Assembly (NCBI RefSeq): GCF_035593265.1
Contig: NZ_CP141614.1
Span: forward strand, 310,001-374,000
Source: Limnochorda sp. LNt
GTDB lineage: Bacteria > Bacillota > Limnochordia > Limnochordales > Geochordaceae
DNA length: 64,000 nucleotides
Direction of reading: 5' to 3'
Shown here: in pieces, positions 1-64,000 of the stretch
Layout: each line of letters opens with the position of its first letter
Position numbering within the stretch: position 1 is the first letter of the stretch
Position numbers and translations under genes: made by a program
Notes under the pieces: generated by a model
The model's database searches: none
Seen by the model: the letters and a program-made list of their open reading frames with translations, nothing else
Told to the model about the DNA's origin: nothing

Positions 1-135
1 GATGTCACGGATGCGGTCATGGTCGGTGCGCCGGGTCGCCGTCGCCCTGACGATGAACTCCAGGTCCCGGTCCGTCAGCCACCGGGTAGGATCCGACAGG
101 CTGATGCCCTGGTCGACCAGCCACTCCCACGCCAC
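1..135 (-). CDS. Partial hypothetical protein, N-terminus only
   Basis: An open frame reads leftwards off the left edge of the window from a GTG at 135. A GAGGGGG stretch lies about ten bases upstream of this start. The 45 visible residues are polar, with a tryptophan-rich opening (MAWEWLVDQG) and a basic, aspartate-rich end. An earlier in-frame GTG at 180 would add 15 residues but would lie in the promoter-like region. I do not recognise the family. It is divergent from the thioesterase gene at 220. Confidence 0.4.
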   Translation of the reverse strand, partial: MAWEWLVDQGISLSDPTRWLTDRDLEFIVRATATRRTDHDRIRDI

Positions 136-137
136 GG

Positions 138-167
138 TTGCCGTGACCCCCTCGGTCCCCCTAATAT
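138..167 (+). promoter_or_regulatory. Candidate sigma-A promoter for the thioesterase gene
   Basis: TTGCCG at 138-143 and TAATAT at 162-167 are separated by 18 bp. This AT-rich patch stands out in a GC-rich intergenic stretch about 50 bp before the ATG at 220. The opposite strand of the same patch reads TACAAT (171-166), so it may also serve the leftward partial gene, although no matching -35 is visible on that side. Confidence 0.4.
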
Positions 168-219
168 TGTAGGCTGTCACCGTGCAAGGGTCGCGACATG
201 CGGGAGCGGGGGAGAGACG

Positions 220-636
220 ATGGCCGACCGGCAGCCGGGCTTCTCCAGACGACTGGGTATCGAGCGGATCCGGGCAGAGGACGGGCACTCCGAGCTGCGG
301 CTCGCCATCGGCCCCGACCATCTCAACGACCTCGGCATCGTCCATGGCGGCGTGCTGATGGCCCTGGCCGACGAGGCCATCGGCATGGCGGCCTTCACGG
401 CGGTGCCGCCCGGCACGGTCGTGGTCACCGCCGAGCTGCACGTGCACTTCCTGATGCCGGCTCGCCAGGGGGCCCTGGTGGCGCGCGGGCGGATCTGGAG
501 GGCAGGGCGCCGCCTCGTGACGGGCGAGGCGGTTATCGAGCTACACGACGCTCACCGGCCTCCCGAGGTGGTCGCACGCGCCACCGGCACGTGGGCCACC
601 GTCACGCCGGCCGTCCCGTTGCCGTCGAGCGAGTAG
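220..636 (+). CDS. PaaI-type hotdog-fold thioesterase
   Basis: A 138-residue protein with the single hotdog domain of the PaaI/YbgC acyl-CoA thioesterase superfamily. The family signature is visible as NDLGIVHGG (residues 36-44), followed by the helix carrying the conserved acidic pair Asp51/Glu52. Members hydrolyse acyl- or aryl-CoA thioesters in the cytoplasm, usually as tetramers. The ATG at 220 is preceded by GGGGGAGAGACG, a good ribosome site; in-frame sequence upstream is non-conserved. The 3' end overlaps the convergent acyl-CoA synthetase gene by 35 bp. Having a CoA ligase beside it suggests a joint role in acyl-CoA turnover, but the substrate cannot be read from the sequence. Confidence 0.8.
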   Translation: MADRQPGFSRRLGIERIRAEDGHSELRLAIGPDHLNDLGIVHGGVLMALADEAIGMAAFTAVPPGTVVVTAELHVHFLMPARQGALVARGRIWRAGRRLVTGEAVIELHDAHRPPEVVARATGTWATVTPAVPLPSSE

Positions 637-2380
637 CGCCGGAGGCCTGGGCCTCGGAGCCGGCCGACTCCCGCAAGGCCCGGCGCAGCACCTTGCCGAC
701 CAGGGTCTTGGGCAGTTCGTCGATGAAGACATACTGCCGCGGCACCTTGTAGGCGGCCAGGCGCTCGCGGCAAAACGCCTCGAGCTGGTCGGGGGTGGCC
801 GTCTGCCCCTCCTTGAGCACCACGTAGGCCCGCACCGTCTCGCCCCGGTACGGGTCCTCCACGCCCACCACGGCCGCCTCCTTGACGGCCGGGTGCTCGT
901 AGAGGACGTCCTCCACCTCGCGTGGGTAGATGTTGAAGCCGCCGGCGATGATCAGATCCTTCTTGCGGTCGACGATGTAGAAGTAGCCGTCCTCGTCCAT
1001 CCGCGCCAGGTCACCCGTCAACAGCCACCCGTCCTTGAGCACGGCCGCCGTCTCCTCGGGGCGGCGCCAGTAACCCTTCATCACCTGGGGACCCCGCACG
1101 GCCAGCTCCCCGACCTCGCCGGGGGGCAGCGGCTCGCCGGACGCCGGGTCCACGACCCGGGCCTCGGTGTCGGGCCAGGGCAGGCCGATGCTCCCGGCTT
1201 TGCGACGCCCCCAGATGGGGTTGGAGTGGGTGACGGGCGAGGCCTCGGTCAGGCCGTAGCCCTCGATGAGGCGGCCGCCGGTCAACCGTTCGAAGGTCTC
1301 CTGGACGGTCACCGGCAACGGGGCCGCGCCGCTGATGCAGGCCTCCAGCGAGTCGAGGCGGTAGCGCTCCACGTCCGGCAGGGCGTTGATGGCCACGTAC
1401 ATGGTGGGCACGCCCGGGAAGAGCTGGGGCCGGTAGCGCTGCAGCAGCTTGACGGCCTCGCGCGCCTCGAAGCGGGGCATCAAGACCATGGTCGCGCCGC
1501 TCATCACCGCGAAGTTGAGCACCGTCGTCAGGCCGTAGACGTGGAAGAACGGCAACGCCGCCAGCACCGTGGTGGGCTGGCCCCTGAGCTTGTAGAGCCA
1601 CGCCTCGATCTGGGTGCAATTGGCGGCCAGGTTGAAGTGGGTCAGCACGACGCCCTTGCTGGTGCCGGTGGTGCCTCCCGTGTACTGGAGCAGCGCCACG
1701 TCCTCTCGGGCCCGCACCGGGGCAGGGCCGTCGGCGGGCGGGTGATGCAGCAAGGAGCGGAAGTCGTGCCGGGTCACCCCCTCGGGCAGCCGGACGGCGG
1801 GGGGTGGGCCGCTGGAGTGGGCCCCCCCGCGTCGACGCCTCTCCCGTCGGGCCTGCGCCGCCTGCCGCAGCGGGTAGAGCAGCCGGAGCGGGGCGGGCAG
1901 GAAGTCGGCCACCGAGGTGACGATGACGTGGCGGATGCCCGCGTCGCTCGCCACCTGGGCCAGGCGCGGCAGGAGCAGGTCGAGGGCGACGACCACGCGC
2001 AGATCCGCGTCCCGCAGCTGGTGGAGCAGCTCTCTCGGCGTGTACAGCGGGTTGGTCATCACCACCACGCCGCCCAGCCAGAGGACGGCGTAGTAGGCGA
2101 TGACGGCCTGCGGCACGTTGGGCAGGATGATGGCGACCCGGTCGCCGCGTCCAACGCCCAGGGAGGCAAGCGCACCTGCAAGGGCTCTCACGTGCTGACG
2201 CAGCTGGGCGTAGGAGAGCCGGGCGCCGAAGTAGACGGTCGCCGCCCGGTCGGGGTGGCGGGCTGCCGTGTCTTCCAGCCACCGGGCGAGGTTGATCTCG
2301 GGATAGGACAACGAGGCAGGGACCTCGGCGGGGTAATGCCGAAGCCAGGGACGTGCATCGTAAACGCTTCCAACCCCCAC
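602..2380 (-). CDS. fadD: Long-chain fatty-acid--CoA ligase (AMP-binding)
   Basis: A 592-residue adenylate-forming enzyme, normal length for FadD-type acyl-CoA synthetases. The ATP/AMP P-loop YTGGTTGTSKG lies at residues 233-243. The motifs GYGLTEASP, TGDLARMDEDGYF and DRKKDLIIAGGFNIYPREVE (A8 hinge region) follow in the expected order, and the C-terminal catalytic lysine region reads LPKTLVGKVLRR. It should activate fatty acids to acyl-CoA at the membrane or in the cytoplasm. A basic, low-complexity insert at about residues 175-195 precedes the P-loop. The GTG start at 2380 has AAGGGGG eight bases upstream. The substrate chain length is inferred from the family only. Confidence 0.87.
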   Translation of the reverse strand: MGVGSVYDARPWLRHYPAEVPASLSYPEINLARWLEDTAARHPDRAATVYFGARLSYAQLRQHVRALAGALASLGVGRGDRVAIILPNVPQAVIAYYAVLWLGGVVVMTNPLYTPRELLHQLRDADLRVVVALDLLLPRLAQVASDAGIRHVIVTSVADFLPAPLRLLYPLRQAAQARRERRRRGGAHSSGPPPAVRLPEGVTRHDFRSLLHHPPADGPAPVRAREDVALLQYTGGTTGTSKGVVLTHFNLAANCTQIEAWLYKLRGQPTTVLAALPFFHVYGLTTVLNFAVMSGATMVLMPRFEAREAVKLLQRYRPQLFPGVPTMYVAINALPDVERYRLDSLEACISGAAPLPVTVQETFERLTGGRLIEGYGLTEASPVTHSNPIWGRRKAGSIGLPWPDTEARVVDPASGEPLPPGEVGELAVRGPQVMKGYWRRPEETAAVLKDGWLLTGDLARMDEDGYFYIVDRKKDLIIAGGFNIYPREVEDVLYEHPAVKEAAVVGVEDPYRGETVRAYVVLKEGQTATPDQLEAFCRERLAAYKVPRQYVFIDELPKTLVGKVLRRALRESAGSEAQASGATRSTATGRPA

Positions 2381-2521
2381 CGCCCAAACCCCCTTCTCGC
2401 CGGGCCGACCCGACGGCTCGTGAGCCAGCGGCCGGTCCGAGACGGCCGGTAGATAGCAGTAAAGTTCGTCAGTACCACTACGGTTTCCCTGCTCTCGGCC
2501 GCCTCGCCGTTGACAGCGATC

Positions 2522-3199
2522 TCACGAGGGAGGGGCGGACGCCTCGACGTGCGCCTCGGAGAGGCTCAGCCGCAGTCGGTCCAGGCCCAGCAGGCGCTGG
2601 ACGGAGCCGGCCAGCCCGGGCCAGCGCAGCAGCCCATCGGCCTTGACGACCCCCACCTCCGGGTCGAGCCAGATGAGGCTCTCCAGGCGGCTGCCCCAGG
2701 TGTCCTTACGCGACAGCCGGATGCGGTAGGCCTCGTAGACGCCGGCGGGTACCCCCACCCGCTCCAGGGCCTCCACGACGCCCTCCACTTCGTCCCATCC
2801 CCGCGACGAGCCGCTGACCACGGGATTGCGCCATTGCCACCGGCGGCCCACCTCGAGGGGGAGGGCGATGGTCAGCTCGGGCGGATCGAAGGCCAGCCGC
2901 CACAGCGGCCGCCCGAGAAACGAGAAGACGCGGTCCACGGTGAAGAGCCCCGAGCTGCGCAGAGCCAGCTGTTCCTCCATGGCGGCGCCGGCCACGCGGA
3001 TCTCCCAGCGGTAGCGGCGCGCGCCGTCCACCACGCCGGGCTCCTCGTCCAGCCGGACCCGCACCGCTCCCAGGTCGGAGGTATAGAGCCAGCGACTGCC
3101 TCCCCGCACGTAGGGCAGGGGAGGCGGCCCCTCGTCGGCGCCTCGCGCCGGTTGCAAGCTGGCTGCCACCATCAGCGCCACGACCAGGATCCACGTCAT
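2522..3199 (-). CDS. Exported protein of unknown function
   Basis: A 225-residue protein starting with a clear signal peptide (hydrophobic residues 3-16, then ARGADEG, a plausible signal-peptidase I site). The mature part is rich in beta-type sequence with many Trp and Arg residues (GRRWQWRNPV, PAGVYEAYRIRL, IWLDPEVGVVKADGLL). This resembles small extracytoplasmic beta-rich proteins, but I do not recognise a family. The ATG at 3199 directly follows an in-frame stop and has no obvious ribosome site, so expression may depend on coupling to the anchored protein gene 57 bp upstream on the same strand. Confidence 0.6.
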   Translation of the reverse strand: MTWILVVALMVAASLQPARGADEGPPPLPYVRGGSRWLYTSDLGAVRVRLDEEPGVVDGARRYRWEIRVAGAAMEEQLALRSSGLFTVDRVFSFLGRPLWRLAFDPPELTIALPLEVGRRWQWRNPVVSGSSRGWDEVEGVVEALERVGVPAGVYEAYRIRLSRKDTWGSRLESLIWLDPEVGVVKADGLLRWPGLAGSVQRLLGLDRLRLSLSEAHVEASAPPS

Positions 3200-3256
3200 G
3201 CGCTACTGGTTCGAGTCGGCGGGAGGCGAGCCTCCTCGGTCCGGCGTGGATGGCCC

Positions 3257-4042
3257 TCAACCCTGGTCGTCATCTCGGCCCTGGTCCCCGTCCTCCGCGG
3301 CGCGCTCATCCTCCGGGGTCTGACCGGTGCCCTGGTCCGTGGGCTGGCTGTCGGATGGCGACGGCGTCGGCTGCTCCGCGGCCGGGGGCGTGGCGTTGGC
3401 GGGCGGCCGCTGGGACTCTGGACGCTGCGCCTGGGGCGCTGACGTCGATGGGCGCTGCGGGGGCGTGGTTTGCTCTTGGGGAGCGGCCTGCTGCTGGGGC
3501 TGGCGTGCCGGGGCCACCACCTCCGGGATCACCTTGGCCACCGTCTCGGCCGTGCGCTGGGGGTCCACCGCGGGCGTGCTCACCAGCACCTCGTGGCGCA
3601 GGCGAGGGTCCCCAGACTCGAACCCCTCCAGCACCACCGTGGTGGTGTCACCCGGTGCCAGGGCCGCGATGAGCGCCTGGCGCCGCTGCACCCGCGGCTC
3701 CGCCTCGGGATCCTCGGGATCGCTGATGATGAGGAGAGCGTGCACGGGCTGGGCGAGCTGACGGTCCAGGCGATTGGTGACGGTGGCCTGCACCGAGAAG
3801 GAGCCCGAGACCCGCTCCGGCACCACCCGCACCCGCGTCAGGGCCACGGGCGACGCCTTCTCGGCCGGGGTCCGTCGTTCGCCCTCCGACTGCTGACGGG
3901 CTCGCTCCAGCTGGGCGATCTGCTGGCGCAGCCGTGCGGCCTCCTGGGAGCTTCGCCACTGCCCGGCCAGCGCGCCACCGGCCAGCAGCAACAGCAGCAC
4001 CGAGGCGGCCGCTCCCACTCGCAGCCATCGTTCGTACGGCAT
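3257..4042 (-). CDS. Membrane-anchored protein with coiled coil and disordered tail
   Basis: A 261-residue protein with four visible segments. Residues 8-27 form one transmembrane segment (VGAAASVLLLLLAGGALAG). Residues about 30-55 form a short coiled coil (EAARLRQQIAQLERARQQ). Residues about 68-165 are a beta-rich domain with TRVRVVPERVSGSFSVQATV, reminiscent of FxLYD-like or Ig-like extracytoplasmic domains. The last 90 residues are a disordered tail rich in Pro, Gln and acidic residues. AGAGGGGTG precedes the ATG at 4042. It probably shares a transcript with the exported protein downstream. The function is unknown; the FxLYD comparison is only a resemblance. Confidence 0.6.
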   Translation of the reverse strand: MPYERWLRVGAAASVLLLLLAGGALAGQWRSSQEAARLRQQIAQLERARQQSEGERRTPAEKASPVALTRVRVVPERVSGSFSVQATVTNRLDRQLAQPVHALLIISDPEDPEAEPRVQRRQALIAALAPGDTTTVVLEGFESGDPRLRHEVLVSTPAVDPQRTAETVAKVIPEVVAPARQPQQQAAPQEQTTPPQRPSTSAPQAQRPESQRPPANATPPAAEQPTPSPSDSQPTDQGTGQTPEDERAAEDGDQGRDDDQG

Positions 4043-4187
4043 GTCGTCACCCCTCTGCTGGAGAGTATGGTGACGTTGGGCGCCTCCCACCCGTCGACTC
4101 TGCTGGTCCGACCGGGAAGGAATGACGCAACGGGCGGTGAACCTACCCGGGTCACCCCGAATGGGGGCGAAGGTCGAGGAATCCAGG

Positions 4188-5642
4188 ATGTCGAGCGAGT
4201 CCCGCCTGCCAGAGCCTCACCCCCGGCGGTGGCAGATCCTCTCCGCCATCGCGATCGGGACGCTGATGGGTCCGGTCGATGGCAGCGTCGTCAACATCGC
4301 CCTGCCGGTCATCACGCAGAGATTCGGGACCACGCTGGCCATGGCGGAGTGGATCGCCATGGCCTATCTGCTGGTCATCAGCAGCGTCCTGTTGACGTGG
4401 GGACGGCTGGGCGACATGTATGGCCACCGGCGGATCTACCTGGGAGGCTTCGCGGTCTTCACCCTGGGGTCCCTCTTGTGCGGCGCGGCCGGGGGCATCG
4501 GCTGGCTGGTCGCCTTCCGGGTGGTGCAGGCCCTGGGGGCCGGCATGATGCTCGCGTCGGGGCCGGCCATCATCACCGAGGTCTTCGCGCCCACCGAGCG
4601 CGGCCGGGCGCTCGGGCTCAACGCGGTGGCCGTCGCCGTGGGGCTCTCCATCGGACCCGTGCTCGGAGGCTTCCTGGTGGAGCATCTCGGGTGGCGCTCC
4701 ATCTTCTACATCAACCTACCCATCGGGCTGGTGGGCATCGCCTGGGCCTACCGGGTGCTGCCACCGCCGACGGCGGTGCGACCGGCGGCCTTCGACGTCC
4801 CCGGCGCACTGACCCTCTTCGGCGCCCTCTTCTCCCTGCTGCTGGCCCTGAGCCAGGGGGAGATCTGGGGATGGAGGGCGCCCGCGACGCTGGCGCTGGC
4901 GGCCCTGGGAGTGGTGGGGCTCCTCGTCTTCGTGGCGGTGGAGCGCCGTGCGGCGGCACCCATGGTGGACCTCTCCCTCTTCGACAACCGGGTCTTCGTC
5001 CTGGCCAACGCCAGTGCCCTCACCAACTTCATGGCGCAGTTCTCCGTCACGTTCCTGATGCCGTTCTTCCTGCAGTTTGCGCTGGGCATGCCGCCCGATC
5101 GGGCTGGCACGGTCATGCTGGGGTTGCCGGCCGCGATGATGGTGGTGGCGCCGCTGGCCGGCTACCTGTCCGATCGCTTCGGCTCGCGCTGGCCGGCCGT
5201 GACGGGGATGACGATCCTGGCCGCCGGCATCGTCAGCATGAGCCAGCTCGACGCGGGGGCATCGGGTTCGGGCATCTTCTGGCGTCTGGCCGTGCTTGGC
5301 CTGGGCGCGGGCCTCTTTCAGACGCCCAACAACAGCGCCATCATGGGCAGCGTGCCCCGGGATCGGCTCGGCATCGCCGGCGGGATGCTGGCCAGCATGC
5401 GCAACATCGGGATGGTGCTGGGCATCGGCGTGTCGGGCGCGGTCTTCATGGCGACAGCGGGTGGGCGCCCCGAGCTGGCGGCCGCGGACCTGGATCTCTT
5501 CCTCTCCGGCATGCACGCGGCGATGAGCACGGGAGCGGCCTTCGCCCTGCTGGGGGCGGTGGCGGCGTGGGCCGCCCGCACCAGCTCATCCGGCCCGGGG
5601 CGCCGGGCCTGGCGCGAACGCGCCGCCCCGGCCCAGCAGTGA
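4188..5642 (+). CDS. MFS drug transporter, DHA2 (14-TM) family
   Basis: A 484-residue hydrophobic protein. The N-terminal half carries MGPVDGSVVNIALPVI in TM1 and the loop motif LGRLGDMYGHRRIYLGG between TM2 and TM3 (MFS motif A), then a GLSIGPVLGGFLVEHLGWRSIFYINLPIG stretch, split here across TM5 and the following loop, which is typical of EmrB/QacA exporters. It is expected to act as a proton-driven exporter of drugs or lipophilic compounds in the cytoplasmic membrane. The ATG at 4188 has CGAGGA eight bases upstream; a longer form from 4161 is possible. The S9 peptidase gene follows after 16 bp and is probably co-transcribed. Confidence 0.85.
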   Translation: MSSESRLPEPHPRRWQILSAIAIGTLMGPVDGSVVNIALPVITQRFGTTLAMAEWIAMAYLLVISSVLLTWGRLGDMYGHRRIYLGGFAVFTLGSLLCGAAGGIGWLVAFRVVQALGAGMMLASGPAIITEVFAPTERGRALGLNAVAVAVGLSIGPVLGGFLVEHLGWRSIFYINLPIGLVGIAWAYRVLPPPTAVRPAAFDVPGALTLFGALFSLLLALSQGEIWGWRAPATLALAALGVVGLLVFVAVERRAAAPMVDLSLFDNRVFVLANASALTNFMAQFSVTFLMPFFLQFALGMPPDRAGTVMLGLPAAMMVVAPLAGYLSDRFGSRWPAVTGMTILAAGIVSMSQLDAGASGSGIFWRLAVLGLGAGLFQTPNNSAIMGSVPRDRLGIAGGMLASMRNIGMVLGIGVSGAVFMATAGGRPELAAADLDLFLSGMHAAMSTGAAFALLGAVAAWAARTSSSGPGRRAWRERAAPAQQ

Positions 5643-5658
5643 GCGAGGAGGCGACACG

Positions 5659-7581
5659 ATGGGCAAGCTTCCCTACGGGCTGTGGCCCAGTCCCCTGACG
5701 CCGGCCCGCATGGCCGCGGGAGTGCGCCTGACGGACGTGGCGTGGGACCCCTCCGGGCGGGCCCTGGTCTGGCGCGAGGAGCGGTCGGGGCAGGGCGTGT
5801 TGGTGGCCGCCGAGCCGGGCGCGCCGGGCGCCGCGATGCGGGAGCTGACGCCGGCCGTCTCGGTGCGGGCACGGGTGGGCTACGGGGGCGGCGACTTCGG
5901 GGTGGGCGACGGCGTCGTCTACTTCGTGGGCGACGACGCCCGGCTCTACCGCAAGCCTCTGCAGGAGGGGACGGCCCGGCCGTTGATACCCGCCTTCGGG
6001 TCGCCAGCCTCGCCGACGCCCTCGCCCGACGGGCATCTCGTCGTCTACGTCCACTCCTACGAGCGCCGCGACGTGCTGGCCGTGGTCGACGCCGAAGGCC
6101 GGGCCTGGCCTCAGGTGCTGGTCTCGGGGCACGACTTCTACATGCAGCCGGCGTGGCACCCGTCCGGGCGGATGCTGGCCCTGGTCGCCTGGCGGCACCC
6201 CAGCATGCCGTGGGACGAGACGGCCCTCCTGCTGGTCCATCTCGACGGGGGCAGCGGAGCGGGCGGGCGGCTGCCGGTCGCCACGCGGGTCGAGACCCTG
6301 GTCGGCGGCGAGGGGTCGGGCATGTCCGTCTTCCAGCCGGTCTTTTCGCCCGATGGCCGCTGGCTGGCCTACGTCGGCGACGAGGGCGGCTGGGGCAATT
6401 TGCACCTGTACGACCTGGAGCAGCGGCGAGTGAGGGCCGTCTGGGCGGAGCCGGCCGAGCACGGGCGGCCCGCCTGGGTGCAGGGCATGCGGACACTGGC
6501 CTGGAGCCCCGACAGCCGGCGGGTCTTCGTGCTGCGGAGCCGGGAGGGCTTCGGGGAGCTGTGGGCCTACGACGTGGAGCGCCGGGCGGCCTCGAGGCTG
6601 GGCGGCTCCGATGGCGGCCCGCTGGGGGCCTACACGGCCCTGGACCAGATCGCCGTGTCGCCGGCGGACGGCCGCATCGCGCTGCTGGCGTCGTCGCCCT
6701 CCATCCCGTGGCGGCTGGTCACGGTCGACGCCGATGGGTCGGAGGGGGCCGTCTGGCGGCGCTCCGAGGCCGAGGAGATTCCCGCCTCGTACTTCAGCGC
6801 GCCCCAGCCGCGCACGTGGAGGGCGCCCCAGGGCGGCGACGTCCACGGCCTCTACTACGCGCCCGCGCACCCGGAGTTTCGGTCGGATGGGCCGCCCCCG
6901 CTCATCGTGCGCGTGCACGGCGGTCCCACCTCCCAGGCGGAGGCCGAGTGGTCGCCGGCCGTGGCCTTCTTCACCAGCCGGGGCTATGCGGTGCTGGAGG
7001 TCAACTACCGGGGCAGCACGGGCTACGGTCGGGCCTATCGGGATGCCTTGAAGGGCCACTGGGGCATTCACGACGTGGACGACGCCATCAGCGGCGCCCG
7101 GGCCATGGTGGAGGCCGGACTGGCTGACCCCGGCCGGCTGGTCATCATGGGGGGCAGCGCCGGTGGCTACACCGTGCTGCGTGCGTTGACCACCCATCCC
7201 GGCTTCTTCAAGGCGGGGATCTGCCTGTACGGGGTGGCCAACCTCTTCACCCTGGCGGACGAGACGCACAAGTTCGAGGAGCGCTACCTCGACTCGCTGG
7301 TGGGCCCTCTGCCCGAAGCGTCCGCGGCCTACCGGGATCGCTCGCCGGTCTTCTTCGCGGACCGCATCCGGGACCCCATCGCCATCTTCCAGGGCGACGA
7401 GGACCGGGTCGTGCCCAAGAACCAGTCCGACGCCATCGTGGAGGTGCTGCGGCTCCGGGGGGTGCCCCACGAGTACCACGTCTATCCGGGCGAGGGCCAC
7501 GGCTGGCGGCGGCGTGAGACGGTGGAGGCCTTCTATCGGGCGGTGGAATCGTTCCTGCGCCGGTACGTCGTCTTCGCCTGA
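5659..7581 (+). CDS. S9 family prolyl oligopeptidase / acylaminoacyl-peptidase
   Basis: A 640-residue protein with the layout of S9C peptidases. Residues about 20-390 form a seven-bladed WD40-like/TolB-like beta-propeller (repeated SPDGRWLAYVGDEGG-type blades). An alpha/beta hydrolase domain follows. The catalytic serine is in GGSAGGY (about residue 499), the aspartate in GDEDRVVP (about 581) and the histidine in GEGHGWR (about 612). The HGGPTSQ oxyanion-hole motif is present. It should cleave short peptides, possibly N-acylated, in the cytoplasm; no signal peptide is seen. GAGGAGGCGAC precedes the ATG. It lies 16 bp after the MFS gene in the same direction. Confidence 0.87.
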   Translation: MGKLPYGLWPSPLTPARMAAGVRLTDVAWDPSGRALVWREERSGQGVLVAAEPGAPGAAMRELTPAVSVRARVGYGGGDFGVGDGVVYFVGDDARLYRKPLQEGTARPLIPAFGSPASPTPSPDGHLVVYVHSYERRDVLAVVDAEGRAWPQVLVSGHDFYMQPAWHPSGRMLALVAWRHPSMPWDETALLLVHLDGGSGAGGRLPVATRVETLVGGEGSGMSVFQPVFSPDGRWLAYVGDEGGWGNLHLYDLEQRRVRAVWAEPAEHGRPAWVQGMRTLAWSPDSRRVFVLRSREGFGELWAYDVERRAASRLGGSDGGPLGAYTALDQIAVSPADGRIALLASSPSIPWRLVTVDADGSEGAVWRRSEAEEIPASYFSAPQPRTWRAPQGGDVHGLYYAPAHPEFRSDGPPPLIVRVHGGPTSQAEAEWSPAVAFFTSRGYAVLEVNYRGSTGYGRAYRDALKGHWGIHDVDDAISGARAMVEAGLADPGRLVIMGGSAGGYTVLRALTTHPGFFKAGICLYGVANLFTLADETHKFEERYLDSLVGPLPEASAAYRDRSPVFFADRIRDPIAIFQGDEDRVVPKNQSDAIVEVLRLRGVPHEYHVYPGEGHGWRRRETVEAFYRAVESFLRRYVVFA

Positions 7582-7602
7582 CCGGCCCCACGCTTCGGGC
7601 GA

Positions 7603-7631
7603 TTGGGCCGGGCCCCGGCCGGGGGTATAAT
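7603..7631 (+). promoter_or_regulatory. Sigma-A promoter of the ferritin-like gene
   Basis: TTGGGC (7603-7608) and a perfect TATAAT (7626-7631) are separated by exactly 17 bp. Transcription would begin near 7638, about 33 bases before the ATG at 7671. It is the clearest consensus promoter in the window. Confidence 0.7.
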
Positions 7632-7670
7632 GGGTGCGGACGCCAGGCTCGCTCGAGGAGGGGGACATCG

Positions 7671-8153
7671 ATGGGAGCCAAGGGACGGCAGATCGTCGAG
7701 CTCGACGTGGGGCAGCTGGTGCAGGAGTTGAAGCGGGCCTACCTGGACGAGCTCCTGGCCTTCTACTCGTACTGGATCACCGCCGCCGTGGCGGAGGGCT
7801 TCGACGGCGAGGAGCTGGCCGAGCACTTCCAGGAGGAGGCCAAGGAGGAGCTCGAGCATGCCCGGCGCCTGGCCGAGCGGATCCAGGAGCTGGGCGGTGA
7901 CCCCGTGGTGCCGCCCTCCCAGTGGGAGGCGGGCGCCAACGCGCCCTTCACGGCGCCCCGCCCCGATCGCACCGACGCCCGGGGGATGCTGGAGGATCAG
8001 CTCAAGGCCGAGGCGGGTGCCATCGAGACGTACAACCGCATCGCCAAGATGACCTTCGGCAAGGACCCCGTCACGTACCACCTGGTGACGGAGCTCCTGG
8101 CCGACGAGGTGGGGCACGAGGAGTTCTTGGAGAACTTGCTGGGCAAGCGGTGA
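7671..8153 (+). CDS. Ferritin-like / bacterioferritin-like diiron protein
   Basis: A 160-residue four-helix protein with a complete carboxylate-bridged diiron site. The candidate ligands are Glu27 (helix A), Glu60 and His63 (ExxH in helix B), Glu114 (helix C), and Glu146 with His149 (ExxH in helix D). This pattern is shared by bacterioferritins, Dps-like (DPSL) proteins and other ferritin-like oxidases. Likely roles are iron oxidation and storage or peroxide protection in the cytoplasm. There is no cysteine pair of the DPSL type and no obvious heme methionine, so the subfamily stays open. A GAGGAGGGGG ribosome site and a consensus promoter lie just upstream. It is convergent with folP-folB, one base apart. 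Confidence 0.78.
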   Translation: MGAKGRQIVELDVGQLVQELKRAYLDELLAFYSYWITAAVAEGFDGEELAEHFQEEAKEELEHARRLAERIQELGGDPVVPPSQWEAGANAPFTAPRPDRTDARGMLEDQLKAEAGAIETYNRIAKMTFGKDPVTYHLVTELLADEVGHEEFLENLLGKR

Positions 8154-8154
8154 G

Positions 8155-9450
8155 TCAGGTCCCAGCACGCTCCACGGTGGCCGCCACGTCCTGGACCGGG
8201 CCGCCCAGGGGGGCGCCGGGCTTGTGCACCCGGACCTGGAGCCGGCGCAGGCGCGGCCCGTACCGGGCGACGATGGCGTCGGCGACCCGGTCGGCGAGGG
8301 TCTCGATGAGCTGGACGCTGGGGCCCTCCACCACCTCCTGCACGGCCCGGTACACCTCGGCGTAGTCGACCGTGGTCTCCAGACGGTCGTCGCGAGGGGC
8401 CGTCCGCAGCCAGAGCCGCACGTCGACGGCGAAGGGTTGCCGGGCGGCCCGCTCCGCCTCGTAGACGCCGTGGCGCGCCGAGAAGGTCATGCCCTGCACC
8501 TCGACGGTGTACGTCCGCTCCGGGGGCGATTGGCAGCGGCGCCACGGCCCCCGGCAGACCGCATCGGCCACGGCCGCCACCTTGCGCATCGCCGCCACGT
8601 CGTGCACCCGGACGATGTCGGCCCCCCCGGCCACGGCCAGCGCGACGGTGGCCGCGGTGCCCTCCAGGCGCTCGAGCGGGGGCACGTCACCCAGGGCCTT
8701 GCCGACGAAGCTCTTGCGGGACGTCCCCACCAGCAGCGGCGGCGCCGGTGCACCGGGCAGCGTCGCCAGGCGGTGCCACTCGCCCAGGCGTGCCAGCAGC
8801 TCATAGTTGTGCTCGGCCGTCTTGGCGAAGCCGAAGCCCGGGTCGACGACGATGCGATCGGGGTCGACTCCGGCCGCCAGGGCCGCGTACAGGCGCTCGA
8901 CCAGCTCCCGGGCGGAGTCGGCCACCACGTCCCGGTAGGTGGTCAGGCCCTGCATGGTGGCGGGGGTGCCGCGCATGTGCATGATGACCACCCCGACGCC
9001 CAGGCGGGCTACGGTGCGGGCCATGTCGGGATCGTAGGCGAGCCCGGAGACGTCGTTGACGAGCTGCGCCCCCGCCTCTACCGCAGCCTCGGCCACTCGG
9101 GCCTTGCGGGTGTCGATGGAGACGGGCACGTCGGTCTCCGCGGACACGGCTCGGATGACGGGGAGGACCCGGCGCAGCTCCTCGTCGACCGGCACCTCCT
9201 GCGAGCCGGGCCGGGTCGACTCGCCCCCGACGTCGATGAGGTCAGCGCCCTCCTGCACCATCTCCAGGGCCCGGCGGATGGCGGCGGAAGGCTCCAGGTA
9301 CGCCTCCCCATCGGAGAAGGAGTCGGGCGTGACGTTGAGGATGCCCATGACGTAGGTCCGCTCGCCCACCGCGTAGCGGCGGGTGCGCACCGGCAACAGG
9401 CGCGCGCCACCGCCTCCCGCTGGCGGTGCTACAATGGGTGAGACGGTCAT
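8155..9450 (-). CDS. folP-folB: Dihydropteroate synthase - dihydroneopterin aldolase fusion
   Basis: A 431-residue bifunctional folate enzyme. Residues about 20-300 are dihydropteroate synthase: MGILNVTPDSFSDG binds pterin and diphosphate, SIDTRKARVAEAA and NDVSGL follow, then VVDPGFGFAKT, the TSRKSFVGK loop with the pterin-contacting lysine, and RVHDV. Residues about 311-431 are dihydroneopterin aldolase, with HGVYEAER, the tyrosine in TTVDYAEVY and the lysine in VHKPGAP. Together they catalyse two non-adjacent steps, before and after FolK, whose gene is divergent. The ATG at 9450 has GAGGTGG six bases upstream. Shorter TTG or GTG starts near 9390 are possible. The domain order FolP then FolB is less common than FolB-FolK or FolK-FolP fusions. 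Confidence 0.88.
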   Translation of the reverse strand: MTVSPIVAPPAGGGGARLLPVRTRRYAVGERTYVMGILNVTPDSFSDGEAYLEPSAAIRRALEMVQEGADLIDVGGESTRPGSQEVPVDEELRRVLPVIRAVSAETDVPVSIDTRKARVAEAAVEAGAQLVNDVSGLAYDPDMARTVARLGVGVVIMHMRGTPATMQGLTTYRDVVADSARELVERLYAALAAGVDPDRIVVDPGFGFAKTAEHNYELLARLGEWHRLATLPGAPAPPLLVGTSRKSFVGKALGDVPPLERLEGTAATVALAVAGGADIVRVHDVAAMRKVAAVADAVCRGPWRRCQSPPERTYTVEVQGMTFSARHGVYEAERAARQPFAVDVRLWLRTAPRDDRLETTVDYAEVYRAVQEVVEGPSVQLIETLADRVADAIVARYGPRLRRLQVRVHKPGAPLGGPVQDVAATVERAGT

Positions 9451-9964
9451 GCCAACCACCTCGCCTGTCGTCGTCTACCTCAGCCTGGGCTCCAATCTCG
9501 GGGACCGGGCGGCCAACCTGCGCCGGGCCGTCGATGCGGTGGCCGCGCTATCCGACACCTCCGTCGAGCGGCTATCGGACGTCTACGAGACCCGGCCGTG
9601 GGGGCCCGTCTCCCAGCCGGACTTCCTCAACCTGGCGGCTGCCATCTCCACCACCCTCGGCCCCGAGCAGCTGCTGCGGGGCCTCCAGGCCATCGAGACG
9701 GCGCTGCGGCGGGTGCGCAGGGTGCGCTGGGGGCCCCGCACCATCGACATCGACATCCTGCTCTACGGCGAGACCCATCTGGCCTCTCCCGAGCTGACCC
9801 TGCCTCATCCCCGCATGCTGGAGCGGGCCTTCGTCCTGGTGCCCCTGGCCGAGATCGCGCCGGACCTGATGGTGGCCGGCCGCTCGGTCGCCGACCACCT
9901 GCGGTCGCTGGGCGACGTGAGCGGCCAGGTGCGCCGCCTCGGGCCGCTGCGGGGTCAGTCCTGA
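9449..9964 (+). CDS. folK: 2-amino-4-hydroxy-6-hydroxymethyldihydropteridine pyrophosphokinase
   Basis: A 171-residue HPPK that transfers pyrophosphate from ATP to 6-hydroxymethyl-dihydropterin, giving the substrate of dihydropteroate synthase. The diagnostic motifs are LSLGSNLGDR near the N-terminus, YETRPWGPVSQPDFLN, the metal-binding RWGPRTIDIDILLYG and LPHPRMLERAFVLVPLAEIAP. The ATG at 9449 follows GGTGAG at 9436-9441. A longer form from the ATG at 9434 is possible. A TACAAT (9430-9435) just upstream looks like a -10 box. The start codon overlaps the divergent folP-folB ATG in a shared CATG. The 3' end overlaps the convergent second folP by 10 bp. Confidence 0.9.
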   Translation: MPTTSPVVVYLSLGSNLGDRAANLRRAVDAVAALSDTSVERLSDVYETRPWGPVSQPDFLNLAAAISTTLGPEQLLRGLQAIETALRRVRRVRWGPRTIDIDILLYGETHLASPELTLPHPRMLERAFVLVPLAEIAPDLMVAGRSVADHLRSLGDVSGQVRRLGPLRGQS

Positions 9965-10893
9965 CGCGCCAGCTCCCGCAGGGAGCGCAACGGCCGCCGC
10001 TGCTCGCCGGTCACCGCGTCGAAGGCCCACGGCCACGGCGGGGTCCAGCCTCGCAGGATGGCATCCGCCACGCGGGCCGCGCGTACGTTGGCGCGCACGT
10101 CGTGCACCCGTACCACGTCCACCCCCAGCGCCACCAGGGCGGCGGTCGCGCCCAGGGTCCCCTCCAGGCGGTCCCCGATGGGGGCGTCGACGAGGTTGCC
10201 GATGACGCTGGTGCGCGAGTGGCCCACCAGGATCGGGTGGCCCAGGGCCTTGAGCCGCGGGAGCTCCCGCAGGAGGGCCAGGTTGTGCTCGGTCAGCTTG
10301 CCCACGCCGATGCCGGGGTCCACCATGATCCGGTCCGGCGCGACGCCCGCCTGTCGGGCCGTCTGGATCGACGCCTGCAGGTAGGCCGTCACCTCCGCCA
10401 CCACGTCGTCGTAGCGGGGCTGGCGTGCCGGCTGGCGGGCGCTGCCCTGCAAGTGCATGACGACGAGCCCCGCCCCGTGGCGCGCCACCACGCCTGCCAT
10501 CTCGGGGTCCTCGTGGAGGCCGCTGATGTCGTTGATGATGTGGGCACCGGCCTGCAAGACGGCCTCCGCCACCACGCTCTTGTACGTGTCGACCGAGATG
10601 GCCACCTCGAGGTGGCGAGCGATCCACTCGATGACGGGCAGCAGGCGCTCCAGCTCCGCGGCGGGGTCCAACTTCTCGGCCTCAAGACGGGCACTCTCAG
10701 CGCCGACGTCAATGATGTCGGCTCCTTCTTCGACCATCTCCTCGGCCCGGGCGACGGCCCGATCGAAGGCCAGGTAGCGGCCCCCGTCGGAAAAGGAGTC
10801 GCGCGTCACGTTGAGGACGCCCATGACGTAGGTGCGGCGTCCAAAGCAGAAGCGCTTCGGGCCGAACGTCACCGTGCGGGGGGCGTCTTGCAC
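9955..10893 (-). CDS. Second, divergent dihydropteroate synthase-like protein
   Basis: A 312-residue protein of the DHPS/pterin-binding TIM-barrel family. It keeps VMGVLNVTRDSFSDGG, VDTYKSVVAEAVLQAGAHIINDISG, MVDPGIGVGKLTEHN and RVHDVRANVRAARVADAI. It differs from the fusion paralogue at key places: NVTR replaces NVTP, and the loop normally read SRKS is SRTS, so the pterin-contacting lysine is missing. It may be a true second DHPS, a sulfonamide-insensitive variant, or a paralogue with another substrate, as with inactive FolP2 proteins in mycobacteria. The GTG start at 10893 has GGGGAGG about eight bases upstream. There is no FolB extension. About 20 C-terminal residues run past the barrel. 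Confidence 0.75.
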   Translation of the reverse strand: MQDAPRTVTFGPKRFCFGRRTYVMGVLNVTRDSFSDGGRYLAFDRAVARAEEMVEEGADIIDVGAESARLEAEKLDPAAELERLLPVIEWIARHLEVAISVDTYKSVVAEAVLQAGAHIINDISGLHEDPEMAGVVARHGAGLVVMHLQGSARQPARQPRYDDVVAEVTAYLQASIQTARQAGVAPDRIMVDPGIGVGKLTEHNLALLRELPRLKALGHPILVGHSRTSVIGNLVDAPIGDRLEGTLGATAALVALGVDVVRVHDVRANVRAARVADAILRGWTPPWPWAFDAVTGEQRRPLRSLRELARQD

Positions 10894-11033
10894 CAGCCGA
10901 CCCTCCCCGGCGCTGGGATGGGCCGCACCGGCCCCGGTCGTCGAGCCGGTCGGTGGGGCCTGCGCTTCGGCACGGAGTCGTTACTTCCTGCCAGGCCGCG
11001 AGCCCAAGGTGGCGCTGCCAGGAGGTTGAGGGA

Positions 11034-13121
11034 ATGGGCCGGCAGAGGGTGCAGCGGGTGTGGCGTCCCGTCGTCGTCTATCTCGTCGTCGCCTGGGCAT
11101 GGATCCTCGTCTCCGATCTCCTGCTGTACCGGGTGCTGCCCCCCGGCGCGTCGTGGCTGCCCGCCGCCAGTATCGCCAAGGGGCTCCTCTTCGTCCTGGT
11201 GACGGGGCTGTTGCTCTTCCGGGCCATTTCTGTCGAGTTGCGGGCGCTCGAGCGCACTTCTGACCAGGTGCGTCTGCTCAACGACGGCCTGCGCCTGCTC
11301 GCCTCGGTGCAGCGCCTCTTCGGTCGCAGCGACGAACCCCGACGCCTGGTGGACGACGCCTGTCGCCTGCTGGTGGACGGGCGCCACCTGGTAGCTGCCT
11401 GGATCGCCGCGCTCGACGAGTCGGGCACGGGGGTGCGGCTCTGGGGCCAGTGCGATTTCGGAGAGGGCGGGGGCGACGAGGCCCCGGGCTCCGGACATGC
11501 CGAGCGGCTCCTCTTCTCCCGCCCCGCCTCCATCGCCTTGCGCGAGGGGCGCGCCGCGACCGTGGCGCTCGACGAGTTGCCCCGTGACGACCCCCAGCGG
11601 GCCCTGGCGCGGGCAGGGGCCCGGCTGGCGGTGGCGTTGCCCATGAAGCACCACGGCAGGGTACTGGGCGTGATGGGTCTCTACGCGGCCGGCGCGTGGC
11701 ATCCCGATGGCCGATGGCTCTCGCTGCTCCAGGAGATCGCCGACGCGGTGGCCACGGGGCTCTACGTGGCCTCGCTGGAGCGGGCGCGCCAGGAGAGCGA
11801 GCGCCTGGTGCGGCTGCAACTGGTGCGGGCCGAGGCGATGCGGGACCGCGACCCCCTGACGGGCGTGTACAACCGCCAGCGCTTCGAGCGGTTCGTCGGC
11901 GACGAGGTGGAGAGCAGTCGGTCCGAGGGGCGACCGTTCGCGCTGGTGGTGCTGGACCTGGACCGCTTCACCGAGGTCAACGCCCGCTTCGGGCACAGCG
12001 CGGGCGACCAGGTGTTGCGGGTGGTGGCGTTGCGGCTCCAGCAGGCGGTACGGCTGGCCGAGCGGATCGGGCGCATCGGGGGCGACGCCTTCGCCGTGCT
12101 GCTGCCCGGCGTGGACGCCCAGCAGGCGCTCGCCACCGCCCGCGCCGTCCTGGACCGGGTCTGCGGCTCGCCGGTCGAGGTCGGCGGCGCCAGCGTACCC
12201 GTCAGGGCCACCGCGGGCGTGGCCGCCTTTCCCGATCACGGGCGCACCCGCATCGAGCTCCTCAACGCTCTCGACACCGCCCTCTTGTCGGCGCGTGAGC
12301 AGCACGTGCCGCTGGCCATGTTCGACCCGGCCTCCCACTCGTTGCGGCTCCAGGCCTACGGACGCGGGGAGGAGGTCCGACGGGCACTGCTGGATGGACG
12401 CATCGTGCCCGCCCTCCAACCGGTGGTCGACCTGCGCTCGGGCGCGATCTGGGGATACGAGGTCCTGGCACGCATCAAGGGGGACGGCCAGGTCATCGAG
12501 GCCAGCCGCTTCATCCGGGAGGCCGAGGCGTACGGGTTGATGGAGCAGCTGGAGTCGCAGATGCTGCAGCACGTGGCCGACCTGTGGGCCAGCGGCAGGC
12601 TGGGCGAGCGGCGGCTCTTCGTCAACGTGGCGCTGGATCTGCTGGGGGAGGCGAGCTATCGCCGGCTCTTGCTGGAGACGCTCGATCGGCATCCGGGCCT
12701 GGCGCGGCGGGTGGTGCTGGAGCTGACCGAGCGCCACTCGCTGCCGGAGGGGGAGGCCGTCACCCGGTTCGTCGAGTCGCTCAAGTCTCGAGGGGCCCAG
12801 CTGGCGCTGGACGACTTCGGAGCGGGTTACTCCTCGCTCGGCTATTTCCGACGGGTGCCCATCGACTACGTCAAGATCGACGGGAGCCTGGTGCGGGGCG
12901 TGGCACGCAGCGAGATGGACGAGCGGGTGGTCGCGGCCATGCGACGGGTGGCTCAGGAGCTGGGAGCCGAGACCGTCGCCGAGTGGATCGAGGACGAGCC
13001 GACCGCCGTCACCCTGCGAGAGCTGGGCATACGCTTCGGCCAGGGCTACTACCTGGGCCGCCCCTTCCTGGCCGAGGAGCTGCTGGCGTCGCCTGACCGG
13101 GGCGACGGGGTGGGGCGATAG
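11034..13121 (+). CDS. Membrane GAF - degenerate GGDEF - EAL c-di-GMP protein
   Basis: A 695-residue signalling protein. Two transmembrane helices lie at about residues 12-34 and 45-65, then a GAF-like sensor (about 80-260). The GGDEF domain opens with DPLTGVYNRQRF, but its signature is GGDAF (about residues 349-353), so cyclase activity is doubtful. The EAL domain (about 440-690) keeps EVLAR, LELTER, LDDFGAGYSSLGYF, KIDGS, AEWIEDE and GQGYYLGRP, the metal and catalytic residues expected of an active phosphodiesterase. The likely role is membrane-linked hydrolysis of c-di-GMP, with the degenerate GGDEF possibly binding GTP as a regulator. The ATG at 11034 has GGAGG eight bases upstream. It converges with an HD-GYP gene. 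Confidence 0.85.
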   Translation: MGRQRVQRVWRPVVVYLVVAWAWILVSDLLLYRVLPPGASWLPAASIAKGLLFVLVTGLLLFRAISVELRALERTSDQVRLLNDGLRLLASVQRLFGRSDEPRRLVDDACRLLVDGRHLVAAWIAALDESGTGVRLWGQCDFGEGGGDEAPGSGHAERLLFSRPASIALREGRAATVALDELPRDDPQRALARAGARLAVALPMKHHGRVLGVMGLYAAGAWHPDGRWLSLLQEIADAVATGLYVASLERARQESERLVRLQLVRAEAMRDRDPLTGVYNRQRFERFVGDEVESSRSEGRPFALVVLDLDRFTEVNARFGHSAGDQVLRVVALRLQQAVRLAERIGRIGGDAFAVLLPGVDAQQALATARAVLDRVCGSPVEVGGASVPVRATAGVAAFPDHGRTRIELLNALDTALLSAREQHVPLAMFDPASHSLRLQAYGRGEEVRRALLDGRIVPALQPVVDLRSGAIWGYEVLARIKGDGQVIEASRFIREAEAYGLMEQLESQMLQHVADLWASGRLGERRLFVNVALDLLGEASYRRLLLETLDRHPGLARRVVLELTERHSLPEGEAVTRFVESLKSRGAQLALDDFGAGYSSLGYFRRVPIDYVKIDGSLVRGVARSEMDERVVAAMRRVAQELGAETVAEWIEDEPTAVTLRELGIRFGQGYYLGRPFLAEELLASPDRGDGVGR

Positions 13122-13220
13122 TCACCCGATCGTCGCGCCCGCTATACACCGATCATCCACACTACACGTGGCCGGGGAAGATGGCGTCGTGGCGGCCTCC
13201 GAGGCCGTCGACCAACGACT

Positions 13221-13254
13221 CGTCCACAGGGTTTCCACAGCCTGTGTCCACAGG
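13221..13254. repeat. Three tandem TCCACAG elements (DnaA-box-like) in a convergent gap
   Basis: Between the stops of the EAL gene (13121) and the HD-GYP gene (13269), the heptamer TCCACAG occurs three times, at 13223, 13234 and 13247, at near-helical spacing. Two copies are one mismatch from TTGTCCACA, a form of DnaA box used by high-GC bacteria. The last copy also sits inside a short inverted repeat (GCCTGTG-TC-CACAGGC, 13240-13255). No replication gene is nearby and the region is not AT-rich, so it is not an origin. A DnaA-titrating site or a transcription-end structure are possible readings. Confidence 0.3.
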
Positions 13255-13268
13255 CGGTCCGCCGCGGC

Positions 13269-13982
13269 TCACGCTCGCGACCCGGGCGTCATCCGTCCCG
13301 GCGGCAGGATGCCCAGGGTGATGGGGGAGGCCCGACCGACCTCCTCGCGCAGCGCTTCCCAGCGGGCGACCGGGATGGCCAAGAAGGCCTCCACGATCTC
13401 GGGGTCGAAGGCGCGCCCTCCGGCCTGTGCGATGGTCTCCCGGGCCTTCTCGAAGCTCTCGGCGGGTCGGTAGGAGCGCTCCGACGTGATGGCGTCGAGC
13501 CAGTCGGCGATCGCGAACAGCCGGGCCGACAGCGGGATCTGGGGCCCCTGGAGGCCCCTGGGGTAGCCGGAGCCATCCCAGCGCTCGTGGTGGTAAAGGG
13601 GAATCTCGGCTGCGTCCCGTAGGAAGGCGACGCCTTGCAGGATCTGGTAGCCCAGCTCGGGGTGCAGGCGCATGATGCGCCATTCGTCCGCGTTGAGCGG
13701 GCCCGCCTTTCGCAGGATGCTCTCCGGCACCAGGATCTTGCCGACGTCATGGAGGATGGCGCCTCGACGCAGGTTGGCGAGCACGCCCGGGTCGTCGATG
13801 CCGACGGCCGTGGCCAACTCCAGGGTGTAGGCGGCGACGCGCTGGGAGTGGCCGGGACTCTCCTGGGCGCGCGTATCGAGCGCCGCGGCCAGGGCCCCCA
13901 ACGTGGCGTCGAAGGCCGTCTCGACCTGGCGCAGAGAGGCCAGCAGGTGAGAAGACGACGCATCCGGCCCCGCAGCTGCCAT
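13269..13982 (-). CDS. HD-GYP domain c-di-GMP phosphodiesterase-like protein
   Basis: About 237 residues from the ATG at 13982, essentially one HD-GYP domain. Visible residues are His45 (SPGHSQRVA), the HD pair His78-Asp79 in ILHDVGKIL, HPELGYQIL, the HHERWDGSGYPRGL signature carrying GYP (139-141), and SARLFAIADWLDAITSERSYRP. HD-GYP proteins hydrolyse c-di-GMP using a bi- or trinuclear metal site. No receiver or membrane segment is seen. The ATG has only a weak ribosome site. A very strong AAAGGAGG at 14048-14041 lies seven bases before an in-frame CTG at 14033, so translation may start at that CTG and give 254 residues. Confidence 0.83.
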   Translation of the reverse strand: MAAAGPDASSSHLLASLRQVETAFDATLGALAAALDTRAQESPGHSQRVAAYTLELATAVGIDDPGVLANLRRGAILHDVGKILVPESILRKAGPLNADEWRIMRLHPELGYQILQGVAFLRDAAEIPLYHHERWDGSGYPRGLQGPQIPLSARLFAIADWLDAITSERSYRPAESFEKARETIAQAGGRAFDPEIVEAFLAIPVARWEALREEVGRASPITLGILPPGRMTPGSRA

Positions 13983-14134
13983 CCGGCTCGATCCTGTCCC
14001 GGTGAGGCTCCGCCCATTCCGCTTATCGACCAGAGAAGGGCCTCCTTTCAGGACATTCGTCCCGAAGGGATGCCAGGCGGCCCGTCCAATACCCGGGGTC
14101 AAATCACCGGCTCGAGCCGGGGGGGTGGCGGCGG

Positions 14135-15403
14135 GTGCAGGAGTCCTTCTGGCAGCGTTATTGGCGCTTTCCCATCATCTGGAAGGTCCTGATCGGGTTC
14201 GTGGCGGGCGCCGTGACGGGACTCGTGGTAGGGCCGTCCATCGAGGTCGTGCAGCCGCTGGGCACGCTCTTCCTGCGGCTGCTGCAGATGCTGGTGATGC
14301 CGCTCGTCTTCTTCACCCTCATCGTGGGGGCCGCCTCCATCCGGCCGTCGCAGCTGGGCCGGGCGGGGGTCAAGATCCTGGTCTACTACCTGCTGACCTC
14401 GGCCGTGGCAGTGACGCTGGGCGTGTTGCTGGCGCTGGCGGTGAGCCCGGGCCAGGGCCTGTCGATGCCGGGCCAGGGGGGCGAGGCCCGCATGCCGCCG
14501 CCGATCAGTCAGGTGCTCCTGGGCATCGTCCCCACCAATCCGTTCGCGGCCCTGGCGCAGGGCGACGTGCTGGCCGTCATCTTCTTCGCCCTGGTGGTGG
14601 GCGTGGCGCTGGGCGCGCTGCGCCACTCGGGAGAGGCGGGGCGGGCGTCGCTGAGCGAGGGCCTCTTGGCCATCTTCCGCGGCATCAATGAAGTCATGTT
14701 CGTGCTGGTACGGGGCGTGCTGGAGTACGCCCCCATCGGCGTCTTCGCCCTCATCGCGGTGACGCTGGGGCGGACCGGTGTCGCGGCGCTGGTGCCCCTG
14801 GCCAAGCTGACGGGCGTGGTGTACGGCGGGGTCCTCCTTCAAATCCTCTTCTACTCGCTCTTGCTCGCCTTGCTGGGAGTCGGGCTCCGCCGGTTTTGGA
14901 GCGCCGCGCAGGAGCCCATGGCGATGGCCTTCGTCACCCGCTCCAGCAACGGCACGTTGCCCGTCACCATGCGGGCCGCCGGGCGGCTCGGCATTCGCGA
15001 GGCGCTGTACGGCTTCTCGTTGCCGCTGGGGGCCACCATCAACATGGACGGCACGGCGCTGTACATCGGGGCGTCGGTGGTCTTCGTGGCCAACGTGGCG
15101 GGTATCGATCTGACACCGGGCCAGCTGCTGGGCGTCATCGTCACGGGGGTGCTGGCCTCCATCGGCACCGCTGGCGTGCCGGGCGCGGGCCTCATCATGC
15201 TGTCGCTGGCCATCACCCAGGCGGGGTTGCCGATGGCGCCGGTGGGGCTGGTGGCCGGCATCGACGCCATCCTCGACATGGTGCGGACCATGTGCAACGT
15301 GACGGGCGACCTCGTCGGCACCCAGGTCGTGGCCCGCACCGAGCCCGACTTCGTGGAGGCGCCGACCCGGGCGCCGGCCGAGGGGGTCGGTGTGCCGAGC
15401 TGA
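14135..15403 (+). CDS. Dicarboxylate/amino acid:cation symporter (DAACS)
   Basis: A 422-residue membrane protein of the GltP/DctA family, importing glutamate, aspartate or C4-dicarboxylates with Na+ or H+. The two re-entrant hairpin signatures are present: TRSSNGTLPVTMRAAGRLGI (serine-rich HP1) and PLGATINMDGTALY (TM7 with NMDGT). PGAGLIMLSLAI (HP2) and MVRTMCNVTGDLVGT (TM8) follow. The GTG start at 14135 follows a G-rich ribosome site. It precedes the aldehyde dehydrogenase gene by 59 bp in the same direction, which suggests coupled uptake and oxidation of an organic acid or amino-acid carbon source. The substrate is not decidable from sequence. Confidence 0.87.
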   Translation: MQESFWQRYWRFPIIWKVLIGFVAGAVTGLVVGPSIEVVQPLGTLFLRLLQMLVMPLVFFTLIVGAASIRPSQLGRAGVKILVYYLLTSAVAVTLGVLLALAVSPGQGLSMPGQGGEARMPPPISQVLLGIVPTNPFAALAQGDVLAVIFFALVVGVALGALRHSGEAGRASLSEGLLAIFRGINEVMFVLVRGVLEYAPIGVFALIAVTLGRTGVAALVPLAKLTGVVYGGVLLQILFYSLLLALLGVGLRRFWSAAQEPMAMAFVTRSSNGTLPVTMRAAGRLGIREALYGFSLPLGATINMDGTALYIGASVVFVANVAGIDLTPGQLLGVIVTGVLASIGTAGVPGAGLIMLSLAITQAGLPMAPVGLVAGIDAILDMVRTMCNVTGDLVGTQVVARTEPDFVEAPTRAPAEGVGVPS

Positions 15404-15462
15404 CGGGCGCGGCCGCCCCGCGGCGAGACCGCCGCCCGAGCCTGGGCGAGGGGGGAGCGCCG

Positions 15463-16920
15463 ATGGCGGAGCGGTACCACAACTTCATCGAGGGTGAGTG
15501 GGTGCCCGCACTCGACGGGCAGGTCCAGGAGGATCGCAGCCCCGCGGACCGGGACCGGGTGGTGGCGGAGGTGCCACGCTCGTCCGGGGCCGACGTCAGC
15601 CGGGCGGTCGAGGCCGCCCGGCGCGCCTTGGCGGGGTGGAGCCGCACCAGCCCCGTAGGTCGGGGCGAGATCCTGTACCGGGCGGCCGCCATCGTCCGCA
15701 GCCGCGCCGAGTCCATCGCCCGGCTGTTGAGCCTGGAGGAGGGCAAGCCCATCGGGGAGTCACGGGCCGAGGTGGCGCGGGCCGCCCAGATCCTGGAGTA
15801 CTTCGGGGGCGAGGGAGCCCGGCTGGCGGGCGAGACGCTGCCATCATCCCGCCCGGGGGTCTTCCTCTTCACCGTGCGGGAGCCGCTGGGCGTCGTCGGC
15901 ATCGTCACCCCGTGGAACTTCCCCATCGCCATCCCTGCCTGGAAGCTGGCGCCGGCCCTGGTGGCCGGCAACACCGTCGTCTTCAAGCCGGCCAGCCAGG
16001 CGCCCGCCACGGGGCTGGAGCTGGTGCGGGCCCTGGCCGAGGCGGGGCTGCCGCCCGGCGTCCTCAACGCCGTGGTGGGACCCGGCTCCGTGGTGGGCGA
16101 GGCACTGCTCGGGGCCGAGGGCGTGCGGGCCGTCTCCTTCACGGGCTCGACGGCCGTCGGCTCCCGGCTGTACCAGGACGCGTCGCGCCGGGGCCTGCGG
16201 TGCCAGTGCGAGATGGGCGGCAAGAACCCGCTGGTCGTGCTGGCCGACGCCGATCTGGAGCGAGCCGTGGAGGTGGCGCTGGACGGCGCCTTCCGATCGG
16301 CGGGGCAGCGGTGCACCGCCACCAGCCGGATCATCGTGGAGCGGCCCATCGCCGCGGCGTTCGTGGAGCGCTTCGTGGAGCGGGCGGCGGCGCTGCGGGT
16401 CGGCGACCCCCTCGACGAGGCGACCTACGTGGGGCCCGTGGTGGACGAGACCCAGATGGAGAGCATCCTCGGCTACATCCGTACCGGCGTCGAGGAGGGG
16501 GCCCGGCTGGTGCTGGGAGGCCGCCGCCTGACGGAGGGGGAGCTGGGGCGGGGCTTCTACGTCGCGCCGACGGTCTTCGTGGAGGCGCGCTCGCAGATGA
16601 CCATCGCCCAGGAGGAGATCTTCGGTCCCGTGGTGGCCATCCTCGAGGCCGCGGACTTCGACGAGGCCGTCCGGCTGGCCAACGACACCCGCTACGGCCT
16701 GTCGGCCTCGGTCTGCACCCGCGACCTGGCCCGGGCGCACCGCTTCATCCGGGAGGTGGAGGCGGGGGTGGTGGGGGTCAACGTGCCCACGGCGGGCGTC
16801 GAGTTCCAGGCGCCCTTCGGCGGGACCAAGGCCTCCGGCACCCCCTTCAAGGAGCAGGGCAAGGTGGCCGTCGACTTCTACTCCCAGCTCAAGACCGTCG
16901 CCCTCCGCTACGAGGGCTGA
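15463..16920 (+). CDS. NAD(P)-dependent aldehyde dehydrogenase
   Basis: A 485-residue ALDH superfamily enzyme. It has the Rossmann motif VTPWNFPIAIP, VFKPASQAPATG, FTGSTAVGSRLY, the general-base glutamate at residue 250 (CEMGGKNP), the catalytic cysteine at 284 (GQRCTATSR) and EEIFGPVVAI. The opening YHNFIEGEWV and the ending VDFYSQLKTVALRY resemble alpha-ketoglutaric semialdehyde dehydrogenases and close relatives, so oxidation of 2,5-dioxopentanoate or a similar semialdehyde is plausible but not proven. The ATG at 15463 has GGGGGGAGC upstream. It likely shares a transcript with the symporter. Its end overlaps the convergent PLP enzyme gene by 13 bp. Confidence 0.85.
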   Translation: MAERYHNFIEGEWVPALDGQVQEDRSPADRDRVVAEVPRSSGADVSRAVEAARRALAGWSRTSPVGRGEILYRAAAIVRSRAESIARLLSLEEGKPIGESRAEVARAAQILEYFGGEGARLAGETLPSSRPGVFLFTVREPLGVVGIVTPWNFPIAIPAWKLAPALVAGNTVVFKPASQAPATGLELVRALAEAGLPPGVLNAVVGPGSVVGEALLGAEGVRAVSFTGSTAVGSRLYQDASRRGLRCQCEMGGKNPLVVLADADLERAVEVALDGAFRSAGQRCTATSRIIVERPIAAAFVERFVERAAALRVGDPLDEATYVGPVVDETQMESILGYIRTGVEEGARLVLGGRRLTEGELGRGFYVAPTVFVEARSQMTIAQEEIFGPVVAILEAADFDEAVRLANDTRYGLSASVCTRDLARAHRFIREVEAGVVGVNVPTAGVEFQAPFGGTKASGTPFKEQGKVAVDFYSQLKTVALRYEG

Positions 16921-18260
16921 GCCCGGGAACCCCCGCGGGCTGCTCGACCCGGGCAAGGCGATCCTGGCGTGCGGTGCGTGACGGGGAGGCCGACCCCCGC
17001 TGCCCGGGCCACCTGCGCCAGCGCCCGCTCCACGTCGCGCCAGATGTCGTCGATGGCCTCCGCCCCGACCGAGACCCGCACCAGCCGGTCGACGATGCCG
17101 AGCCGCCGGCGCTGATCGGGCGGGAGGGCGCGATGCGAGGTGGAGGCGGGGTGAGAGAGGGTGGTGCAGACTTCGCCCAGGCTGGGGACCAGGCGCACCA
17201 TCTCCAGCGCCGTCACGAAGCGCTCGACCACGAGCGGCACGGGCGACTGCGGGCCGGACGACGGCGACGCGTCGCGCAGGACGAAGGCCAGCATGGCCCC
17301 GAATCCGCCCGACAGCACCCGGGTCGCCGGGCCGCCGGCGGGCTCGAGTCCGGGATAGTGGACCCGCTCCACGGCGGGATGGGCGGCCAGCCGGCGCGCC
17401 AGCTCCAGGGCATTGGCGCTCTGCCGCTGGATGCGAAGCGCCAGTGTCTCGAGCCCCCGCAGCACCAGCCAGGCCTCGAAGGGGCCGGCCGTGGCGCCCA
17501 GCACCATGCCCTTGCGCCGTATCTGCGAGACCAGCTCCGCCGGGCCGGCCACGACGCCCAGCGAGACGTCGCCGTGCCCTCCCATGAACTTGGTAGCGCT
17601 CTCCACCACCAGATCCGCCCCCAGCGCCAGGGGCCGGCAGAGGATGGGGGTGGCGAACGTGTTGTCGACCACGAGCCGACAGCGCCCGTGCTCCCGCACG
17701 AGGCTCGCCAGGGCGGGCAGGTCGGGCACTCGCATGAGGGGATTGCTGATGGTCTCGGCCAGCACCACCCCGGTCGACGGCCGTAGCGCCTGGCGCACCG
17801 CCGCCGGGTCGCCCACGTCCACCTGGGTGAAGGTGACGCCGAAGCGCGCCAGCTCCTCGGCCACCGCCCGGTAGGTGCCCCCGTACACCTCCTCGGGCAG
17901 CACGACGTGATCGCCCGGGCCGAGCAGCCCCCACAGGGTCGTGAAGATGGCGCCCATGCCCGAGGCGGCAGCCCAGGCGTCCTCGGCGCCCTCCAGGGCC
18001 GCCACCGACCGCTCCAGCGTCGCCACCGTGGGGTTGGCCTCCCGGCTGTAAGAGAAGCTGCGGGGCGGGCCGGTGCCCTGAGCCGCTTCGACTCGGGCCA
18101 GGTGCGCGAGGCTGTCGAACTCGAAGACGGCCGTCTGATAGATGGGCGGCGAGACCGGTCGCTCCTCCACGGGCGGGCGATCGTGCCCGGCACGGGCCGC
18201 GACGGTCTCGAGGCGCCACGACCGGTCGTGCCGCTCGAAAGGCTCGGATGCCTCAGGCAT
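16908..18260 (-). CDS. Trans-sulfuration family PLP enzyme (cystathionine synthase/lyase or Met lyase type)
   Basis: A 450-residue member of the Cys/Met-metabolism PLP family. Features seen are SPPIYQTAVFEF, SYSREANPTVATLE, the PLP-stacking YGGTY tyrosine, AETISNPLMRVPDL, LVVDNTFATPIL, the lysine-containing ESATKFMGGHGDVSLG, and SLGEVCTTLSHPASTSH near the C-terminus. Possible activities are cystathionine gamma-synthase, cystathionine or methionine gamma-lyase, or O-acylhomoserine sulfhydrylase; sequence alone does not separate them. The ATG at 18260 overlaps the stop of the upstream acetyltransferase gene (ATGCCTGA), so it is probably translationally coupled to the racemase-GNAT operon. Confidence 0.82.
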   Translation of the reverse strand: MPEASEPFERHDRSWRLETVAARAGHDRPPVEERPVSPPIYQTAVFEFDSLAHLARVEAAQGTGPPRSFSYSREANPTVATLERSVAALEGAEDAWAAASGMGAIFTTLWGLLGPGDHVVLPEEVYGGTYRAVAEELARFGVTFTQVDVGDPAAVRQALRPSTGVVLAETISNPLMRVPDLPALASLVREHGRCRLVVDNTFATPILCRPLALGADLVVESATKFMGGHGDVSLGVVAGPAELVSQIRRKGMVLGATAGPFEAWLVLRGLETLALRIQRQSANALELARRLAAHPAVERVHYPGLEPAGGPATRVLSGGFGAMLAFVLRDASPSSGPQSPVPLVVERFVTALEMVRLVPSLGEVCTTLSHPASTSHRALPPDQRRRLGIVDRLVRVSVGAEAIDDIWRDVERALAQVARAAGVGLPVTHRTPGSPCPGRAARGGSRAQPS

Positions 18261-19095
18261 GGTCCCATCCCTCTCCTCGCTCGAGGATGTAGAGGTTGCG
18301 GTGGCCCTCCCGCACGAAGCCCGCGACCTGGTAGCCGGCGGCGAAGCTCGCCGTGAAGACCTCGCGGGCATGCATGCGCCACTGCATCGCCAGCTCCGGC
18401 TCGCTGCGGAGCAAATCGGCGAAGTCGTGGGGGATCTGGACGGCGAAGCGGGGCGCGTCGGGCAGGTCGAACCCCGCGGGTCGCTCGCCGTCGACCCGGT
18501 TGGCCACGGGAAGCGACGCCACGCCGGGCATCACCTCGGACGTCTCCTCGATGGGGCCCCGCGCCAGTCGCCGGAGAGCGGCCTCGACTCTCGGGCTGGT
18601 CAGGTGCCACTCCGCCAGGAACCGGTCGGTGGGCGTGCCCGCGTTGATACCGCTCAAGGGGCCGTAGTGGTCGATCAGATAGTGGCGTACCACGCATCCC
18701 AGTTTGCGCACGTTGAGGTTGGCGTTGAGGCCCATCAACGGGTCGTAGGTCCAGTCCACCCGCCGGATGCCCCTGGCCAGGCACCACGACCGCTGGAAGA
18801 GCTTGAGGCGCACGGCGACCCCGACGCCCCGGCACTCGGGCCTCACCGCCAGCATGTGGGAGTGTTGCCGGTGGGGATCGGCGGTGGGAAAGCTGAAGAC
18901 GAAGCCCACCAGCCTCGGCCCGTCGAAGGCGCCCGCGACCAGGCCGCCCTCGCTGGCGATGGCGATCATCGCCGCCGCCGGCACCACCTCCAGGTCGGTC
19001 ATGCCCCATGCGGCCTGCTGGATGGCCTCCACCTGCTTGAACTCGGCTGCCCCTTCCAGGGGGCGTACCGTGTAGCGATCCATGGCCTCAGCCAC
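18253..19095 (-). CDS. GNAT acyltransferase, COG3375-like (probable amino-acid N-succinyltransferase)
   Basis: A 280-residue predicted acyltransferase. The acetyl-CoA-binding region reads [25 protein letters not shown], and [19 protein letters not shown] is typical of the COG3375 group. In Geobacillus kaustophilus a related GNAT protein is encoded with N-succinylamino-acid racemase and a desuccinylase and succinylates D-amino acids; that is the assignment favoured here because the same neighbours are present. The GTG start at 19095 overlaps the racemase stop by 8 bp. An ATG at 19083 is the alternative start. It acts in the cytoplasm. The acyl donor and acceptor are inferred from context only. 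Confidence 0.75.
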
Positions 19096-20203
19096 CCACC
19101 ACGACCGGGTCGCCGACGGTGATGCGCTCGACCAACTCCCGGTCCAGCGTCACGCCGATCCCCGGCCCGTCGGGCACGCGCATGATGCCGTCATGAGCCT
19201 CCAGGGGCTCGCGGATGATGTCGCGGGCCCAGTAGCGGCTCGCGCTGGCCACGTCCCCCGGCTTGGTGAAGTCGGGCAGCGTCGAGATGTGCAGGTTGTG
19301 GGCGCGCCCGATGCCGGCCTCCAGCATGCCGCCGCACCAGACGGGCGCGTCGAAGGCGGCGGCTACGTCGTGCACCCGGCGCGCCTCCAGGTGGCCGCCG
19401 ACGCGGCCCACCTTGACGTTGATGACCCGGGCCGCGCCCATCGCCAGGGCGATGCGGGCATCCCGGGCGCTGGTGATGGACTCGTCGAGGCAGATGGGCG
19501 TGCTGAGCCGTGCCTGGAGCAGGGCGTGGTCGTGCAGGTCGTCGAAGGCCAGCGGCTGCTCGATGTAGTCGAGCCCGAGGCGATCGAGCGCCACGAAGGT
19601 CGACAAGTCGCTCAACCGGTAGGCCGAGTTGGCGTCCACCGTCAGCGGGATGTCGGGGAAGCGCTCGCGCACCGCCTCGACCACGGCCACGTCCCAGCCG
19701 GGCCGGATCTTGAGCTTGATGCGGCGGTACCCCTGCGCCACGTGGCGTGCCACCGCCTCGAGGGTGGCCTCGATGGAGGGCTGGATGCCGAGGCTGACCC
19801 CGGCGGCAACCTCCTGGCGCACCCCGCCCAAGATCTGCCACAGGGGGCGGCCCAGGGAGCGGGCCCACAGATCCCAGAAGGCCGTCTCCACAGCGGCCTT
19901 GGCCATGCGATTGCCCCGGATGGGTGCCATGCTCTGGACCAGGGCCTCGGGGTTGGCGAAGTCTCGCCCGACGACGCGCGGCAGGATGCTCCGCGACAGG
20001 ACGCTGCGGGCCGTCTCCACCGTCTCCTCTCGGTAGAGGGGCGCCTCGTCCGCCACGCACTCGCCGTAGCCCTCGAGCCCTTCGCCGTAGAGGGTGACCA
20101 GGAGGATGGACCGCTCCGTGGTACTGCCAAACGAGGTCTCGAAGACGAAGTTGAGGGGCATGCGCACGACGCGCAGCTCCACGCGCTCCACGCGCACTGC
20201 CAC
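19088..20203 (-). CDS. N-succinylamino acid racemase / o-succinylbenzoate synthase family
   Basis: A 371-residue enolase-superfamily enzyme of the MenC/NSAR branch. The catalytic K-x-K is Lys163-Leu-Lys165 (RIKLKIRPG). Metal ligands lie in VDANSAY, YIEQPL and CLDES, and the second catalytic lysine in [10 protein letters not shown]. No menaquinone genes are nearby, whereas a GNAT transferase and an M20 hydrolase are, so the racemase role (interconverting N-succinyl-D- and L-amino acids) is preferred over menaquinone synthesis. GCAGGAGG precedes the GTG at 20203 by only two bases. The in-frame GTG at 20197 is better spaced and may be the true start. It is the first gene of a leftward operon, divergent from the M20 gene. 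Confidence 0.82.
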
Positions 20204-20309
20204 GACCTCCTGCGGGAGACTGCCACGACACTACGGCGTGCCGAGTGGCATCCCTCTCTCAGCGGGGGTCGGGTCGACCGGCGCGATGATGGGACGGGAG
20301 GCGGATCCG

Positions 20310-21455
20310 ATGGCGCGAGCCCAGGCGCTGGCCGAATACCTGGAGGCCCATCGCTCGCAGATGATCGCGGAGATCGAGGAGCTGGTCCGGCTGGAGACCC
20401 CGTCGGGAGAGGAGGCCGCCCTGAGAGCGGCCGCGGACGTGGTGGCGAGCCGGTGGGAGGGGCTCGGGGCGCGCGTGCGACGGCATCCCGTGCCCGGCGT
20501 GGGCGTGCACCTGGAGGTGACCCTGGCCCCCGAGGCCTCGGATGGCGGCGCGGCGCTGGTGCTGGGGCATCTCGACACCGTCTATCCCGTGGGCACGCTG
20601 CAGGCGTGGCCGTTTCGCACGGAGGGCTCGCGGGCTTACGGCCCCGGAGCCTACGACATGAAGGCCGGCCTGGTGATGATGGCCTGGGCGGTGCAGGCGC
20701 TCTGCGCGATGGGGTCGGCTCCCCGGCGTGCCGTGCGCCTGCTGGTGACGGCCGACGAGGAGGTGGGCAGCGGCTCCTCCCGGGCGCTCATCGAGCGGGC
20801 AGCCCGGGGGGCGGCCCTGGCCCTGGTGCTGGAGCCGGCGGCACCGGGTGGGGCGGTCAAGACGGCGCGCAAGGGGGTCGCCCGCTATCGCATCGAAGTG
20901 ACGGGCAAGAGCGCCCACGCCGGCAACGACGTCGGGCGGGGCGTCAGCGCGATCGTGGCGCTGGCCCAGCTGGTCCTGGCCGCCCACGGCCTCTCCCGGC
21001 CCTCCGACGGCACCACCGTCAACGTGGGCGTGGTGGGGGGCGGCACGCGGCCCAACGTGGTGCCGGAGCGGGCCTGGGCCGACGTCGACGTGCGCTTCGT
21101 CACCCGGGCCGAGGCCGAGCGGGTGGACCGGGAGATGCGCGCACTTGCCGCCTCCGACGGCGCTCGCGTCGAGGTGACGGGAGGCGTCGACCGCTGGCCA
21201 CTGGAGCGCACCGGGGCCGTGGCCGAGCTCTACCGGCAGGCCCGGGAGGCCGCGGCCGAGCTGGGCATCGAGCTGGCGGAGGCGTCGGTGGGAGGCGCCA
21301 GCGACGGCAACATCACAGCGGAGCTGGGGCTGCCGACCCTGGACGGGCTCGGCCCCGTGGGTGACGGCGCGCACTCGGCGGCCACCGAGTACGTGGACCT
21401 GAGCGAGCTGCCGCGACGCACCGCCCTGCTGGCCTGCCTGCTGGAGCGCCTCTAG
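20310..21455 (+). CDS. M20 metallopeptidase (CPG2-like), probable N-succinyl-amino-acid hydrolase
   Basis: A 381-residue zinc-dependent exopeptidase. Ligand and catalytic motifs are HLDTVYP (His87, Asp89), GAYDMKAG (Asp116), ADEEVGS (Glu150/Glu151), LVLEPA and GDGAHS near the C-terminus. The dimerisation lid carries TGKSAHAGNDVGRG. It resembles carboxypeptidase G2, which hydrolyses C-terminal glutamate from N-acyl groups. Beside a racemase and a GNAT protein, the likely job is release of L-amino acid from the N-succinyl-L form. The ATG at 20310 has GGGAGG eight bases upstream. The gene is divergent from the racemase, with about 100 bp between. It converges with the VanZ-Slt gene: the two stop codons share CTAG (21452-21455). 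Confidence 0.83.
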   Translation: MARAQALAEYLEAHRSQMIAEIEELVRLETPSGEEAALRAAADVVASRWEGLGARVRRHPVPGVGVHLEVTLAPEASDGGAALVLGHLDTVYPVGTLQAWPFRTEGSRAYGPGAYDMKAGLVMMAWAVQALCAMGSAPRRAVRLLVTADEEVGSGSSRALIERAARGAALALVLEPAAPGGAVKTARKGVARYRIEVTGKSAHAGNDVGRGVSAIVALAQLVLAAHGLSRPSDGTTVNVGVVGGGTRPNVVPERAWADVDVRFVTRAEAERVDREMRALAASDGARVEVTGGVDRWPLERTGAVAELYRQAREAAAELGIELAEASVGGASDGNITAELGLPTLDGLGPVGDGAHSAATEYVDLSELPRRTALLACLLERL

Positions 21456-23935
21456 GCCCGGGGGGCGAGGGCCGTGCCCTGGGTGCCGTAGAGGGCCCGG
21501 TAGATGCGGTACGAGCGGTCGACGCTCTGGACGTAGCGGCGGGTGGCCGCGATGGGGATCCGCTCGACCCAGAGCTCGACGTCCGCCGGCGGGCCGCCCT
21601 GCAGCCAGCGATCCACCCGGCCCGGGCCGGCGTGATAGGCCGCCACGGCCACCCGCGGGTCGCCGTATCGCTGCAGCAGGTAGCCCAGATAGGCGCTGCC
21701 GAGCCGTACGTTGACGGCGGGGTCCCAGAGGCTCTCGGCTCCCTGCCAGGGTAGGCGCAGACGATCGGCCATCCATCGGCCCGTCGAGGGCAAGAGCTGC
21801 ATCAGTCCGTGGGCATCGGCGCTGGAGAGGGCTTCGGGGGCGAAGGCGCTCTCCTCCCGCATCACGGCCCAGACCAGCAGAGGGTCCACCTGTGCGTCGG
21901 CTGCCGCTGCCCGCACCAGCCCCTCATAGGGCCGTGGGAAGACGGCCGCCCAGACCCAGGCCTCACTGCTTGGTAGCAGCCGCTGGGCATGGCGCATGGC
22001 CGCGCGGTGGTCGCCCGCCTCCTCTTCCCATCGGACCAGGGTCGGCCACCATGCCGCCAGGTCGGCGTCGCCCTGCGAGGCGGAGGCCACGGGCTCGGCT
22101 GCAGCGGCGAGCCGATAGCGCAACTCTTGCAGTGCGTCGCGTACCCGGCCGGCGGCCCGCAACGCCTCGACATCGGGGGGCAGGAATGCCGTCGGGGGCC
22201 GGTGGCCCGGCTCGAGCTGGGGCAGCGTCGAGCGTCCGGATGCCAGCTCCGGCCAGCGCTCCCGCGCCAGGGCGGCGTAGTAGGAGAGGGGGTAGGACTC
22301 CAGGAGCCGGCGCACCCGTTCCGCTCGGGCGTCTGGTTCGAGGCGCGCCGACCAGTAGAGCAGCCAGGCATCCCGCACGCCGGCGTCGCCCAGTTGCCGC
22401 AACAGCTGCCGGGCGAGCCCCAGGGAGACGACCCCCGAGGGCCCATCGCCGGTCTCCACGGCCCGCAGGGCCTGGGGGTCGCAGACGGCCGCGAAGGTGG
22501 CCGCCAGCGCCTCCTGCCACCCGGTGGTGCCCCTCGCAGCGGGCCCGAGTCGGTCCACGAGCTGCAGGGCACCCGAGACGTCCCCGTCATCCAGCGACTG
22601 CCGCACCAGCCTCGACAGGGCCTCCCCCGCGGCCGCGGTACCGGGGGCCTCCTCGACCACCCGACGCAGCAGAGCGTCGGCCGCCACGCGGTCGCTGGTC
22701 TGCAGGGCGGCGGCCAGCTGCAGGCGGAGCGCGGCCACCCGCGGCGCCGGGAGCCCCTGACGCTCCGCCTCCTCCAGGGCCTGCCGCAGCCGCTCCGCCT
22801 GTCGGCCGCGCTGCCCCAGCGCCTCCAGGCCCCGCGCCAGCTCGGTCCACGCGTCGACGGTGAGCCAGCGCCACTCGGTGGCCGACAGGACCGCGACGCC
22901 ATCCTGCCATCGCCCCGAGCGATAGAGCGCCCGCGCGTAACCCAGCCGGCGCGCCTCCCCCTCCGGGCCGTCCGCCGCCGCCTGGGGGGCGACTCGAGCC
23001 AGCTGGGCCAGCACCGACGCCCGCAACGGGCCGCGGTAGGCCAGGAGGGGATCCTCGGCGGCCGCCAGCAGCGCATCCATCGCGGCCACGGGCTCTCCAG
23101 CGGCCGCCAGCGCCTGGGCGAGCAGCAGGCGCGCCTCGAGCCGGTCGTCCTCCCATGCGACGGCCAGCGCCTCCCGGGCCGCCTCGACGGCCCTTTCCGG
23201 CTCGCCCAGCGCCAGCCGGGCCCGAGCCTCCAGCGTCCGGTGCCGCCACGCGGCGTAAGGGGTCCAGGGCACCTCGGCGGCCTCCATGCCCTGCAGCTGC
23301 CGGAGGGCGCCGGCGGCGTCGCCCGTCACCAGGGCTCGCTCGGCCTCGTCGATCCAGGTGTGCAGGTCGGACAGCGATGGGCTGCCGGGCGCCTGCACCG
23401 ACCCGGGCGCCAGCAACGCGAGCAGGGCCACGAGCCCCGCCGAGCCGGCCCTGCGCCGCGTCGAGGGGCGCTCACGCTGGGGGCCGGTGCCGCCCCGCCG
23501 TCGTCCCGTCTGCAGCCAACTCGCTCCCCACACGCCCACCGCCGCGCCGATGACGTCCGCCGTCCAGTCTGCGAGCGAGGGGCTGCGCCCGGGCACCCAG
23601 CTCTGGTGCCACTCGTCCACGCCGGCGTACAGCACGGCCGTGGCCAGGGCCAGCAGCGGGGCGTGCGGCCGACCTCGCCAGGCCACCTCCAGCGTCACCC
23701 CGAAGACGAGGTACGCGAGGCCGTGCATGAGCCAATCGGGCGCCACCAGCCGGTCCAGCCGATCCCCCGGCAGGCCCGAGACCAGCCAGTTGGCCACCAT
23801 GTAGGCGGTGGCCGGCAGCCACCGCAGCAGGGCGCGCCAGGCGCGGCTCGTCTCCCCGTGCTGGAGAGGCGCGTCGGCGGGGCGCTGGCGCAGGGCGTCG
23901 TCGCCGGGCCGGTCGGATAGGGGCACGATGCTCAT
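21452..23935 (-). CDS. VanZ-like membrane domain fused to TPR and lytic transglycosylase (Slt70-like)
   Basis: An 827-residue protein with an unusual architecture. Residues about 35-145 match a VanZ-like domain of several membrane helices, with DEWHQSWVPGRSPSLADWTADVIGA (written here in two parts: DEWHQSWVPGR and SPSLADWTADVIGA). A further hydrophobic segment (SAGLVALLALLAPG) would carry the rest outside. A long alpha-helical TPR-like superhelix follows (about 190-640). The C-terminal SLT domain has the catalytic glutamate in MREESAFAPEALSS, then AHGLMQLLPST and AAYHAGPGRVDRWL. It should cleave peptidoglycan glycan strands, yielding anhydromuropeptides. The ATG at 23935 overlaps the stop of the TPP-enzyme gene (ATGA). 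No good internal start separates the two halves. Confidence 0.8.
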   Translation of the reverse strand: MSIVPLSDRPGDDALRQRPADAPLQHGETSRAWRALLRWLPATAYMVANWLVSGLPGDRLDRLVAPDWLMHGLAYLVFGVTLEVAWRGRPHAPLLALATAVLYAGVDEWHQSWVPGRSPSLADWTADVIGAAVGVWGASWLQTGRRRGGTGPQRERPSTRRRAGSAGLVALLALLAPGSVQAPGSPSLSDLHTWIDEAERALVTGDAAGALRQLQGMEAAEVPWTPYAAWRHRTLEARARLALGEPERAVEAAREALAVAWEDDRLEARLLLAQALAAAGEPVAAMDALLAAAEDPLLAYRGPLRASVLAQLARVAPQAAADGPEGEARRLGYARALYRSGRWQDGVAVLSATEWRWLTVDAWTELARGLEALGQRGRQAERLRQALEEAERQGLPAPRVAALRLQLAAALQTSDRVAADALLRRVVEEAPGTAAAGEALSRLVRQSLDDGDVSGALQLVDRLGPAARGTTGWQEALAATFAAVCDPQALRAVETGDGPSGVVSLGLARQLLRQLGDAGVRDAWLLYWSARLEPDARAERVRRLLESYPLSYYAALARERWPELASGRSTLPQLEPGHRPPTAFLPPDVEALRAAGRVRDALQELRYRLAAAAEPVASASQGDADLAAWWPTLVRWEEEAGDHRAAMRHAQRLLPSSEAWVWAAVFPRPYEGLVRAAAADAQVDPLLVWAVMREESAFAPEALSSADAHGLMQLLPSTGRWMADRLRLPWQGAESLWDPAVNVRLGSAYLGYLLQRYGDPRVAVAAYHAGPGRVDRWLQGGPPADVELWVERIPIAATRRYVQSVDRSYRIYRALYGTQGTALAPRA

Positions 23936-25590
23936 CCCTCCAAGGCGTGAAGCCGGGCCGGGTCGACCCGCACGTGCAGCACCGCCGGCCCCTCGGCTGC
24001 CAGGGCCCGACGCAGCGCCGGCTCCACGGCGTCGACCCGCTCCACGGTCTCGGCGTACGCGCCGAAGGCCCGCGCCAGCGCCGCGAAGTCCGGGTTGAGC
24101 AGGCCGTGGACCGACAGGCGGGCCGGCTCGTCGGTGCGCCGTCGGTGGTGAGCGTAGACCGTGCCGTACAGGGCGTTGTCGAAGACCAGCGCCCGCACCG
24201 GCAACGCCAGTCGTACGGCTGTCGCCAGCTCCGACGCCGTCATGAGGAAGCCGCCGTCGCCCGCCAGGGCCACGACCGGCCGACCCTCGGGGCCCCATCG
24301 CCCCGTCGCGCCATCGGCCAGGGCCACGCCGATGGCGGCGGGCAGGCCGTAGCCCATGGCGCCCGAGACGGGGGCGAAGTGCGTGCCCGGCTGCCGGAAT
24401 CGGTAGTAGCGCTGGTACCAGGTGGCGAAGTTGCCCGCGTCGCTGACGATCGCGGCCTCGGAGGGCAGGAGGCGGCGCAGCGCTGCCACGACGGCTGTCG
24501 GGGTGAGCGGACCGCCGGTCGACTCCGGCGGACGCGAGAAGCGCTCGTACCGGGCATGGCAGGCCTGTACCAGGGCGTGACGGCCGGAGACCTCCCGGCG
24601 GGGACCTCGAGCCAGGGCGGCCCGCAGGAAGAGTCCGGCATCAGCCACCAGCGCCAGGCATTCCCGGGCCGGCAGCCTGGTCGCGGCCTGCGCCATGCTG
24701 ACCGGGTCGACGTCGACCGTGACCAGACGCTCCCGCGGCACGCGGTAGCCCAGGGAGGTGACCTCGTTCCACTGGGTGCCGATGCCGACGACCACGTCGG
24801 CCTGCTCCAGCGGTCGCACCACTTCGGGGTCGTTGGCGAAGGCCAGCGTGCCGGCGTAGCACGGGTGGTCGTTGGGCAAGACGTCCATCCGCCGCCACGC
24901 CGAGTAGACGGGCAGCGCGAAGGCCTCCGCGAAGCGCGCCAGGGCCTGGCTGGCCCCGGCCATCAGCACGCCGCGCCCGGCCACCACCACGGGGCGCTCG
25001 GCTCGCTCGATCCAGTCGAGGGCCTGCTCCAGGCGCTCCGGATGCGGCACGGGCGGGTCGGCGGCGGGCAGGGCAGGGACCGTCTCGCCGCCGTCGGCCT
25101 CGAGCACGTCCTCGGGCAGGGCCACCAGCACGGGGCCCGGGCGGCCGAGACGAGCCACCACCAGCGCTTGCGCCACTGCCTCGGCGGCCCTCTCGGGCCG
25201 CGTCACCTCCACGGCCCACTTGACCACAGGACCCAGCGAGCGCGCCATCGCCAACTCCTGGAAGGCGTGGCGCCCGCGCTTGGGGGTGCCGACCTGCCCC
25301 GCGATGGCCACGACGGGCGACGCATCCTGGTGAGCCTGGTGAAGGGCGATGGCCAGGTTGAGCAGTCCGGGGCCCCGGCTCACCATGGCTACCCCGATGC
25401 CGCCGGAGGCCTTGGCGTAGCCGTCGGCCATGAAACCGGCGCCGCTCTCGTGACGGGTCGTCACGAACCGGAGCCCCGGCCGGGCGGCCACCTCGTCGAG
25501 CAGCGGCAGGTAGCTCTCGCCCGGCACGCCGAAGACGTGACGCACCCCGGCCCGCTCCAGCAAGTCGGCGACGATGGCGGCCACCCTCAC
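23932..25590 (-). CDS. Thiamine-pyrophosphate enzyme, acetolactate-synthase-like
   Basis: A 552-residue TPP enzyme with the three usual domains. The pyrimidine-domain glutamate is Glu48 in TRHESGAGFMADGYAKASG. The central domain contains RPVVVAGRGVLMAGAS. The pyrophosphate domain has MGYGLPAAIGVALADG and the metal motif AGDGGFLMTASELATAVRLALP followed by FDNALYGT (given here in parts: GDGGFLMT and DNALYG). It resembles catabolic acetolactate synthases and related decarboligases; no regulatory subunit gene is nearby, so branched-chain amino-acid synthesis is unlikely. The GTG at 25590 has GGGAGGAGG six bases upstream. The VanZ-Slt gene is coupled behind it by ATGA. The exact substrate is unknown. 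Confidence 0.8.
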   Translation of the reverse strand: MRVAAIVADLLERAGVRHVFGVPGESYLPLLDEVAARPGLRFVTTRHESGAGFMADGYAKASGGIGVAMVSRGPGLLNLAIALHQAHQDASPVVAIAGQVGTPKRGRHAFQELAMARSLGPVVKWAVEVTRPERAAEAVAQALVVARLGRPGPVLVALPEDVLEADGGETVPALPAADPPVPHPERLEQALDWIERAERPVVVAGRGVLMAGASQALARFAEAFALPVYSAWRRMDVLPNDHPCYAGTLAFANDPEVVRPLEQADVVVGIGTQWNEVTSLGYRVPRERLVTVDVDPVSMAQAATRLPARECLALVADAGLFLRAALARGPRREVSGRHALVQACHARYERFSRPPESTGGPLTPTAVVAALRRLLPSEAAIVSDAGNFATWYQRYYRFRQPGTHFAPVSGAMGYGLPAAIGVALADGATGRWGPEGRPVVALAGDGGFLMTASELATAVRLALPVRALVFDNALYGTVYAHHRRRTDEPARLSVHGLLNPDFAALARAFGAYAETVERVDAVEPALRRALAAEGPAVLHVRVDPARLHALEG

Positions 25591-25761
25591 CGCACGTCCT
25601 CCTCCCGGTGCCTGCCGGCCCCCGCTCGGGGCCGGCCGCGCTCGCGTCGCTGGGACCCGTAGGCTTTGCCCCGGTCCCGTCGAATGGCATGGAGGGACCC
25701 ACCATGGGGTTGTCCGGGAGCCGGGTCGTTTCCTGGCGGATCTGAGATCGGGAGGGGAGCC

Positions 25762-27828
25762 ATGAGAAGTCCATCGACCCGTCGTGTCCGCGCGTGGTCC
25801 ATCGCGGTCTTGGTCATGGCCACGGTGCTGGCGGCCACGGTGTCGCCGGCGGGGGCCTCCGAGCTGGTGATCATGGCGACGACCGATGTGCACGCCAACG
25901 TCTACCCGTGGGACTACTACGCCAACCGGCAGGCCGACGTGGGGCTGGCGCTGGTCGATACCCTGGTGCAGCGCATCCGGGCCGAGCATCCGGGAGCCCT
26001 GCTGCTGGACAACGGCGACCTGATCCAGGGCACGCCCCTCGGCTACTACGTCGCCCGGGTGCAGCCGCTGCGGCCAGGCCAGGCGCACCCCGTCATCGAC
26101 GTGCTCAACCGCATGGGCTACGATGCAGCCACCCTCGGCAACCACGAGTTCAACTACGGACTCGACTTCCTGGAGCGGACGCTCGAGGGGGCGCGCTACC
26201 CGGTGGTGCTGGCCAACGTCTATCGGCCGGGCACCCGGGAGCCCTACTTCACCCCCTACGTCCTGCTGGAGCGGGAGCTCGACGGCCGACCCATCACCGT
26301 GGGCGTCATCGGCTTCACGCCGCCGCAGATCCTGGTCTGGGACCGGAGCAACCTGGAGGGCCGCCTCGAGGTGGGCGACATCGTCGATGCGGCGCGGCGC
26401 TTGGTGCCGGAGATGCGCGCGAAGGGCGCCGACGTCGTGGTGGCGCTGACCCACAGCGGGGCCAGTCCGCAGGCTCGGTGGCAACCGGGTGCCTTGCTCG
26501 AGAACGCCGCCTACGCACTGGCCCGCGAGGTGCCGGGCATCGACGTCATCGTGGCGGGGCACTCGCATCTCGCCATCCCGGGTGACGGCCTCCCGGAGCA
26601 CCCGGACGGGATCGTCGACGGCGTGGCCATGGTGCAGCCCTCGTACTGGGGTCGGGCGCTGGGCGTCGTCACGCTGGAGCTGGAGCCCGAGGGTGACGGG
26701 TGGCGGGTGGCCGGCAGGCGGGCCGAGCTCCTGCCGACCCGGGGGGTGGAGCCGTCGGCACGGGTCCTGCAGTGGGCTCGCGAGGCGCACGAGACCACGC
26801 TGGCCTACGTGACGAGCCCCATCGGGCGCACCCTGGTCTCCATCGACAGTCATGCCTCCCGCCTCACCGACTCCGGCGTGATCCAGCTCATCAACGATGT
26901 GCAGCGTCGCTACGTCGAGCAGGCCCTGGCGGGCACCCCGTGGGAGGGCATCCCGGTCCTGTCGGCGGCGGCCCCCTTCAAGTCGGGGCGCGGAGGCCTC
27001 ACCGACTACACCGACATCGCTCCCGGCCCCGTCACCATCGCCGACGTGGCCTCCATCTACGTCTACGACAACACCCTCAAGGCCATCGAGGTGACGGGTG
27101 CCGAGCTCCGGGCCTGGCTGGAGCACGCCGCGCGCAACTTCCGGCAGGTGACCCCGGGCGCCGGCGAGACGCCGCTGCTGGAGCCACGGTTCCCGGGCTA
27201 CAACTTCGACCAGATCGACGGGGTCGAGTACGAGATCGACGTCACGCGGCCCGTGGGCGAGCGGATCGTGCGGCTCACCTACCAGGGGCGGCCCGTCGAG
27301 CCCGACGACGTCTTCATCCTGGCCACCAACAACTACCGGGCCGACGGCGGGGGCGGCTTCCCGGCCACGGGTGCGCAGGCCCGGGTCGTGCTGGACCCGC
27401 AGGTGGAGAGCCGGCAGCTCATCATCGAACAGATCGTCGAGGCCGGCACCATCGCCCCGCAGCCCGACGGCAACTGGCGGCTGGCCCGCACCTACCTGGA
27501 CCACCCCAAGGCCGAGTACGTCTACGACCTGGTGGAGCGGGGCGTCTTCCTCGGCGGCCTGACGGACGGGCAGCGGCTCGGCCAGCTGGGCCTCGACGAG
27601 GCCCTCACCTGGGGGCTGTGGGCGGAGATGGTAGAGCGAGCCCTGGGCATCCAGTTGCAGGTGGCCAACCCCGAGGGCGTCGTGACGGGGCGCCAGGCCC
27701 TGGCGTCGCTGGGTGACGTCATCGCCTTCCCCGCCCTGGAGGCGGCCGACGTGGGGCTGACGCGAGCCGATGGCGCGCAGCTGCTCTCAGGCGTGCTGGC
27801 GGCCCTGGAGGCGGTCCCGGCCCGGTGA
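25762..27828 (+). CDS. Secreted 5'-nucleotidase / 2',3'-cyclic phosphodiesterase family protein
   Basis: A 688-residue protein with a signal peptide (residues about 10-32, ending VSPAGASE). The calcineurin-like metallophosphoesterase domain shows ATTDVHANVYPWDYY, DNGDLIQGTPLGYY, LGNHEFNYG and VAGHSHLAIPG. The 5'-nucleotidase C-terminal domain shows DSGVIQLIND, NTLKAIEVTG, GYNFDQIDGVEYEIDVT and NNYRADGGGGFP. These are typical of CpdB-like enzymes, which dephosphorylate nucleotides outside the cell to salvage nucleosides and phosphate. About 90 further residues (EYVYDLVERGVFLGG and on) faintly resemble an S-layer homology repeat, which would anchor the enzyme at the wall; this part is a guess. 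GGGAGGGGAGCC precedes the ATG. Confidence 0.85.
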   Translation: MRSPSTRRVRAWSIAVLVMATVLAATVSPAGASELVIMATTDVHANVYPWDYYANRQADVGLALVDTLVQRIRAEHPGALLLDNGDLIQGTPLGYYVARVQPLRPGQAHPVIDVLNRMGYDAATLGNHEFNYGLDFLERTLEGARYPVVLANVYRPGTREPYFTPYVLLERELDGRPITVGVIGFTPPQILVWDRSNLEGRLEVGDIVDAARRLVPEMRAKGADVVVALTHSGASPQARWQPGALLENAAYALAREVPGIDVIVAGHSHLAIPGDGLPEHPDGIVDGVAMVQPSYWGRALGVVTLELEPEGDGWRVAGRRAELLPTRGVEPSARVLQWAREAHETTLAYVTSPIGRTLVSIDSHASRLTDSGVIQLINDVQRRYVEQALAGTPWEGIPVLSAAAPFKSGRGGLTDYTDIAPGPVTIADVASIYVYDNTLKAIEVTGAELRAWLEHAARNFRQVTPGAGETPLLEPRFPGYNFDQIDGVEYEIDVTRPVGERIVRLTYQGRPVEPDDVFILATNNYRADGGGGFPATGAQARVVLDPQVESRQLIIEQIVEAGTIAPQPDGNWRLARTYLDHPKAEYVYDLVERGVFLGGLTDGQRLGQLGLDEALTWGLWAEMVERALGIQLQVANPEGVVTGRQALASLGDVIAFPALEAADVGLTRADGAQLLSGVLAALEAVPAR

Positions 27829-28451
27829 GGCGGCAGGGGCGGCGCGGGCGGTCGGCGCCGCAAGGCGCGGCTGCCGCGTCCTCGGCCGGCCGTGGCGACG
27901 AGCCCGGTCGGCCCCTTCACCTGGCGTGGACCGAGGCCGGGCTCGTCTGCGCCTGCGTGGCCTGCTCCGGACCCGAGGCGCTGCTGGCCGAGATGCACTC
28001 CCGCTACGGCCGGCGGCTGGGGTCCGTGCGCCTGGAGCCCGGCGAGGCGGCGGCCGTCCACCGGTGGGAGCAGGCGGTGCGCGCCTGGTTCGAGACCGGC
28101 GCGCCGCCGCCGCTAGATCTGCGGTGGGTGACGCCGTTCGAGCGCCGGGTGATGGGGATCGTGTGTGCCATCCCCCGCGGCCAGGTGCGCACCTACGGCG
28201 AGGTGGCCCGGGCGGCGAGTCGGCCCGGGGCCGCCCGGGCCGTGGGGCGGGTGATGGCGACCAATCCGATCCCCCTCTTCGTGCCATGCCACCGGGTCGT
28301 CCCTGCCGCCGGCGGCCTGGGGCAGTACTCGGGGGGCGGTACCGCCGTCAAGGCACGGCTCCTGGCGCTCGAGGGTTACCCCGTCAGGGCCAGCCAGGCG
28401 TCGACGTCGGCGAGGGCCGAGTCGAGCGACGCCTCCCAGAAGCTGGTCTGA
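27825..28451 (+). CDS. Methylated-DNA--[protein]-cysteine S-methyltransferase-like (MGMT/Ogt)
   Basis: A 208-residue protein. The C-terminal half (residues about 105-190) is an MGMT DNA-binding domain with TPFERRVMGIVCAIPRGQVRTYGEVA, given here as TPFERRVMGIV and PRGQVRTYGEVA, then the acceptor-cysteine motif VPCHRVVPAAGGLGQYSGG. It should remove O6-alkyl groups from guanine in a suicide reaction. The N-terminal domain has a Cys-rich VCACVACSG segment. The first 30 residues are basic, Gly/Ala-rich and non-conserved. The GTG start overlaps the nucleotidase stop (GTGA), so translation is probably coupled. The last 76 bp overlap the convergent oligopeptidase gene. Confidence 0.83.
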   Translation: MRRQGRRGRSAPQGAAAASSAGRGDEPGRPLHLAWTEAGLVCACVACSGPEALLAEMHSRYGRRLGSVRLEPGEAAAVHRWEQAVRAWFETGAPPPLDLRWVTPFERRVMGIVCAIPRGQVRTYGEVARAASRPGAARAVGRVMATNPIPLFVPCHRVVPAAGGLGQYSGGGTAVKARLLALEGYPVRASQASTSARAESSDASQKLV

Positions 28452-30187
28452 CGCAGGTCGACACCGAGGTGCCGGTGAGCCAGCTCCTCGACCGTCATGC
28501 GGCCCGTGTCGCGCAACAGCGCCACGTAGCGCTCCGCGAAGCGGGGCCCGTCGGCTCGGGCCCGGACGTAGACCCCGTTGCTGAAGAGGAAGCCGAACGT
28601 GTAGGGGAAGTTGTAGAAGGGCGTCCGGGTGATGTAGAAGTGCAGCTTGGACGCCCAGAAGTGCGGGTGGTACTGCGACAGGGCACCCCGGTAGGCTTGC
28701 CGCTGCGCTTGCAGCATGAGCTCGTTGAGCGTCTGCACGCTGAGCGGCCCCGCCTGCCTCGCCTCGTACATGGCCTTCTCGAAGAGGAAGCGCGCGTGGA
28801 TGTTCATGCAGAAGGAGATCAGGCGCTGGATCTTCTCCTCGAGCAAGGCCGCCCGCTCCCAGGGGTCCGATGCGTGGCCCAGCGCCGCCTCGTCCATCAC
28901 CAGCTCCGCGAAGGTGGAGGCCGTCTCGGCCAGGCTCATCGGGTAGCGCTGCGCGAGGGCAGGCAGGTCGTGCATGACGTGCTGGTGGAAGGCATGGCCC
29001 AGCTCGTGGGCGAGCGTGCGCACCCCGTCGGGCGTACCCCCGAAGGTCATGAAGATGCGGGACTGGCGGCTGACGGGGAAGGTGGTGCAGAAGCCTCCCG
29101 GCTGCTTGCCCGGCCGGTCCTCGGCCTCCACCCAGCGCCGCTCGAAGGCCTGCAGGGCGAACGAGGCCATCTCGGGGATGAAGCGACCGAACTGCTCCAC
29201 CACGAACTCCGCCGCCTCGGTGTAGGTGATGCTGGCGCGCGCGCCGGTGTCGCCGGGCCGGGGGGAGGGCGCCACCAGGTCGTGCCAGCTCAAGCCGTCG
29301 ACGCCCATCAGCCGCGCCTTGCGCTCCAGGTACGGCAGGAGCCGCTCCTTGCGCGACTCGACGGCGGCCCACATGGCCTCCAGCGTCTCCGGCGACATCC
29401 GGTTGATCTCGAGGGGCTCCTTGAGCACGTCGTGCCAGCCTCGACGCCGGTAGAGGTTGAGGCGGAAGCCCGCCAGGTGGTTGAGCACCGTGGCGAACAG
29501 CTCGGCCTGCTCGGCCCAGGCCCTCTCCCAGCGGGCGAAGAGCTCCACCCGCACGGACCGGTCCGGATCCTCCAGCCGGTGGGCCGCCTGCCCCACGGAG
29601 AGCAGCCGGGTCTGCCCGTCCTCCTCGAAGGGGATGGCGATGCGCCCCACCAGGACGTCGTACATCTCCCCCCACCCGTGGTAGCCGTCCACGGCCAGGG
29701 CGCTGGCCAGCGTCTCCTCATCGGGCGGGAGCCGGTCGGCGACATGCCGGCGCATCTCGTCCAGGGGGAAGGCGATGGGGGCGAGCCTCGGGTCCCGGAG
29801 CACGGCCTGCCAGGCCGCATCCGACACGGCCAGCATCCGCTGCCCCAGGGCGATGTAGACGGCGTCGAGCTGCGCACCCAGCTGGCGGATGCGGCCGGCC
29901 AGCAGGCGGGCCTCCTGGTCCTTGACGTCCTGGGCGGTGAGACACCCCACGAAGGCGCTCGCCTCACGGAGCCGGGAACTGACGTCCTGCAGCCGCTCGA
30001 GCGTCTCGTGCCAGGCGGCGACGTCCGCATGCTGCAGCTCGGTCCCGCCGGGCAGCGCCTCCACGAGCGCGGGCAGAGCCTGGATGTCAGCGGCCACGGA
30101 CTCCAGGTGACGCGCGAGGGCCGGCGAGCGACTGCCCCCCGGGAAGATGACGTCGAGATCCCACGTGGGAACGTACGACCTGGACAC
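28376..30187 (-). CDS. pepF: M3 family oligoendopeptidase (PepF-like)
   Basis: A 603-residue zinc peptidase of the M3B (PepF) subfamily, of normal length. The zinc site HELGHAFHQ is followed by SLAETASTFAELVMDE, which holds the third ligand glutamate. Upstream lie SRIFMTFGGTPDGVRTLA, and downstream YNFPYTFGFLFSNGVYVRA, both characteristic of PepF. It hydrolyses oligopeptides of roughly 7-17 residues in the cytoplasm. The GTG at 30187 follows AGGGGGATGG. No ATG in frame gives a better start. The gene is preceded on the same strand by the MreB-like gene, 112 bp away. Confidence 0.87.
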   Translation of the reverse strand: MSRSYVPTWDLDVIFPGGSRSPALARHLESVAADIQALPALVEALPGGTELQHADVAAWHETLERLQDVSSRLREASAFVGCLTAQDVKDQEARLLAGRIRQLGAQLDAVYIALGQRMLAVSDAAWQAVLRDPRLAPIAFPLDEMRRHVADRLPPDEETLASALAVDGYHGWGEMYDVLVGRIAIPFEEDGQTRLLSVGQAAHRLEDPDRSVRVELFARWERAWAEQAELFATVLNHLAGFRLNLYRRRGWHDVLKEPLEINRMSPETLEAMWAAVESRKERLLPYLERKARLMGVDGLSWHDLVAPSPRPGDTGARASITYTEAAEFVVEQFGRFIPEMASFALQAFERRWVEAEDRPGKQPGGFCTTFPVSRQSRIFMTFGGTPDGVRTLAHELGHAFHQHVMHDLPALAQRYPMSLAETASTFAELVMDEAALGHASDPWERAALLEEKIQRLISFCMNIHARFLFEKAMYEARQAGPLSVQTLNELMLQAQRQAYRGALSQYHPHFWASKLHFYITRTPFYNFPYTFGFLFSNGVYVRARADGPRFAERYVALLRDTGRMTVEELAHRHLGVDLRQTSFWEASLDSALADVDAWLALTG

Positions 30188-30299
30188 GGGCCATCCCCCT
30201 GCCGTCTCATGAGTGGCGCCCGCGTTCGCCCCTCGCGGCCGACGCGGGGCGCTCCATGTGCGTTCGGCGGGGAGCCCGGGGGCTCCTGGCCGGTCGGCC

Positions 30300-31319
30300 T
30301 CAGGCGAGGAAGCGCGGGGCCAGGGGACGGGCTCGCCGGAGGGTCTCCAGCACCTTGCCCGTGCCCCGGGCCACGCAGCCGACGGGGTCGTCCGCCACGC
30401 GGGCGGCCAGGCCCGTCTCCCGCTCGATGACCCGGTCCAGGGCCGGCAGCAGTGCACCGCCCCCTGTGAGGAGCAGCCCGCCTCCGGCAATGTCGGCAGC
30501 CAGCTCGGGCGGCGTCCGCTCCAGTGCAGCCCGGATGCCGGAGATGATGGCGCCGATGGGCTCGGCCAGGACGGCTGCGATGGAGCGGTCCGTCACGGTC
30601 ACCGAGCGGGGCAGGCCGGTCACCACGTCGCGGCCGCGCACCTCCATCGAGCGAGCCGGCGCGGGCTTCTCGTCAGGGTCAGCCGTGCCCACCGTGCGCT
30701 TGACCTCTTCGGCGGTACGCTCGCCCACCTCGAGGCCGTACGTGCGCCGGAGGTGGCGGGCGATGGCGTCGTCCATGTGGTCGCCGGCGACCCGCACGGA
30801 GTCGGAGACGACCTCCTGGCCCATGGAGATGACGGCGACGTCGGTGGTGCCGCCGCCGACGTCGACGATGAGATGGCCGCGCACCTCGTGGACGGGCATG
30901 TCGGCCCCCAGCGCGGCGGCCATGGGCTCCGAGACCAGCAGCACCTCCCGGGCGCCCGCCGCCCGGCACGCCTCCACCACGGCCCGCCGCTCCACGTCGG
31001 TCACCACCGAGGGCAGACAGACCGCTGCCCGGGGCCGGCTCCACCGCACCGGGCCGCTGACGGCGCGCAGCAGGTGGATCAGCATCTGCAGCGTCACCTC
31101 GTAGCTGGCCACGACCCCGTCGCGCAGCGGCCGCACCGCCCGGATGCTGTCGGGGGTGCGTCCCAGCATGGCCAGCGCCTGCGAGCCGACGGCCACGACG
31201 GCCCCGGAGCGCCGGTCGACCGCCACGATGGACGGCTCGTGGACGACGACCCCACGGCCCCGGACGAAGACCAGCACCGTGCTGGTGCCGAGATCGATGC
31301 CCACGTCGGTGGAGAGCAT
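30300..31319 (-). CDS. MreB/Mbl-like cell-shape actin homologue
   Basis: A 339-residue actin-fold protein. The phosphate-1 loop is VGIDLGTSTVLVFVRG, the phosphate-2 loop IVDVGGGTTDVAVIS and the adenosine motif LLLTGGGALLPALD, in the order and spacing of MreB. It would polymerise at the membrane and guide elongation-type cell-wall synthesis. It is a solitary copy: mreC, mreD and rodA are not nearby, so it may be an Mbl- or MreBH-like paralogue. GGAGGGGGTCTCCC precedes the ATG. The M3 peptidase gene follows in the same direction. Confidence 0.87.
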   Translation of the reverse strand: MLSTDVGIDLGTSTVLVFVRGRGVVVHEPSIVAVDRRSGAVVAVGSQALAMLGRTPDSIRAVRPLRDGVVASYEVTLQMLIHLLRAVSGPVRWSRPRAAVCLPSVVTDVERRAVVEACRAAGAREVLLVSEPMAAALGADMPVHEVRGHLIVDVGGGTTDVAVISMGQEVVSDSVRVAGDHMDDAIARHLRRTYGLEVGERTAEEVKRTVGTADPDEKPAPARSMEVRGRDVVTGLPRSVTVTDRSIAAVLAEPIGAIISGIRAALERTPPELAADIAGGGLLLTGGGALLPALDRVIERETGLAARVADDPVGCVARGTGKVLETLRRARPLAPRFLA

Positions 31320-31418
31320 GGGAGACCCCCTCCGCCCCCACCCCCGCGCGAGGCGCCGACAGAAACGCCGCGAAGGCCCGGCGACGCGCGCCCCGGGCCG
31401 GTCCCTACCCCATGAAAC

Positions 31419-31459
31419 GACGTCGCCGCACCGGGCCTTGAGCCTGCTGCGGCGACGTC
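31419..31459 (-). terminator. Candidate terminator or hairpin after the aldo/keto reductase gene
   Basis: A perfect 12-bp inverted repeat (GACGTCGCCGCA at 31419-31430, TGCGGCGACGTC at 31448-31459) with a 17-nt loop lies just past the stop of the aldo/keto reductase gene. Read leftwards it is followed only by GTTTC, not a real U-tract, so intrinsic termination is possible but weak. Confidence 0.4.
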
Positions 31460-31469
31460 ACGCCGCACC

Positions 31470-32444
31470 TCAGTCGGCGTAGAAGTTGCGTACCCACCGG
31501 TGGGCTCGCAGGCGCTGGACCTGCTCCGGCGGCAGCCCCTGGCCGTCGCCGACCCGGCAGTTGGCCTCCACGTTGCGCACCGAGCGCATGCCCGGGATGA
31601 CGGTGGAGACGGCGGGGTGGGTCAACGTGAAGCGCAGCGCCACCTCCGGCATGCGCTCCAGTGAGATGCCCAGGTCGCCGGCGATACGGCGCACCCGCTC
31701 GTAGACCTCCCGCTTGCGCTCGCCGCGGAAGTACCGGTGGCGCCAGTCTCCCTCGGGGAAGGTGGTGTCGGGGGTGATGCGCCCCGTCAGCCCGCCCTCG
31801 TCGAGGGGCACCCGCACGATGACCCCCACCCCGTGCGCCTGGCAAGCGGGCAAGAGCTGGTCCTCGGGGCTCTGGTCGAAGATGTTGTAGATCACCTGCA
31901 CCGTGTCGACCAGCCCGGTCTCGATGAGCCGCAGGGCGTTGTGAGGCTCGTGGTCGTTGATGGAGACCCCGAAGAAGCGGATCTTGCCCTGCTCCTTGAG
32001 GCGAGCGATGGCCTCTTGCCAGGAGCCCTGGCCGACCCACTCGTCGGACCAGACGTGAAACTGCAGCACGTCGATGGTTTCGAGCCCCAGGTTGCGCAGG
32101 CTCTGGTCGGCGCAGGCCAGCACGTACTCGGCCGGGAAGGCCTCGTCGGCCGGGACGCCCGGCCTTGCCGGCCACTGGCCGTTCTTGGGCGGCACCTTGG
32201 TGGCGACGTAGATCCGCTCCGGCCGGGAGCGCACCACCTGGCCCACCAGGCGCTCGCTGTGGCCGTCGCCGTATGTCAGCGCCGTGTCGATGAAGTTGAC
32301 GCCCAGGTCGATGGCCCGGTGCAGGGCGCGCAGCGACTCGTCGTCCTCCGCCCCCACCCACATGCCCTTGCCGATGCCCCAGGCGCCGAAGCCGATCTCG
32401 GAGACCCGCAGGCCGCTGCGACCCAGCGTCCGGTAGTGCACCAT
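31470..32444 (-). CDS. Aldo/keto reductase
   Basis: A 324-residue (alpha/beta)8-barrel NADPH-dependent oxidoreductase. The catalytic tetrad is visible: Asp and Tyr in [15 protein letters not shown], Lys in [11 protein letters not shown], and His in [23 protein letters not shown] and the cofactor-end motif [15 protein letters not shown] are typical of the AKR11/AKR12-like group. It reduces aldehydes or ketones; the substrate is unknown. The ATG at 32444 follows GGGAGGATGC. It stands alone between the MreB and GAF-GGDEF genes. Confidence 0.85.
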
Positions 32445-32519
32445 GCATCCTCCCTCGCCGTCATGATCCCGCCGACGAGCGGCGAGCCCGTAAGGCTTCG
32501 CCGGGATGGATCGCCGATC

Positions 32520-33596
32520 CTACCCCGAGACCCGGGGCGGCTTCTGGCGGTACATACGGGAGTCGGCCAGGGCCACGAGCTCTCGCGCCGTCCGGGCCTC
32601 CTCGGGGTAGACGGCATGGCCTACCGACGGGGGATCGAGGCGCTGGCCGCCTGCGAAGGCGTGACCGGAGATCGTGCGCCGGATGGCCTGGGTCACCTCG
32701 TCGGGAGCCGTCCCGGAGACGCCCACCAGCATGCCGAACTCGTCGCCCCCGTAGCGCGCCACCAGCCCCGACGACCCGCAAAGGCCCTGCAGGAGGGTCG
32801 CGATCTCCTGCAGCACCGTGTCGCCCGCCAGGTGGCCGTGAGCGTCGTTGAACTCCTTGAATCCATTGAGGTCTATCATGAAGACCGCCGCGGGCGGCTG
32901 CGGAAGGGCGATCCGCTCCAACAGCACGGTGTCGGAGGAGGGGGGCCGCTCGCCTGTCAGGTGCTCGAGAGCCGCCCAGAAGACGGCCCGGTTGAAGACG
33001 CCGGTCAGGGGATCCCGCCGGGCCGCCTCGGCGATGCGGGCGTTGGCCTCCCGCAGGCGGCGGTTGGAGCGATCGAGCTCGGTCACCAGACGTGCCAGCG
33101 CGACGGCGCCGGCCGCGTAGTGGGCCAGCAGCTGCACCAGCTCCAGCTCGGCGGGCGACAGGAGGCGATGGTGGGCCCAGTACACCCCCAGGACGCCCAG
33201 GAGCTCGTGGTCCATCATGAGAGGGGCCGCCACCATGGAGACGAAGCCCTCCTGGTGCGCCCGACCCACCGTCGCATAGCGCGGGTCGCGCCGGATGTCC
33301 TCGATGGCGACCACCTCGCGCCGACGCCCGACCTCGCCCACCACGCCCTGGTCCTTGGGGATCCGTCGGTGCTCGAAGGGCCGACCATGCACGGCCGTCA
33401 GCTCGAAGTCACCCTCGGCATTGCACAGGTAGAGGCTGGCCGCGTCGCCGCCGAGGCTCTCGGCGGCCTGGCGCACCACCAGGTCGAAGGCCGGCTGGGG
33501 AGCTCGTGAGGGCAGCAGAAGCTGGCGGGCCAGATGGCTCAAGGTCCGCAAGACGTCGACCGAAGCGCCCTCCGAGAGCCGGGGTGGCTGTCCCAC
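32520..33596 (-). CDS. GAF - GGDEF diguanylate cyclase
   Basis: A 358-residue soluble protein. An N-terminal GAF domain (about residues 20-165; SLYLCNAEGDFELTAVHG, GVVGEVGRRREVVAIEDI) is followed by a short helical linker and a GGDEF domain opening with DPLTGVFNRAVF. The active-site signature is intact (ARYGGDEFGMLVG), and the substrate-binding FMIDLNGFKEFNDAHGH is present, so it should make c-di-GMP from GTP. No RxxD inhibitory site is seen five residues before GGDEF, so product feedback is unlikely. It complements the two phosphodiesterase-type genes at 11-14 kb. Confidence 0.87.
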   Translation of the reverse strand: MGQPPRLSEGASVDVLRTLSHLARQLLLPSRAPQPAFDLVVRQAAESLGGDAASLYLCNAEGDFELTAVHGRPFEHRRIPKDQGVVGEVGRRREVVAIEDIRRDPRYATVGRAHQEGFVSMVAAPLMMDHELLGVLGVYWAHHRLLSPAELELVQLLAHYAAGAVALARLVTELDRSNRRLREANARIAEAARRDPLTGVFNRAVFWAALEHLTGERPPSSDTVLLERIALPQPPAAVFMIDLNGFKEFNDAHGHLAGDTVLQEIATLLQGLCGSSGLVARYGGDEFGMLVGVSGTAPDEVTQAIRRTISGHAFAGGQRLDPPSVGHAVYPEEARTARELVALADSRMYRQKPPRVSG

Positions 33597-33684
33597 GTGA
33601 CATCACCGGGGGCCGGTGCCGCCTCCGGCCCCTGCCATCTCTTCGCTGAAACGGAAAGAGGTTCCTGCCAGCGGGCAAGCGATG

Positions 33685-34992
33685 CTAACGACCGATGTCA
33701 GTGCGGCATTGCATGCCCTCGAACCGGATCGCGGCCGCGGCCGCGTAGGCTCGCTGGCGTGCCTCCTCTCGGTCCCGGCCCAGCCCCACGACGTCGAGGA
33801 CACGCCCCCCTGCCGTCTCCAGACGACCGTCGGGGCCGAGGCGGGTGGCAGCGTGAAAGACGAGGGTCGTCTCGTCGTCGCGCAGGCCTTGCTCGATGAC
33901 GTCGCCCGTGCGGGGCCGCTCGGGGTACCCCGCCGACGCCAGCACCACGCAGACGGCGTGGCCGGGGGCGCGCTCCGTCGGCCCGGACGGGCGCCACAGC
34001 CACCGCGGGTCGTCGGGGAGCCCGTATCCGGGCACACCGGCGGCCGCCATCAGCGCATCGGCCAGGCGCGAGGGGTCCACCAGCGGGAGCTGGGCCTGCG
34101 TCTCCGGATCGCCCGGACGACAGTTGAACTCCAGCACCGCCGGTCCCTGCTCGGTCAGCATCAAGCCGGCGTAGAGGACGCCCCGGAAGGGCGTCCCCCC
34201 GGCGGCCAGGGCCCTGAGCGTGGGGTGCACGATCCGCTCCAGGATGGCCTCCAGGGAGAGCCCGGCCTCCGCCTCCACGTCGACGGGGGCGACGCTGCCC
34301 ATCCCCCCCGTGTTGGGGCCCCGGTCCCCGTCCAGCAGCCGCTTGTAGTCGCGGGCCGGCGGCAGGGCCACGCACCGCTCGCCGTCCGTCACCACCATGA
34401 CGGAGAGCTCGCGGCCCGTCAGGCGCCGCTCGACGACCACCACCCGGCCCGCGTCGCCCAGCACCCGGCGCACCATCAGCGCCTCGACGGCCTCTGCCGC
34501 CAGCCGGGGCGAATCGCAGACCACGACGCCCTTGCCGCCCGCCAGCCCGTCGGCCTTGATCACCACCGGCTCCTCGAGGCGCCGGACGTACGCGAGGGCC
34601 CGCTGGGGATCGGCGAAGAGGCGAAACGGCGCCGTGGGAACGCCGGCTCGCTCCATCAGCTGCTTCGCGAAGGCCTTGGAGGACTCGATGCGGGCCGCGC
34701 CCCGGGAGGGGCCGGCGACATGGAGGCCGGCCTCTCGTAGCCGGTCGGCCAGGCCCGCGGCCAGCGGCGCCTCGGGGCCGACGACCACCAGACCGACGCC
34801 CCGGTCCCGGGCGAAGTCGACCAGCGCCCGGGCGGCGCCCGGCTCCACGAGGTCGACGGGCACCCGATCCGGCGTGCCCGCGTTGCCGGGAGCCACGTAG
34901 ACCCGCCCGAAGCGGCCGCTGCGCTCCAGAGCCCAGGCCAGAGCGTGCTCACGGCCGCCGCTGCCGATGACCAGGGCCGATGGCTCGCTCAT
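33685..34992 (-). CDS. purD: Phosphoribosylamine--glycine ligase
   Basis: A 435-residue GARS, normal length for the single-domain enzyme. It joins glycine to phosphoribosylamine with ATP, the second step of purine synthesis. Motifs are GSGGREHALAWAL, NAGTPDRV, the ATP-grasp lysine region VIKADGLAGGKGVVV, and EFNCRPGDPETQ. The ATG at 34992 overlaps the purN stop (ATGA). It is the last gene of the ten-gene operon. The gene purH often found next to purD in Bacillota is missing here. Confidence 0.93.
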   Translation of the reverse strand: MSEPSALVIGSGGREHALAWALERSGRFGRVYVAPGNAGTPDRVPVDLVEPGAARALVDFARDRGVGLVVVGPEAPLAAGLADRLREAGLHVAGPSRGAARIESSKAFAKQLMERAGVPTAPFRLFADPQRALAYVRRLEEPVVIKADGLAGGKGVVVCDSPRLAAEAVEALMVRRVLGDAGRVVVVERRLTGRELSVMVVTDGERCVALPPARDYKRLLDGDRGPNTGGMGSVAPVDVEAEAGLSLEAILERIVHPTLRALAAGGTPFRGVLYAGLMLTEQGPAVLEFNCRPGDPETQAQLPLVDPSRLADALMAAAGVPGYGLPDDPRWLWRPSGPTERAPGHAVCVVLASAGYPERPRTGDVIEQGLRDDETTLVFHAATRLGPDGRLETAGGRVLDVVGLGRDREEARQRAYAAAAAIRFEGMQCRTDIGR

Positions 34993-35648
34993 GCCGGCGC
35001 CTCCTCCGGCAGGATGCGGACGCGGCGCCCCTCCAGCACGAGCCGGCGGCTGGCGAAGAGCCGCACGGCCTCCACGTAGAGGCGGTGCTCGTGGGGCAGG
35101 ATACGCGCGGCCAGGCTCTCCGGGGTGTCGTCGTCGCGCACCTCGACCGCTGCCTGCAGCACGATGGGGCCCGTATCGACCCCCTCGTCCACCAGGTGGA
35201 TGGTGCAGCCGCTCAGCTTGACGCCGTAGGCGATGGCCTGCGCCTGGGCGTCCTTGCCGGCGAAGGCGGGGAGCAGGGAGGGATGCACGTTGAGGATGCG
35301 ATGCCGAAAGCGCCGGACGAAGTCGGGCGTCAGCACGCGCATGAAGCCGGCCAGGCAGACGAGCTCGACGCCCGCCTCCTCGAGGCGGCGGGCCAGGCAG
35401 GCGTCGAAGGATGCCCGGTCGGGGAAGGCCCTCGGGTCCAGGTGCGCGGCCGGCACCCCCGCCCGCCGGGCACGCTCCAGAGCGGGGGCCCCGGCCCGGT
35501 CCGACAGGACCACCACGATGCGTGCCGGGATGGCGCCGCTGGCGGTGGCATCCAGCAGCGCCTGCAGGTTGGTGCCCCGGCCCGAGACCAGCACACCCAG
35601 GCGTAACGGGGCCTCGGGCGTGGCGAGCCGCCCCGCGTCAATCCTCAA
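34989..35648 (-). CDS. purN: Phosphoribosylglycinamide formyltransferase
   Basis: A 219-residue 10-formyl-THF-dependent GAR transformylase. Motifs are GVLVSGRGTNLQALLD, the catalytic Asn/His region ILNVHPSLLPAFAGKDA, and HLVDEGVDTGPIV with the catalytic aspartate. The first in-frame start is TTG at 35648, which overlaps the purM stop by 11 bp. The conserved domain begins about 15 residues in, so a slightly later start is possible. It uses formyl-folate, linking the operon to the folate genes at 8-11 kb. Confidence 0.92.
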   Translation of the reverse strand: MRIDAGRLATPEAPLRLGVLVSGRGTNLQALLDATASGAIPARIVVVLSDRAGAPALERARRAGVPAAHLDPRAFPDRASFDACLARRLEEAGVELVCLAGFMRVLTPDFVRRFRHRILNVHPSLLPAFAGKDAQAQAIAYGVKLSGCTIHLVDEGVDTGPIVLQAAVEVRDDDTPESLAARILPHEHRLYVEAVRLFASRRLVLEGRRVRILPEEAPA

Positions 35649-36822
35649 CGATCTCGACCCACCCTCCGGGGACCGGTCGCTTGGCGGACGGCGGGAAGCG
35701 CAGCCGGCCCTCGGCCGGCTCGGGCGTCGTCGGCCCCTCGGGAGCCGGCTCCACGGTTCCGATGATCCAGGCGGGCTGACCGCTGGAGGCCAGCACGGCC
35801 AGGGCCGCCCCGGCGTCGTCGGCGGCGACCGCCGCCACCATGCCGATGCCCATGTTGAAGACCCGATACGCCTCCTCCAGGCTCAGCCCGCCGGCCTCCA
35901 TCAGCCAGTCGAAGACCGCGGGCCGCGGCCAGCTGCCCTCGCGGAGGGTGGCGCGGCACCCCGCCGGCAGCACCCGGGCCAGGTTGTCGGGCAGCCCGCC
36001 GCCGGTCACGTGCGCCAGGGCGTGCGACTCGACGGCGGCCCCCAGGCCAGCAGCGGCCGGGCGTAGATGCGCGCGGGGCGGTCAGGGCCTCGCCCAGCAT
36101 GGGGCCGCCGCGCCAGGGGCCGCCCACGGCGCGGGCGCGTCGAGGGGCGTGCCGGTGTCGGCCAGGATCCGGCGCACCAGCGAGAAGCCGTTGGCATGCA
36201 GCCCCGACGAGGCCAGGCCCACCAGCACGTCGCCGGGGCGCGCCTGCATGCCGGAGCCATCACGGGACGTGCCGCCCCCCGAGACGAGGCGGGCCCGCTC
36301 CGCCACCCCCACGCAGAAGCCGGCCAGCTCGTAGACCCCATCGGGATAGAAGCCGGGCATCTCGGCCGTCTCGCCGCCCAGCAGCACGCACCCGGCCTCC
36401 CGGCATCCCTGCGCGACCCCCTCCACCACTTCGGCCACCACGGCGGGATCGAGGCGGCCCATGGCCAGGTAGTCGAGGAAGAGCAGGGGCTGGCCCCCCG
36501 CCGCCAGGACGTCGTTGACGCACATGGCCACGCAGTCGATGCCGGCCACGCGGTGGCGGCCCAGCGACGCCAGCAACGCGATCTTGGTGCCGACGCCGTC
36601 CGCTCCGGCCACCAACACCGGGTCCCGCACCCGGGGCGCCGCGTCCTGCAGGGCGAGCAGCCCGGCGAAGCCCCCGACGCCCTCCAGCACTCCCGTCGAG
36701 CCGGTGCCGCCCGCCAGGCGGGCCAGGCGCTGCACCAGCGCGCCCTTCTTCTCGAGGTCGACCCCCGCCTCCCGGTAACGGGGGGCACCCCCCGCCCCCG
36801 GCTTGCCCGGCATGGTCGTCAT
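35638..36822 (-). pseudogene. purM: AIR synthetase, disrupted by two frameshifts in the sequence given
   Basis: The coding content is a full-length PurM (about 345-390 residues). The N-terminal part from the ATG at 36822 keeps AGADGVGTKIALL, GIDCVAMCVND, LLGGETAEMPGFY and SSGLHANGFSLVRRIL. The C-terminal part keeps ARIYARPLLAWG, HALAHVTGGGLPDNL and EEAYRVFNMGIGMV. Between 36130 and 36070 the frame changes twice, and each change fits loss of a single base, the second within a CCCC run just before ARIYARP. As written, the N-terminal frame stops at 36082. Every flanking gene is intact and overlaps it (ATGA with purF, 11 bp with purN). A sequencing or assembly error is therefore the simplest explanation; a real lesion would block de novo purine synthesis. 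Confidence 0.85.
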
Positions 36823-38300
36823 CCGGCGTCGCCCTCCTCCACGGCCACGGGCTCGAGCGCCATCTTGGGGACGGCCCCGTCGACGGGGACGGGATACCGA
36901 CCGGTGAAGCAGGCCTCGCAGGCCGGCCCGCCCAGAACCCGCCGCATGCGGGCGAGCGACAGGAAGGCCAGCGAGTCGGCGCCGATGGCGGCGCGGATGG
37001 ACTCCACGGGGTTACCGAAGGCGATGAGCTCCTCCCGCCGGGCGGTGTCGACGCCGTAGTGGCAGGGGAAGCGGTAGGGCGGGGAGGCGATGCGGACATG
37101 CACCTCCCGGGCGCCCGCGTCCCGCAGCAGCTGCACGATGCGCCGGGCCGTGGTGCCCCGGACGATGGAGTCATCCACCAGCACCACCCGGCGGCCCTGC
37201 ACCACCTTGCGGACCGCGTTGAGCTTGGCGTTGACCGACAGCCTTCGCTGGCCGGCGGCCGGCTGGATGAAGGTGCGTCCGACGTAGCGGTTGCGTACCA
37301 GCCCCATCTCGTAGGGCAGGCCCAGCTCCTCCGCGTAGCCCATCGCCGCCGACAGGCTGGAGTCCGGCACCCCCGTCACCAGGTCGCCGGGGGCCGGATG
37401 CTCGCGCGCCAGCTCCCGTCCCATCTCCTTGCGCAGGCCGTGCACGCTCTGGCCGAAGAGCACGGAGTCGGGCCGCGCCAGGTAGATGGCCTCGAAGGCG
37501 CAAAGGCCCCCACGAGCCACCGTCGTGCCACCGGGGACGCCGGCCGGCGCCAGCCGGGCGACGGTACGGATGCCGTCGCCGTCGAGGCGCGCCACCTCCC
37601 CGGGCTCCACGTCACGCACCCAGGCGGCGCCGAGGGCGTCCAGGGCGCAGGTCTCCGAGGCGGCGACCCAGGCCTCGCGGCCGGTGGGGGTCTGCAGCCG
37701 ACCCAGACTCAAAGGCCGGATGCCCAGCGGGTCACGCGCCACCAGCACGCCCTGGGGATCCAGCACGACCAGGGCCCACGCCCCGGCGATCTGGCCGAGG
37801 GCGTGCACCAGGGCCGCCTCGGTGGGGCCTCCGTGGCGCGCCACCAGGTGCGCCACCACCTCGGTGTCGGTGGTGGTCTGGAAGATGGCGCCGCCTTCCT
37901 CGAGTCGCTGGCGCAGGTGCGAGGCGTTGACCAGGTTGCCGTTGTGGGCGATGGCCAGGAACCGCCCGCGGAAGCGGCTCAGGATGGGCTGGGCATTTTC
38001 GAGGCGCGAGGCGCCGGTGGTGGAGTAGCGGACGTGGCCGACGGCCATCGGCCCGGGCAGCCGTTGCAGCTGCTCGGCGCGCAGGACGTCGGAGACGAGG
38101 CCCATGCCGCGGTGGAGGAAGACCCTCCCCTGCTCGTCGGCGGAGGCGATGCCCGCGCTCTCCTGGCCCCGGTGCTGCAGCGCCAACAGGGCCCACTGCA
38201 CCGCCGAGGCCGCCTGGGGGTGCCCCACCACGGCCGCGACGCCGCACTCGTCCCGGGCCTCCCGGCTGTCGGTGAGGGGCCGGTGCCGGCTCATGCTCAT
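36819..38300 (-). CDS. purF: Amidophosphoribosyltransferase
   Basis: A 493-residue glutamine PRPP amidotransferase, the first committed step of purine synthesis. After a short propeptide comes the nucleophile cysteine in DECGVAAVVG. The glutaminase domain has RYSTTGASRLENAQP and HNGNLVNA. The phosphoribosyltransferase domain has the PRPP loop VVLVDDSIVRGTT. The ATG at 38300 overlaps the purL stop (ATGA), and the gene end overlaps purM (ATGA). PRPP is the substrate, and the leader of this operon carries a riboswitch probably sensing it. Confidence 0.94.
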   Translation of the reverse strand: MSMSRHRPLTDSREARDECGVAAVVGHPQAASAVQWALLALQHRGQESAGIASADEQGRVFLHRGMGLVSDVLRAEQLQRLPGPMAVGHVRYSTTGASRLENAQPILSRFRGRFLAIAHNGNLVNASHLRQRLEEGGAIFQTTTDTEVVAHLVARHGGPTEAALVHALGQIAGAWALVVLDPQGVLVARDPLGIRPLSLGRLQTPTGREAWVAASETCALDALGAAWVRDVEPGEVARLDGDGIRTVARLAPAGVPGGTTVARGGLCAFEAIYLARPDSVLFGQSVHGLRKEMGRELAREHPAPGDLVTGVPDSSLSAAMGYAEELGLPYEMGLVRNRYVGRTFIQPAAGQRRLSVNAKLNAVRKVVQGRRVVLVDDSIVRGTTARRIVQLLRDAGAREVHVRIASPPYRFPCHYGVDTARREELIAFGNPVESIRAAIGADSLAFLSLARMRRVLGGPACEACFTGRYPVPVDGAVPKMALEPVAVEEGDAG

Positions 38301-40718
38301 GGACGCGCGGCCTCCTGCAGGGCCCGCTCCCAAGGGATGCGCAGGGCGTCGATGGGCTCGTCCAGGGCGATCCCCTGACCGGCCACGGCGATCCGGACAC
38401 GGCCGGGCGTCACCCGGCCGATGACGTGCACGGGCACGGCAGGCTCGCCGCGGCGGGCCAGCTCCTGGACGGCCGGCACCGCCTCGGGCCGCGCGGTGGC
38501 CACCCAGGCGGGCCCTCCGGCCCCGAATAGCCAGGCCTCCGCCTCCCGACCCGGGTCAGGCAGCGTCACGTCGACCCCAGCCGCCTCGTCACGGGCACCC
38601 AGGGCGGCCTCGCAGATGGCCACGGCCACGCCCCATCGGCCCACGGTGTGGCAGGCGCCGAGCAGCCCCTGTCGGCCTGCCTCGGCCACCACGGCGATGG
38701 CCGCCCGCTCGCGGTCGAAGTCCACGGCCCAGGCTCCTTCACCTGTCCACCGCGCTGGCCACCCGAGGAGCAGCACCGCCTCGTTGGCCCGCTGGAAGAC
38801 CGACGGCACCGGCCTCTCCGCCTCCAGCGCGCCGACCATGCCGACGATGGCGGTCGGCCAGATGGCCCGGGCGCCGGAGCCCCGCTCGCCCGGGCCTGGC
38901 GCGCCCGCGTCGGCCACGGTCTCGTTGTAGAGGGAGACGTTGCCGCCGGTGACCGGGATGCCCAGTGCCGAGCAGGCGTCGCCCATGCCGGCCACCACGT
39001 CGGCCAGGGCCTGCCGCACCTCGGCCCGTTGGGGGTCGCCCAGGTTGAGCCCGTTGGTGATCCCGATGGGGACGGCCCCCACCGCCGCGACCTTGCGGGC
39101 TCCCTCCAGCACGGCCTCGGCCCCCGCCGCCCAGGCGCCTGCCTCGGTGGAGGCCAGCCACTCGGCCCCGTTGACCGAGAGGGCGACGAGCGGGAGCCGG
39201 GTCGCCCGCTGGCCGGCGTCCGCCGGCAGGGGGGGCGACCCCGGCACGGCCTCCTCCGGCAGCACGCGCAGCACCGCGGCGTCGTGCCCCGGCGGCAGTA
39301 TCGTCCGCACCCCGACCATGTGGTCGAACTGCTGATAGATCCAGGCCCGGCTGCCTCCGTGCGGCGACGCCAGGTGCGCCAATAGCCGCGCCGTCACCCG
39401 GGCCCTCAACGAGCCGGCTGCCGAAGGGGCCGGCCGGGAAGTCGCGTGGAGAGCCTGGGCGCGGCCCCTCGCCGCCGACCCGCCCGTCGGGGACGTCCCG
39501 GTCGGTCGGCGCGGCGCAGGCACCGGGTGGCGGGCGCCCGTCGGCCAGCAGCGCGGCCGGCACGTCGGCGACCCACCGGCCGCCGGCCCGGACCCGCAGC
39601 CGCCCGTTAGCGGTGACCACCCCGATGGGGGCGGCCTCCAGGCGCCACCGGGCGAAGATCCGCTCCACCTCGGCCTCCCGCCCGGCCCTCACCACCAGCA
39701 TCATGCGCTCCTGGGACTCCGAGAGCATCATCTCGTAGGGAGTCATGCCGGCCTCGCGGCAGGGCACGCGGTCCAGGTCGAGGTCGATGCCGGTGCCCGC
39801 CCGGGCCGCCAGTTCCGAGGCGGCGGCCGTGATGCCGGCGGCGCCCAGATCCTGGATGCCGACGACGGCGCCCGTCTCCAGGGCCTCCAGGCAGGCCTCG
39901 ATGAGCAGCTTCTCCGTGAAGGGGTCGCCCACCTGGACTCGCGGCCGCTGCTCGCCGCCTTCGCCGTCCCGAAACGTGCGGGAGGCCAGCAACCCCGCTC
40001 CGTGGATGCCGTCTCGGCCCGTGCGGGCGCCGACCAGGTAGACCCGGTTGCCCGGCCCGTCGGCTCGGGCCCGCACGACGCGGTCGGCCCGCACCCACCC
40101 GACGCACATGACGTTGACCAGGGGGTTGGTGTCGTAGCAGGGGGCGAAGGCCACCTCGCCGCCCACCGTCGGCACGCCGATGGCGTTGCCGTATCCGGCG
40201 ATGCCGGCCACCACCTCGCGGAAGAGGTACCGGTTGGCGGGCGTCTCGGGCAGCCCGAAGCGCAGGGAGTCCAGCAGGGCGACGGGACGGGCCCCCGCCG
40301 CCAGCACGTCTCGCACGATGCCACCCACGCCCGTCGCCGCGCCTTGATACGGCTCCACGTAGGAGGGGTGGTTGTGCGACTCGAGGCGCACCGCCACCGC
40401 CCATCCCTCGCCGATGGCCAGCACCCCCGCGCTCTCCCCCGGGCCCATCACCAGGCGCGACCCCGTCGCCGGCAGCCGCTTGAGGGCCTCGCGGGAGTGC
40501 TTGTAGGCGCAGTGCTCGGACCAGGCCACCGAGAGCATGCCGAGCTCCGTCCAGCTGGGCGGCCGCCCCAGCGTCTCCCGAAAGCGGGCGAACTCCTCGT
40601 CGGTGAGGCCGAGGCGGCGCCACGCCTGCGTCGCCTCGATCTCGGCCGCCGTGGGATCGCCGGGCCAGTCGGCGACTCGCACCGGATCCATCACGTCCCG
40701 GCGCGTCTCAGCGCCCAT
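38297..40718 (-). pseudogene. purL: FGAM synthase II large subunit, interrupted by one frameshift
   Basis: A small-type PurL (about 800 codons including linker) that works with PurQ and PurS. The N-terminal part from the ATG at 40718 has WSEHCAYKHSREALK, AVAVRLESHNHPSYVEPYQG, given here as VRLESHNHPSYVEPYQG, then GGEVAFAPCYDTNP and GIQDLGAAGITAA. The C-terminal part has RAWIYQQFDHMVG, GITNGLNLGDPQ, PVTGGNVSLYNET and CHTVGRWGVAVAI. The frame changes once between about 39530 and 39400, in a poorly conserved linker, consistent with one extra base or two missing bases. The ATG overlaps the purQ end by 11 bp. Everything else is intact, so an assembly or sequencing error is likely. Confidence 0.87.
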
Positions 40719-41487
40719 CGGCCTCACCCCCTGCCCGGGCCGTCACGGCCCGTCGCCCCTCACGGCGGGCCGCCAGCCACCGCCCCAGCGAGAGCCACAT
40801 GCGCAGGCCATCCCGGCTGCCCAGCACCGACTCGGACGCCCGCTCGGGGTGGGGCATCAGCCCCAGGACGTTGCCCTCGGGGTTGGTCAGCCCGGCGACG
40901 GCCCCCGCCGCCCCGTTGGGGTTGTAGGCGTCGTGCACCCGCGCGTCCTCGCCACGGGGGCCGCAGTAGCGCAGCGCCACCTGCCCTCGTCGCTCCAGGG
41001 CGTCGAGCTCGTCGGGCCAGGCGAAGTAGTTGCCCTCGTAGTGGGCGATGGGCAGCTCCAGCACCTCTCCGGGCGCGTAGAGCAGCGTGAAGGGGGTGTC
41101 GGTGCGCTCCACCCGCACCGTCACCGGCCGGCAGATGAAGCGCAGCGTCCGGTTGCGCCGCATCGCCCCCGGCAGGAGCCCCGCCTCCAGCAAGATCTGG
41201 AAGCCATTGCAGATGCCGAGCACCGGCATCCCCTGGCGGGCCCGCTCCCGCACGGCCTGCATCACGGGGGAGAGGGCGGCGATGGCGCCGCTGCGCAGGT
41301 AGTCGCCGTAGGAGAAGCCCCCCGGGATGACCACGGCGTCGATGCCCGAGAGGCTCGACTCCTCGTGCCAGACCGAGACCGCCTCCAGTCCGGCGTCGCG
41401 GCCGGCTCCCCGGTTGATGGCGTGCCGCACGTCCCCATCGCAGTTGGTGCCCGGAAACGTGACGACCCCCACCGTCGCGACGCTCAC
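40708..41487 (-). CDS. purQ: FGAM synthase glutaminase subunit
   Basis: A 259-residue class I glutamine amidotransferase supplying ammonia to PurL. It opens with VGVVTFPGTNCDGD. The nucleophile is the cysteine in GICNGFQILLEAGLLPGA, and the His-x-Glu partner is in GLMPHPERASE. It is about 25 residues longer at the C-terminus than typical PurQ (225-235 residues), with an Arg/Ala-rich tail. The ATG at 41487 overlaps the purS stop (ATGA). Confidence 0.94.
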   Translation of the reverse strand: MSVATVGVVTFPGTNCDGDVRHAINRGAGRDAGLEAVSVWHEESSLSGIDAVVIPGGFSYGDYLRSGAIAALSPVMQAVRERARQGMPVLGICNGFQILLEAGLLPGAMRRNRTLRFICRPVTVRVERTDTPFTLLYAPGEVLELPIAHYEGNYFAWPDELDALERRGQVALRYCGPRGEDARVHDAYNPNGAAGAVAGLTNPEGNVLGLMPHPERASESVLGSRDGLRMWLSLGRWLAARREGRRAVTARAGGEADGR

Positions 41488-41738
41488 GGCTGCTCCGCCC
41501 TCACCTCGAAGGACTCGATGACGGGATTGGCCAGGAGCCGCTCCGCCATCGCCCGGGCCCGCTCGAGGGCCTCGTCGCGGCTGTCGGCCTCCAGGTCCAG
41601 CGCGATGCGCCGGCCGATGCGGACCTCCAGGACGCCCGGGAAGCCCAGGGCCTGCAGGGCGCTCCGTGTCGCCTCGCCGGGCGGGTCGAGCACGCCCTGC
41701 CGCGGCATCACGTGGACGAAGACGGTGAATCGAGCCAC
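41484..41738 (-). CDS. purS: FGAM synthase PurS subunit
   Basis: An 84-residue PurS, the small scaffold bridging PurL and PurQ in the three-part FGAM synthase. RFTVFVHVMPRQGVLDPPG and the GFPGVLEVRIGRRIAL stretch are typical. The GTG at 41738 lies inside the end of purC (31-bp overlap), with GAGGCGGC just upstream. The separate PurS/PurQ/PurL organisation is found in Bacillota, Archaea and several other groups, not in enteric bacteria. Confidence 0.92.
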   Translation of the reverse strand: MARFTVFVHVMPRQGVLDPPGEATRSALQALGFPGVLEVRIGRRIALDLEADSRDEALERARAMAERLLANPVIESFEVRAEQP

Positions 41739-42544
41739 CGCGCCGCCTCCTCGATGCGCCGCCGGACCTCGGCGTAAGTCTCCTCGACGCGGCCCAGGTC
41801 CCGACGGAAGCGGTCCTTGTCCATGCGCTCGCCGCTGCCGACCTCCCAGAAGCGGCACGTGTCCGGGGAGATCTCGTCGGCCAGCAGCAAGCGAGGGCCG
41901 GCGCCGCCGTTCGAGGGTGTCCCGGCCGGGCCGACGGGTCGCCCGAACTCCAGCTTGAAGTCGATGAGCTCGAGCCCGGCCCGCAGGGCCAGCTGGCGCA
42001 TGGCCCGGTTGGCCTCGAAGGCCAGGCGCTCGAGCTCGGCCAGCTCCTCGCCTGTCGCCCAGCCCAGCGCTTCGGCGTGGTGGGCGTTGACCCACGGGTC
42101 GTGCAGCGGATCGCTCTTGTAGAAGAGCTCCAGCACGGGGCGCCGCAGGGCCGTGCCCTCCTCCAGACCCAGCCGCTTGGCCAGGCTACCGGCCACCCGG
42201 TTTCGCACCACGACCTCGAGCGGGATGATCTCCACGGCCCGCACCAGCATCCGCACCGGCGACTCCAGGCGCAGGAAGTGGGTCGGCACCCCGGCCCGCT
42301 CCACCGCCCGGAAGAAGGCCACCGAGATGGCCGCGTTGGCCTCCCCCTTGCCGCCGATGACGGCTCGCTTGGCGCCGTCGAAGGCCGTAGCCTCGTCGGT
42401 GAAGTCGATGAGCCGAAGCTCCGGATGGCCCGGCACCTCGTAGACAGCCTTGACCTTGCCCCGGTGCAGCAACCGCCCTGGCTCGACGGGAGCAGGGGGC
42501 AGCTGGCCTCCCCGCGGCGTCACGCGCTCGCGCGTCTCCATCAC
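41708..42544 (-). CDS. purC: SAICAR synthetase
   Basis: A 278-residue enzyme ligating aspartate to CAIR. Features are HRGKVKAVYEVPG, LIDFTDEATAFDGAKR, EVVVRNRVAGSLAKRLGL and LADEISPDTCRFWEVGSG. It is somewhat longer than B. subtilis PurC (about 240 residues) because of an N-terminal leader and a Gly/Pro-rich insert before LLADEIS. The GTG at 42544 overlaps the purB stop (GTGA); the next codon is ATG, which may be used instead. Confidence 0.94.
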   Translation of the reverse strand: MMETRERVTPRGGQLPPAPVEPGRLLHRGKVKAVYEVPGHPELRLIDFTDEATAFDGAKRAVIGGKGEANAAISVAFFRAVERAGVPTHFLRLESPVRMLVRAVEIIPLEVVVRNRVAGSLAKRLGLEEGTALRRPVLELFYKSDPLHDPWVNAHHAEALGWATGEELAELERLAFEANRAMRQLALRAGLELIDFKLEFGRPVGPAGTPSNGGAGPRLLLADEISPDTCRFWEVGSGERMDKDRFRRDLGRVEETYAEVRRRIEEAARWLDSPSSST

Positions 42545-43938
42545 GATCCCCTCTCCTCGGTCCCCACCTGGCCCGGCTCGTGCGCGACGCTCCCGGGGCT
42601 CGACGCCCCGGCATGTCGGGCGATCTCGAGCCGGTCGAAGATGGCGCCGATGCGCTCAAGGAACGCGGACAGGTCGAAGGCGGCTTCGAGCCGCTCCCGG
42701 CCCGCCACCGCCACGAGCTCCGGGTCCGACAGGATCCGCTCGCGGAAGGTGGGGGGGGTGGCCAGCCGCCCCGCGGCGGAGGCGGCCTCGCGGGCTGCCA
42801 TGGCGTGGGCCTGCACCCGGGTATAGGCCTGCTCCCGGCTCATGCCCGCCTCCACCAGCGCCAGCAACACGCGCTCGGAGAAGACGAGACCGCCCGTCGC
42901 CTCGACGTTGGCCCGCATGCGCGCCGGGTAGACCCGCCAATGCTCCACGATGCGGCGAAAGAGGTCGACCATGTAGTCGGCCAGGGTGGTGGCGTCGGCC
43001 AGCCAGATGCGCTCGGTGGAGCTGTGGGAGATGTCCCGCTCGTGCCAGAGCGCCACGTTTTCGAAGGCCGTCGTGGCATATCCCCGCAGCACCCGTGCCA
43101 GCCCCACGATGCGCTCCGAGCGCATGGGGTTGCGCTTGTGCGGCATGGCGGACGAGCCTCGCTGGCCGGTGGGAAAGGGCTCCTCCAATTCGCCGACCTC
43201 GGTCTGCTGCATGAGCCGGATCTCGACGGCGAACTGCTCCAGGCTGGCGCCCAGGATGGCCAGGGCGGCGGCCGCCTCCGCGTGGCGGTCCCGTGCCACC
43301 ACCTGGCTCGAGACCGGCGCGGGCCGCAGCCCCAGGCGCTCGCAGACGTAGGCCTCCACGAAGGGGTCCACGTGGGCGAAGGTGCCGACGGCGCCCGAGA
43401 TCTTGCCGACGGCCAGCGCGCTGCGGGCCCGGTAGAGCCGCTCGAGGTCGCGGCCCATCTGATCCCACCACCGGGCCAGCTTCAATCCGAAAGTGATGGG
43501 CTCGGCGTGGACCCCGTGGGTGCGGCCCATCATCGGGGTGTCACGGTAGCGCCACGCCTCGCCCACCAACGCCTGCCGAAGGCCCTCGACGCCGCGGATG
43601 ACGTGATCCATGGCCTCGGCCGACAGGGAGGCCAGGGCCGTATCCATCACGTCGGAGGAGGTGAGGCCCAGGTGGAGGTAGCGGGCATCCTCGCCCACCG
43701 TCTCCGAGACCGCCTGCAAGAAGGCGATGAGCTCGTGGTCCGAGACCCGCTCCAGCTCCCGGATCCGCTCCACCGTGAAGCTGGCCCGCTCCCGCAGCCG
43801 CCGGGCCGCCTCCCGGGGGACGCGACCGAGCTCGGCCCATGCCTCGCAGGCCAAAAGCTCCACCTCGAGCCAGCGGCGGTACTGGTTCTCCTGTGACCAG
43901 AGGGCCGCCATGTGCGGCCGTGTGTAGCGACCGATCAA
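42541..43938 (-). CDS. purB: Adenylosuccinate lyase
   Basis: A 465-residue member of the fumarase/aspartase superfamily acting twice in purine synthesis (SAICAR to AICAR, adenylosuccinate to AMP). Motifs are HLGLTSSDVMDTALA, GRTHGVHAEPITFG, and the flexible signature loop GSSAMPHKRNPMRSE with the catalytic serine. The start is a TTG at 43938 whose last two bases form part of the purE stop (TTGA), an unusual coupled start. The next in-frame ATG lies nine codons further on (RPHMAAL) and would remove conserved N-terminal residues. Confidence 0.93.
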   Translation of the reverse strand: MIGRYTRPHMAALWSQENQYRRWLEVELLACEAWAELGRVPREAARRLRERASFTVERIRELERVSDHELIAFLQAVSETVGEDARYLHLGLTSSDVMDTALASLSAEAMDHVIRGVEGLRQALVGEAWRYRDTPMMGRTHGVHAEPITFGLKLARWWDQMGRDLERLYRARSALAVGKISGAVGTFAHVDPFVEAYVCERLGLRPAPVSSQVVARDRHAEAAAALAILGASLEQFAVEIRLMQQTEVGELEEPFPTGQRGSSAMPHKRNPMRSERIVGLARVLRGYATTAFENVALWHERDISHSSTERIWLADATTLADYMVDLFRRIVEHWRVYPARMRANVEATGGLVFSERVLLALVEAGMSREQAYTRVQAHAMAAREAASAAGRLATPPTFRERILSDPELVAVAGRERLEAAFDLSAFLERIGAIFDRLEIARHAGASSPGSVAHEPGQVGTEERGS

Positions 43939-44480
43939 CGGGGCTCGCCCCCTCGCGCCGCCTCCTCGCCGCCGGAGGCCAGCGACTCCAGGAGCCGGCG
44001 CTCCCGCAAGGCCACGCTCTCGGCCTGGCGGCGACGCAGATCCTGCAGGCGCCGGGCCAGCCCCGGATCCTGCAGGGCCAGGATCTGGGCCGCCAGGATG
44101 GCTGCGTTGCGGGCCCCGTTGACCGCCACCGTCGCCACGGGCACGCCTGGCGGCATCTGGGCGATGGAGAGCAGGGCGTCGAGCCCGCCCAGCGAGGCGG
44201 CTACCGGCACGCCGATGACCGGCAGCGTGGTCCAGGCCGCCACGACGCCCGGGAGGTGCGCGGCGCCGCCGGCTCCGGCGATGATGACCGAGAGTCCGCG
44301 GGCGCCCGCGCCCTGGGCCCACTGCTGGACGCGCTCGGGGGTGCGGTGCGCGGAGGCGACGGCGACTTCGACGGTGAGGCCGAGTTCGAGGAGCTGGTCA
44401 TAGGCAGCCTTCATCACGGGCCAGTCGGAGTCGCTGCCCATGATGAGGCCCACCATGGCCGCACGCTCAGGATGCGGCAT
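43935..44480 (-). CDS. purE: N5-CAIR mutase (AIR carboxylase catalytic subunit)
   Basis: A 181-residue PurE. GLIMGSDSDWPVMKAA, VASAHRTPERV, AGAGGAAHLPGVVAA and the ALLSIAQMPPGVPVATV stretch are diagnostic. It is the first gene of the operon, 67 bp after the riboswitch terminator. The ATG at 44480 has GGGGGGAAC about seven bases upstream. No purK follows, so either purK is elsewhere or this PurE carboxylates AIR directly (class II); the sequence I can read does not settle which. Confidence 0.93.
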   Translation of the reverse strand: MPHPERAAMVGLIMGSDSDWPVMKAAYDQLLELGLTVEVAVASAHRTPERVQQWAQGAGARGLSVIIAGAGGAAHLPGVVAAWTTLPVIGVPVAASLGGLDALLSIAQMPPGVPVATVAVNGARNAAILAAQILALQDPGLARRLQDLRRRQAESVALRERRLLESLASGGEEAARGGEPR

Positions 44481-44546
44481 GCTATCGTTCCCCCCGCCGG
44501 TAGCCGCCCGGGCGGTCGCGGAGGGCCCGTTGGGTCGGGGGCCTCC

Positions 44547-44607
44547 AAAAACGACCAGCCCAGGCGGGTCTTTCACCTTGGCGAGGTGAAACCTACCCAC
44601 CTGGGCT
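44547..44607 (-). terminator. Riboswitch-controlled intrinsic terminator before purE
   Basis: Read leftwards, the RNA forms a long hairpin. AGCCCAGG (44607-44600) pairs with CCTGGGCT (44564-44557). Inner pairs GGGT/ACCC and TTTCACC/GGTGAAA extend it. GGTCGTTTTT follows, ending at 44547. The 5' arm lies wholly within the 3' half of the aptamer, and its TTTCACC is also the 3' strand of aptamer helix P1, so aptamer and terminator are mutually exclusive. Confidence 0.85.
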
Positions 44608-44724
44608 TTTGTCCCACCGGTGTAACGCCCTCCCGGCGCCCGCATGCGGGCCACCGGCTGGACGCCCGCGCCGCTTGGACCAGACCAGGGAAGCCCTGCG
44701 GAACCCTAGGCGCGCTTTCCCTCG
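44582..44724 (-). ncRNA. ykkC-family riboswitch, probable PRPP class (ykkC subtype 2b)
   Basis: The leader of the purine operon carries conserved ykkC blocks in order: CCTAGGGTTCCGCAGGG, then CTTCCCTGGTCTGGTCC followed by AAGCGG, then TTACACCGGTGGGACAAAAG running into CCC. The ends pair as helix P1: CGAGGGAAA (44724-44716) with TTTCACCTCG (44591-44582), with one unpaired base. ykkC RNAs sense guanidine (subtype 1), ppGpp (2a), PRPP (2b) or nucleoside diphosphates (2c). Position before de novo purine genes is the hallmark of the PRPP class. Since P1 uses the terminator's 5' arm, ligand binding should prevent termination, an ON switch. Ligand identity is inferred from gene context. Confidence 0.85.
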
Positions 44725-44751
44725 CTCAGCAGCCTGAGCAATTCTGGTCCC

Positions 44752-44781
44752 ATGCTAATCCCGCGCCCGCGAAGCCGTCAA
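44752..44781 (-). promoter_or_regulatory. Promoter of the purine operon
   Basis: Read leftwards, TTGACG (44781-44776) and TAGCAT (44757-44752) are 18 bp apart. Initiation near 44746 would start the RNA about 20 bases before the aptamer, through a small hairpin GCTCAG-GCTG-CTGAGC (44739-44724). Confidence 0.6.
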
Positions 44782-44937
44782 GCGCGCCGGCGGTACGTCT
44801 GCCTCACCGGCCCTCACCCATGGAGTGGCTGGCGTCCTTGGACGGGATGAACCCTGTCTCCAGGTGGCGGCACAAACAGCAAGGCTCCCCGGAGGGTGGC
44901 CCTGTCCGTCGTCCCGAACTCGTGCTGTCTTGCGGTG

Positions 44938-45148
44938 TCAGCCGGGAGGCTCGGGCGGCGACGGGACCTCGCCGCCTGGCCCTGGCGCTTTCCCTGACCC
45001 GCTTGGCTCGATGCCGAGCCGCTCTCCGACAGCCCGCACGAGGCCTTCGGCTCGCCGTATGGCATCGGCAGCGTCATCTGGGCCGAAAGCCTCATGGGCC
45101 GTAGAGAACCAGCGGCGCGCCTCACGTAGGTTCTGATCGATGAGGTCG
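44938..45148 (-). pseudogene. Possible HEPN-like remnant after the nucleotidyltransferase gene
   Basis: Directly after, and out of frame with, the nucleotidyltransferase gene lies an open stretch reading DLIDQNLREARRWFSTAHEAF and then DAADAIRRAEGLVRAVGERLG, followed by a Pro/Gly-rich tail. It is helical, in good local codon usage, and placed where a HEPN partner would be. It has no start codon and is much shorter than a HEPN domain (about 130 residues). I read it as a decayed partner. It could also be a non-coding shadow. Confidence 0.3.
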
Positions 45149-45475
45149 CTCGTAGACGACTCTCCCCTCTTGCAGAGCGGTGTAGACGAAGTCGCGCCGC
45201 TCTCGGACGAGCCGCTCCAGCTCTTCCGGGGTATAGACGAGGGGCTGCACCGAGACGGGCACATCGACCAGGGCGAGGACGTCGTCAATCCGCTGCAGGA
45301 AGGGCCGGTCCGTCCGCTTGATCACGAGGAGGTCGATGTCACTGTCTTCATGCACATCGCCCCGTGCCACCGAGCCGAACACGATGATCTTCTCCGGATC
45401 GTAGCCGGATGCGACTTGCCGAACCGCCTCCGCCGCAGCTTGGTGCAGTCTGACCCTCCACCCCTGGTGCGTCAT
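45122..45475 (-). CDS. MNT-type nucleotidyltransferase domain protein
   Basis: A 117-residue minimal nucleotidyltransferase. The signature IIVFGSVARGDVHEDSDIDLLV holds the GSxARG motif and the two metal-binding aspartates (given in parts: FGSVARGD and DSDIDLLVI). A third acidic position is probably in VDVPVSVQPL. Such proteins commonly act as the antitoxin in MNT/HEPN pairs, where they adenylylate the HEPN RNase. Here the HEPN partner seems lost or decayed. The ATG at 45475 has GGGAGG ten bases upstream. It lies 56 bp after the M29 gene on the same strand. Confidence 0.8.
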   Translation of the reverse strand: MTHQGWRVRLHQAAAEAVRQVASGYDPEKIIVFGSVARGDVHEDSDIDLLVIKRTDRPFLQRIDDVLALVDVPVSVQPLVYTPEELERLVRERRDFVYTALQEGRVVYERPHRSEPT

Positions 45476-45531
45476 AGCTGCCGGCCTCCCACCTCAGCGT
45501 AAGGGCATGGGCGAAGCCGGTCAAGCGGGCC

Positions 45532-46638
45532 TCATTGCAGCACGAACCGGCCGGCCTGGTAGATGAGCCGACCGTCGGCCCAGATCTCGCCGCCGTCGCG
45601 CATGTCGCAGAGCATGTCCCAGTGGACGCCGGACTTGTTGCGGCTGCCGGTCTCGGGGTAGCCGGCCCCGATTGCCAGGTGGATGGTGCCGCCGATCTTC
45701 TCGTCGAAGAGCATGTTGCGCGTGAAGCGCTGGATCTGGAAGTTGGTGCCGATGCCCAACTCGCCCAGGTAGCGGGCGCCGTCGTCGGAGTCGAGCAGCG
45801 CATGGAGCAGGTCCTCGCCTCGCCGGGCCGAGGCCTCCACGACCCGGCCGTCCCGGAAGGTGAGCCGGATGTCCTCGATCTCCTTGCCGGCGTAGATGCC
45901 GGGGAAGCTGAAGCGGATGTGCCCGTTGGCCGAGTCCTCGACCGGCCCGGTGAACACCTCGCCGTCGGGGAAGTTGTAGTGGCCGTCGGCGCTGACCCAC
46001 TTGCGCCCCCCGACCCGCAACGTCAGATCGGTATCGGGCGCCACGATCCGCAAGACGTCCACCTGCTCCAGCGCGCGGCAGATGCGCTCCTGCTCGGCGG
46101 CGACCTGCTGCCATGCGGCCGCCGGGTCGGGCTCGTCGAGGCGGCAGGCCGAGAAGAGGAACTCCTCGTACTCGGCCAGCGACATCCCGGCCTCCTGGGC
46201 CAGGGCCTGCGTGGGGTATTCGGCGTAGACCCAGCGGATCTCGCCGAGCGCCGCCTTCTCCATGAAGCGCGTCTCGAGGTCGGCCAGGGCCCGGCTGCGC
46301 ATGGCCTGCTTGCGCGAGTCCACCCCGGCCAGCTCCTTGACGTTGTGGGGCGCGCCGATGTGGATGTGGACGGGGTAGCGCTCCACCGCCAGCTCTCGCA
46401 GGGGGGAGACGTAGGTGAGCTGCGCCTCGGACGCCTCCTTGTAGAAGATCTCCGCCAGCCCCGGCACGCCTGCGTTGACCTCGGGGTGGCCGCCGGCTCG
46501 TAGCGCCTCCCGGTAGATCTCCCGTACGAGGGGCGCTGCCAGGTCCGTGCAGTGGATCAGGACCGGCTCGCCTGGCTTGACGGCGACGCTGTAGCGCACC
46601 AGGACCTGCGCCATCCGAGTGATGCGAGGGTCTGCCAC
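45532..46638 (-). CDS. M29 family aminopeptidase
   Basis: A 368-residue metallo-aminopeptidase of the AmpS/AmpT (thermophilic aminopeptidase) family, slightly shorter than the usual 400-410. The metal ligands expected in M29 are present: Glu in FPDGEVFTGPVED, Glu in YLGELGIGTNFQI, and the cluster GTIHLAIGAGYPETGS followed by SGVHWDMLCDM. It removes N-terminal residues from peptides in the cytoplasm. The GTG at 46638 lies 12 bases after GGAGGGG, a rather wide spacing; an ATG eight codons later is the alternative. Confidence 0.88.
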   Translation of the reverse strand: MADPRITRMAQVLVRYSVAVKPGEPVLIHCTDLAAPLVREIYREALRAGGHPEVNAGVPGLAEIFYKEASEAQLTYVSPLRELAVERYPVHIHIGAPHNVKELAGVDSRKQAMRSRALADLETRFMEKAALGEIRWVYAEYPTQALAQEAGMSLAEYEEFLFSACRLDEPDPAAAWQQVAAEQERICRALEQVDVLRIVAPDTDLTLRVGGRKWVSADGHYNFPDGEVFTGPVEDSANGHIRFSFPGIYAGKEIEDIRLTFRDGRVVEASARRGEDLLHALLDSDDGARYLGELGIGTNFQIQRFTRNMLFDEKIGGTIHLAIGAGYPETGSRNKSGVHWDMLCDMRDGGEIWADGRLIYQAGRFVLQ

Positions 46639-46804
46639 GTTTCATCAGTTCCCCTCCGGGGGCGGCCTGTTGCCCGCTCCCCGATAGTTCCAGTCTAGCC
46701 GTCGGCTGCCAGGCTGTCATCGGCGCTACGGGGACGACCCTGCGCAAGGACGATGGCCGCCCTCGTCGAACGCTTGGCCACGCCTGCGCGACGGGGGGAC
46801 GGCG

Positions 46805-47617
46805 ATGAGAGACCACGTCCGTGCCGACCTGTTTCCGAGGTCCAGGGTTGTGGGTTGGCTGTGCGGGATCGCCGCGGTGGGGTTGGCATGGGCGCTCATC
46901 CTCACGGGAGGGGAGATGGCCATGGCCGCGCAGGGAGGCCTGGCGATCCGGTGGTGCGGTCAGGCGTGCTTCGTGCTGGAGGGGGAGGGCTTCCGGGTCG
47001 TCACGGATCCGGTGCCGCCCACCATGGGCTACCCCTCGTTGCAGGTCGAGGCCGAGCTGGTGACGGTGAGCCACGAGCACTTCGACCACAACCACGTGGC
47101 GTCGGTGGCGGGCCGGCCTGAGGTGCTGCGGGGCCTGACCGACGGCGGCGCCGGATGGGCCCGCATCGAACGGAAGATAGGGCCGGTCCGGGTCCGCACC
47201 GTGCCCTCCTACCACGACGACGTGCAGGGGGCCCAGCGGGGCCGCAACGCCATCTTCGTGCTGGAGTGGCAGGGCCTGCGCCTGGCCCACCTGGGGGACC
47301 TGGGTCACCGCCTCGACCGCGAGGCCGTGGAGGCCATCGGCCCCGTCGACGTGGTGATGGTGCCGGTCGGAGGCTTCTTCACCATCGATGCCGCCGTCGC
47401 CACGGAGGTGGTGGCCAGCCTGGGCCCCTCCATCGTCATCCCCATGCACTACCGCACCCCCGCCTTGGGGGAGCGGCTGCCCATCGCCACCGTCGACGCC
47501 TTCCTGGCAGGCAAGCCTGCCGTGCGGCGGCTCCCCAATCAGGTGACGGTCTCGGCCGACGCCCTGCCGGCCAGCCCGGAGATCTGGGTGCTGGAGCCGC
47601 CGGGGGTGGGTGGCTGA
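46805..47617 (+). CDS. Metallo-beta-lactamase-fold hydrolase with N-terminal membrane anchor
   Basis: A 270-residue protein. Residues about 15-42 form an uncleaved or cleaved signal segment (VVGWLCGIAAVGLAWALIL). The MBL domain resembles the UlaG-like/L-ascorbate lactonase-like group: it starts IRWCGQACFVLEGEGFRVVTDP, given as IRWCGQACFVLEG, then VSHEHFDHNHV (HxHxDH), HLGDLGHRL and PMHYRTPAL. The substrate is unknown; the family contains lactonases and phosphodiesterases. It probably acts outside the membrane. The last 79 bp overlap the convergent ATPase gene. Confidence 0.8.
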   Translation: MRDHVRADLFPRSRVVGWLCGIAAVGLAWALILTGGEMAMAAQGGLAIRWCGQACFVLEGEGFRVVTDPVPPTMGYPSLQVEAELVTVSHEHFDHNHVASVAGRPEVLRGLTDGGAGWARIERKIGPVRVRTVPSYHDDVQGAQRGRNAIFVLEWQGLRLAHLGDLGHRLDREAVEAIGPVDVVMVPVGGFFTIDAAVATEVVASLGPSIVIPMHYRTPALGERLPIATVDAFLAGKPAVRRLPNQVTVSADALPASPEIWVLEPPGVGG

Positions 47618-49584
47618 GGCGCTCGCCGGGCGCCTCCATGCGGCTCCTGCCAGCGCAGGAGCCGCATGCCGTTGAGGATGACCGCCAGGACGCTCAGTTC
47701 GTGCACCATCATCCCCGAGGCCAGGTGCACCGAGCCGACCATTACCCCGGCCACCAGGGCCACCACCACGGCCACCGCCAGAGCCAGGTTTTGCCGCACG
47801 TTGGCGACGATGGCCCGGGCCAGCCCGATGGCTACGGGCAGCCGGCCCAGGTCGTCGGTGACCAGGGCCAGATCCGCCGCCTCCATGGCTACCTCGGTGC
47901 CGCCGACGCCGATGGCGATGCTGACGTCGGCGGCGCTGAGGGCCGGCGCGTCGTTGATGCCGTCGCCGACCATGGCCGTCACCCAGCCGCGTCGCCGCAG
48001 GGCAGCCAGATGCTCCACCTTGGCCTCGGGCAGCAGCCCGGCCAGCGCCTCGTCGATGCCGACCTCCCTGGCCACGGCCTCGGCCGCCTCCGATGTGTCG
48101 CCGGTCAGGATGACCGTGTGCCGCACCCCTACCTGACGAAGCCGTGTCACCAGGCCGCGGGCGCTGGGGCGCAGGCGGTCGGCCAGGGCGATGAGGCCCG
48201 CCGCCTGGCCGTCGATGGCCACCATCGCCACCGACCGGCCCTTGGCCGCCTCGAAGGCCACCTCCCGCTCCACCGCCGGCGCGATGACGACGCCGTGCTG
48301 CTCCAGCATGGCCCGGCTGCCCACCAGGACCCGCCGGCCCTCCACCTCGGCCGCCAGGCCCCGCCCCGGAACGATGCGAACGCTTTCGGGCGGCACGTCG
48401 ACTGCACCCACGGGCAGCCCTCGCTGCTTCGCGTGCTCCACGATGGCTAGGGCCAGCGGGTGCGTGCTGGCCCGTTCGGCCGATGCTGCCACCTGCAGCA
48501 CTGTAGCAGGACTCCATCCCGGGGCTGCCCAGACTCGTACCACTTCCGGGCGGCCCTCGGTGAGGGTGCCCGTCTTGTCGAACGCGACGGCCTGTACCCG
48601 GGCCAGCTGCTCCAGGCGCTGGCCTCCCTTGAAGAGGATGCCTTGGCGGGCGGCCCGCCCGATGCCGGCCATGAGGGAGACTGGAGCGGCCAGCACCAGG
48701 GCTCCCGGGCAGGCCACGACCAGCAGGGTCAGAGCCAGATGGGTATCGCGGCTCAGCGCCCAGGTGGCTGCCGCCAGCGCCAGGATGGCAGGTGTGTAGT
48801 AGCGGGCGAAGCGCTCGACGGCGGTCTGGACAGGGGACCGAGCTGCCTCGGCCTCGCCCACCATCCTGGCGATGCGGGCGAAGGTGCTCTCCTGGCCAGT
48901 GCGGGTCGCCACGGCCTCCAGCATGCCCAGCGTCACCACGCTGCCCGCCAGCACCGGGTCGCCGGGGCCCTTGGCCTTCGGCAGGAGCTCGCCGGTGAGG
49001 GCGGCCTCGTCGACCTCGGCCTGGCCCCGGCTCACGATGCCGTCGGCGGCGATGCGTTCACCGGCCCGGATCACCATCCGATCGCCCTTCTTAACGGCAT
49101 CGGCCGGCACCACCACCTCCACCTCCTGGCCGGGACCGGCCGCCGCCCGGCGAATGCGGGCCGTCTGGGGGGCTGCAGCGGCCAGCGCCTGGATGGCGGC
49201 CCGAGCCTTCTCCAGGGTGCGGCCCTCGAGATAGCCGCCCAGGTCGAAGAGGAAGGTGACGGCCGCGGCCTCCCAGTGTTCGCCGATAGCCAGCGCGCCG
49301 GCGGCCGCGACCGTCACCAGGGTCTCGATGCCAGGAGCCCGCAGCCTCAGGCCGACCAGGGCCCGCCGGGCCACCGCCGAGCCCGAGATCAGGGCGGCCG
49401 CTGTCATGGCGGCCGTGTGGAGTGCCGCCGCGTCGGCGCCGTCGCCCGCCAGGCGCAGGCCCCACGCGACGACGATGAGAAGGGCGGACAGGCCGAGCCG
49501 GCGCAGCGCCGGATCCCTCCGCAGCGTCGGCCGGGCGCGTTGCGCCAGGGGCGCTGCCGTCGCCTCGCTCTGCGCCATGGTCAT
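47539..49584 (-). CDS. Heavy-metal-translocating P1B-type ATPase with CPG motif
   Basis: A 681-residue P-type ATPase without an N-terminal metal-binding domain. The actuator domain has ALTGELLP. The phosphorylation site is AFDKTGTLTEG, the P1B-specific motif ASTHPLALAIVEH, and the hinge MVGDGINDAPALSAADV. The transmembrane metal site reads VVACPGALVLAAPVSLMAG, so the second cysteine of the usual CPC is glycine. This makes the metal hard to predict; Zn, Cd, Pb or Cu are all conceivable. The ATG at 49584 overlaps the stop of the chaperone gene (ATGA). A second ATG two codons later has better ribosome-site spacing. The metal is presumably exported. Confidence 0.86.
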   Translation of the reverse strand: MTMAQSEATAAPLAQRARPTLRRDPALRRLGLSALLIVVAWGLRLAGDGADAAALHTAAMTAAALISGSAVARRALVGLRLRAPGIETLVTVAAAGALAIGEHWEAAAVTFLFDLGGYLEGRTLEKARAAIQALAAAAPQTARIRRAAAGPGQEVEVVVPADAVKKGDRMVIRAGERIAADGIVSRGQAEVDEAALTGELLPKAKGPGDPVLAGSVVTLGMLEAVATRTGQESTFARIARMVGEAEAARSPVQTAVERFARYYTPAILALAAATWALSRDTHLALTLLVVACPGALVLAAPVSLMAGIGRAARQGILFKGGQRLEQLARVQAVAFDKTGTLTEGRPEVVRVWAAPGWSPATVLQVAASAERASTHPLALAIVEHAKQRGLPVGAVDVPPESVRIVPGRGLAAEVEGRRVLVGSRAMLEQHGVVIAPAVEREVAFEAAKGRSVAMVAIDGQAAGLIALADRLRPSARGLVTRLRQVGVRHTVILTGDTSEAAEAVAREVGIDEALAGLLPEAKVEHLAALRRRGWVTAMVGDGINDAPALSAADVSIAIGVGGTEVAMEAADLALVTDDLGRLPVAIGLARAIVANVRQNLALAVAVVVALVAGVMVGSVHLASGMMVHELSVLAVILNGMRLLRWQEPHGGARRAPQPPTPGGSSTQISGLAGRASAETVT

Positions 49585-49811
49585 CCCACCTGTTCGCGCC
49601 GCAGGGTCCGAGCCGGGTAGCCCATCTGCGTCACCGCATGGGTGATGCTCTCCGATGCGGTCACGGCCGGGTCGTACTCGACCGTCAGCAGGCCGGCCGC
49701 AAAGGCTACCTTGGCCTCGTGCACCCCACGGATGGCCCGCACCGCCCGCTCGATGCGGCTGACGCAACTGGGGCAGTGCAATCCGGACAGCTCGAAGATC
49801 TCACGTACCAT
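49581..49811 (-). CDS. CopZ-like heavy-metal-associated (HMA) chaperone
   Basis: A 76-residue single HMA domain: FELSGLHCPSCVSRIERAV carries the CxxC metal site, and GVHEAKVAFAAGLLTVEYDP the usual ferredoxin-like fold. It probably delivers metal to, or regulates, the ATPase encoded next, which lacks its own HMA domain. GGGGGAG lies six bases before the ATG at 49811. Starting here leaves the palindrome at 49894-49911 upstream and free to act as operator. The stop overlaps the ATPase start (ATGA). Confidence 0.85.
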   Translation of the reverse strand: MVREIFELSGLHCPSCVSRIERAVRAIRGVHEAKVAFAAGLLTVEYDPAVTASESITHAVTQMGYPARTLRREQVG

Positions 49812-49893
49812 CGAGACTCCCCCGATCGCCGGTCGAATGGCTTCAGGCAGAGCCATCGCCAGGGCCATCATGGCCTGGCCGGGGTCGGCCGCT

Positions 49894-49911
49894 TTATGAC
49901 GCGCGTCATAA
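49894..49911. promoter_or_regulatory. Perfect 18-bp palindrome, likely operator
   Basis: TTATGACGCGCGTCATAA is a perfect inverted repeat in the 185-bp gap between the Crp/Fnr-type regulator gene and the chaperone gene. Half-site size and dyad spacing fit a Crp/Fnr-family dimer. It is the AT-richest spot in the gap and probably overlaps the promoter of the chaperone-ATPase operon. That the neighbouring regulator binds it is inference. Confidence 0.65.
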
Positions 49912-49996
49912 CGCTGGTTCACGCGATCCGAGGGGGCGGCGCGGGGCCGGAGCGGGCCGTGCTGGCCCGTGAAGGGCGGCGGGCAGGCCGGGCCTC

Positions 49997-50755
49997 TCAG
50001 GGTTCGCCGGCCCGGGCCCGCAGGCCGGCCACGTCGACGAGGCGGATGCGGCGACGGCCCAGGCGTTGGATGAGTCCCTCGGCCTCGAGGGCTTGCAGCT
50101 TGCGGCTGATGGTCTCCTGGTGGGTGCCCAGGAGCTTGGCCAGCTCCTCCTGCGCCAGCGGGAGGGTGACCGTCTGCCCGTCGACCGGGGCGCTGCGGCT
50201 GCGGGCCAGCTTGAGCAGCAGCGCAGCGATGCGGCTTTCGACGGGGTGAATGGCCAGGCGTTCGACGAGGCTTTCCAGCTCGTGGATGCGGGCGGCCAGG
50301 GCCCGCAACATGGTGAGGCTGGCCTCGGGGTTGCGCTGCAACACCTGCCGGACGCCGGTCAGGTCCAGCATGCAGACCTGGCTCGGCTCGAGGGCGACGG
50401 CGGTGGCCTCGAGGGGATCGGGGGCGAAGAGGGCCCTCTCGCCGAAGAAGTCGCCGGGCCCCAGCAGCCGCACCACTTGCTCGCGCCCGTTGGGAGCCAC
50501 CCGGGTCACCTTGACCAGGCCCTCGGCGACGACGAAGAACCGGCCCGGCGACTCCAGCGCGCCGACGATGGTCTCGCCCCGGCGCACCCGGCGAGCGGAG
50601 GCCAAACCGGCCAGCTCGGCCATTTCCTTGCGAGGGAGCCCTCGAAAGAGCGAGACGCGCTGGAAGCAGGTCATCGGCAGCGCGTAGCTGCCGCCGGCCT
50701 CGGGCTCGCCCGTGGCCGGCTGGCCGGTGAGGATCGGCTCCGGTCCGGACGGCAT
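49997..50755 (-). CDS. Crp/Fnr family transcriptional regulator
   Basis: A 252-residue regulator. A cyclic-nucleotide-binding-like beta-barrel (about residues 35-145; FFVVAEGLVKVTRVAPNGRE, LLGPGDFFGERALFAPDP) is joined by a long dimer helix (LRALAARIHELESLVERLA) to a winged helix-turn-helix (QEELAKLLGTHQETISRKLQALEAEGLI, given in parts: QEELAKLLGTHQETISRKL). No N-terminal cysteine cluster of FNR type is seen, so the signal is not an FNR-like Fe-S centre. The ATG at 50755 has GACGAGGATC upstream. An earlier ATG at 50788 lacks a ribosome site and directly follows a -10-like TGATAA. It precedes the metal operon in the same direction and is its likely regulator. Confidence 0.85.
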   Translation of the reverse strand: MPSGPEPILTGQPATGEPEAGGSYALPMTCFQRVSLFRGLPRKEMAELAGLASARRVRRGETIVGALESPGRFFVVAEGLVKVTRVAPNGREQVVRLLGPGDFFGERALFAPDPLEATAVALEPSQVCMLDLTGVRQVLQRNPEASLTMLRALAARIHELESLVERLAIHPVESRIAALLLKLARSRSAPVDGQTVTLPLAQEELAKLLGTHQETISRKLQALEAEGLIQRLGRRRIRLVDVAGLRARAGEP

Positions 50756-50821
50756 GATCCTCGTCGTCAGCTCCCGTCCGGTGTCCATCTTATCACGCCC
50801 GGATCGGCTCGCCCGGAGCCC

Positions 50822-50902
50822 TCACACCCGCAGCCGGTAACCGACGCCGCGGACCGTCTCGACCCCTCCGCGCGTGGAGGGCGCAGCCCGAGGATGGCGT
50901 AC
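50822..50902 (-). pseudogene. C-terminal remnant of an OmpR/PhoB-type response regulator
   Basis: About 26 codons ending in GGVETVRGVGYRLRV and a stop are the unmistakable end of an OmpR-family winged helix. Upstream in frame only VRHPRAAPSTR can be aligned (normally VRHLRRKL...). The receiver domain, linker and most of the DNA-binding domain are gone. It is a deletion scar beside the Crp/Fnr gene, and no sensor kinase is nearby. Confidence 0.75.
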
Positions 50903-50967
50903 GGCAGATTGACTCGTCTTCAACGGGAGAGAAGCGGACGCCGCGCAAGCCAGGAGGGAGCGACGCC

Positions 50968-51903
50968 ATGGGAGCGGTGAGCCAGGAGCGGGTCCTGCGG
51001 GGAGGGGCTGCTTCCGAGCCGTGGGGCGGGGTGGCGCGGGTGGTGGGGGCGGGGCTGCTCTGGGGCACGACGGGTACGGCCCAGGCCCTGGCACCGCCAG
51101 GCACCTACCCTCTCGGTCTCGGCGCCGCCCGGCTCATCGTCGGCGGCGGGGCCCTGTTGGCGCTGGCGTTTCGGCGCGGCGCGCTGAGCCGACCGGAACG
51201 CCGCGACTGGATCCGCATCGCTCTGGCGGCCGTCTGCATGGCGACCTACCAGCCCCTCTTCTTCGCGGGGGTGGGCCGGGCCGGGGTGGCCGTGGGCACC
51301 CTGGTAGGGCTCGGTTCGGCTCCGGTGGTGGCGGGCCTGCTCGACGGCCTGCGTCGCCGCCGATGGCCCGGAGGCCGCTGGACGGTAGCCACGGCCCTGG
51401 CCATCGTGGGCTGCGCCTTGCTGGCCGGGGTGGCGGAGGGCGGGGGTACGACGGATCCGGTCGGCATCGCGCTGGCCGTCGGAGCCGGCGCCGCCTACGC
51501 CTCTTACACCGTGGTCAACAAGGAGATGGTCACCCGCTACCGCCCCGAAGCCCTGACGGCCATCACCTTCGCGCTGGCGGCCCTGCTCCTCTCACCGGCG
51601 CTGCTGACAGGCCCGAGGGAGTGGCTGGTGCAGGCGCGAGGAGTGGCTGTGGTGCTGCACCTGGGGCTGGTGGCCACCGCGGCGGCCTACTTGCTCTTCG
51701 TGCGGGGCCTGGCCAGCCTGCCCGCGCCTACCGCGACGACCCTCTCCCTTTCCGAGCCGGTGACAGCGGCCGTCTTGGGGATGGTGGTGCTGGGCGAGCG
51801 GCTCACCGCCCTTTCGTGGGTAGGAGCCCTGGCCGTCGTCGCGGCCATCGTCGTGCTGGCCCGGGCGGAAGGGAGCCGGGCCGACGCAACGCACCGCACC
51901 TGA
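50968..51903 (+). CDS. EamA/DMT family transporter
   Basis: A 311-residue membrane protein with about ten hydrophobic segments arranged as two EamA repeats. The first repeat has GLLWGTTGTAQALAP and ARLIVGGGALLALAF; the second GAGAAYASYTVVNKEMVTRY and TTLSLSEPVTAAVLGMVVLGE, given here as LSLSEPVTAAVLGM. This is typical of drug/metabolite exporters of the RhaT/RarD group. The substrate is unknown. The ATG at 50968 follows CAGGAGGGAGCGACGCC. It stands between the response-regulator scar and the ECF sigma gene. Confidence 0.84.
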   Translation: MGAVSQERVLRGGAASEPWGGVARVVGAGLLWGTTGTAQALAPPGTYPLGLGAARLIVGGGALLALAFRRGALSRPERRDWIRIALAAVCMATYQPLFFAGVGRAGVAVGTLVGLGSAPVVAGLLDGLRRRRWPGGRWTVATALAIVGCALLAGVAEGGGTTDPVGIALAVGAGAAYASYTVVNKEMVTRYRPEALTAITFALAALLLSPALLTGPREWLVQARGVAVVLHLGLVATAAAYLLFVRGLASLPAPTATTLSLSEPVTAAVLGMVVLGERLTALSWVGALAVVAAIVVLARAEGSRADATHRT

Positions 51904-52072
51904 GTCTCGTCGGCTGCAGCTCCGAGCAGAGCCACAAGAAGTAGGCAACGCCGGCGCCCCCTCCTCACCATGGCGGGCGTTTCCTTTGCGCAGGAGAATT
52001 CCGAGCGTACCGTATCGTTTCAGCGGTTCTATCCGTGGAAGGGAGTAGAAACCCAAGGAGGAGGACGGCGCC

Positions 52073-53026
52073 TTGACGGAACCGCAGGCCTTGCACGAGT
52101 TGGGCAGGAGCGTCTACCAGCTCGCGACGACCTTTCAGCAGATGATCGAACCCCACCGCCCCGCCCTCTGGCGGTACTGCCTCCGACTGACAGGCTCGGC
52201 GTGGGACGCGGAGGACCTGGTCCAGGAGACGCTGATGCGCGCCTTCGCCCGGCTGACCCACTGGCAGCCCCTGGAGCCCCGGGCTTACCTTTTCCGCATC
52301 GCCTCCAACGCCTGGATCGACCAGCAACGCCGGACGAGGGGCGTCCGGGAGGAGCTGGACGAGGGCGACCCGACGACCGCTGCGGAGACCGGAGGGACCC
52401 AGGTGGACCCCGCGGAGACGCTGGCGGCGATGGAACACCTGGTCGGGCTGCTGCCGCCGCGCCAGCGCGTGGTCGTCCTCCTCATCGACGTCTTCGACTT
52501 CACGGCCGCCGAAGTGGCCGGGATGATCGGTTCGACCGAAGGGGCGGTGAAGGCGGCCGTGCACCGCGCACGGTCCACCCTGCGCGCCGCCGCGGACCGA
52601 CCGGAGCCGCCGAGGGTGGTCCCTGTCACCCGTCCGTCGAGCCGCGTGGTAGCGGCCTACCTGGAGGCCTTCAACCGGCGGGACCCGGACGGCATCGCCG
52701 CCCTCCTCACCGACGACGCGACCTGCGACATCGTCGGCCTGGGCGTCGAGTACGGCAAGGAGACGATCCGCAAGTACTCCCTGGCCGACTGGGCTGCCGA
52801 GCCGGAGGACCAGTGGGCCGAACTGGGCGTGCTGGACGGGCGGGAGACGGTCTTCGTCTATTACCGCACCCCCGAGCACGAGAAGGCGCTGGCCTGGCTG
52901 ATCACGCTCGGCACCGCCGGGGAGCGGATCACCGCGATCAATGGGTACTACTTCTGCCCGGAGCTGATCCGGTATGCCGCCGAACGGCTCGGCGTCCCGG
53001 CCATCACGCACGGGTACCGTGTCTAG
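52073..53026 (+). CDS. ECF-type sigma factor with SnoaL-like C-terminal domain
   Basis: A 317-residue RNA polymerase sigma factor. Region 2 has AWDAEDLVQETLMRAFARLTHW and region 4 has LPPRQRVVVLLIDVFDFTAAE then STEGAVKAAVHRAR. The C-terminal 110 residues (VAAYLEAFNRRDPDGIAALL, VFVYYRTPEHEKAL) form an NTF2/SnoaL-like domain, as in SigJ and ECF41-like sigmas where it controls activity in place of an anti-sigma factor. The TTG start has AAGGAGGAGGACGG about eight bases upstream. A VOC gene and a DinB fragment follow, a common companionship for such sigmas. Confidence 0.87.
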   Translation: MTEPQALHELGRSVYQLATTFQQMIEPHRPALWRYCLRLTGSAWDAEDLVQETLMRAFARLTHWQPLEPRAYLFRIASNAWIDQQRRTRGVREELDEGDPTTAAETGGTQVDPAETLAAMEHLVGLLPPRQRVVVLLIDVFDFTAAEVAGMIGSTEGAVKAAVHRARSTLRAAADRPEPPRVVPVTRPSSRVVAAYLEAFNRRDPDGIAALLTDDATCDIVGLGVEYGKETIRKYSLADWAAEPEDQWAELGVLDGRETVFVYYRTPEHEKALAWLITLGTAGERITAINGYYFCPELIRYAAERLGVPAITHGYRV

Positions 53027-53047
53027 CCCGCAAAGGAGGCACAGGCC

Positions 53048-53440
53048 ATGAACCAGCGCCCTTCGACCGCCGTCCGTGTCGCGGACCTCAACCGGAGCGT
53101 CGCCTTCTACACGAAACTGGCCGGATTCACCCTGATCGAGCACCGCCCGGAGGCAGACGTGGCGGTTGTCGCGTACAACGGTTGCCCGCTTCTGCTGGCG
53201 GGCCCCGCCGCCGCTGACCTCGCGGCGTACCTGAGCGAGGTGAACAAGGTTGAGAAACCCGGGGCGGTCCTCCACTTCCCCCCTTCCGGGGAGATCGACG
53301 AGATGCTGGCGACCTACCAGGCCAGGGGAATTCCGGGGGTCAAACTGGAGGAGACCTGGTGGGGCGACCGGACCCTCACCTTCCCGATACCTGGGCGGAG
53401 GCGCTCGACTACGCCGGCCGGCCCATCGGCCCTGCCGTAG
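53048..53440 (+). pseudogene. VOC/glyoxalase-family protein with lost C-terminus
   Basis: About 112 residues of a vicinal-oxygen-chelate domain: VRVADLNRSVAFYTKLAGF, VAVVAYNGCPLLLAG, EIDEMLATYQARGIPGVKL and WWGDRTLTFP. VOC proteins normally continue with D-P-D/E-G and a last strand holding a metal-ligand glutamate. Here, after TLTFPIPG, the frame runs into RRRSTTPAG and stops at 53440. At the same spot a DinB sequence begins in another frame, so a deletion has probably joined two genes. AAAGGAGGCACAGGCC precedes the ATG. It is likely non-functional or altered. Confidence 0.7.
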
Positions 53441-53628
53441 CCCTCTTCCGGGCGGTCCGCGAGCACCTGGTCCAGCTCCTGCGGCACCTGCCCGGAGCCA
53501 TGGACCGCTACGTCGTGACGCCGACAGGGGAGCGGCATCCGGTTGGCCAGGCGATCAGCATGGTGGCCAGCCATGCCCTGGGCCACATCGAACAGATTCT
53601 CGTGACCCGCAGAGTGCACGGCAGGTAG
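53389..53628 (+). pseudogene. DinB-family C-terminal fragment
   Basis: From about 53389 an open frame reads DTWAEALDYAGRPIGPAVALF, LLRHLPGAMDRYVV and SHALGHIEQILVTRRVHGR. This is the C-terminal part of a DinB/YfiT-type four-helix protein, including the last metal-ligand histidine region (SHALGHIEQI). The N-terminal half is missing, replaced by the VOC gene. It ends 87 bp before the CRISPR array. Confidence 0.65.
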
Positions 53629-53715
53629 GCCCCTGGCGGGCTTTCCGCCCGCGCTCCATCACCCACATCCGCCGGCGAAGATGGGTGAACGGGCCGGGCA
53701 ATATGGCTACGACGG

Positions 53716-55939
53716 GCTTCAATAGAGCCGCTGGTTTACACCAGCGGTAGGTCCATCCGAGTGCCCGCTCTCGACGGCACAGGTCCTACTTCAATGGGGC
53801 CGCTGGTTTACACCAGCGGTAGGTCGTGTCCTTTTGCCACCGCCGCCAGCCCGCTGCCAGCCTTCAATGGGGCCGCTGGTTTACACCAGCGGTAGGCTGC
53901 CCCCGGGCCTGGAGGGTGGCCAAATCCGTGATGGCTTCAATGGGGCCGCTGGTTTACACCAGCGGTAGGCGCCGTCGTCGTCGGGCAGATGCACCTTCCC
54001 ATCGCGCTTCAATGGGGCCGCTGGTTTACACCAGCGGTAGGGAGGAGCATCTCGGCCAGGGTCTCCCTGGAGACCCAGGGCTTCAATGGGGCCGCTGGTT
54101 TACACCAGCGGTAGGCCCGAGCTGCCGCCTGTTGTATGTTCAAGATGGCGCTTCAATGGGGCCGCTGGTTTACACCAGCGGTAGGGCCAAGGAGAAGTCG
54201 AAGCAGCAGGCGCTGCGGAAGTGGCTTCAATGGGGCCGCTGGTTTACACCAGCGGTAGGCAGTGCTGGTGCGGGTTTGACCGTTCCACGCGCGCGTGGCT
54301 TCAATGGGGCCGCTGGTTTACACCAGCGGTAGGTACTTCATCCCTGTAAAACTGGCAACCCAAAGAGTGTGCTTCAATGGGGCCGCTGGTTTACACCAGC
54401 GGTAGGGCTTCTGCTGGAGTGTGGCAAGGTCGGTCACATCGGGGCTTCAATGGGGCCGCTGGTTTACACCAGCGGTAGGGGCCGATCGCCAGCGCCGTGG
54501 CGATTCCCGCGATGTAGCCGCTTCAATGGGGCCGCTGGTTTACACCAGCGGTAGGCCGCCTCACGACGCAAGGGAGTGCGTGCAGAACAGGGCTTCAATG
54601 GGGCCGCTGGTTTACACCAGCGGTAGGCCGGGTTCGCGAGGCCGACACCGAGCGCCTCGCGGATGCTTCAATGGGGCCGCTGGTTTACACCAGCGGTAGG
54701 GGGGGATAGTCAGCCCACGGCCTCGAAGCTGCTGCAGCTTCAATGGGGCCGCTGGTTTACACCAGCGGTAGGGGAGGAGGAGCTGACCCATCGCGTCGCC
54801 ATGCTCCGCGCTTCAATGGAGCCGCTGGTTTACACCAGCGGTAGGGTGGCCCCCACCGAGCCGTAGTCGTAAAGCCGCAACGCTTCAATGGAGCCGCTGG
54901 TTTACACCAGCGGTAGGTTGACAATCTCATACAGGAGGGATCCTCAATGGCACGCTTCAATGGAGCCGCTGGTTTACACCAGCGGTAGGCCGTCAAGCAC
55001 AAGGCGGAACTCGCCGCCAAGGTAGTGCTTCAATGGAGCCGCTGGTTTACACCAGCGGTAGGCGCTTGGGGCCTGACCTGGCTGCCGGACGCTAGAACGC
55101 TTCAATGGAGCCGCTGGTTTACACCAGCGGTAGGCCTGCGAGAGTGGCGTCACTTCCCGATGCTAAGAGGAAGCGCTTCAATGGAGCCGCTGGTTTACAC
55201 CAGCGGTAGGCGGCCCCGAATGACCGCTCTCCCAGCCCCCCGAGCAGCTTCAATGGAGCCGCTGGTTTACACCAGCGGTAGGCATCAGCATGGGTGCCGA
55301 GATCAGGGTGATTGACCTGCTTCAATGGAGCCGCTGGTTTACACCAGCGGTAGGTCGCATCTCGCCAAGGATGCGGTCGAGCGCCTCCTCGCTTCAATGG
55401 AGCCGCTGGTTTACACCAGCGGTAGGCCTGATGGTCGTATGCTACACCGAGGACGAGGAGCTGGCTTCAATGGAGCCGCTGGTTTACACCAGCGGTAGGT
55501 GGACTGCCGACTTCCGGGTCGGCACGCTTTGGATCGCTTCAATGGAGCCGCTGGTTTACACCAGCGGTAGGGATCACCAGCGTGCCGGTGTCGGGCTCGA
55601 TTTCGATGAGCTTCAATGGAGCCGCTGGTTTACACCAGCGGTAGGGTTCACGCGGCTCGAATCAAGGTGATATGCCGGATAGAGCTTCAATGGAGCCGCT
55701 GGTTTACACCAGCGGTAGGGTTCACGCGGCTCGAATCAAGGTGATATGCCGGATAGAGCTTCAATGGAGCCGCTGGTTTACACCAGCGGTAGGGACGCGT
55801 ATCGCCGAAGGGGAGACTGACTACGCCCCGGCTTCAATGGAGCCGCTGGTTTACACCAGCGGTAGGTTGCCGGGGAGCGTCTGCTCGGCGCACGGGTTGG
55901 TAGGCTTCAATGGAGCCGCTGGTTTACACCAGCGGTAGG
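53716..55939 (-). CRISPR. CRISPR array, 31 repeats of 36 bp, 30 spacers (type I-G)
   Basis: Thirty-one 36-bp repeats alternate with 30 spacers of 34-40 bp. In crRNA orientation (leftwards) the repeat begins CCTACCGCTGGTGTAAACC and ends ATTGAAGC. It contains an 8-bp stem CCGCTGGT/ACCAGCGG with a four-base loop. The ATTGAAGC end, the leader and the cas genes on the right all place the leader-proximal end at 55939. Plus-strand repeat position 11 is G in repeats 2-15 from the left and A in repeats 16-31. Repeat 1 (53716-53751), the oldest, has A at both positions 9 and 11. Two adjacent spacers (55646-55683 and 55720-55757) are identical. Position 1 is G except in repeats 2 (A) and 3 (C). Confidence 0.97.
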
Positions 55940-56135
55940 GGGCTCCCTGGGGGAGCCTTGTCGCTCTAGGGCCGGAGAGGCGTGTTGCGAGACCCCTGGG
56001 CAGAGGCGACCGCGACTGCCGCTCGCTATCCCACGAGCGAGGGCCGGGAGGCCTTGGCACACGTGGGCTACGAGCGCCTCCGGGCTCTTGTGCATCACTG
56101 AACCGCTCGCAGATGCCATCTCTTGCCATCCTTCG
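55940..56135 (-). promoter_or_regulatory. CRISPR leader region
   Basis: The 196 bp between cas2 and the first repeat should contain the leader and array promoter, reading leftwards. It is not AT-rich. Directly at the leader-repeat junction is a perfect 7-bp inverted repeat, GGCTCCC-TGG-GGGAGCC (55941-55957), which might guide integration. On the opposite strand a 39-codon frame (55982-56101) has normal codon bias but no recognisable product. Confidence 0.65.
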
Positions 56136-56435
56136 TCACACCACCACAGCCCCGGGCACACCCGGGTCCGAGAGCGGGGCGCCAACGAACTCTATCCGTT
56201 CCGACAACTTCTCCCCTGGCGGTCCCAGGTTGATGATAAGCAGACGGTCTTGACGGGGGTGGATGAGTTCGGACAGGTGCGCGACCATGAGAGCTTTCTC
56301 CTTCTGCGACAACATGCATCGGAAGACGGAGTACTGCAGCGGGTCTCCATAGCCGAGCATGGCTCGGTGAACCCGGCGCAGTCGCTTCTCGTCGGTGATG
56401 TCGTAGCAAACCAGGTAGTAGTGCCGCATGGTCAT
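56136..56435 (-). CDS. cas2: CRISPR-associated protein Cas2
   Basis: A 99-residue Cas2 that bridges two Cas1 dimers in the spacer-integration complex. HYYLVCYDITDEKRLRRVHR carries the strand-1 aspartate of the ferredoxin-like fold, followed by YGDPLQYSVFRCMLSQKEK and DRLLIINLGP. The ATG at 56435 shares one base with the cas4-cas1 stop (TGATG), so translation is coupled. GTG at 56438 and ATG at 56429 are alternative starts. It is the last cas gene before the leader. Confidence 0.94.
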   Translation of the reverse strand: MTMRHYYLVCYDITDEKRLRRVHRAMLGYGDPLQYSVFRCMLSQKEKALMVAHLSELIHPRQDRLLIINLGPPGEKLSERIEFVGAPLSDPGVPGAVVV

Positions 56436-58267
56436 CACCGGGTGACGAACCCAGGATACTCCGGGATCTCTCCCAGGAGGTATCGCCCGAGAAGGCGCGC
56501 CTGCACTTCGAAGACGCGGCGGTAGCTGACCGAGTATCCGAAAACCGGGTGCCGCACGAGTGTCGCCAGACGTCGTTCATACGCTGCGATGAACCGCCGG
56601 CGCCCTGGCTCCGTTAGGGCCGTTCCCCCAGCCCCTACCACGAAGTCGCTCCGGGTTATCTCACCGTTGTTGATCACCGTGATGACCACTGAGTCCGCGA
56701 TGATGGGGCGAAACTCCTCCATCATGTCGAGTGCGAGAGCTGGCTTGCCCCACTTGGGACGGTGGTAGAACCCCAAGTAGGGGTCGAAGCCGACGGCCAG
56801 GAGAGTGACCGTGAAATCCTTGACCAAGAGGGAGTACGCGTAGGATAGGAGCGCGTTGACCGGATCTCGCGGGGGGCGGCGGTTGCGCCCCTCGAAGTCG
56901 AAGCCAAGCTCGCCGGCGCTCGTCTGCGGGGGTTTCAGCATTCCCTTGAAATGGGAGAAGTAGATGCGTGCAGCCGTCCCCTCGATGCCGAGCAAGCTTT
57001 CCACGCTGGTGGCTGCCCTGGCTTCTTCGGCCAGCCGCGCCAGGGCATCGAGGGCCTCCTCAGGTCGGTCGGTGTGGTTTCGCCGCAGAAGGACCCGACT
57101 GTTCAGAATCTTGGCTGCCACGAATCGGCGCGCCAGCTCCAACGAGCGTTGGGGGTTCGCAGCCGTCTCAAACTGCCGGCATCTGAGCTCAACGTTCTTG
57201 TTGGTCAAGCCGGTGGTGAGAGCCGTGAACCAACCCCCATAGGAGAAGTGACAGATCGGGATACCCCGTCCGGCCAGGTCCCGTAGTGCCTGGGCGGAGA
57301 TCTGCACATTGCCTATCAGGCAGACCTGAGAGATGTCCAGCACCCGGACATCTGCCCGAGTTTCGCCGCGGATGCTGACGACGACTCGCTCCCCCGAGCG
57401 GCGTACCTGGGCGCCTTGTTCCTGCACGTAGAGCGGCATGGCGTCGCTACGAGCTGGAAAGAGCCGGCGTACCTCCGGCTCGGTCCCGGCATGGTCCGAG
57501 CCCTCGTCGGAACGCGTCGTCTCCCCCGGCCCCGAAAGGGAGGGCACGCCCGCTTTGAGCAGGTTGGTCTCGTCAGGGAGGCAGATGCCGACCAGCGAGC
57601 ACCGCGGACACTTCGGGCTGTCCACCAACGGGGGAGGGATCTGCCCCGCTTCCGCCACCTCCAGGGCCTGCTGCACCAGTTCGAGAGTACGGGCCTCCAG
57701 CTCGGGTGTGAAGGGAACCTCGACGCGTCGCCGAGATGCGACGTAGTACAGCATTCCCTTGTGACAGGAGAAGCCGTTCTCTCGAAGGATCAGGCCCTGT
57801 GCACACAGTAGCACGCGGTCCGGCTCCCACGACTGCTCTGGCGTATCCGGCACCTCGCCCCGCTTGTAGTCGACAGGAGTGACGTTCAGCCCCTCTCCCT
57901 CTAGAAGGTCAATACGGGCAATGAGACGCAGCCGGGGCGCCGACAGCAGGACCGACCGGGCGCGAATGGGGCTATCCGCACCCGCGTCCGCATCGTCCCC
58001 TTGGGGCTCACCCCTCGACGACTCCGTGTCTGGCCCGTCGGGGGGCGGGTGGTCGGACTCTGACCTCTCGGCCCACATCGGGGCCGCCCCACCCGGCCGG
58101 TCCACCCGCCGGTGGTGGTAGCGGCCCTCGATGGTGTCCGCGGAGTCCTCCCACTCCCCTTGCACCCATTCCAGGTAGAACAGGCGCGGGCAGTAGGCGA
58201 ACTCATTGAGCATTCGGGCCGGGAGGAGGTCGGTGCTGCTCTTGTCCGATGCCGCAGCGTCAGTCAC
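56435..58267 (-). CDS. cas4-cas1: Cas4-Cas1 fusion protein
   Basis: A 610-residue adaptation fusion. The Cas4 part (residues 1-235) is a RecB-like nuclease with Asp120, Asp133 and Lys135 (VDYKRG) and four candidate [4Fe-4S] cysteines: Cys26 (FAYCPRLF) and Cys220, 223 and 229 (CPRCSLVGIC). An acidic, disordered stretch lies at 60-100. After a linker, the Cas1 part (about 285-610) has Glu429 (LLGIEGTAARIYF), His502 (FYHRPKWGKPALALD) and Asp514/Glu517. Cas4 trims prespacers at the PAM; Cas1 integrates them. This fusion is typical of type I-G. The GTG at 58267 has GGAGGAGAGG upstream. Confidence 0.95.
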   Translation of the reverse strand: MTDAAASDKSSTDLLPARMLNEFAYCPRLFYLEWVQGEWEDSADTIEGRYHHRRVDRPGGAAPMWAERSESDHPPPDGPDTESSRGEPQGDDADAGADSPIRARSVLLSAPRLRLIARIDLLEGEGLNVTPVDYKRGEVPDTPEQSWEPDRVLLCAQGLILRENGFSCHKGMLYYVASRRRVEVPFTPELEARTLELVQQALEVAEAGQIPPPLVDSPKCPRCSLVGICLPDETNLLKAGVPSLSGPGETTRSDEGSDHAGTEPEVRRLFPARSDAMPLYVQEQGAQVRRSGERVVVSIRGETRADVRVLDISQVCLIGNVQISAQALRDLAGRGIPICHFSYGGWFTALTTGLTNKNVELRCRQFETAANPQRSLELARRFVAAKILNSRVLLRRNHTDRPEEALDALARLAEEARAATSVESLLGIEGTAARIYFSHFKGMLKPPQTSAGELGFDFEGRNRRPPRDPVNALLSYAYSLLVKDFTVTLLAVGFDPYLGFYHRPKWGKPALALDMMEEFRPIIADSVVITVINNGEITRSDFVVGAGGTALTEPGRRRFIAAYERRLATLVRHPVFGYSVSYRRVFEVQARLLGRYLLGEIPEYPGFVTR

Positions 58268-58349
58268 GGGTCTCCTCTCCTCCTTGCGGGTATTCGCTTG
58301 TCAAGGTGCGAGGTAGGCACTCTTGTGCGAGAGGGCGTCCGTCAAGAGG

Positions 58350-59792
58350 TCATTCGCGAGCCCTGGCCACGAAAAGGCCGAGCCCGAAATGGCAGCCATA
58401 CCCCAGGGCTAGCGGTCCGGTCACCTCCTCGGCGAACTCGATCTCGAAGCCAAAGGCACCCCCCACCGGAGGTGGGCCGGATGGGCGGCGACGCCGGAAG
58501 CGTATCCAATGCTGGCGGCTTGGTGCGTGGTCTCGCACCCTAACCCCCTGCGACGGGTAGCCACGGTTTTGCAGTTCTCGCAACAGCTGGTCGACGGGGG
58601 CCTCGACCACGCGTATCCGTTCCTGACCATCCGCCACTTCCTTGCGAAGCTTCGTATGGCGCACCAGGACGAAAGGCGAGACGGAGATCCATCGGCGCGA
58701 GGGGCCAAACAAGCAAGGCGCCATTCTCCTAGCCAGGAGGTCGTCCCCGAATCCCAGAAGCACAACCTTCGCCCGCGCCTCCTCGGCCTCACCCCACTTG
58801 AGCTCAGGGATGGAGGCCAGGGCCTCCAGCTCCCGTTTCTCGAAACCCTCGCGGGCCCAGATGGTCAAGTGGTCGAGCCTGCCATCCCCGTCTTCGTCCG
58901 TGGCTAGATAGAAGGCATGCCGGTGTCCCTCGAGGGGCTTGCCATCGTGCTTGCCCGTCAGGACACTGGGCGGGTCGATGTGGTGGAGGCGATGGTACCA
59001 GGACATAGCAGCCCGTCGTGCATGATGCCCGACCAGCAGCGTCTGGGTGATGGGGGGCAGCACCTTTGCCTGGAGCAGATACCGCACCACCGTAAGGCGC
59101 CGGAGCTCCGATGGCTCCGAGGGCCGTCCAGCGGGTGCCAACCGTATCCTGGGAGATCGAGGCAGGGCATATTGCACCCAGCGGCTGCCGGGAGGCATCA
59201 GGAGACGACGCTTGCGCAGGTCGGCCGTCTCCGCCATGAGAAGGCCCAGGTCCAGCGGTTGTCTGGCTGCCAGCAGGTTGACCGTCTCTAAGCTGCTGGG
59301 GGACGGCTCGCCGGCCTCCCCCAGCGGCACGCAGTTAGCTGGTGGGGCCTGCTCGACCAGTTGGGCCTCGATCCAGCTCTCGGCTCGCCCAAGGTAGCTG
59401 AGAGTTCGCAGCAGCTCGTCGAGCAACCGTCGCTGGCCGGGTTCGAGCTCCACCGACCTCCATATGACCCATAGGGCCTCTCGTCGGTCCACTACGCGGA
59501 AGGTGTCGAGCACCAGAGTCGGCGAGGCAGGGTTACGGGTCGGCATGTAGTGCCGGGTGTGGCCGCTCCGGGAGTCGGGTACGCGGTATTCGGGCGGTCC
59601 TGCCAAGGCATCCAACAGCGCAGCGATCTCTTCCCGAGGCACCTCCGGCCGATGAGTCTTCCATGCGGAAGCCAAGGCCCGCAAGAGCCTCCAAGGCGAC
59701 GGCGGCCACTCTGCGACGCCCTCGTTGACGTGACGACCCCACGGTGTCGCATGGTAGCGCCCTGCGAGGAAGCGAATCTTGACGGCCACCAT
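58350..59792 (-). CDS. csb2: Type I-G protein Csb2 (GSU0054 family, Cas5/Cas6-like)
   Basis: A 480-residue protein beginning VAVKIRFLAGRYHATPWGRHVNEG, given here as VAVKIRFLAGRYHATPW, then EWPPSPWRLLRALASAWK, the hallmark opening of Csb2. In type I-G, Csb2 combines the Cas5 role with crRNA processing by a Cas6-like C-terminal domain. HHARRAAMSWYHRLHH could supply catalytic histidines, and the ending GPLALGYGCHFGLGLFVA is the glycine-rich loop of Cas6-type RAMPs. The ATG at 59792 follows GGGGGAGACAGTCCG. It lies 33 bp after csb1 in the operon. Confidence 0.9.
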   Translation of the reverse strand: MVAVKIRFLAGRYHATPWGRHVNEGVAEWPPSPWRLLRALASAWKTHRPEVPREEIAALLDALAGPPEYRVPDSRSGHTRHYMPTRNPASPTLVLDTFRVVDRREALWVIWRSVELEPGQRRLLDELLRTLSYLGRAESWIEAQLVEQAPPANCVPLGEAGEPSPSSLETVNLLAARQPLDLGLLMAETADLRKRRLLMPPGSRWVQYALPRSPRIRLAPAGRPSEPSELRRLTVVRYLLQAKVLPPITQTLLVGHHARRAAMSWYHRLHHIDPPSVLTGKHDGKPLEGHRHAFYLATDEDGDGRLDHLTIWAREGFEKRELEALASIPELKWGEAEEARAKVVLLGFGDDLLARRMAPCLFGPSRRWISVSPFVLVRHTKLRKEVADGQERIRVVEAPVDQLLRELQNRGYPSQGVRVRDHAPSRQHWIRFRRRRPSGPPPVGGAFGFEIEFAEEVTGPLALGYGCHFGLGLFVARARE

Positions 59793-59825
59793 CGGACTGT
59801 CTCCCCCTGTCGGCGGCCGGCGGGT

Positions 59826-60911
59826 CTAGTCGTCGGTCTCCTGTGCGCTGTCGCCGTCCCGAGATGGCTCAGTCGCGCCCTTCTTGCGCTGGTATCGGGC
59901 CACGACCCGAGTGACGGGCGGCGAGGCGAAGTACGGGCGGCACGCCTCGATGAGACGCCGGAGCTCGGGCTCCAGTTCTTCGACTCGAGGCAGGTGCAAG
60001 CCCTGCGGCCGCACGACCCGTTCCTCCTTCACCACCAGGTCGCACGCCGTTCGCAGTCGAAGCCCGTGGTCGAGGAACCGCCGAATCTTCCACAAGCTGA
60101 GGAGCGTCATCAGTTCGGTGGCCGGCGAAGGCAGGCCGTAGGAGCGCAGGAGCGCAAGGTCCAGGTTGAAGTAGGCTACGATGCGCCGGGCGACGAATTC
60201 CTCGCGAGTGAAAGGCACGTTGCCGAACCCCGCCTGCGTGTCTCCCTGTGGGTCAATGCGGTCGTTCTTCACGCCACCGCTCAGCACCGACCGAGCATCT
60301 TCAGCCTCGATGAAGGCCGAGAGAGCCCGCGTCAGCCGGGCGCGCCCGTCCAGCTTCTCCAGGAAGACCCCATGCAGGACGCTGAAGGGATCGAAACGGA
60401 AGACCGCCTGAGCCAGCCGCCGGCGATCGACGAGCCCCACCGACGCGGACTCCTGACTGGCGTCAGCACCCCGTCGTCCTCTCCCCCCCTTGCGTGCCTG
60501 AATGCCGGCTGCCTCACTGAGGAGCCTTCTGAACTCTCCGTCTTCGTCGCCGATGATGTAAGGCGAGTTGAGGCGGTGGGCCTCCAGGACGGACGACGTC
60601 TCGCCGATCACCGTGCCGTCCGGACCGACTACTTCGACCTTGACCCACGGCAGCCCGCGCAGAGGGGCGACCAGGTCACCGGCGGCCTCGTCCCAGCACA
60701 CAGCCTCCAGGCGGTTGGCCATGGACTGGACGGACTCGACCAGGAGGAACGGGGTGCCGTCGGCCGATTCGAAGCGAGCCGGACCGAGATCAGGAAACCC
60801 CGTCGGTTGGAAGCGTTGCCCCTGTGCGGGTTTCAACTCCACCTCGATGAAGATGCGTGACTCCTGCCTCGACACGTCGAGCCACGATGCTACCCTTGCA
60901 CTGGACGTCAT
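59826..60911 (-). CDS. csb1: Type I-G protein Csb1 (GSU0053 family, Cas7-like)
   Basis: A 361-residue backbone subunit of the type I-G Cascade. The N-terminal ESVQSMANRLEAVCWDEAAG, the LNSPYIIGDEDGEF segment and DPFSVLHGVFLEKLDGRARLT (given here as DPFSVLHGVFLEKLDG) match the Csb1 family, whose members coat the crRNA. The C-terminal tail is charged and variable. The ATG at 60911 overlaps the csx17 stop (ATGA), and csb2 follows. Confidence 0.9.
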   Translation of the reverse strand: MTSSARVASWLDVSRQESRIFIEVELKPAQGQRFQPTGFPDLGPARFESADGTPFLLVESVQSMANRLEAVCWDEAAGDLVAPLRGLPWVKVEVVGPDGTVIGETSSVLEAHRLNSPYIIGDEDGEFRRLLSEAAGIQARKGGRGRRGADASQESASVGLVDRRRLAQAVFRFDPFSVLHGVFLEKLDGRARLTRALSAFIEAEDARSVLSGGVKNDRIDPQGDTQAGFGNVPFTREEFVARRIVAYFNLDLALLRSYGLPSPATELMTLLSLWKIRRFLDHGLRLRTACDLVVKEERVVRPQGLHLPRVEELEPELRRLIEACRPYFASPPVTRVVARYQRKKGATEPSRDGDSAQETDD

Positions 60912-63190
60912 GCTCTTGCCACCTCCAGCTCTCCGGGCTCTCCTTCTTGAGCGCCTAGCCCGGCTCTTCTCCACAGGGTCGTGACCTCCACCACCGGCAA
61001 CAGAAGCGCGGCTCCGATACGGACAGCCATGTCTTGCCACGCCGCGCTGTCCTCATGGGTCGGCCGCGGCGGCTCGAGCCCGGCTGCTCGTAGCCGAAGC
61101 TGGGCCTGGCGGACCGCGGCGGCGACGTCGCCGCCCATCAGCCGCAACAACACCGATGGGTCTGGCCTCACGGGCACCGGCTCCATCTGGAACCCCCCAA
61201 CGGCGCCCTCGGGCCGTAACCGCCTGCCGCCCCGGGCAATCGGCCACGGCAGGAAGAGTAGCTTGAGCAGCGCGTAGGCCCAGGGCAAGGTGGACGCCCG
61301 GCTGGCGGCGAGGTGGGTGCGGGGCTCTAGGCCGCTGCCTCGTCCAGACGCGGGTACGGCTTGATCCCACCGCACCAGGCTAAGCCCGCCGATGAGCTGC
61401 TCCAACTCGCGGTCGTCGACCTGGCCCTGGAGGTACGCGCCGATGTCTGCGAGCGAGCACGGCTCGACACTATCGATGTCGGGATAGGGCAAGAGGAGGG
61501 TGGTAGACTCCATCACGCGTCGATACAGGATCTCCAGGAGCTGCCGTTCCAAGGAGTCTCGGCGGCCCACAACACGGGGAGAGCCGTCACGCCAGACCCA
61601 CCGGCCGTCGGCCTGCAGCTCAACGGGTTCAAGGTGTGCGCGCATGGGGCCGAGCCTTTGGGCGCGCTCGGTCTCAAGCGTCGCGTCGGATGGGCGGTGA
61701 CTCCCTACGGCCGCGATGGACTTGGCGAGTCTGAAGGCTGTCGAACCGTCGTCGAGGAAGGGGAGCCATCGCGGGCTGACGCCCGGAAACGGGGACAGGC
61801 CCGACCTCTCGCGAAACTGCCGGGACCTGGCCACCGTCACCTCTGCCTGCCAGACTGCCACCAGCAGCCGCTGCAGTGCGCGACGCCGCTCCGACTCGGA
61901 CGGCGTGGCGGCGTAGTCGACGATGGCCTCCTCGATAGCCTGCAGCCCCCGGCGTATGGCCGTTGGGACCCGCTCGCGCGTCACCGCCCTACGCAGGCGC
62001 TCCAGCCATCCACCCCTGTCGAGGTCGGCAAGTAGCGTGCCACCTTCATGCTGTGTCACGCGGTAGTACCCCAACGGAGCTGCCAGATAGGCCCGGCCGC
62101 TGCGCCTGAGGAAGCCGAAGCGCCAGAAGCCGGCTATGCCGCGGTCCACTCCTAAGCTGACGATAGCACGGACCACGTCGGCGCCGGTGCGTGCCTGTCG
62201 CCCTGCCCAGGTGATGCGGCCCTCGGTGAGCAGTTGCGAGATCTCGCGGTAAGAGGCCGCCCGATGCCATACCGGTAGCCATATCTCCGCCCGCACCGCT
62301 TCTTCCTCGTACTCTGCCGGGGATGAAGTGGGGTATCCTACCGGGGAGGTTTGCACAGTGAACGGAAAGGCGGGCCTGGGGTTGCCAGGATCCAGGTCAG
62401 CGGTGTAGCGCCGTGCAGCCCCTCCGGCCAGCAGCAGCGTGCCCTCCAGTCCGAGCACGAGTTCCCACGGATTGACCAGCGACTCGCCCTCGACGCCTTG
62501 GGTGGCGTTAGGCCCCCCGACCCCGCCGGGATGAAACTGGCCCACCGACGCCTCCAGCAGAGGTACTCCCGCCTGTGCAAAAAGAGCGGCTTCGAGCCAC
62601 GCCTCTGACCGGCGGCGGTCCGCTCCGAGCTCCGGCAACACGTCGCACAGGCGCTGCATGAAGTTGTTGGTGAACTCCAGCCGCCCATCGATGGCACCAG
62701 TCCCGAGCAGCGGAGGGTAGCGGGGAGCCTCCTCGGTCAGCACATACGCCGCATCGAGCCATTCGACAGCCTCGTCGGGCAAGGATGCGCGTAGGGCCGC
62801 GAGGATCTCGGCCTTGCGACCTCGGTTAGGTTTGGCCTGCAATCCCAGGGCATCCAACGTTGCCCGTGCCAGCGCGATGACGCGCCGGTACAGGGCGAGA
62901 CGCGGCGCTGTCGAGCTTTCGATGGCCTCGATGCCCGCTTTCGCGTCGCTCGGGAAGAAGCCGCTTCCCCCGTTCCAGCACCCGATGAGAGGGGTCGGGC
63001 GGTACTCGTCGATGAAGAAGCGCACGAGGTCTCGGCGGTCGAGCCGGGTGTCCAACACCAAGGTCCCTTGCAGCCATCTTGCACGCACATGGGGGTCCGC
63101 CTGCTCGGCCACCAGCCTCAACACACCTAGCGCCTTGAGGTAGCTCAGGAGCGGATCCGGGCGGCATCCAGCTAGCTCGACCTCGGCCAC
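60908..63190 (-). CDS. csx17: Type I-G large subunit Csx17 (Cas8-like)
   Basis: A 760-residue protein starting ELAGCRPDPLLSYLKALGVL and then RLVAEQADPHVRARW, which is characteristic of Csx17, the Cas8u2 large subunit thought to recognise the PAM. EFTNNFMQRLCDVLPE, NPWELVLGLEGTLLLAGGAA and GVDRGIAGFWRFGFLRRSGRAYLA (the last given as GIAGFWRFGFLRRSGRAY) are further family features. The GTG at 63190 has GGAGGAGGTGA about eight bases upstream. It is 24 bp after cas3 and coupled to csb1. Confidence 0.9.
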   Translation of the reverse strand: MAEVELAGCRPDPLLSYLKALGVLRLVAEQADPHVRARWLQGTLVLDTRLDRRDLVRFFIDEYRPTPLIGCWNGGSGFFPSDAKAGIEAIESSTAPRLALYRRVIALARATLDALGLQAKPNRGRKAEILAALRASLPDEAVEWLDAAYVLTEEAPRYPPLLGTGAIDGRLEFTNNFMQRLCDVLPELGADRRRSEAWLEAALFAQAGVPLLEASVGQFHPGGVGGPNATQGVEGESLVNPWELVLGLEGTLLLAGGAARRYTADLDPGNPRPAFPFTVQTSPVGYPTSSPAEYEEEAVRAEIWLPVWHRAASYREISQLLTEGRITWAGRQARTGADVVRAIVSLGVDRGIAGFWRFGFLRRSGRAYLAAPLGYYRVTQHEGGTLLADLDRGGWLERLRRAVTRERVPTAIRRGLQAIEEAIVDYAATPSESERRRALQRLLVAVWQAEVTVARSRQFRERSGLSPFPGVSPRWLPFLDDGSTAFRLAKSIAAVGSHRPSDATLETERAQRLGPMRAHLEPVELQADGRWVWRDGSPRVVGRRDSLERQLLEILYRRVMESTTLLLPYPDIDSVEPCSLADIGAYLQGQVDDRELEQLIGGLSLVRWDQAVPASGRGSGLEPRTHLAASRASTLPWAYALLKLLFLPWPIARGGRRLRPEGAVGGFQMEPVPVRPDPSVLLRLMGGDVAAAVRQAQLRLRAAGLEPPRPTHEDSAAWQDMAVRIGAALLLPVVEVTTLWRRAGLGAQEGEPGELEVARA

Positions 63191-63214
63191 GCCGATTCAC
63201 CTCCTCCGTTGCGG

Positions 63215-64000
63215 CTAGCTCTCCTTCTCGCGGAGACTGGCCCGCACGTCGGCGACGCGCAAGAGAGCCTCCAAGAACGCAAGACGAAACGGGCCCCACC
63301 GGGCTGAGTCCCTGAGGGCGACCATCCGGTCCGTCCACGAACGTCGGGAGGTGCCGTCAGCCCCGGAGAGCCCGATTTCCATGAGACTCAGGTCCAGGGT
63401 CAGCCTGTCGATGCTCACCGCGCCGGCGATATGCACAGGCCCCAGAGAATCGCCCTCGTAGATGCCCAGCGCGTGACGGCGACCATCGCTGGGGAGCTCC
63501 TCCGTGGGAAGGGAACGGATGACCAGCCGTACCTTGCCGTGATGAGCCGCAACCAGGAAGGCAGCCAGGTCGAGCAGCTCACCGTCAAGGTCAGGGGGCG
63601 GCGATTGCAGCAGTGCCAGGGCACTAGCCAGTTCGTGGCGGAAAGGCCGCCGGCGCCGTTGGCCCAGGCTCGGGGCTTTTGCCCACAGTTCGCGGGCTCG
63701 CATCTCGCGCTCGGCCTCCTGGGCGGCCTCGATGAGCGGTAGCTGGAACTGCTCGTGGGCCTTGCCTACGTCATGGTAGGCCGCGGCTACCCTTAAGACT
63801 CGGGCCTCATCCTGCCCGATGCCAGCCGCTCCGAGGCTGGCGAGCAGTGCTTCCGTCTCGTCGATGACGTCGCGCGTGTGGTCAACGAGCGTCACCCAGC
63901 GCTCCGGGGTCGTCACTCCCTCGTCGCTGTCTGCCGGCTCTTGAGGTGACCCGCTCAAGCTTGAAGGCGACGGCTTGCCGTCCACGGTGACGACCGGCAC
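63215..64000 (-). CDS. cas3: Cas3, C-terminal HD nuclease domain (partial at the window edge)
   Basis: The 261 visible codons run in from the right edge and form an HD-type metal-dependent nuclease: TLVDHTRDVIDETEAL, AAAYHDVGKAHEQFQ, PFRHELASALALL, LVAAHHGKVRLV and ALLRVADVRAS. In type I-G the HD domain sits at the C-terminus of Cas3, after the helicase, and the gene ends right after the HD domain here. The open frame continues to the edge, and 35 disordered residues precede the HD domain, as expected of a linker, so the helicase should lie just outside. The first visible codon is GTG, but it is unlikely to be the start. Confidence 0.85.
   Translation of the reverse strand: MPVVTVDGKPSPSSLSGSPQEPADSDEGVTTPERWVTLVDHTRDVIDETEALLASLGAAGIGQDEARVLRVAAAYHDVGKAHEQFQLPLIEAAQEAEREMRARELWAKAPSLGQRRRRPFRHELASALALLQSPPPDLDGELLDLAAFLVAAHHGKVRLVIRSLPTEELPSDGRRHALGIYEGDSLGPVHIAGAVSIDRLTLDLSLMEIGLSGADGTSRRSWTDRMVALRDSARWGPFRLAFLEALLRVADVRASLREKES

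Follow-up and report, generated by a model that had tools for sequence, protein, structure and literature searches.

A probable singlet PRPP riboswitch before the purine operon of Limnochorda sp. LNt

The purine operon purE-B-C-S-Q-L-F-M-N-D of Limnochorda sp. LNt is very probably under the control of a singlet PRPP riboswitch (ykkC subtype 2b) that acts as a transcriptional ON switch. We located it in a window of 64,000 nucleotides (the whole stretch analyzed), where it occupies a leader of about 200 nt before purE (minus strand, 44781 to 44545). Our assignment is based on the identity of the parts by sequence, covariation of the helices, conservation, the residues of the ligand pocket, and gene context; PRPP binding and the direction and size of the switch we infer from the published homologues of Heliobacterium modesticaldum and Facklamia ignava (PMC5912903). 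The switch is a well-formed, ordinary example of a known riboswitch class; a 2018 study of 257 Firmicutes examples already described the class with its mechanism, genes, gene context, singlet form, and platform (PMC5912903). What the present example adds, on a small scale, is an occurrence in Limnochordia and a conserved 5′ hairpin beside the P0 helix; our literature search found no paper mentioning riboswitches and Limnochordia together. In a very GC-rich bacterium from this little-studied class, a PRPP switch would appear to control the main purine operon.

Transcription of the leader would begin at a sigma-70-type promoter, TTGACG-18-TAGCAT (44752–44781, minus strand), with the −35 hexamer at 44781–44776, an 18-nt spacer, and the −10 hexamer at 44757–44752. 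It is the only promoter-like site between 44450 and 45150, a region for which shuffled sequences gave an expectation of 0.0, and the form TTGACS-N17/18-TAGCATGGG is retained in four genomes of the family (the host and three relatives). The transcription start would lie about 7 nt past TAGCAT, with the 5′ hairpin transcribed first and the aptamer second. A small nucleotidyltransferase-like open reading frame lies at 45122–45475 (minus strand) and resembles the MntA antitoxin and HalB, both under the cut-off. Elsewhere, the window holds, at about 53800–58270, a CRISPR-like repeat array and, beyond the array, minus-strand open reading frames resembling cas2 (56136–56438) and a cas4-cas1 fusion (56435–58267).

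The aptamer, delimited by our own PRPP covariance model (R1), spans 44585–44722 on the minus strand and comprises P0, P1, P2, and an extended P3. It is closed by GAGGGAAA/UUUCACCUC, which form P0, a helix described for the PRPP aptamer (PMC6031431). The 5′ strand of P0 (CGAGGGAAA, 44716–44724) and its 3′ strand (UUUCACCUCG, 44582–44591, also within the 5′ arm of the terminator) bring the aptamer ends together by pairing GAAA with UUUC (44723–44716 with 44591–44583), and the inner helix of P0 is 100% paired in an alignment of 99 PRPP-type aptamers. The core of P1, P2, P3, and the conserved ykkC blocks is complete, with 94.9 bits to R1, and the stretch folds at −80 kcal/mol (z −2.8). Across the 99 aligned sequences the helices covary: 97.1% of pair cells hold standard pairs, and changes on both sides were found in 464 cells and at 18 of 30 pairs, counts that lean towards the model because the alignment was fitted to it. 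None of 500 shuffles, which preserve column make-up and not relatedness, matched the observed covariation, and slid registers came nowhere near either. In a MAFFT alignment (A1), one row, L062, is off by one base and was retained.

An intrinsic terminator hairpin (44557–44607, minus strand) is mutually exclusive with P0 and P3: its 5′ arm is the 3′ strand of the aptamer, including the UUUCACC half of P0. The stem folds at −37.6 kcal/mol (z −6.0) and is separated by 5 nt (GGUCG) from a U-tract of five U (44547–44551). In the mechanism we propose, binding of PRPP would keep P0 (GAGGGAAA with UUUCACCUC) and P3 paired, so that the 3′ strand AGCCCAGGUGGGUAGGUUUCACCU (44607–44582) would not be free and polymerase would continue into purE; without PRPP, AGCCCAGGUGGGUAGGUUUCACCU would pair with AAGGUGAAAGACCCGCCUGGGCU to form the terminator before the U-tract, and transcription would stop. 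PRPP would accumulate when purine synthesis leaves it unused, and the genes that use it, including purF, would then be induced. A ykkC relic or constitutive leader, in which the terminator would lack the strength to act and no switching would occur, has very little to recommend it. The U-tract is indeed short and set off from the stem, and a simple terminator scan did not list the hairpin, probably because over 2 nt separate the U-run from the stem; nevertheless, the terminator and U-tract are kept in all four family genomes despite diverged flanks, and the z score of the stem likewise speaks against a relic. The parts proposed by the initial annotation, all on the minus strand and at or beside the coordinates it gave, are borne out by sequence and by folding of both alternative structures: the promoter with its 18-nt spacer, the complete ykkC-family aptamer (94.9 bits to the PRPP model, E 5e-26), and a terminator that reuses the 3′ strand of the aptamer and the same TTTCACC.

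The genes behind the riboswitch, all on the minus strand, follow the same order in a relative (G002). They begin with purE (43935–44480; TIGR01162, 204 bits), purB (42541–43938; TIGR00928, with the start placed by alignment with the relative), purC (41708–42544; TIGR00081), purS (41484–41750; NF004630 and TIGR00302), and purQ (40708–41487; TIGR01737 and NF002957). There follow purL (38300–40727), split into two reading frames by a break near 39531, purF (36819–38333), purM (35647–36822; TIGR00878), which in alignment with G002 has a short out-of-frame stretch near 36080–36110, purN (34989–35648; TIGR00639), and purD (33685–34992; TIGR00877). The breaks in purL and purM relative to G002 are likely assembly indel errors and less likely real frameshifts; purH is located elsewhere, outside the operon. 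De novo purine genes, which mark the PRPP class, are found downstream here, as they are in relatives, and PurF, the PRPP-using enzyme that had been placed in this operon, is confirmed there (TIGR01134, 481.7 bits). We found no full-length PurR in the genome, the only match being a weak, partial one of 51.5 bits against a cut-off of 258.7 that is probably another phosphoribosyltransferase-type protein. The initial annotation had noted no evident purine repressor site, and absence of a repressor is supported at the level of the B. subtilis family of PurR.

To assign the ligand, we built three covariance models, for PRPP (21 sequences), ppGpp (10 sequences), and guanidine-I (14 sequences). Aptamers were gathered by a 5′-half motif among the matches listed, by RF00442 (in relatives and the phylum), and by a ppGpp-like pattern; because the motif used only the 5′ half, position 96 was not preselected. 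R1 was trained on named loci, without Limnochordia sequences. With one mismatch allowed, the ppGpp pattern gave mostly PRPP types, and the ppGpp set was chosen by GAC/AAC-type matches and ilv context, nearly all of its members lying before ilvD, ilvC, ilvE, ilvB, or a branched-chain amino-acid transporter. The guanidine-I set lies mostly before SMR transporters. The Limnochorda aptamer scored 94.9 bits with the PRPP model, 40.5 with the ppGpp model (R2), and 36.6 with the guanidine-I model. With the models in the same order, a held-out Thermoanaerobacter thermocopriae aptamer (L091) scored 115.3, 79.5, and 48.6 bits, a held-out guanidine aptamer (L157) scored 42.8, 23.3, and 84.5 bits, and a ppGpp-type aptamer before ilvD (L261, the same site as training row L231) scored 83.3, 104.7, and 38.2 bits. 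These control scores indicate that the models separate the three kinds.

The residues of the pocket, numbered as in PMC6031431 and mapped through T. thermocopriae, agree with the scores. All contact and specificity residues for PRPP are present (G48, the pyrimidine C49, C75, A76, C77, C78, G96, and G104). We took G96 (G in >97% of PRPP aptamers) together with C75 as diagnostic of the class: position 96 is G in Limnochorda and in 98 of the 99 aligned aptamers (the remaining one has a gap there, at a contig end), and C75 occurs in all 99. As a point against the assignment, position 98 is U in Limnochorda and C in 87 of 99, although it varies in the class. These residues bear directly on a ppGpp riboswitch (subtype 2a), which would activate the operon under stringent conditions and which shares the fold, the P0 helix, and the type of ON platform. 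A single change separates the two ligands, since G96A alone shifts specificity between PRPP and ppGpp about 40,000-fold (PMC6031431), but Limnochorda has G96, whereas the ppGpp set, from aptamers before ilv genes, reads GACCCRAGCGG or near and lacks it. Moreover, Limnochorda has GAAAG/GGUUUC where ppGpp aptamers have GGGAAG/GGUUCC, and AAAAGCCC in place of AAAAGAC; the PRPP model scores better than R2 by 54 bits, and the genes downstream are those of purine rather than branched-chain amino-acid synthesis. We therefore consider ppGpp a highly unlikely ligand. Subtype 2c, whose ligands are nucleoside diphosphates, and any other ykkC subtype without an assignment are also very unlikely. The consensus models of the type 2 subtypes are closely alike (PMC7266159), and as our three models cover PRPP, ppGpp, and guanidine-I, the case against 2c comes from gene context: it controls NUDIX and HAD hydrolases (PMC7266159) and not pur operons. 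In addition, every published PRPP-contact residue is present. The proposal that the leader is of the PRPP type (subtype 2b) thus appears well founded, as judged from our covariance models, the ligand residues including G96, gene context, and conservation of the leader.

The search with Rfam models that the initial annotation had recommended for deciding the subtype failed in that role. At the gathering threshold Rfam matched nothing anywhere in the 64-kb window, and with relaxed settings it gave RF00442 (Guanidine-I) at 44596–44720 (57.2 bits, E 1.3e-9; cut-off 63), the sole ykkC-type match in the window and the only RF00442 match in the genome. Rfam 15 showed no PRPP model, and the PRPP aptamer of T. 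thermocopriae, the ends of which match the published primers of the crystallized T. mathranii PRPP aptamer (PMC6031431), is also labeled RF00442, at 68.1 bits. For both reasons, a better match to guanidine-I, which had been named as grounds for refuting the PRPP assignment, cannot discriminate between the two. A guanidine-I riboswitch, as the name of that sole match would have it, is almost certainly the wrong reading, because the score lies under the gathering score, the Thermoanaerobacter PRPP aptamer carries the identical name, our own guanidine-I model gives just 36.6 bits, position 49 is a pyrimidine (C), P0 is present, and neither an SMR transporter nor a urea carboxylase gene is found. 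Since Rfam 15 calls PRPP aptamers guanidine-I, automatic annotation gives the wrong ligand here and at similar loci.

The leader is conserved as a unit. In the four family genomes, which represent two genera and include Limnochordaceae bacterium Bu05 (L136 and L022, one contig), the promoter hexamers, 5′ hairpin, aptamer core, terminator, and U-tract are kept; divergence is seen in distal P2 and P3, in the promoter spacer, and in the part of the leader past the terminator. Among 73 genomes of the class, the PRPP model has matches in 26, with 4 of 4 in the family and 0 of 10 in the rest of the order. From 23 genomes of the class, Limnochorda included, we collected 24 aptamers; where the gene that follows is readable, it is purL, purE, purM, or a purine permease-like or nucleoside phosphorylase-like gene. 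Four PRPP-type aptamers before purE (L019, L020, L021, and L024) have a reduced P2 arm and an altered GGGUUCCG block (CUAGGGCGCAAGUGAUGUCC), with the pocket and P0 kept. Separately, we observed PRPP-type aptamers of 93–99 bits in L069 and L105, labeled Chloroflexi metagenome-assembled genomes (MAGs), and in L104, labeled a Proteobacteria MAG, at about 1650–1766, 3004–3113, and 2684–2792, respectively. A phosphoglycerate dehydrogenase gene follows about 700 nt downstream of them, with an apparent phosphatase-like first gene between; going by the MAG labels, neither the phyla nor the genes belong to the range published for the class.

The 5′ hairpin (GCUCAG-GCUG-CUGAGC, 44724–44739, minus strand) adjoins P0 and folds at −8.7 kcal/mol. 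Written as GCUCAGGYUGCUGAGC, it is invariant at 15 of 16 positions in the four family genomes (the window, L016, L022, and L023), and each genome has one exact copy, at the riboswitch only. An outward extension of P0 (GCGAGG with CCUCGC) overlaps the base of this hairpin, which could therefore tune formation of P0 or answer to another factor. We nonetheless regard it as unlikely that these 16 nt are a second, family-specific regulatory element.

Comparison with known systems places the Limnochorda switch among the singlet PRPP riboswitches. The guanidine-I riboswitch (RF00442) shares the P1–P3 core and the CUAGGGUUCC and GGGAYAAAAGCC blocks but is without P0 and has A at the equivalent of position 49 (PMC6031431), and the ppGpp riboswitch (2a) shares the P0–P3 architecture but is without G96 and is located before ilv genes. 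Tandem guanine–PRPP riboswitches (Thermoanaerobacter, and codA of Bacillus megaterium) have the same PRPP aptamer and platform logic, with a guanine aptamer 5–7 nt upstream of the PRPP aptamer; the 5′ hairpin of Limnochorda takes the position of P1 of that guanine aptamer. Unlike T. thermocopriae L091, in which a guanine aptamer (RF00167, 92 bits) lies immediately upstream, Limnochorda gave no RF00167 match in the window or the whole genome, and its genome thus has a PRPP switch but yielded neither a guanine aptamer nor a full-length PurR. The closest counterparts are the singlets of H. modesticaldum purB, for which PRPP-dependent read-through was reported in vitro and in B. subtilis, and F. 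ignava purC (PMC5912903). From these the Limnochorda switch differs in being very GC-rich, in its enlarged distal P3, in the family-specific 5′ hairpin by P0, and in belonging to the class Limnochordia. With them it shares the fold, P0, the pocket residues, a single aptamer before purine genes, and a terminator made from the 3′ strand of the aptamer.
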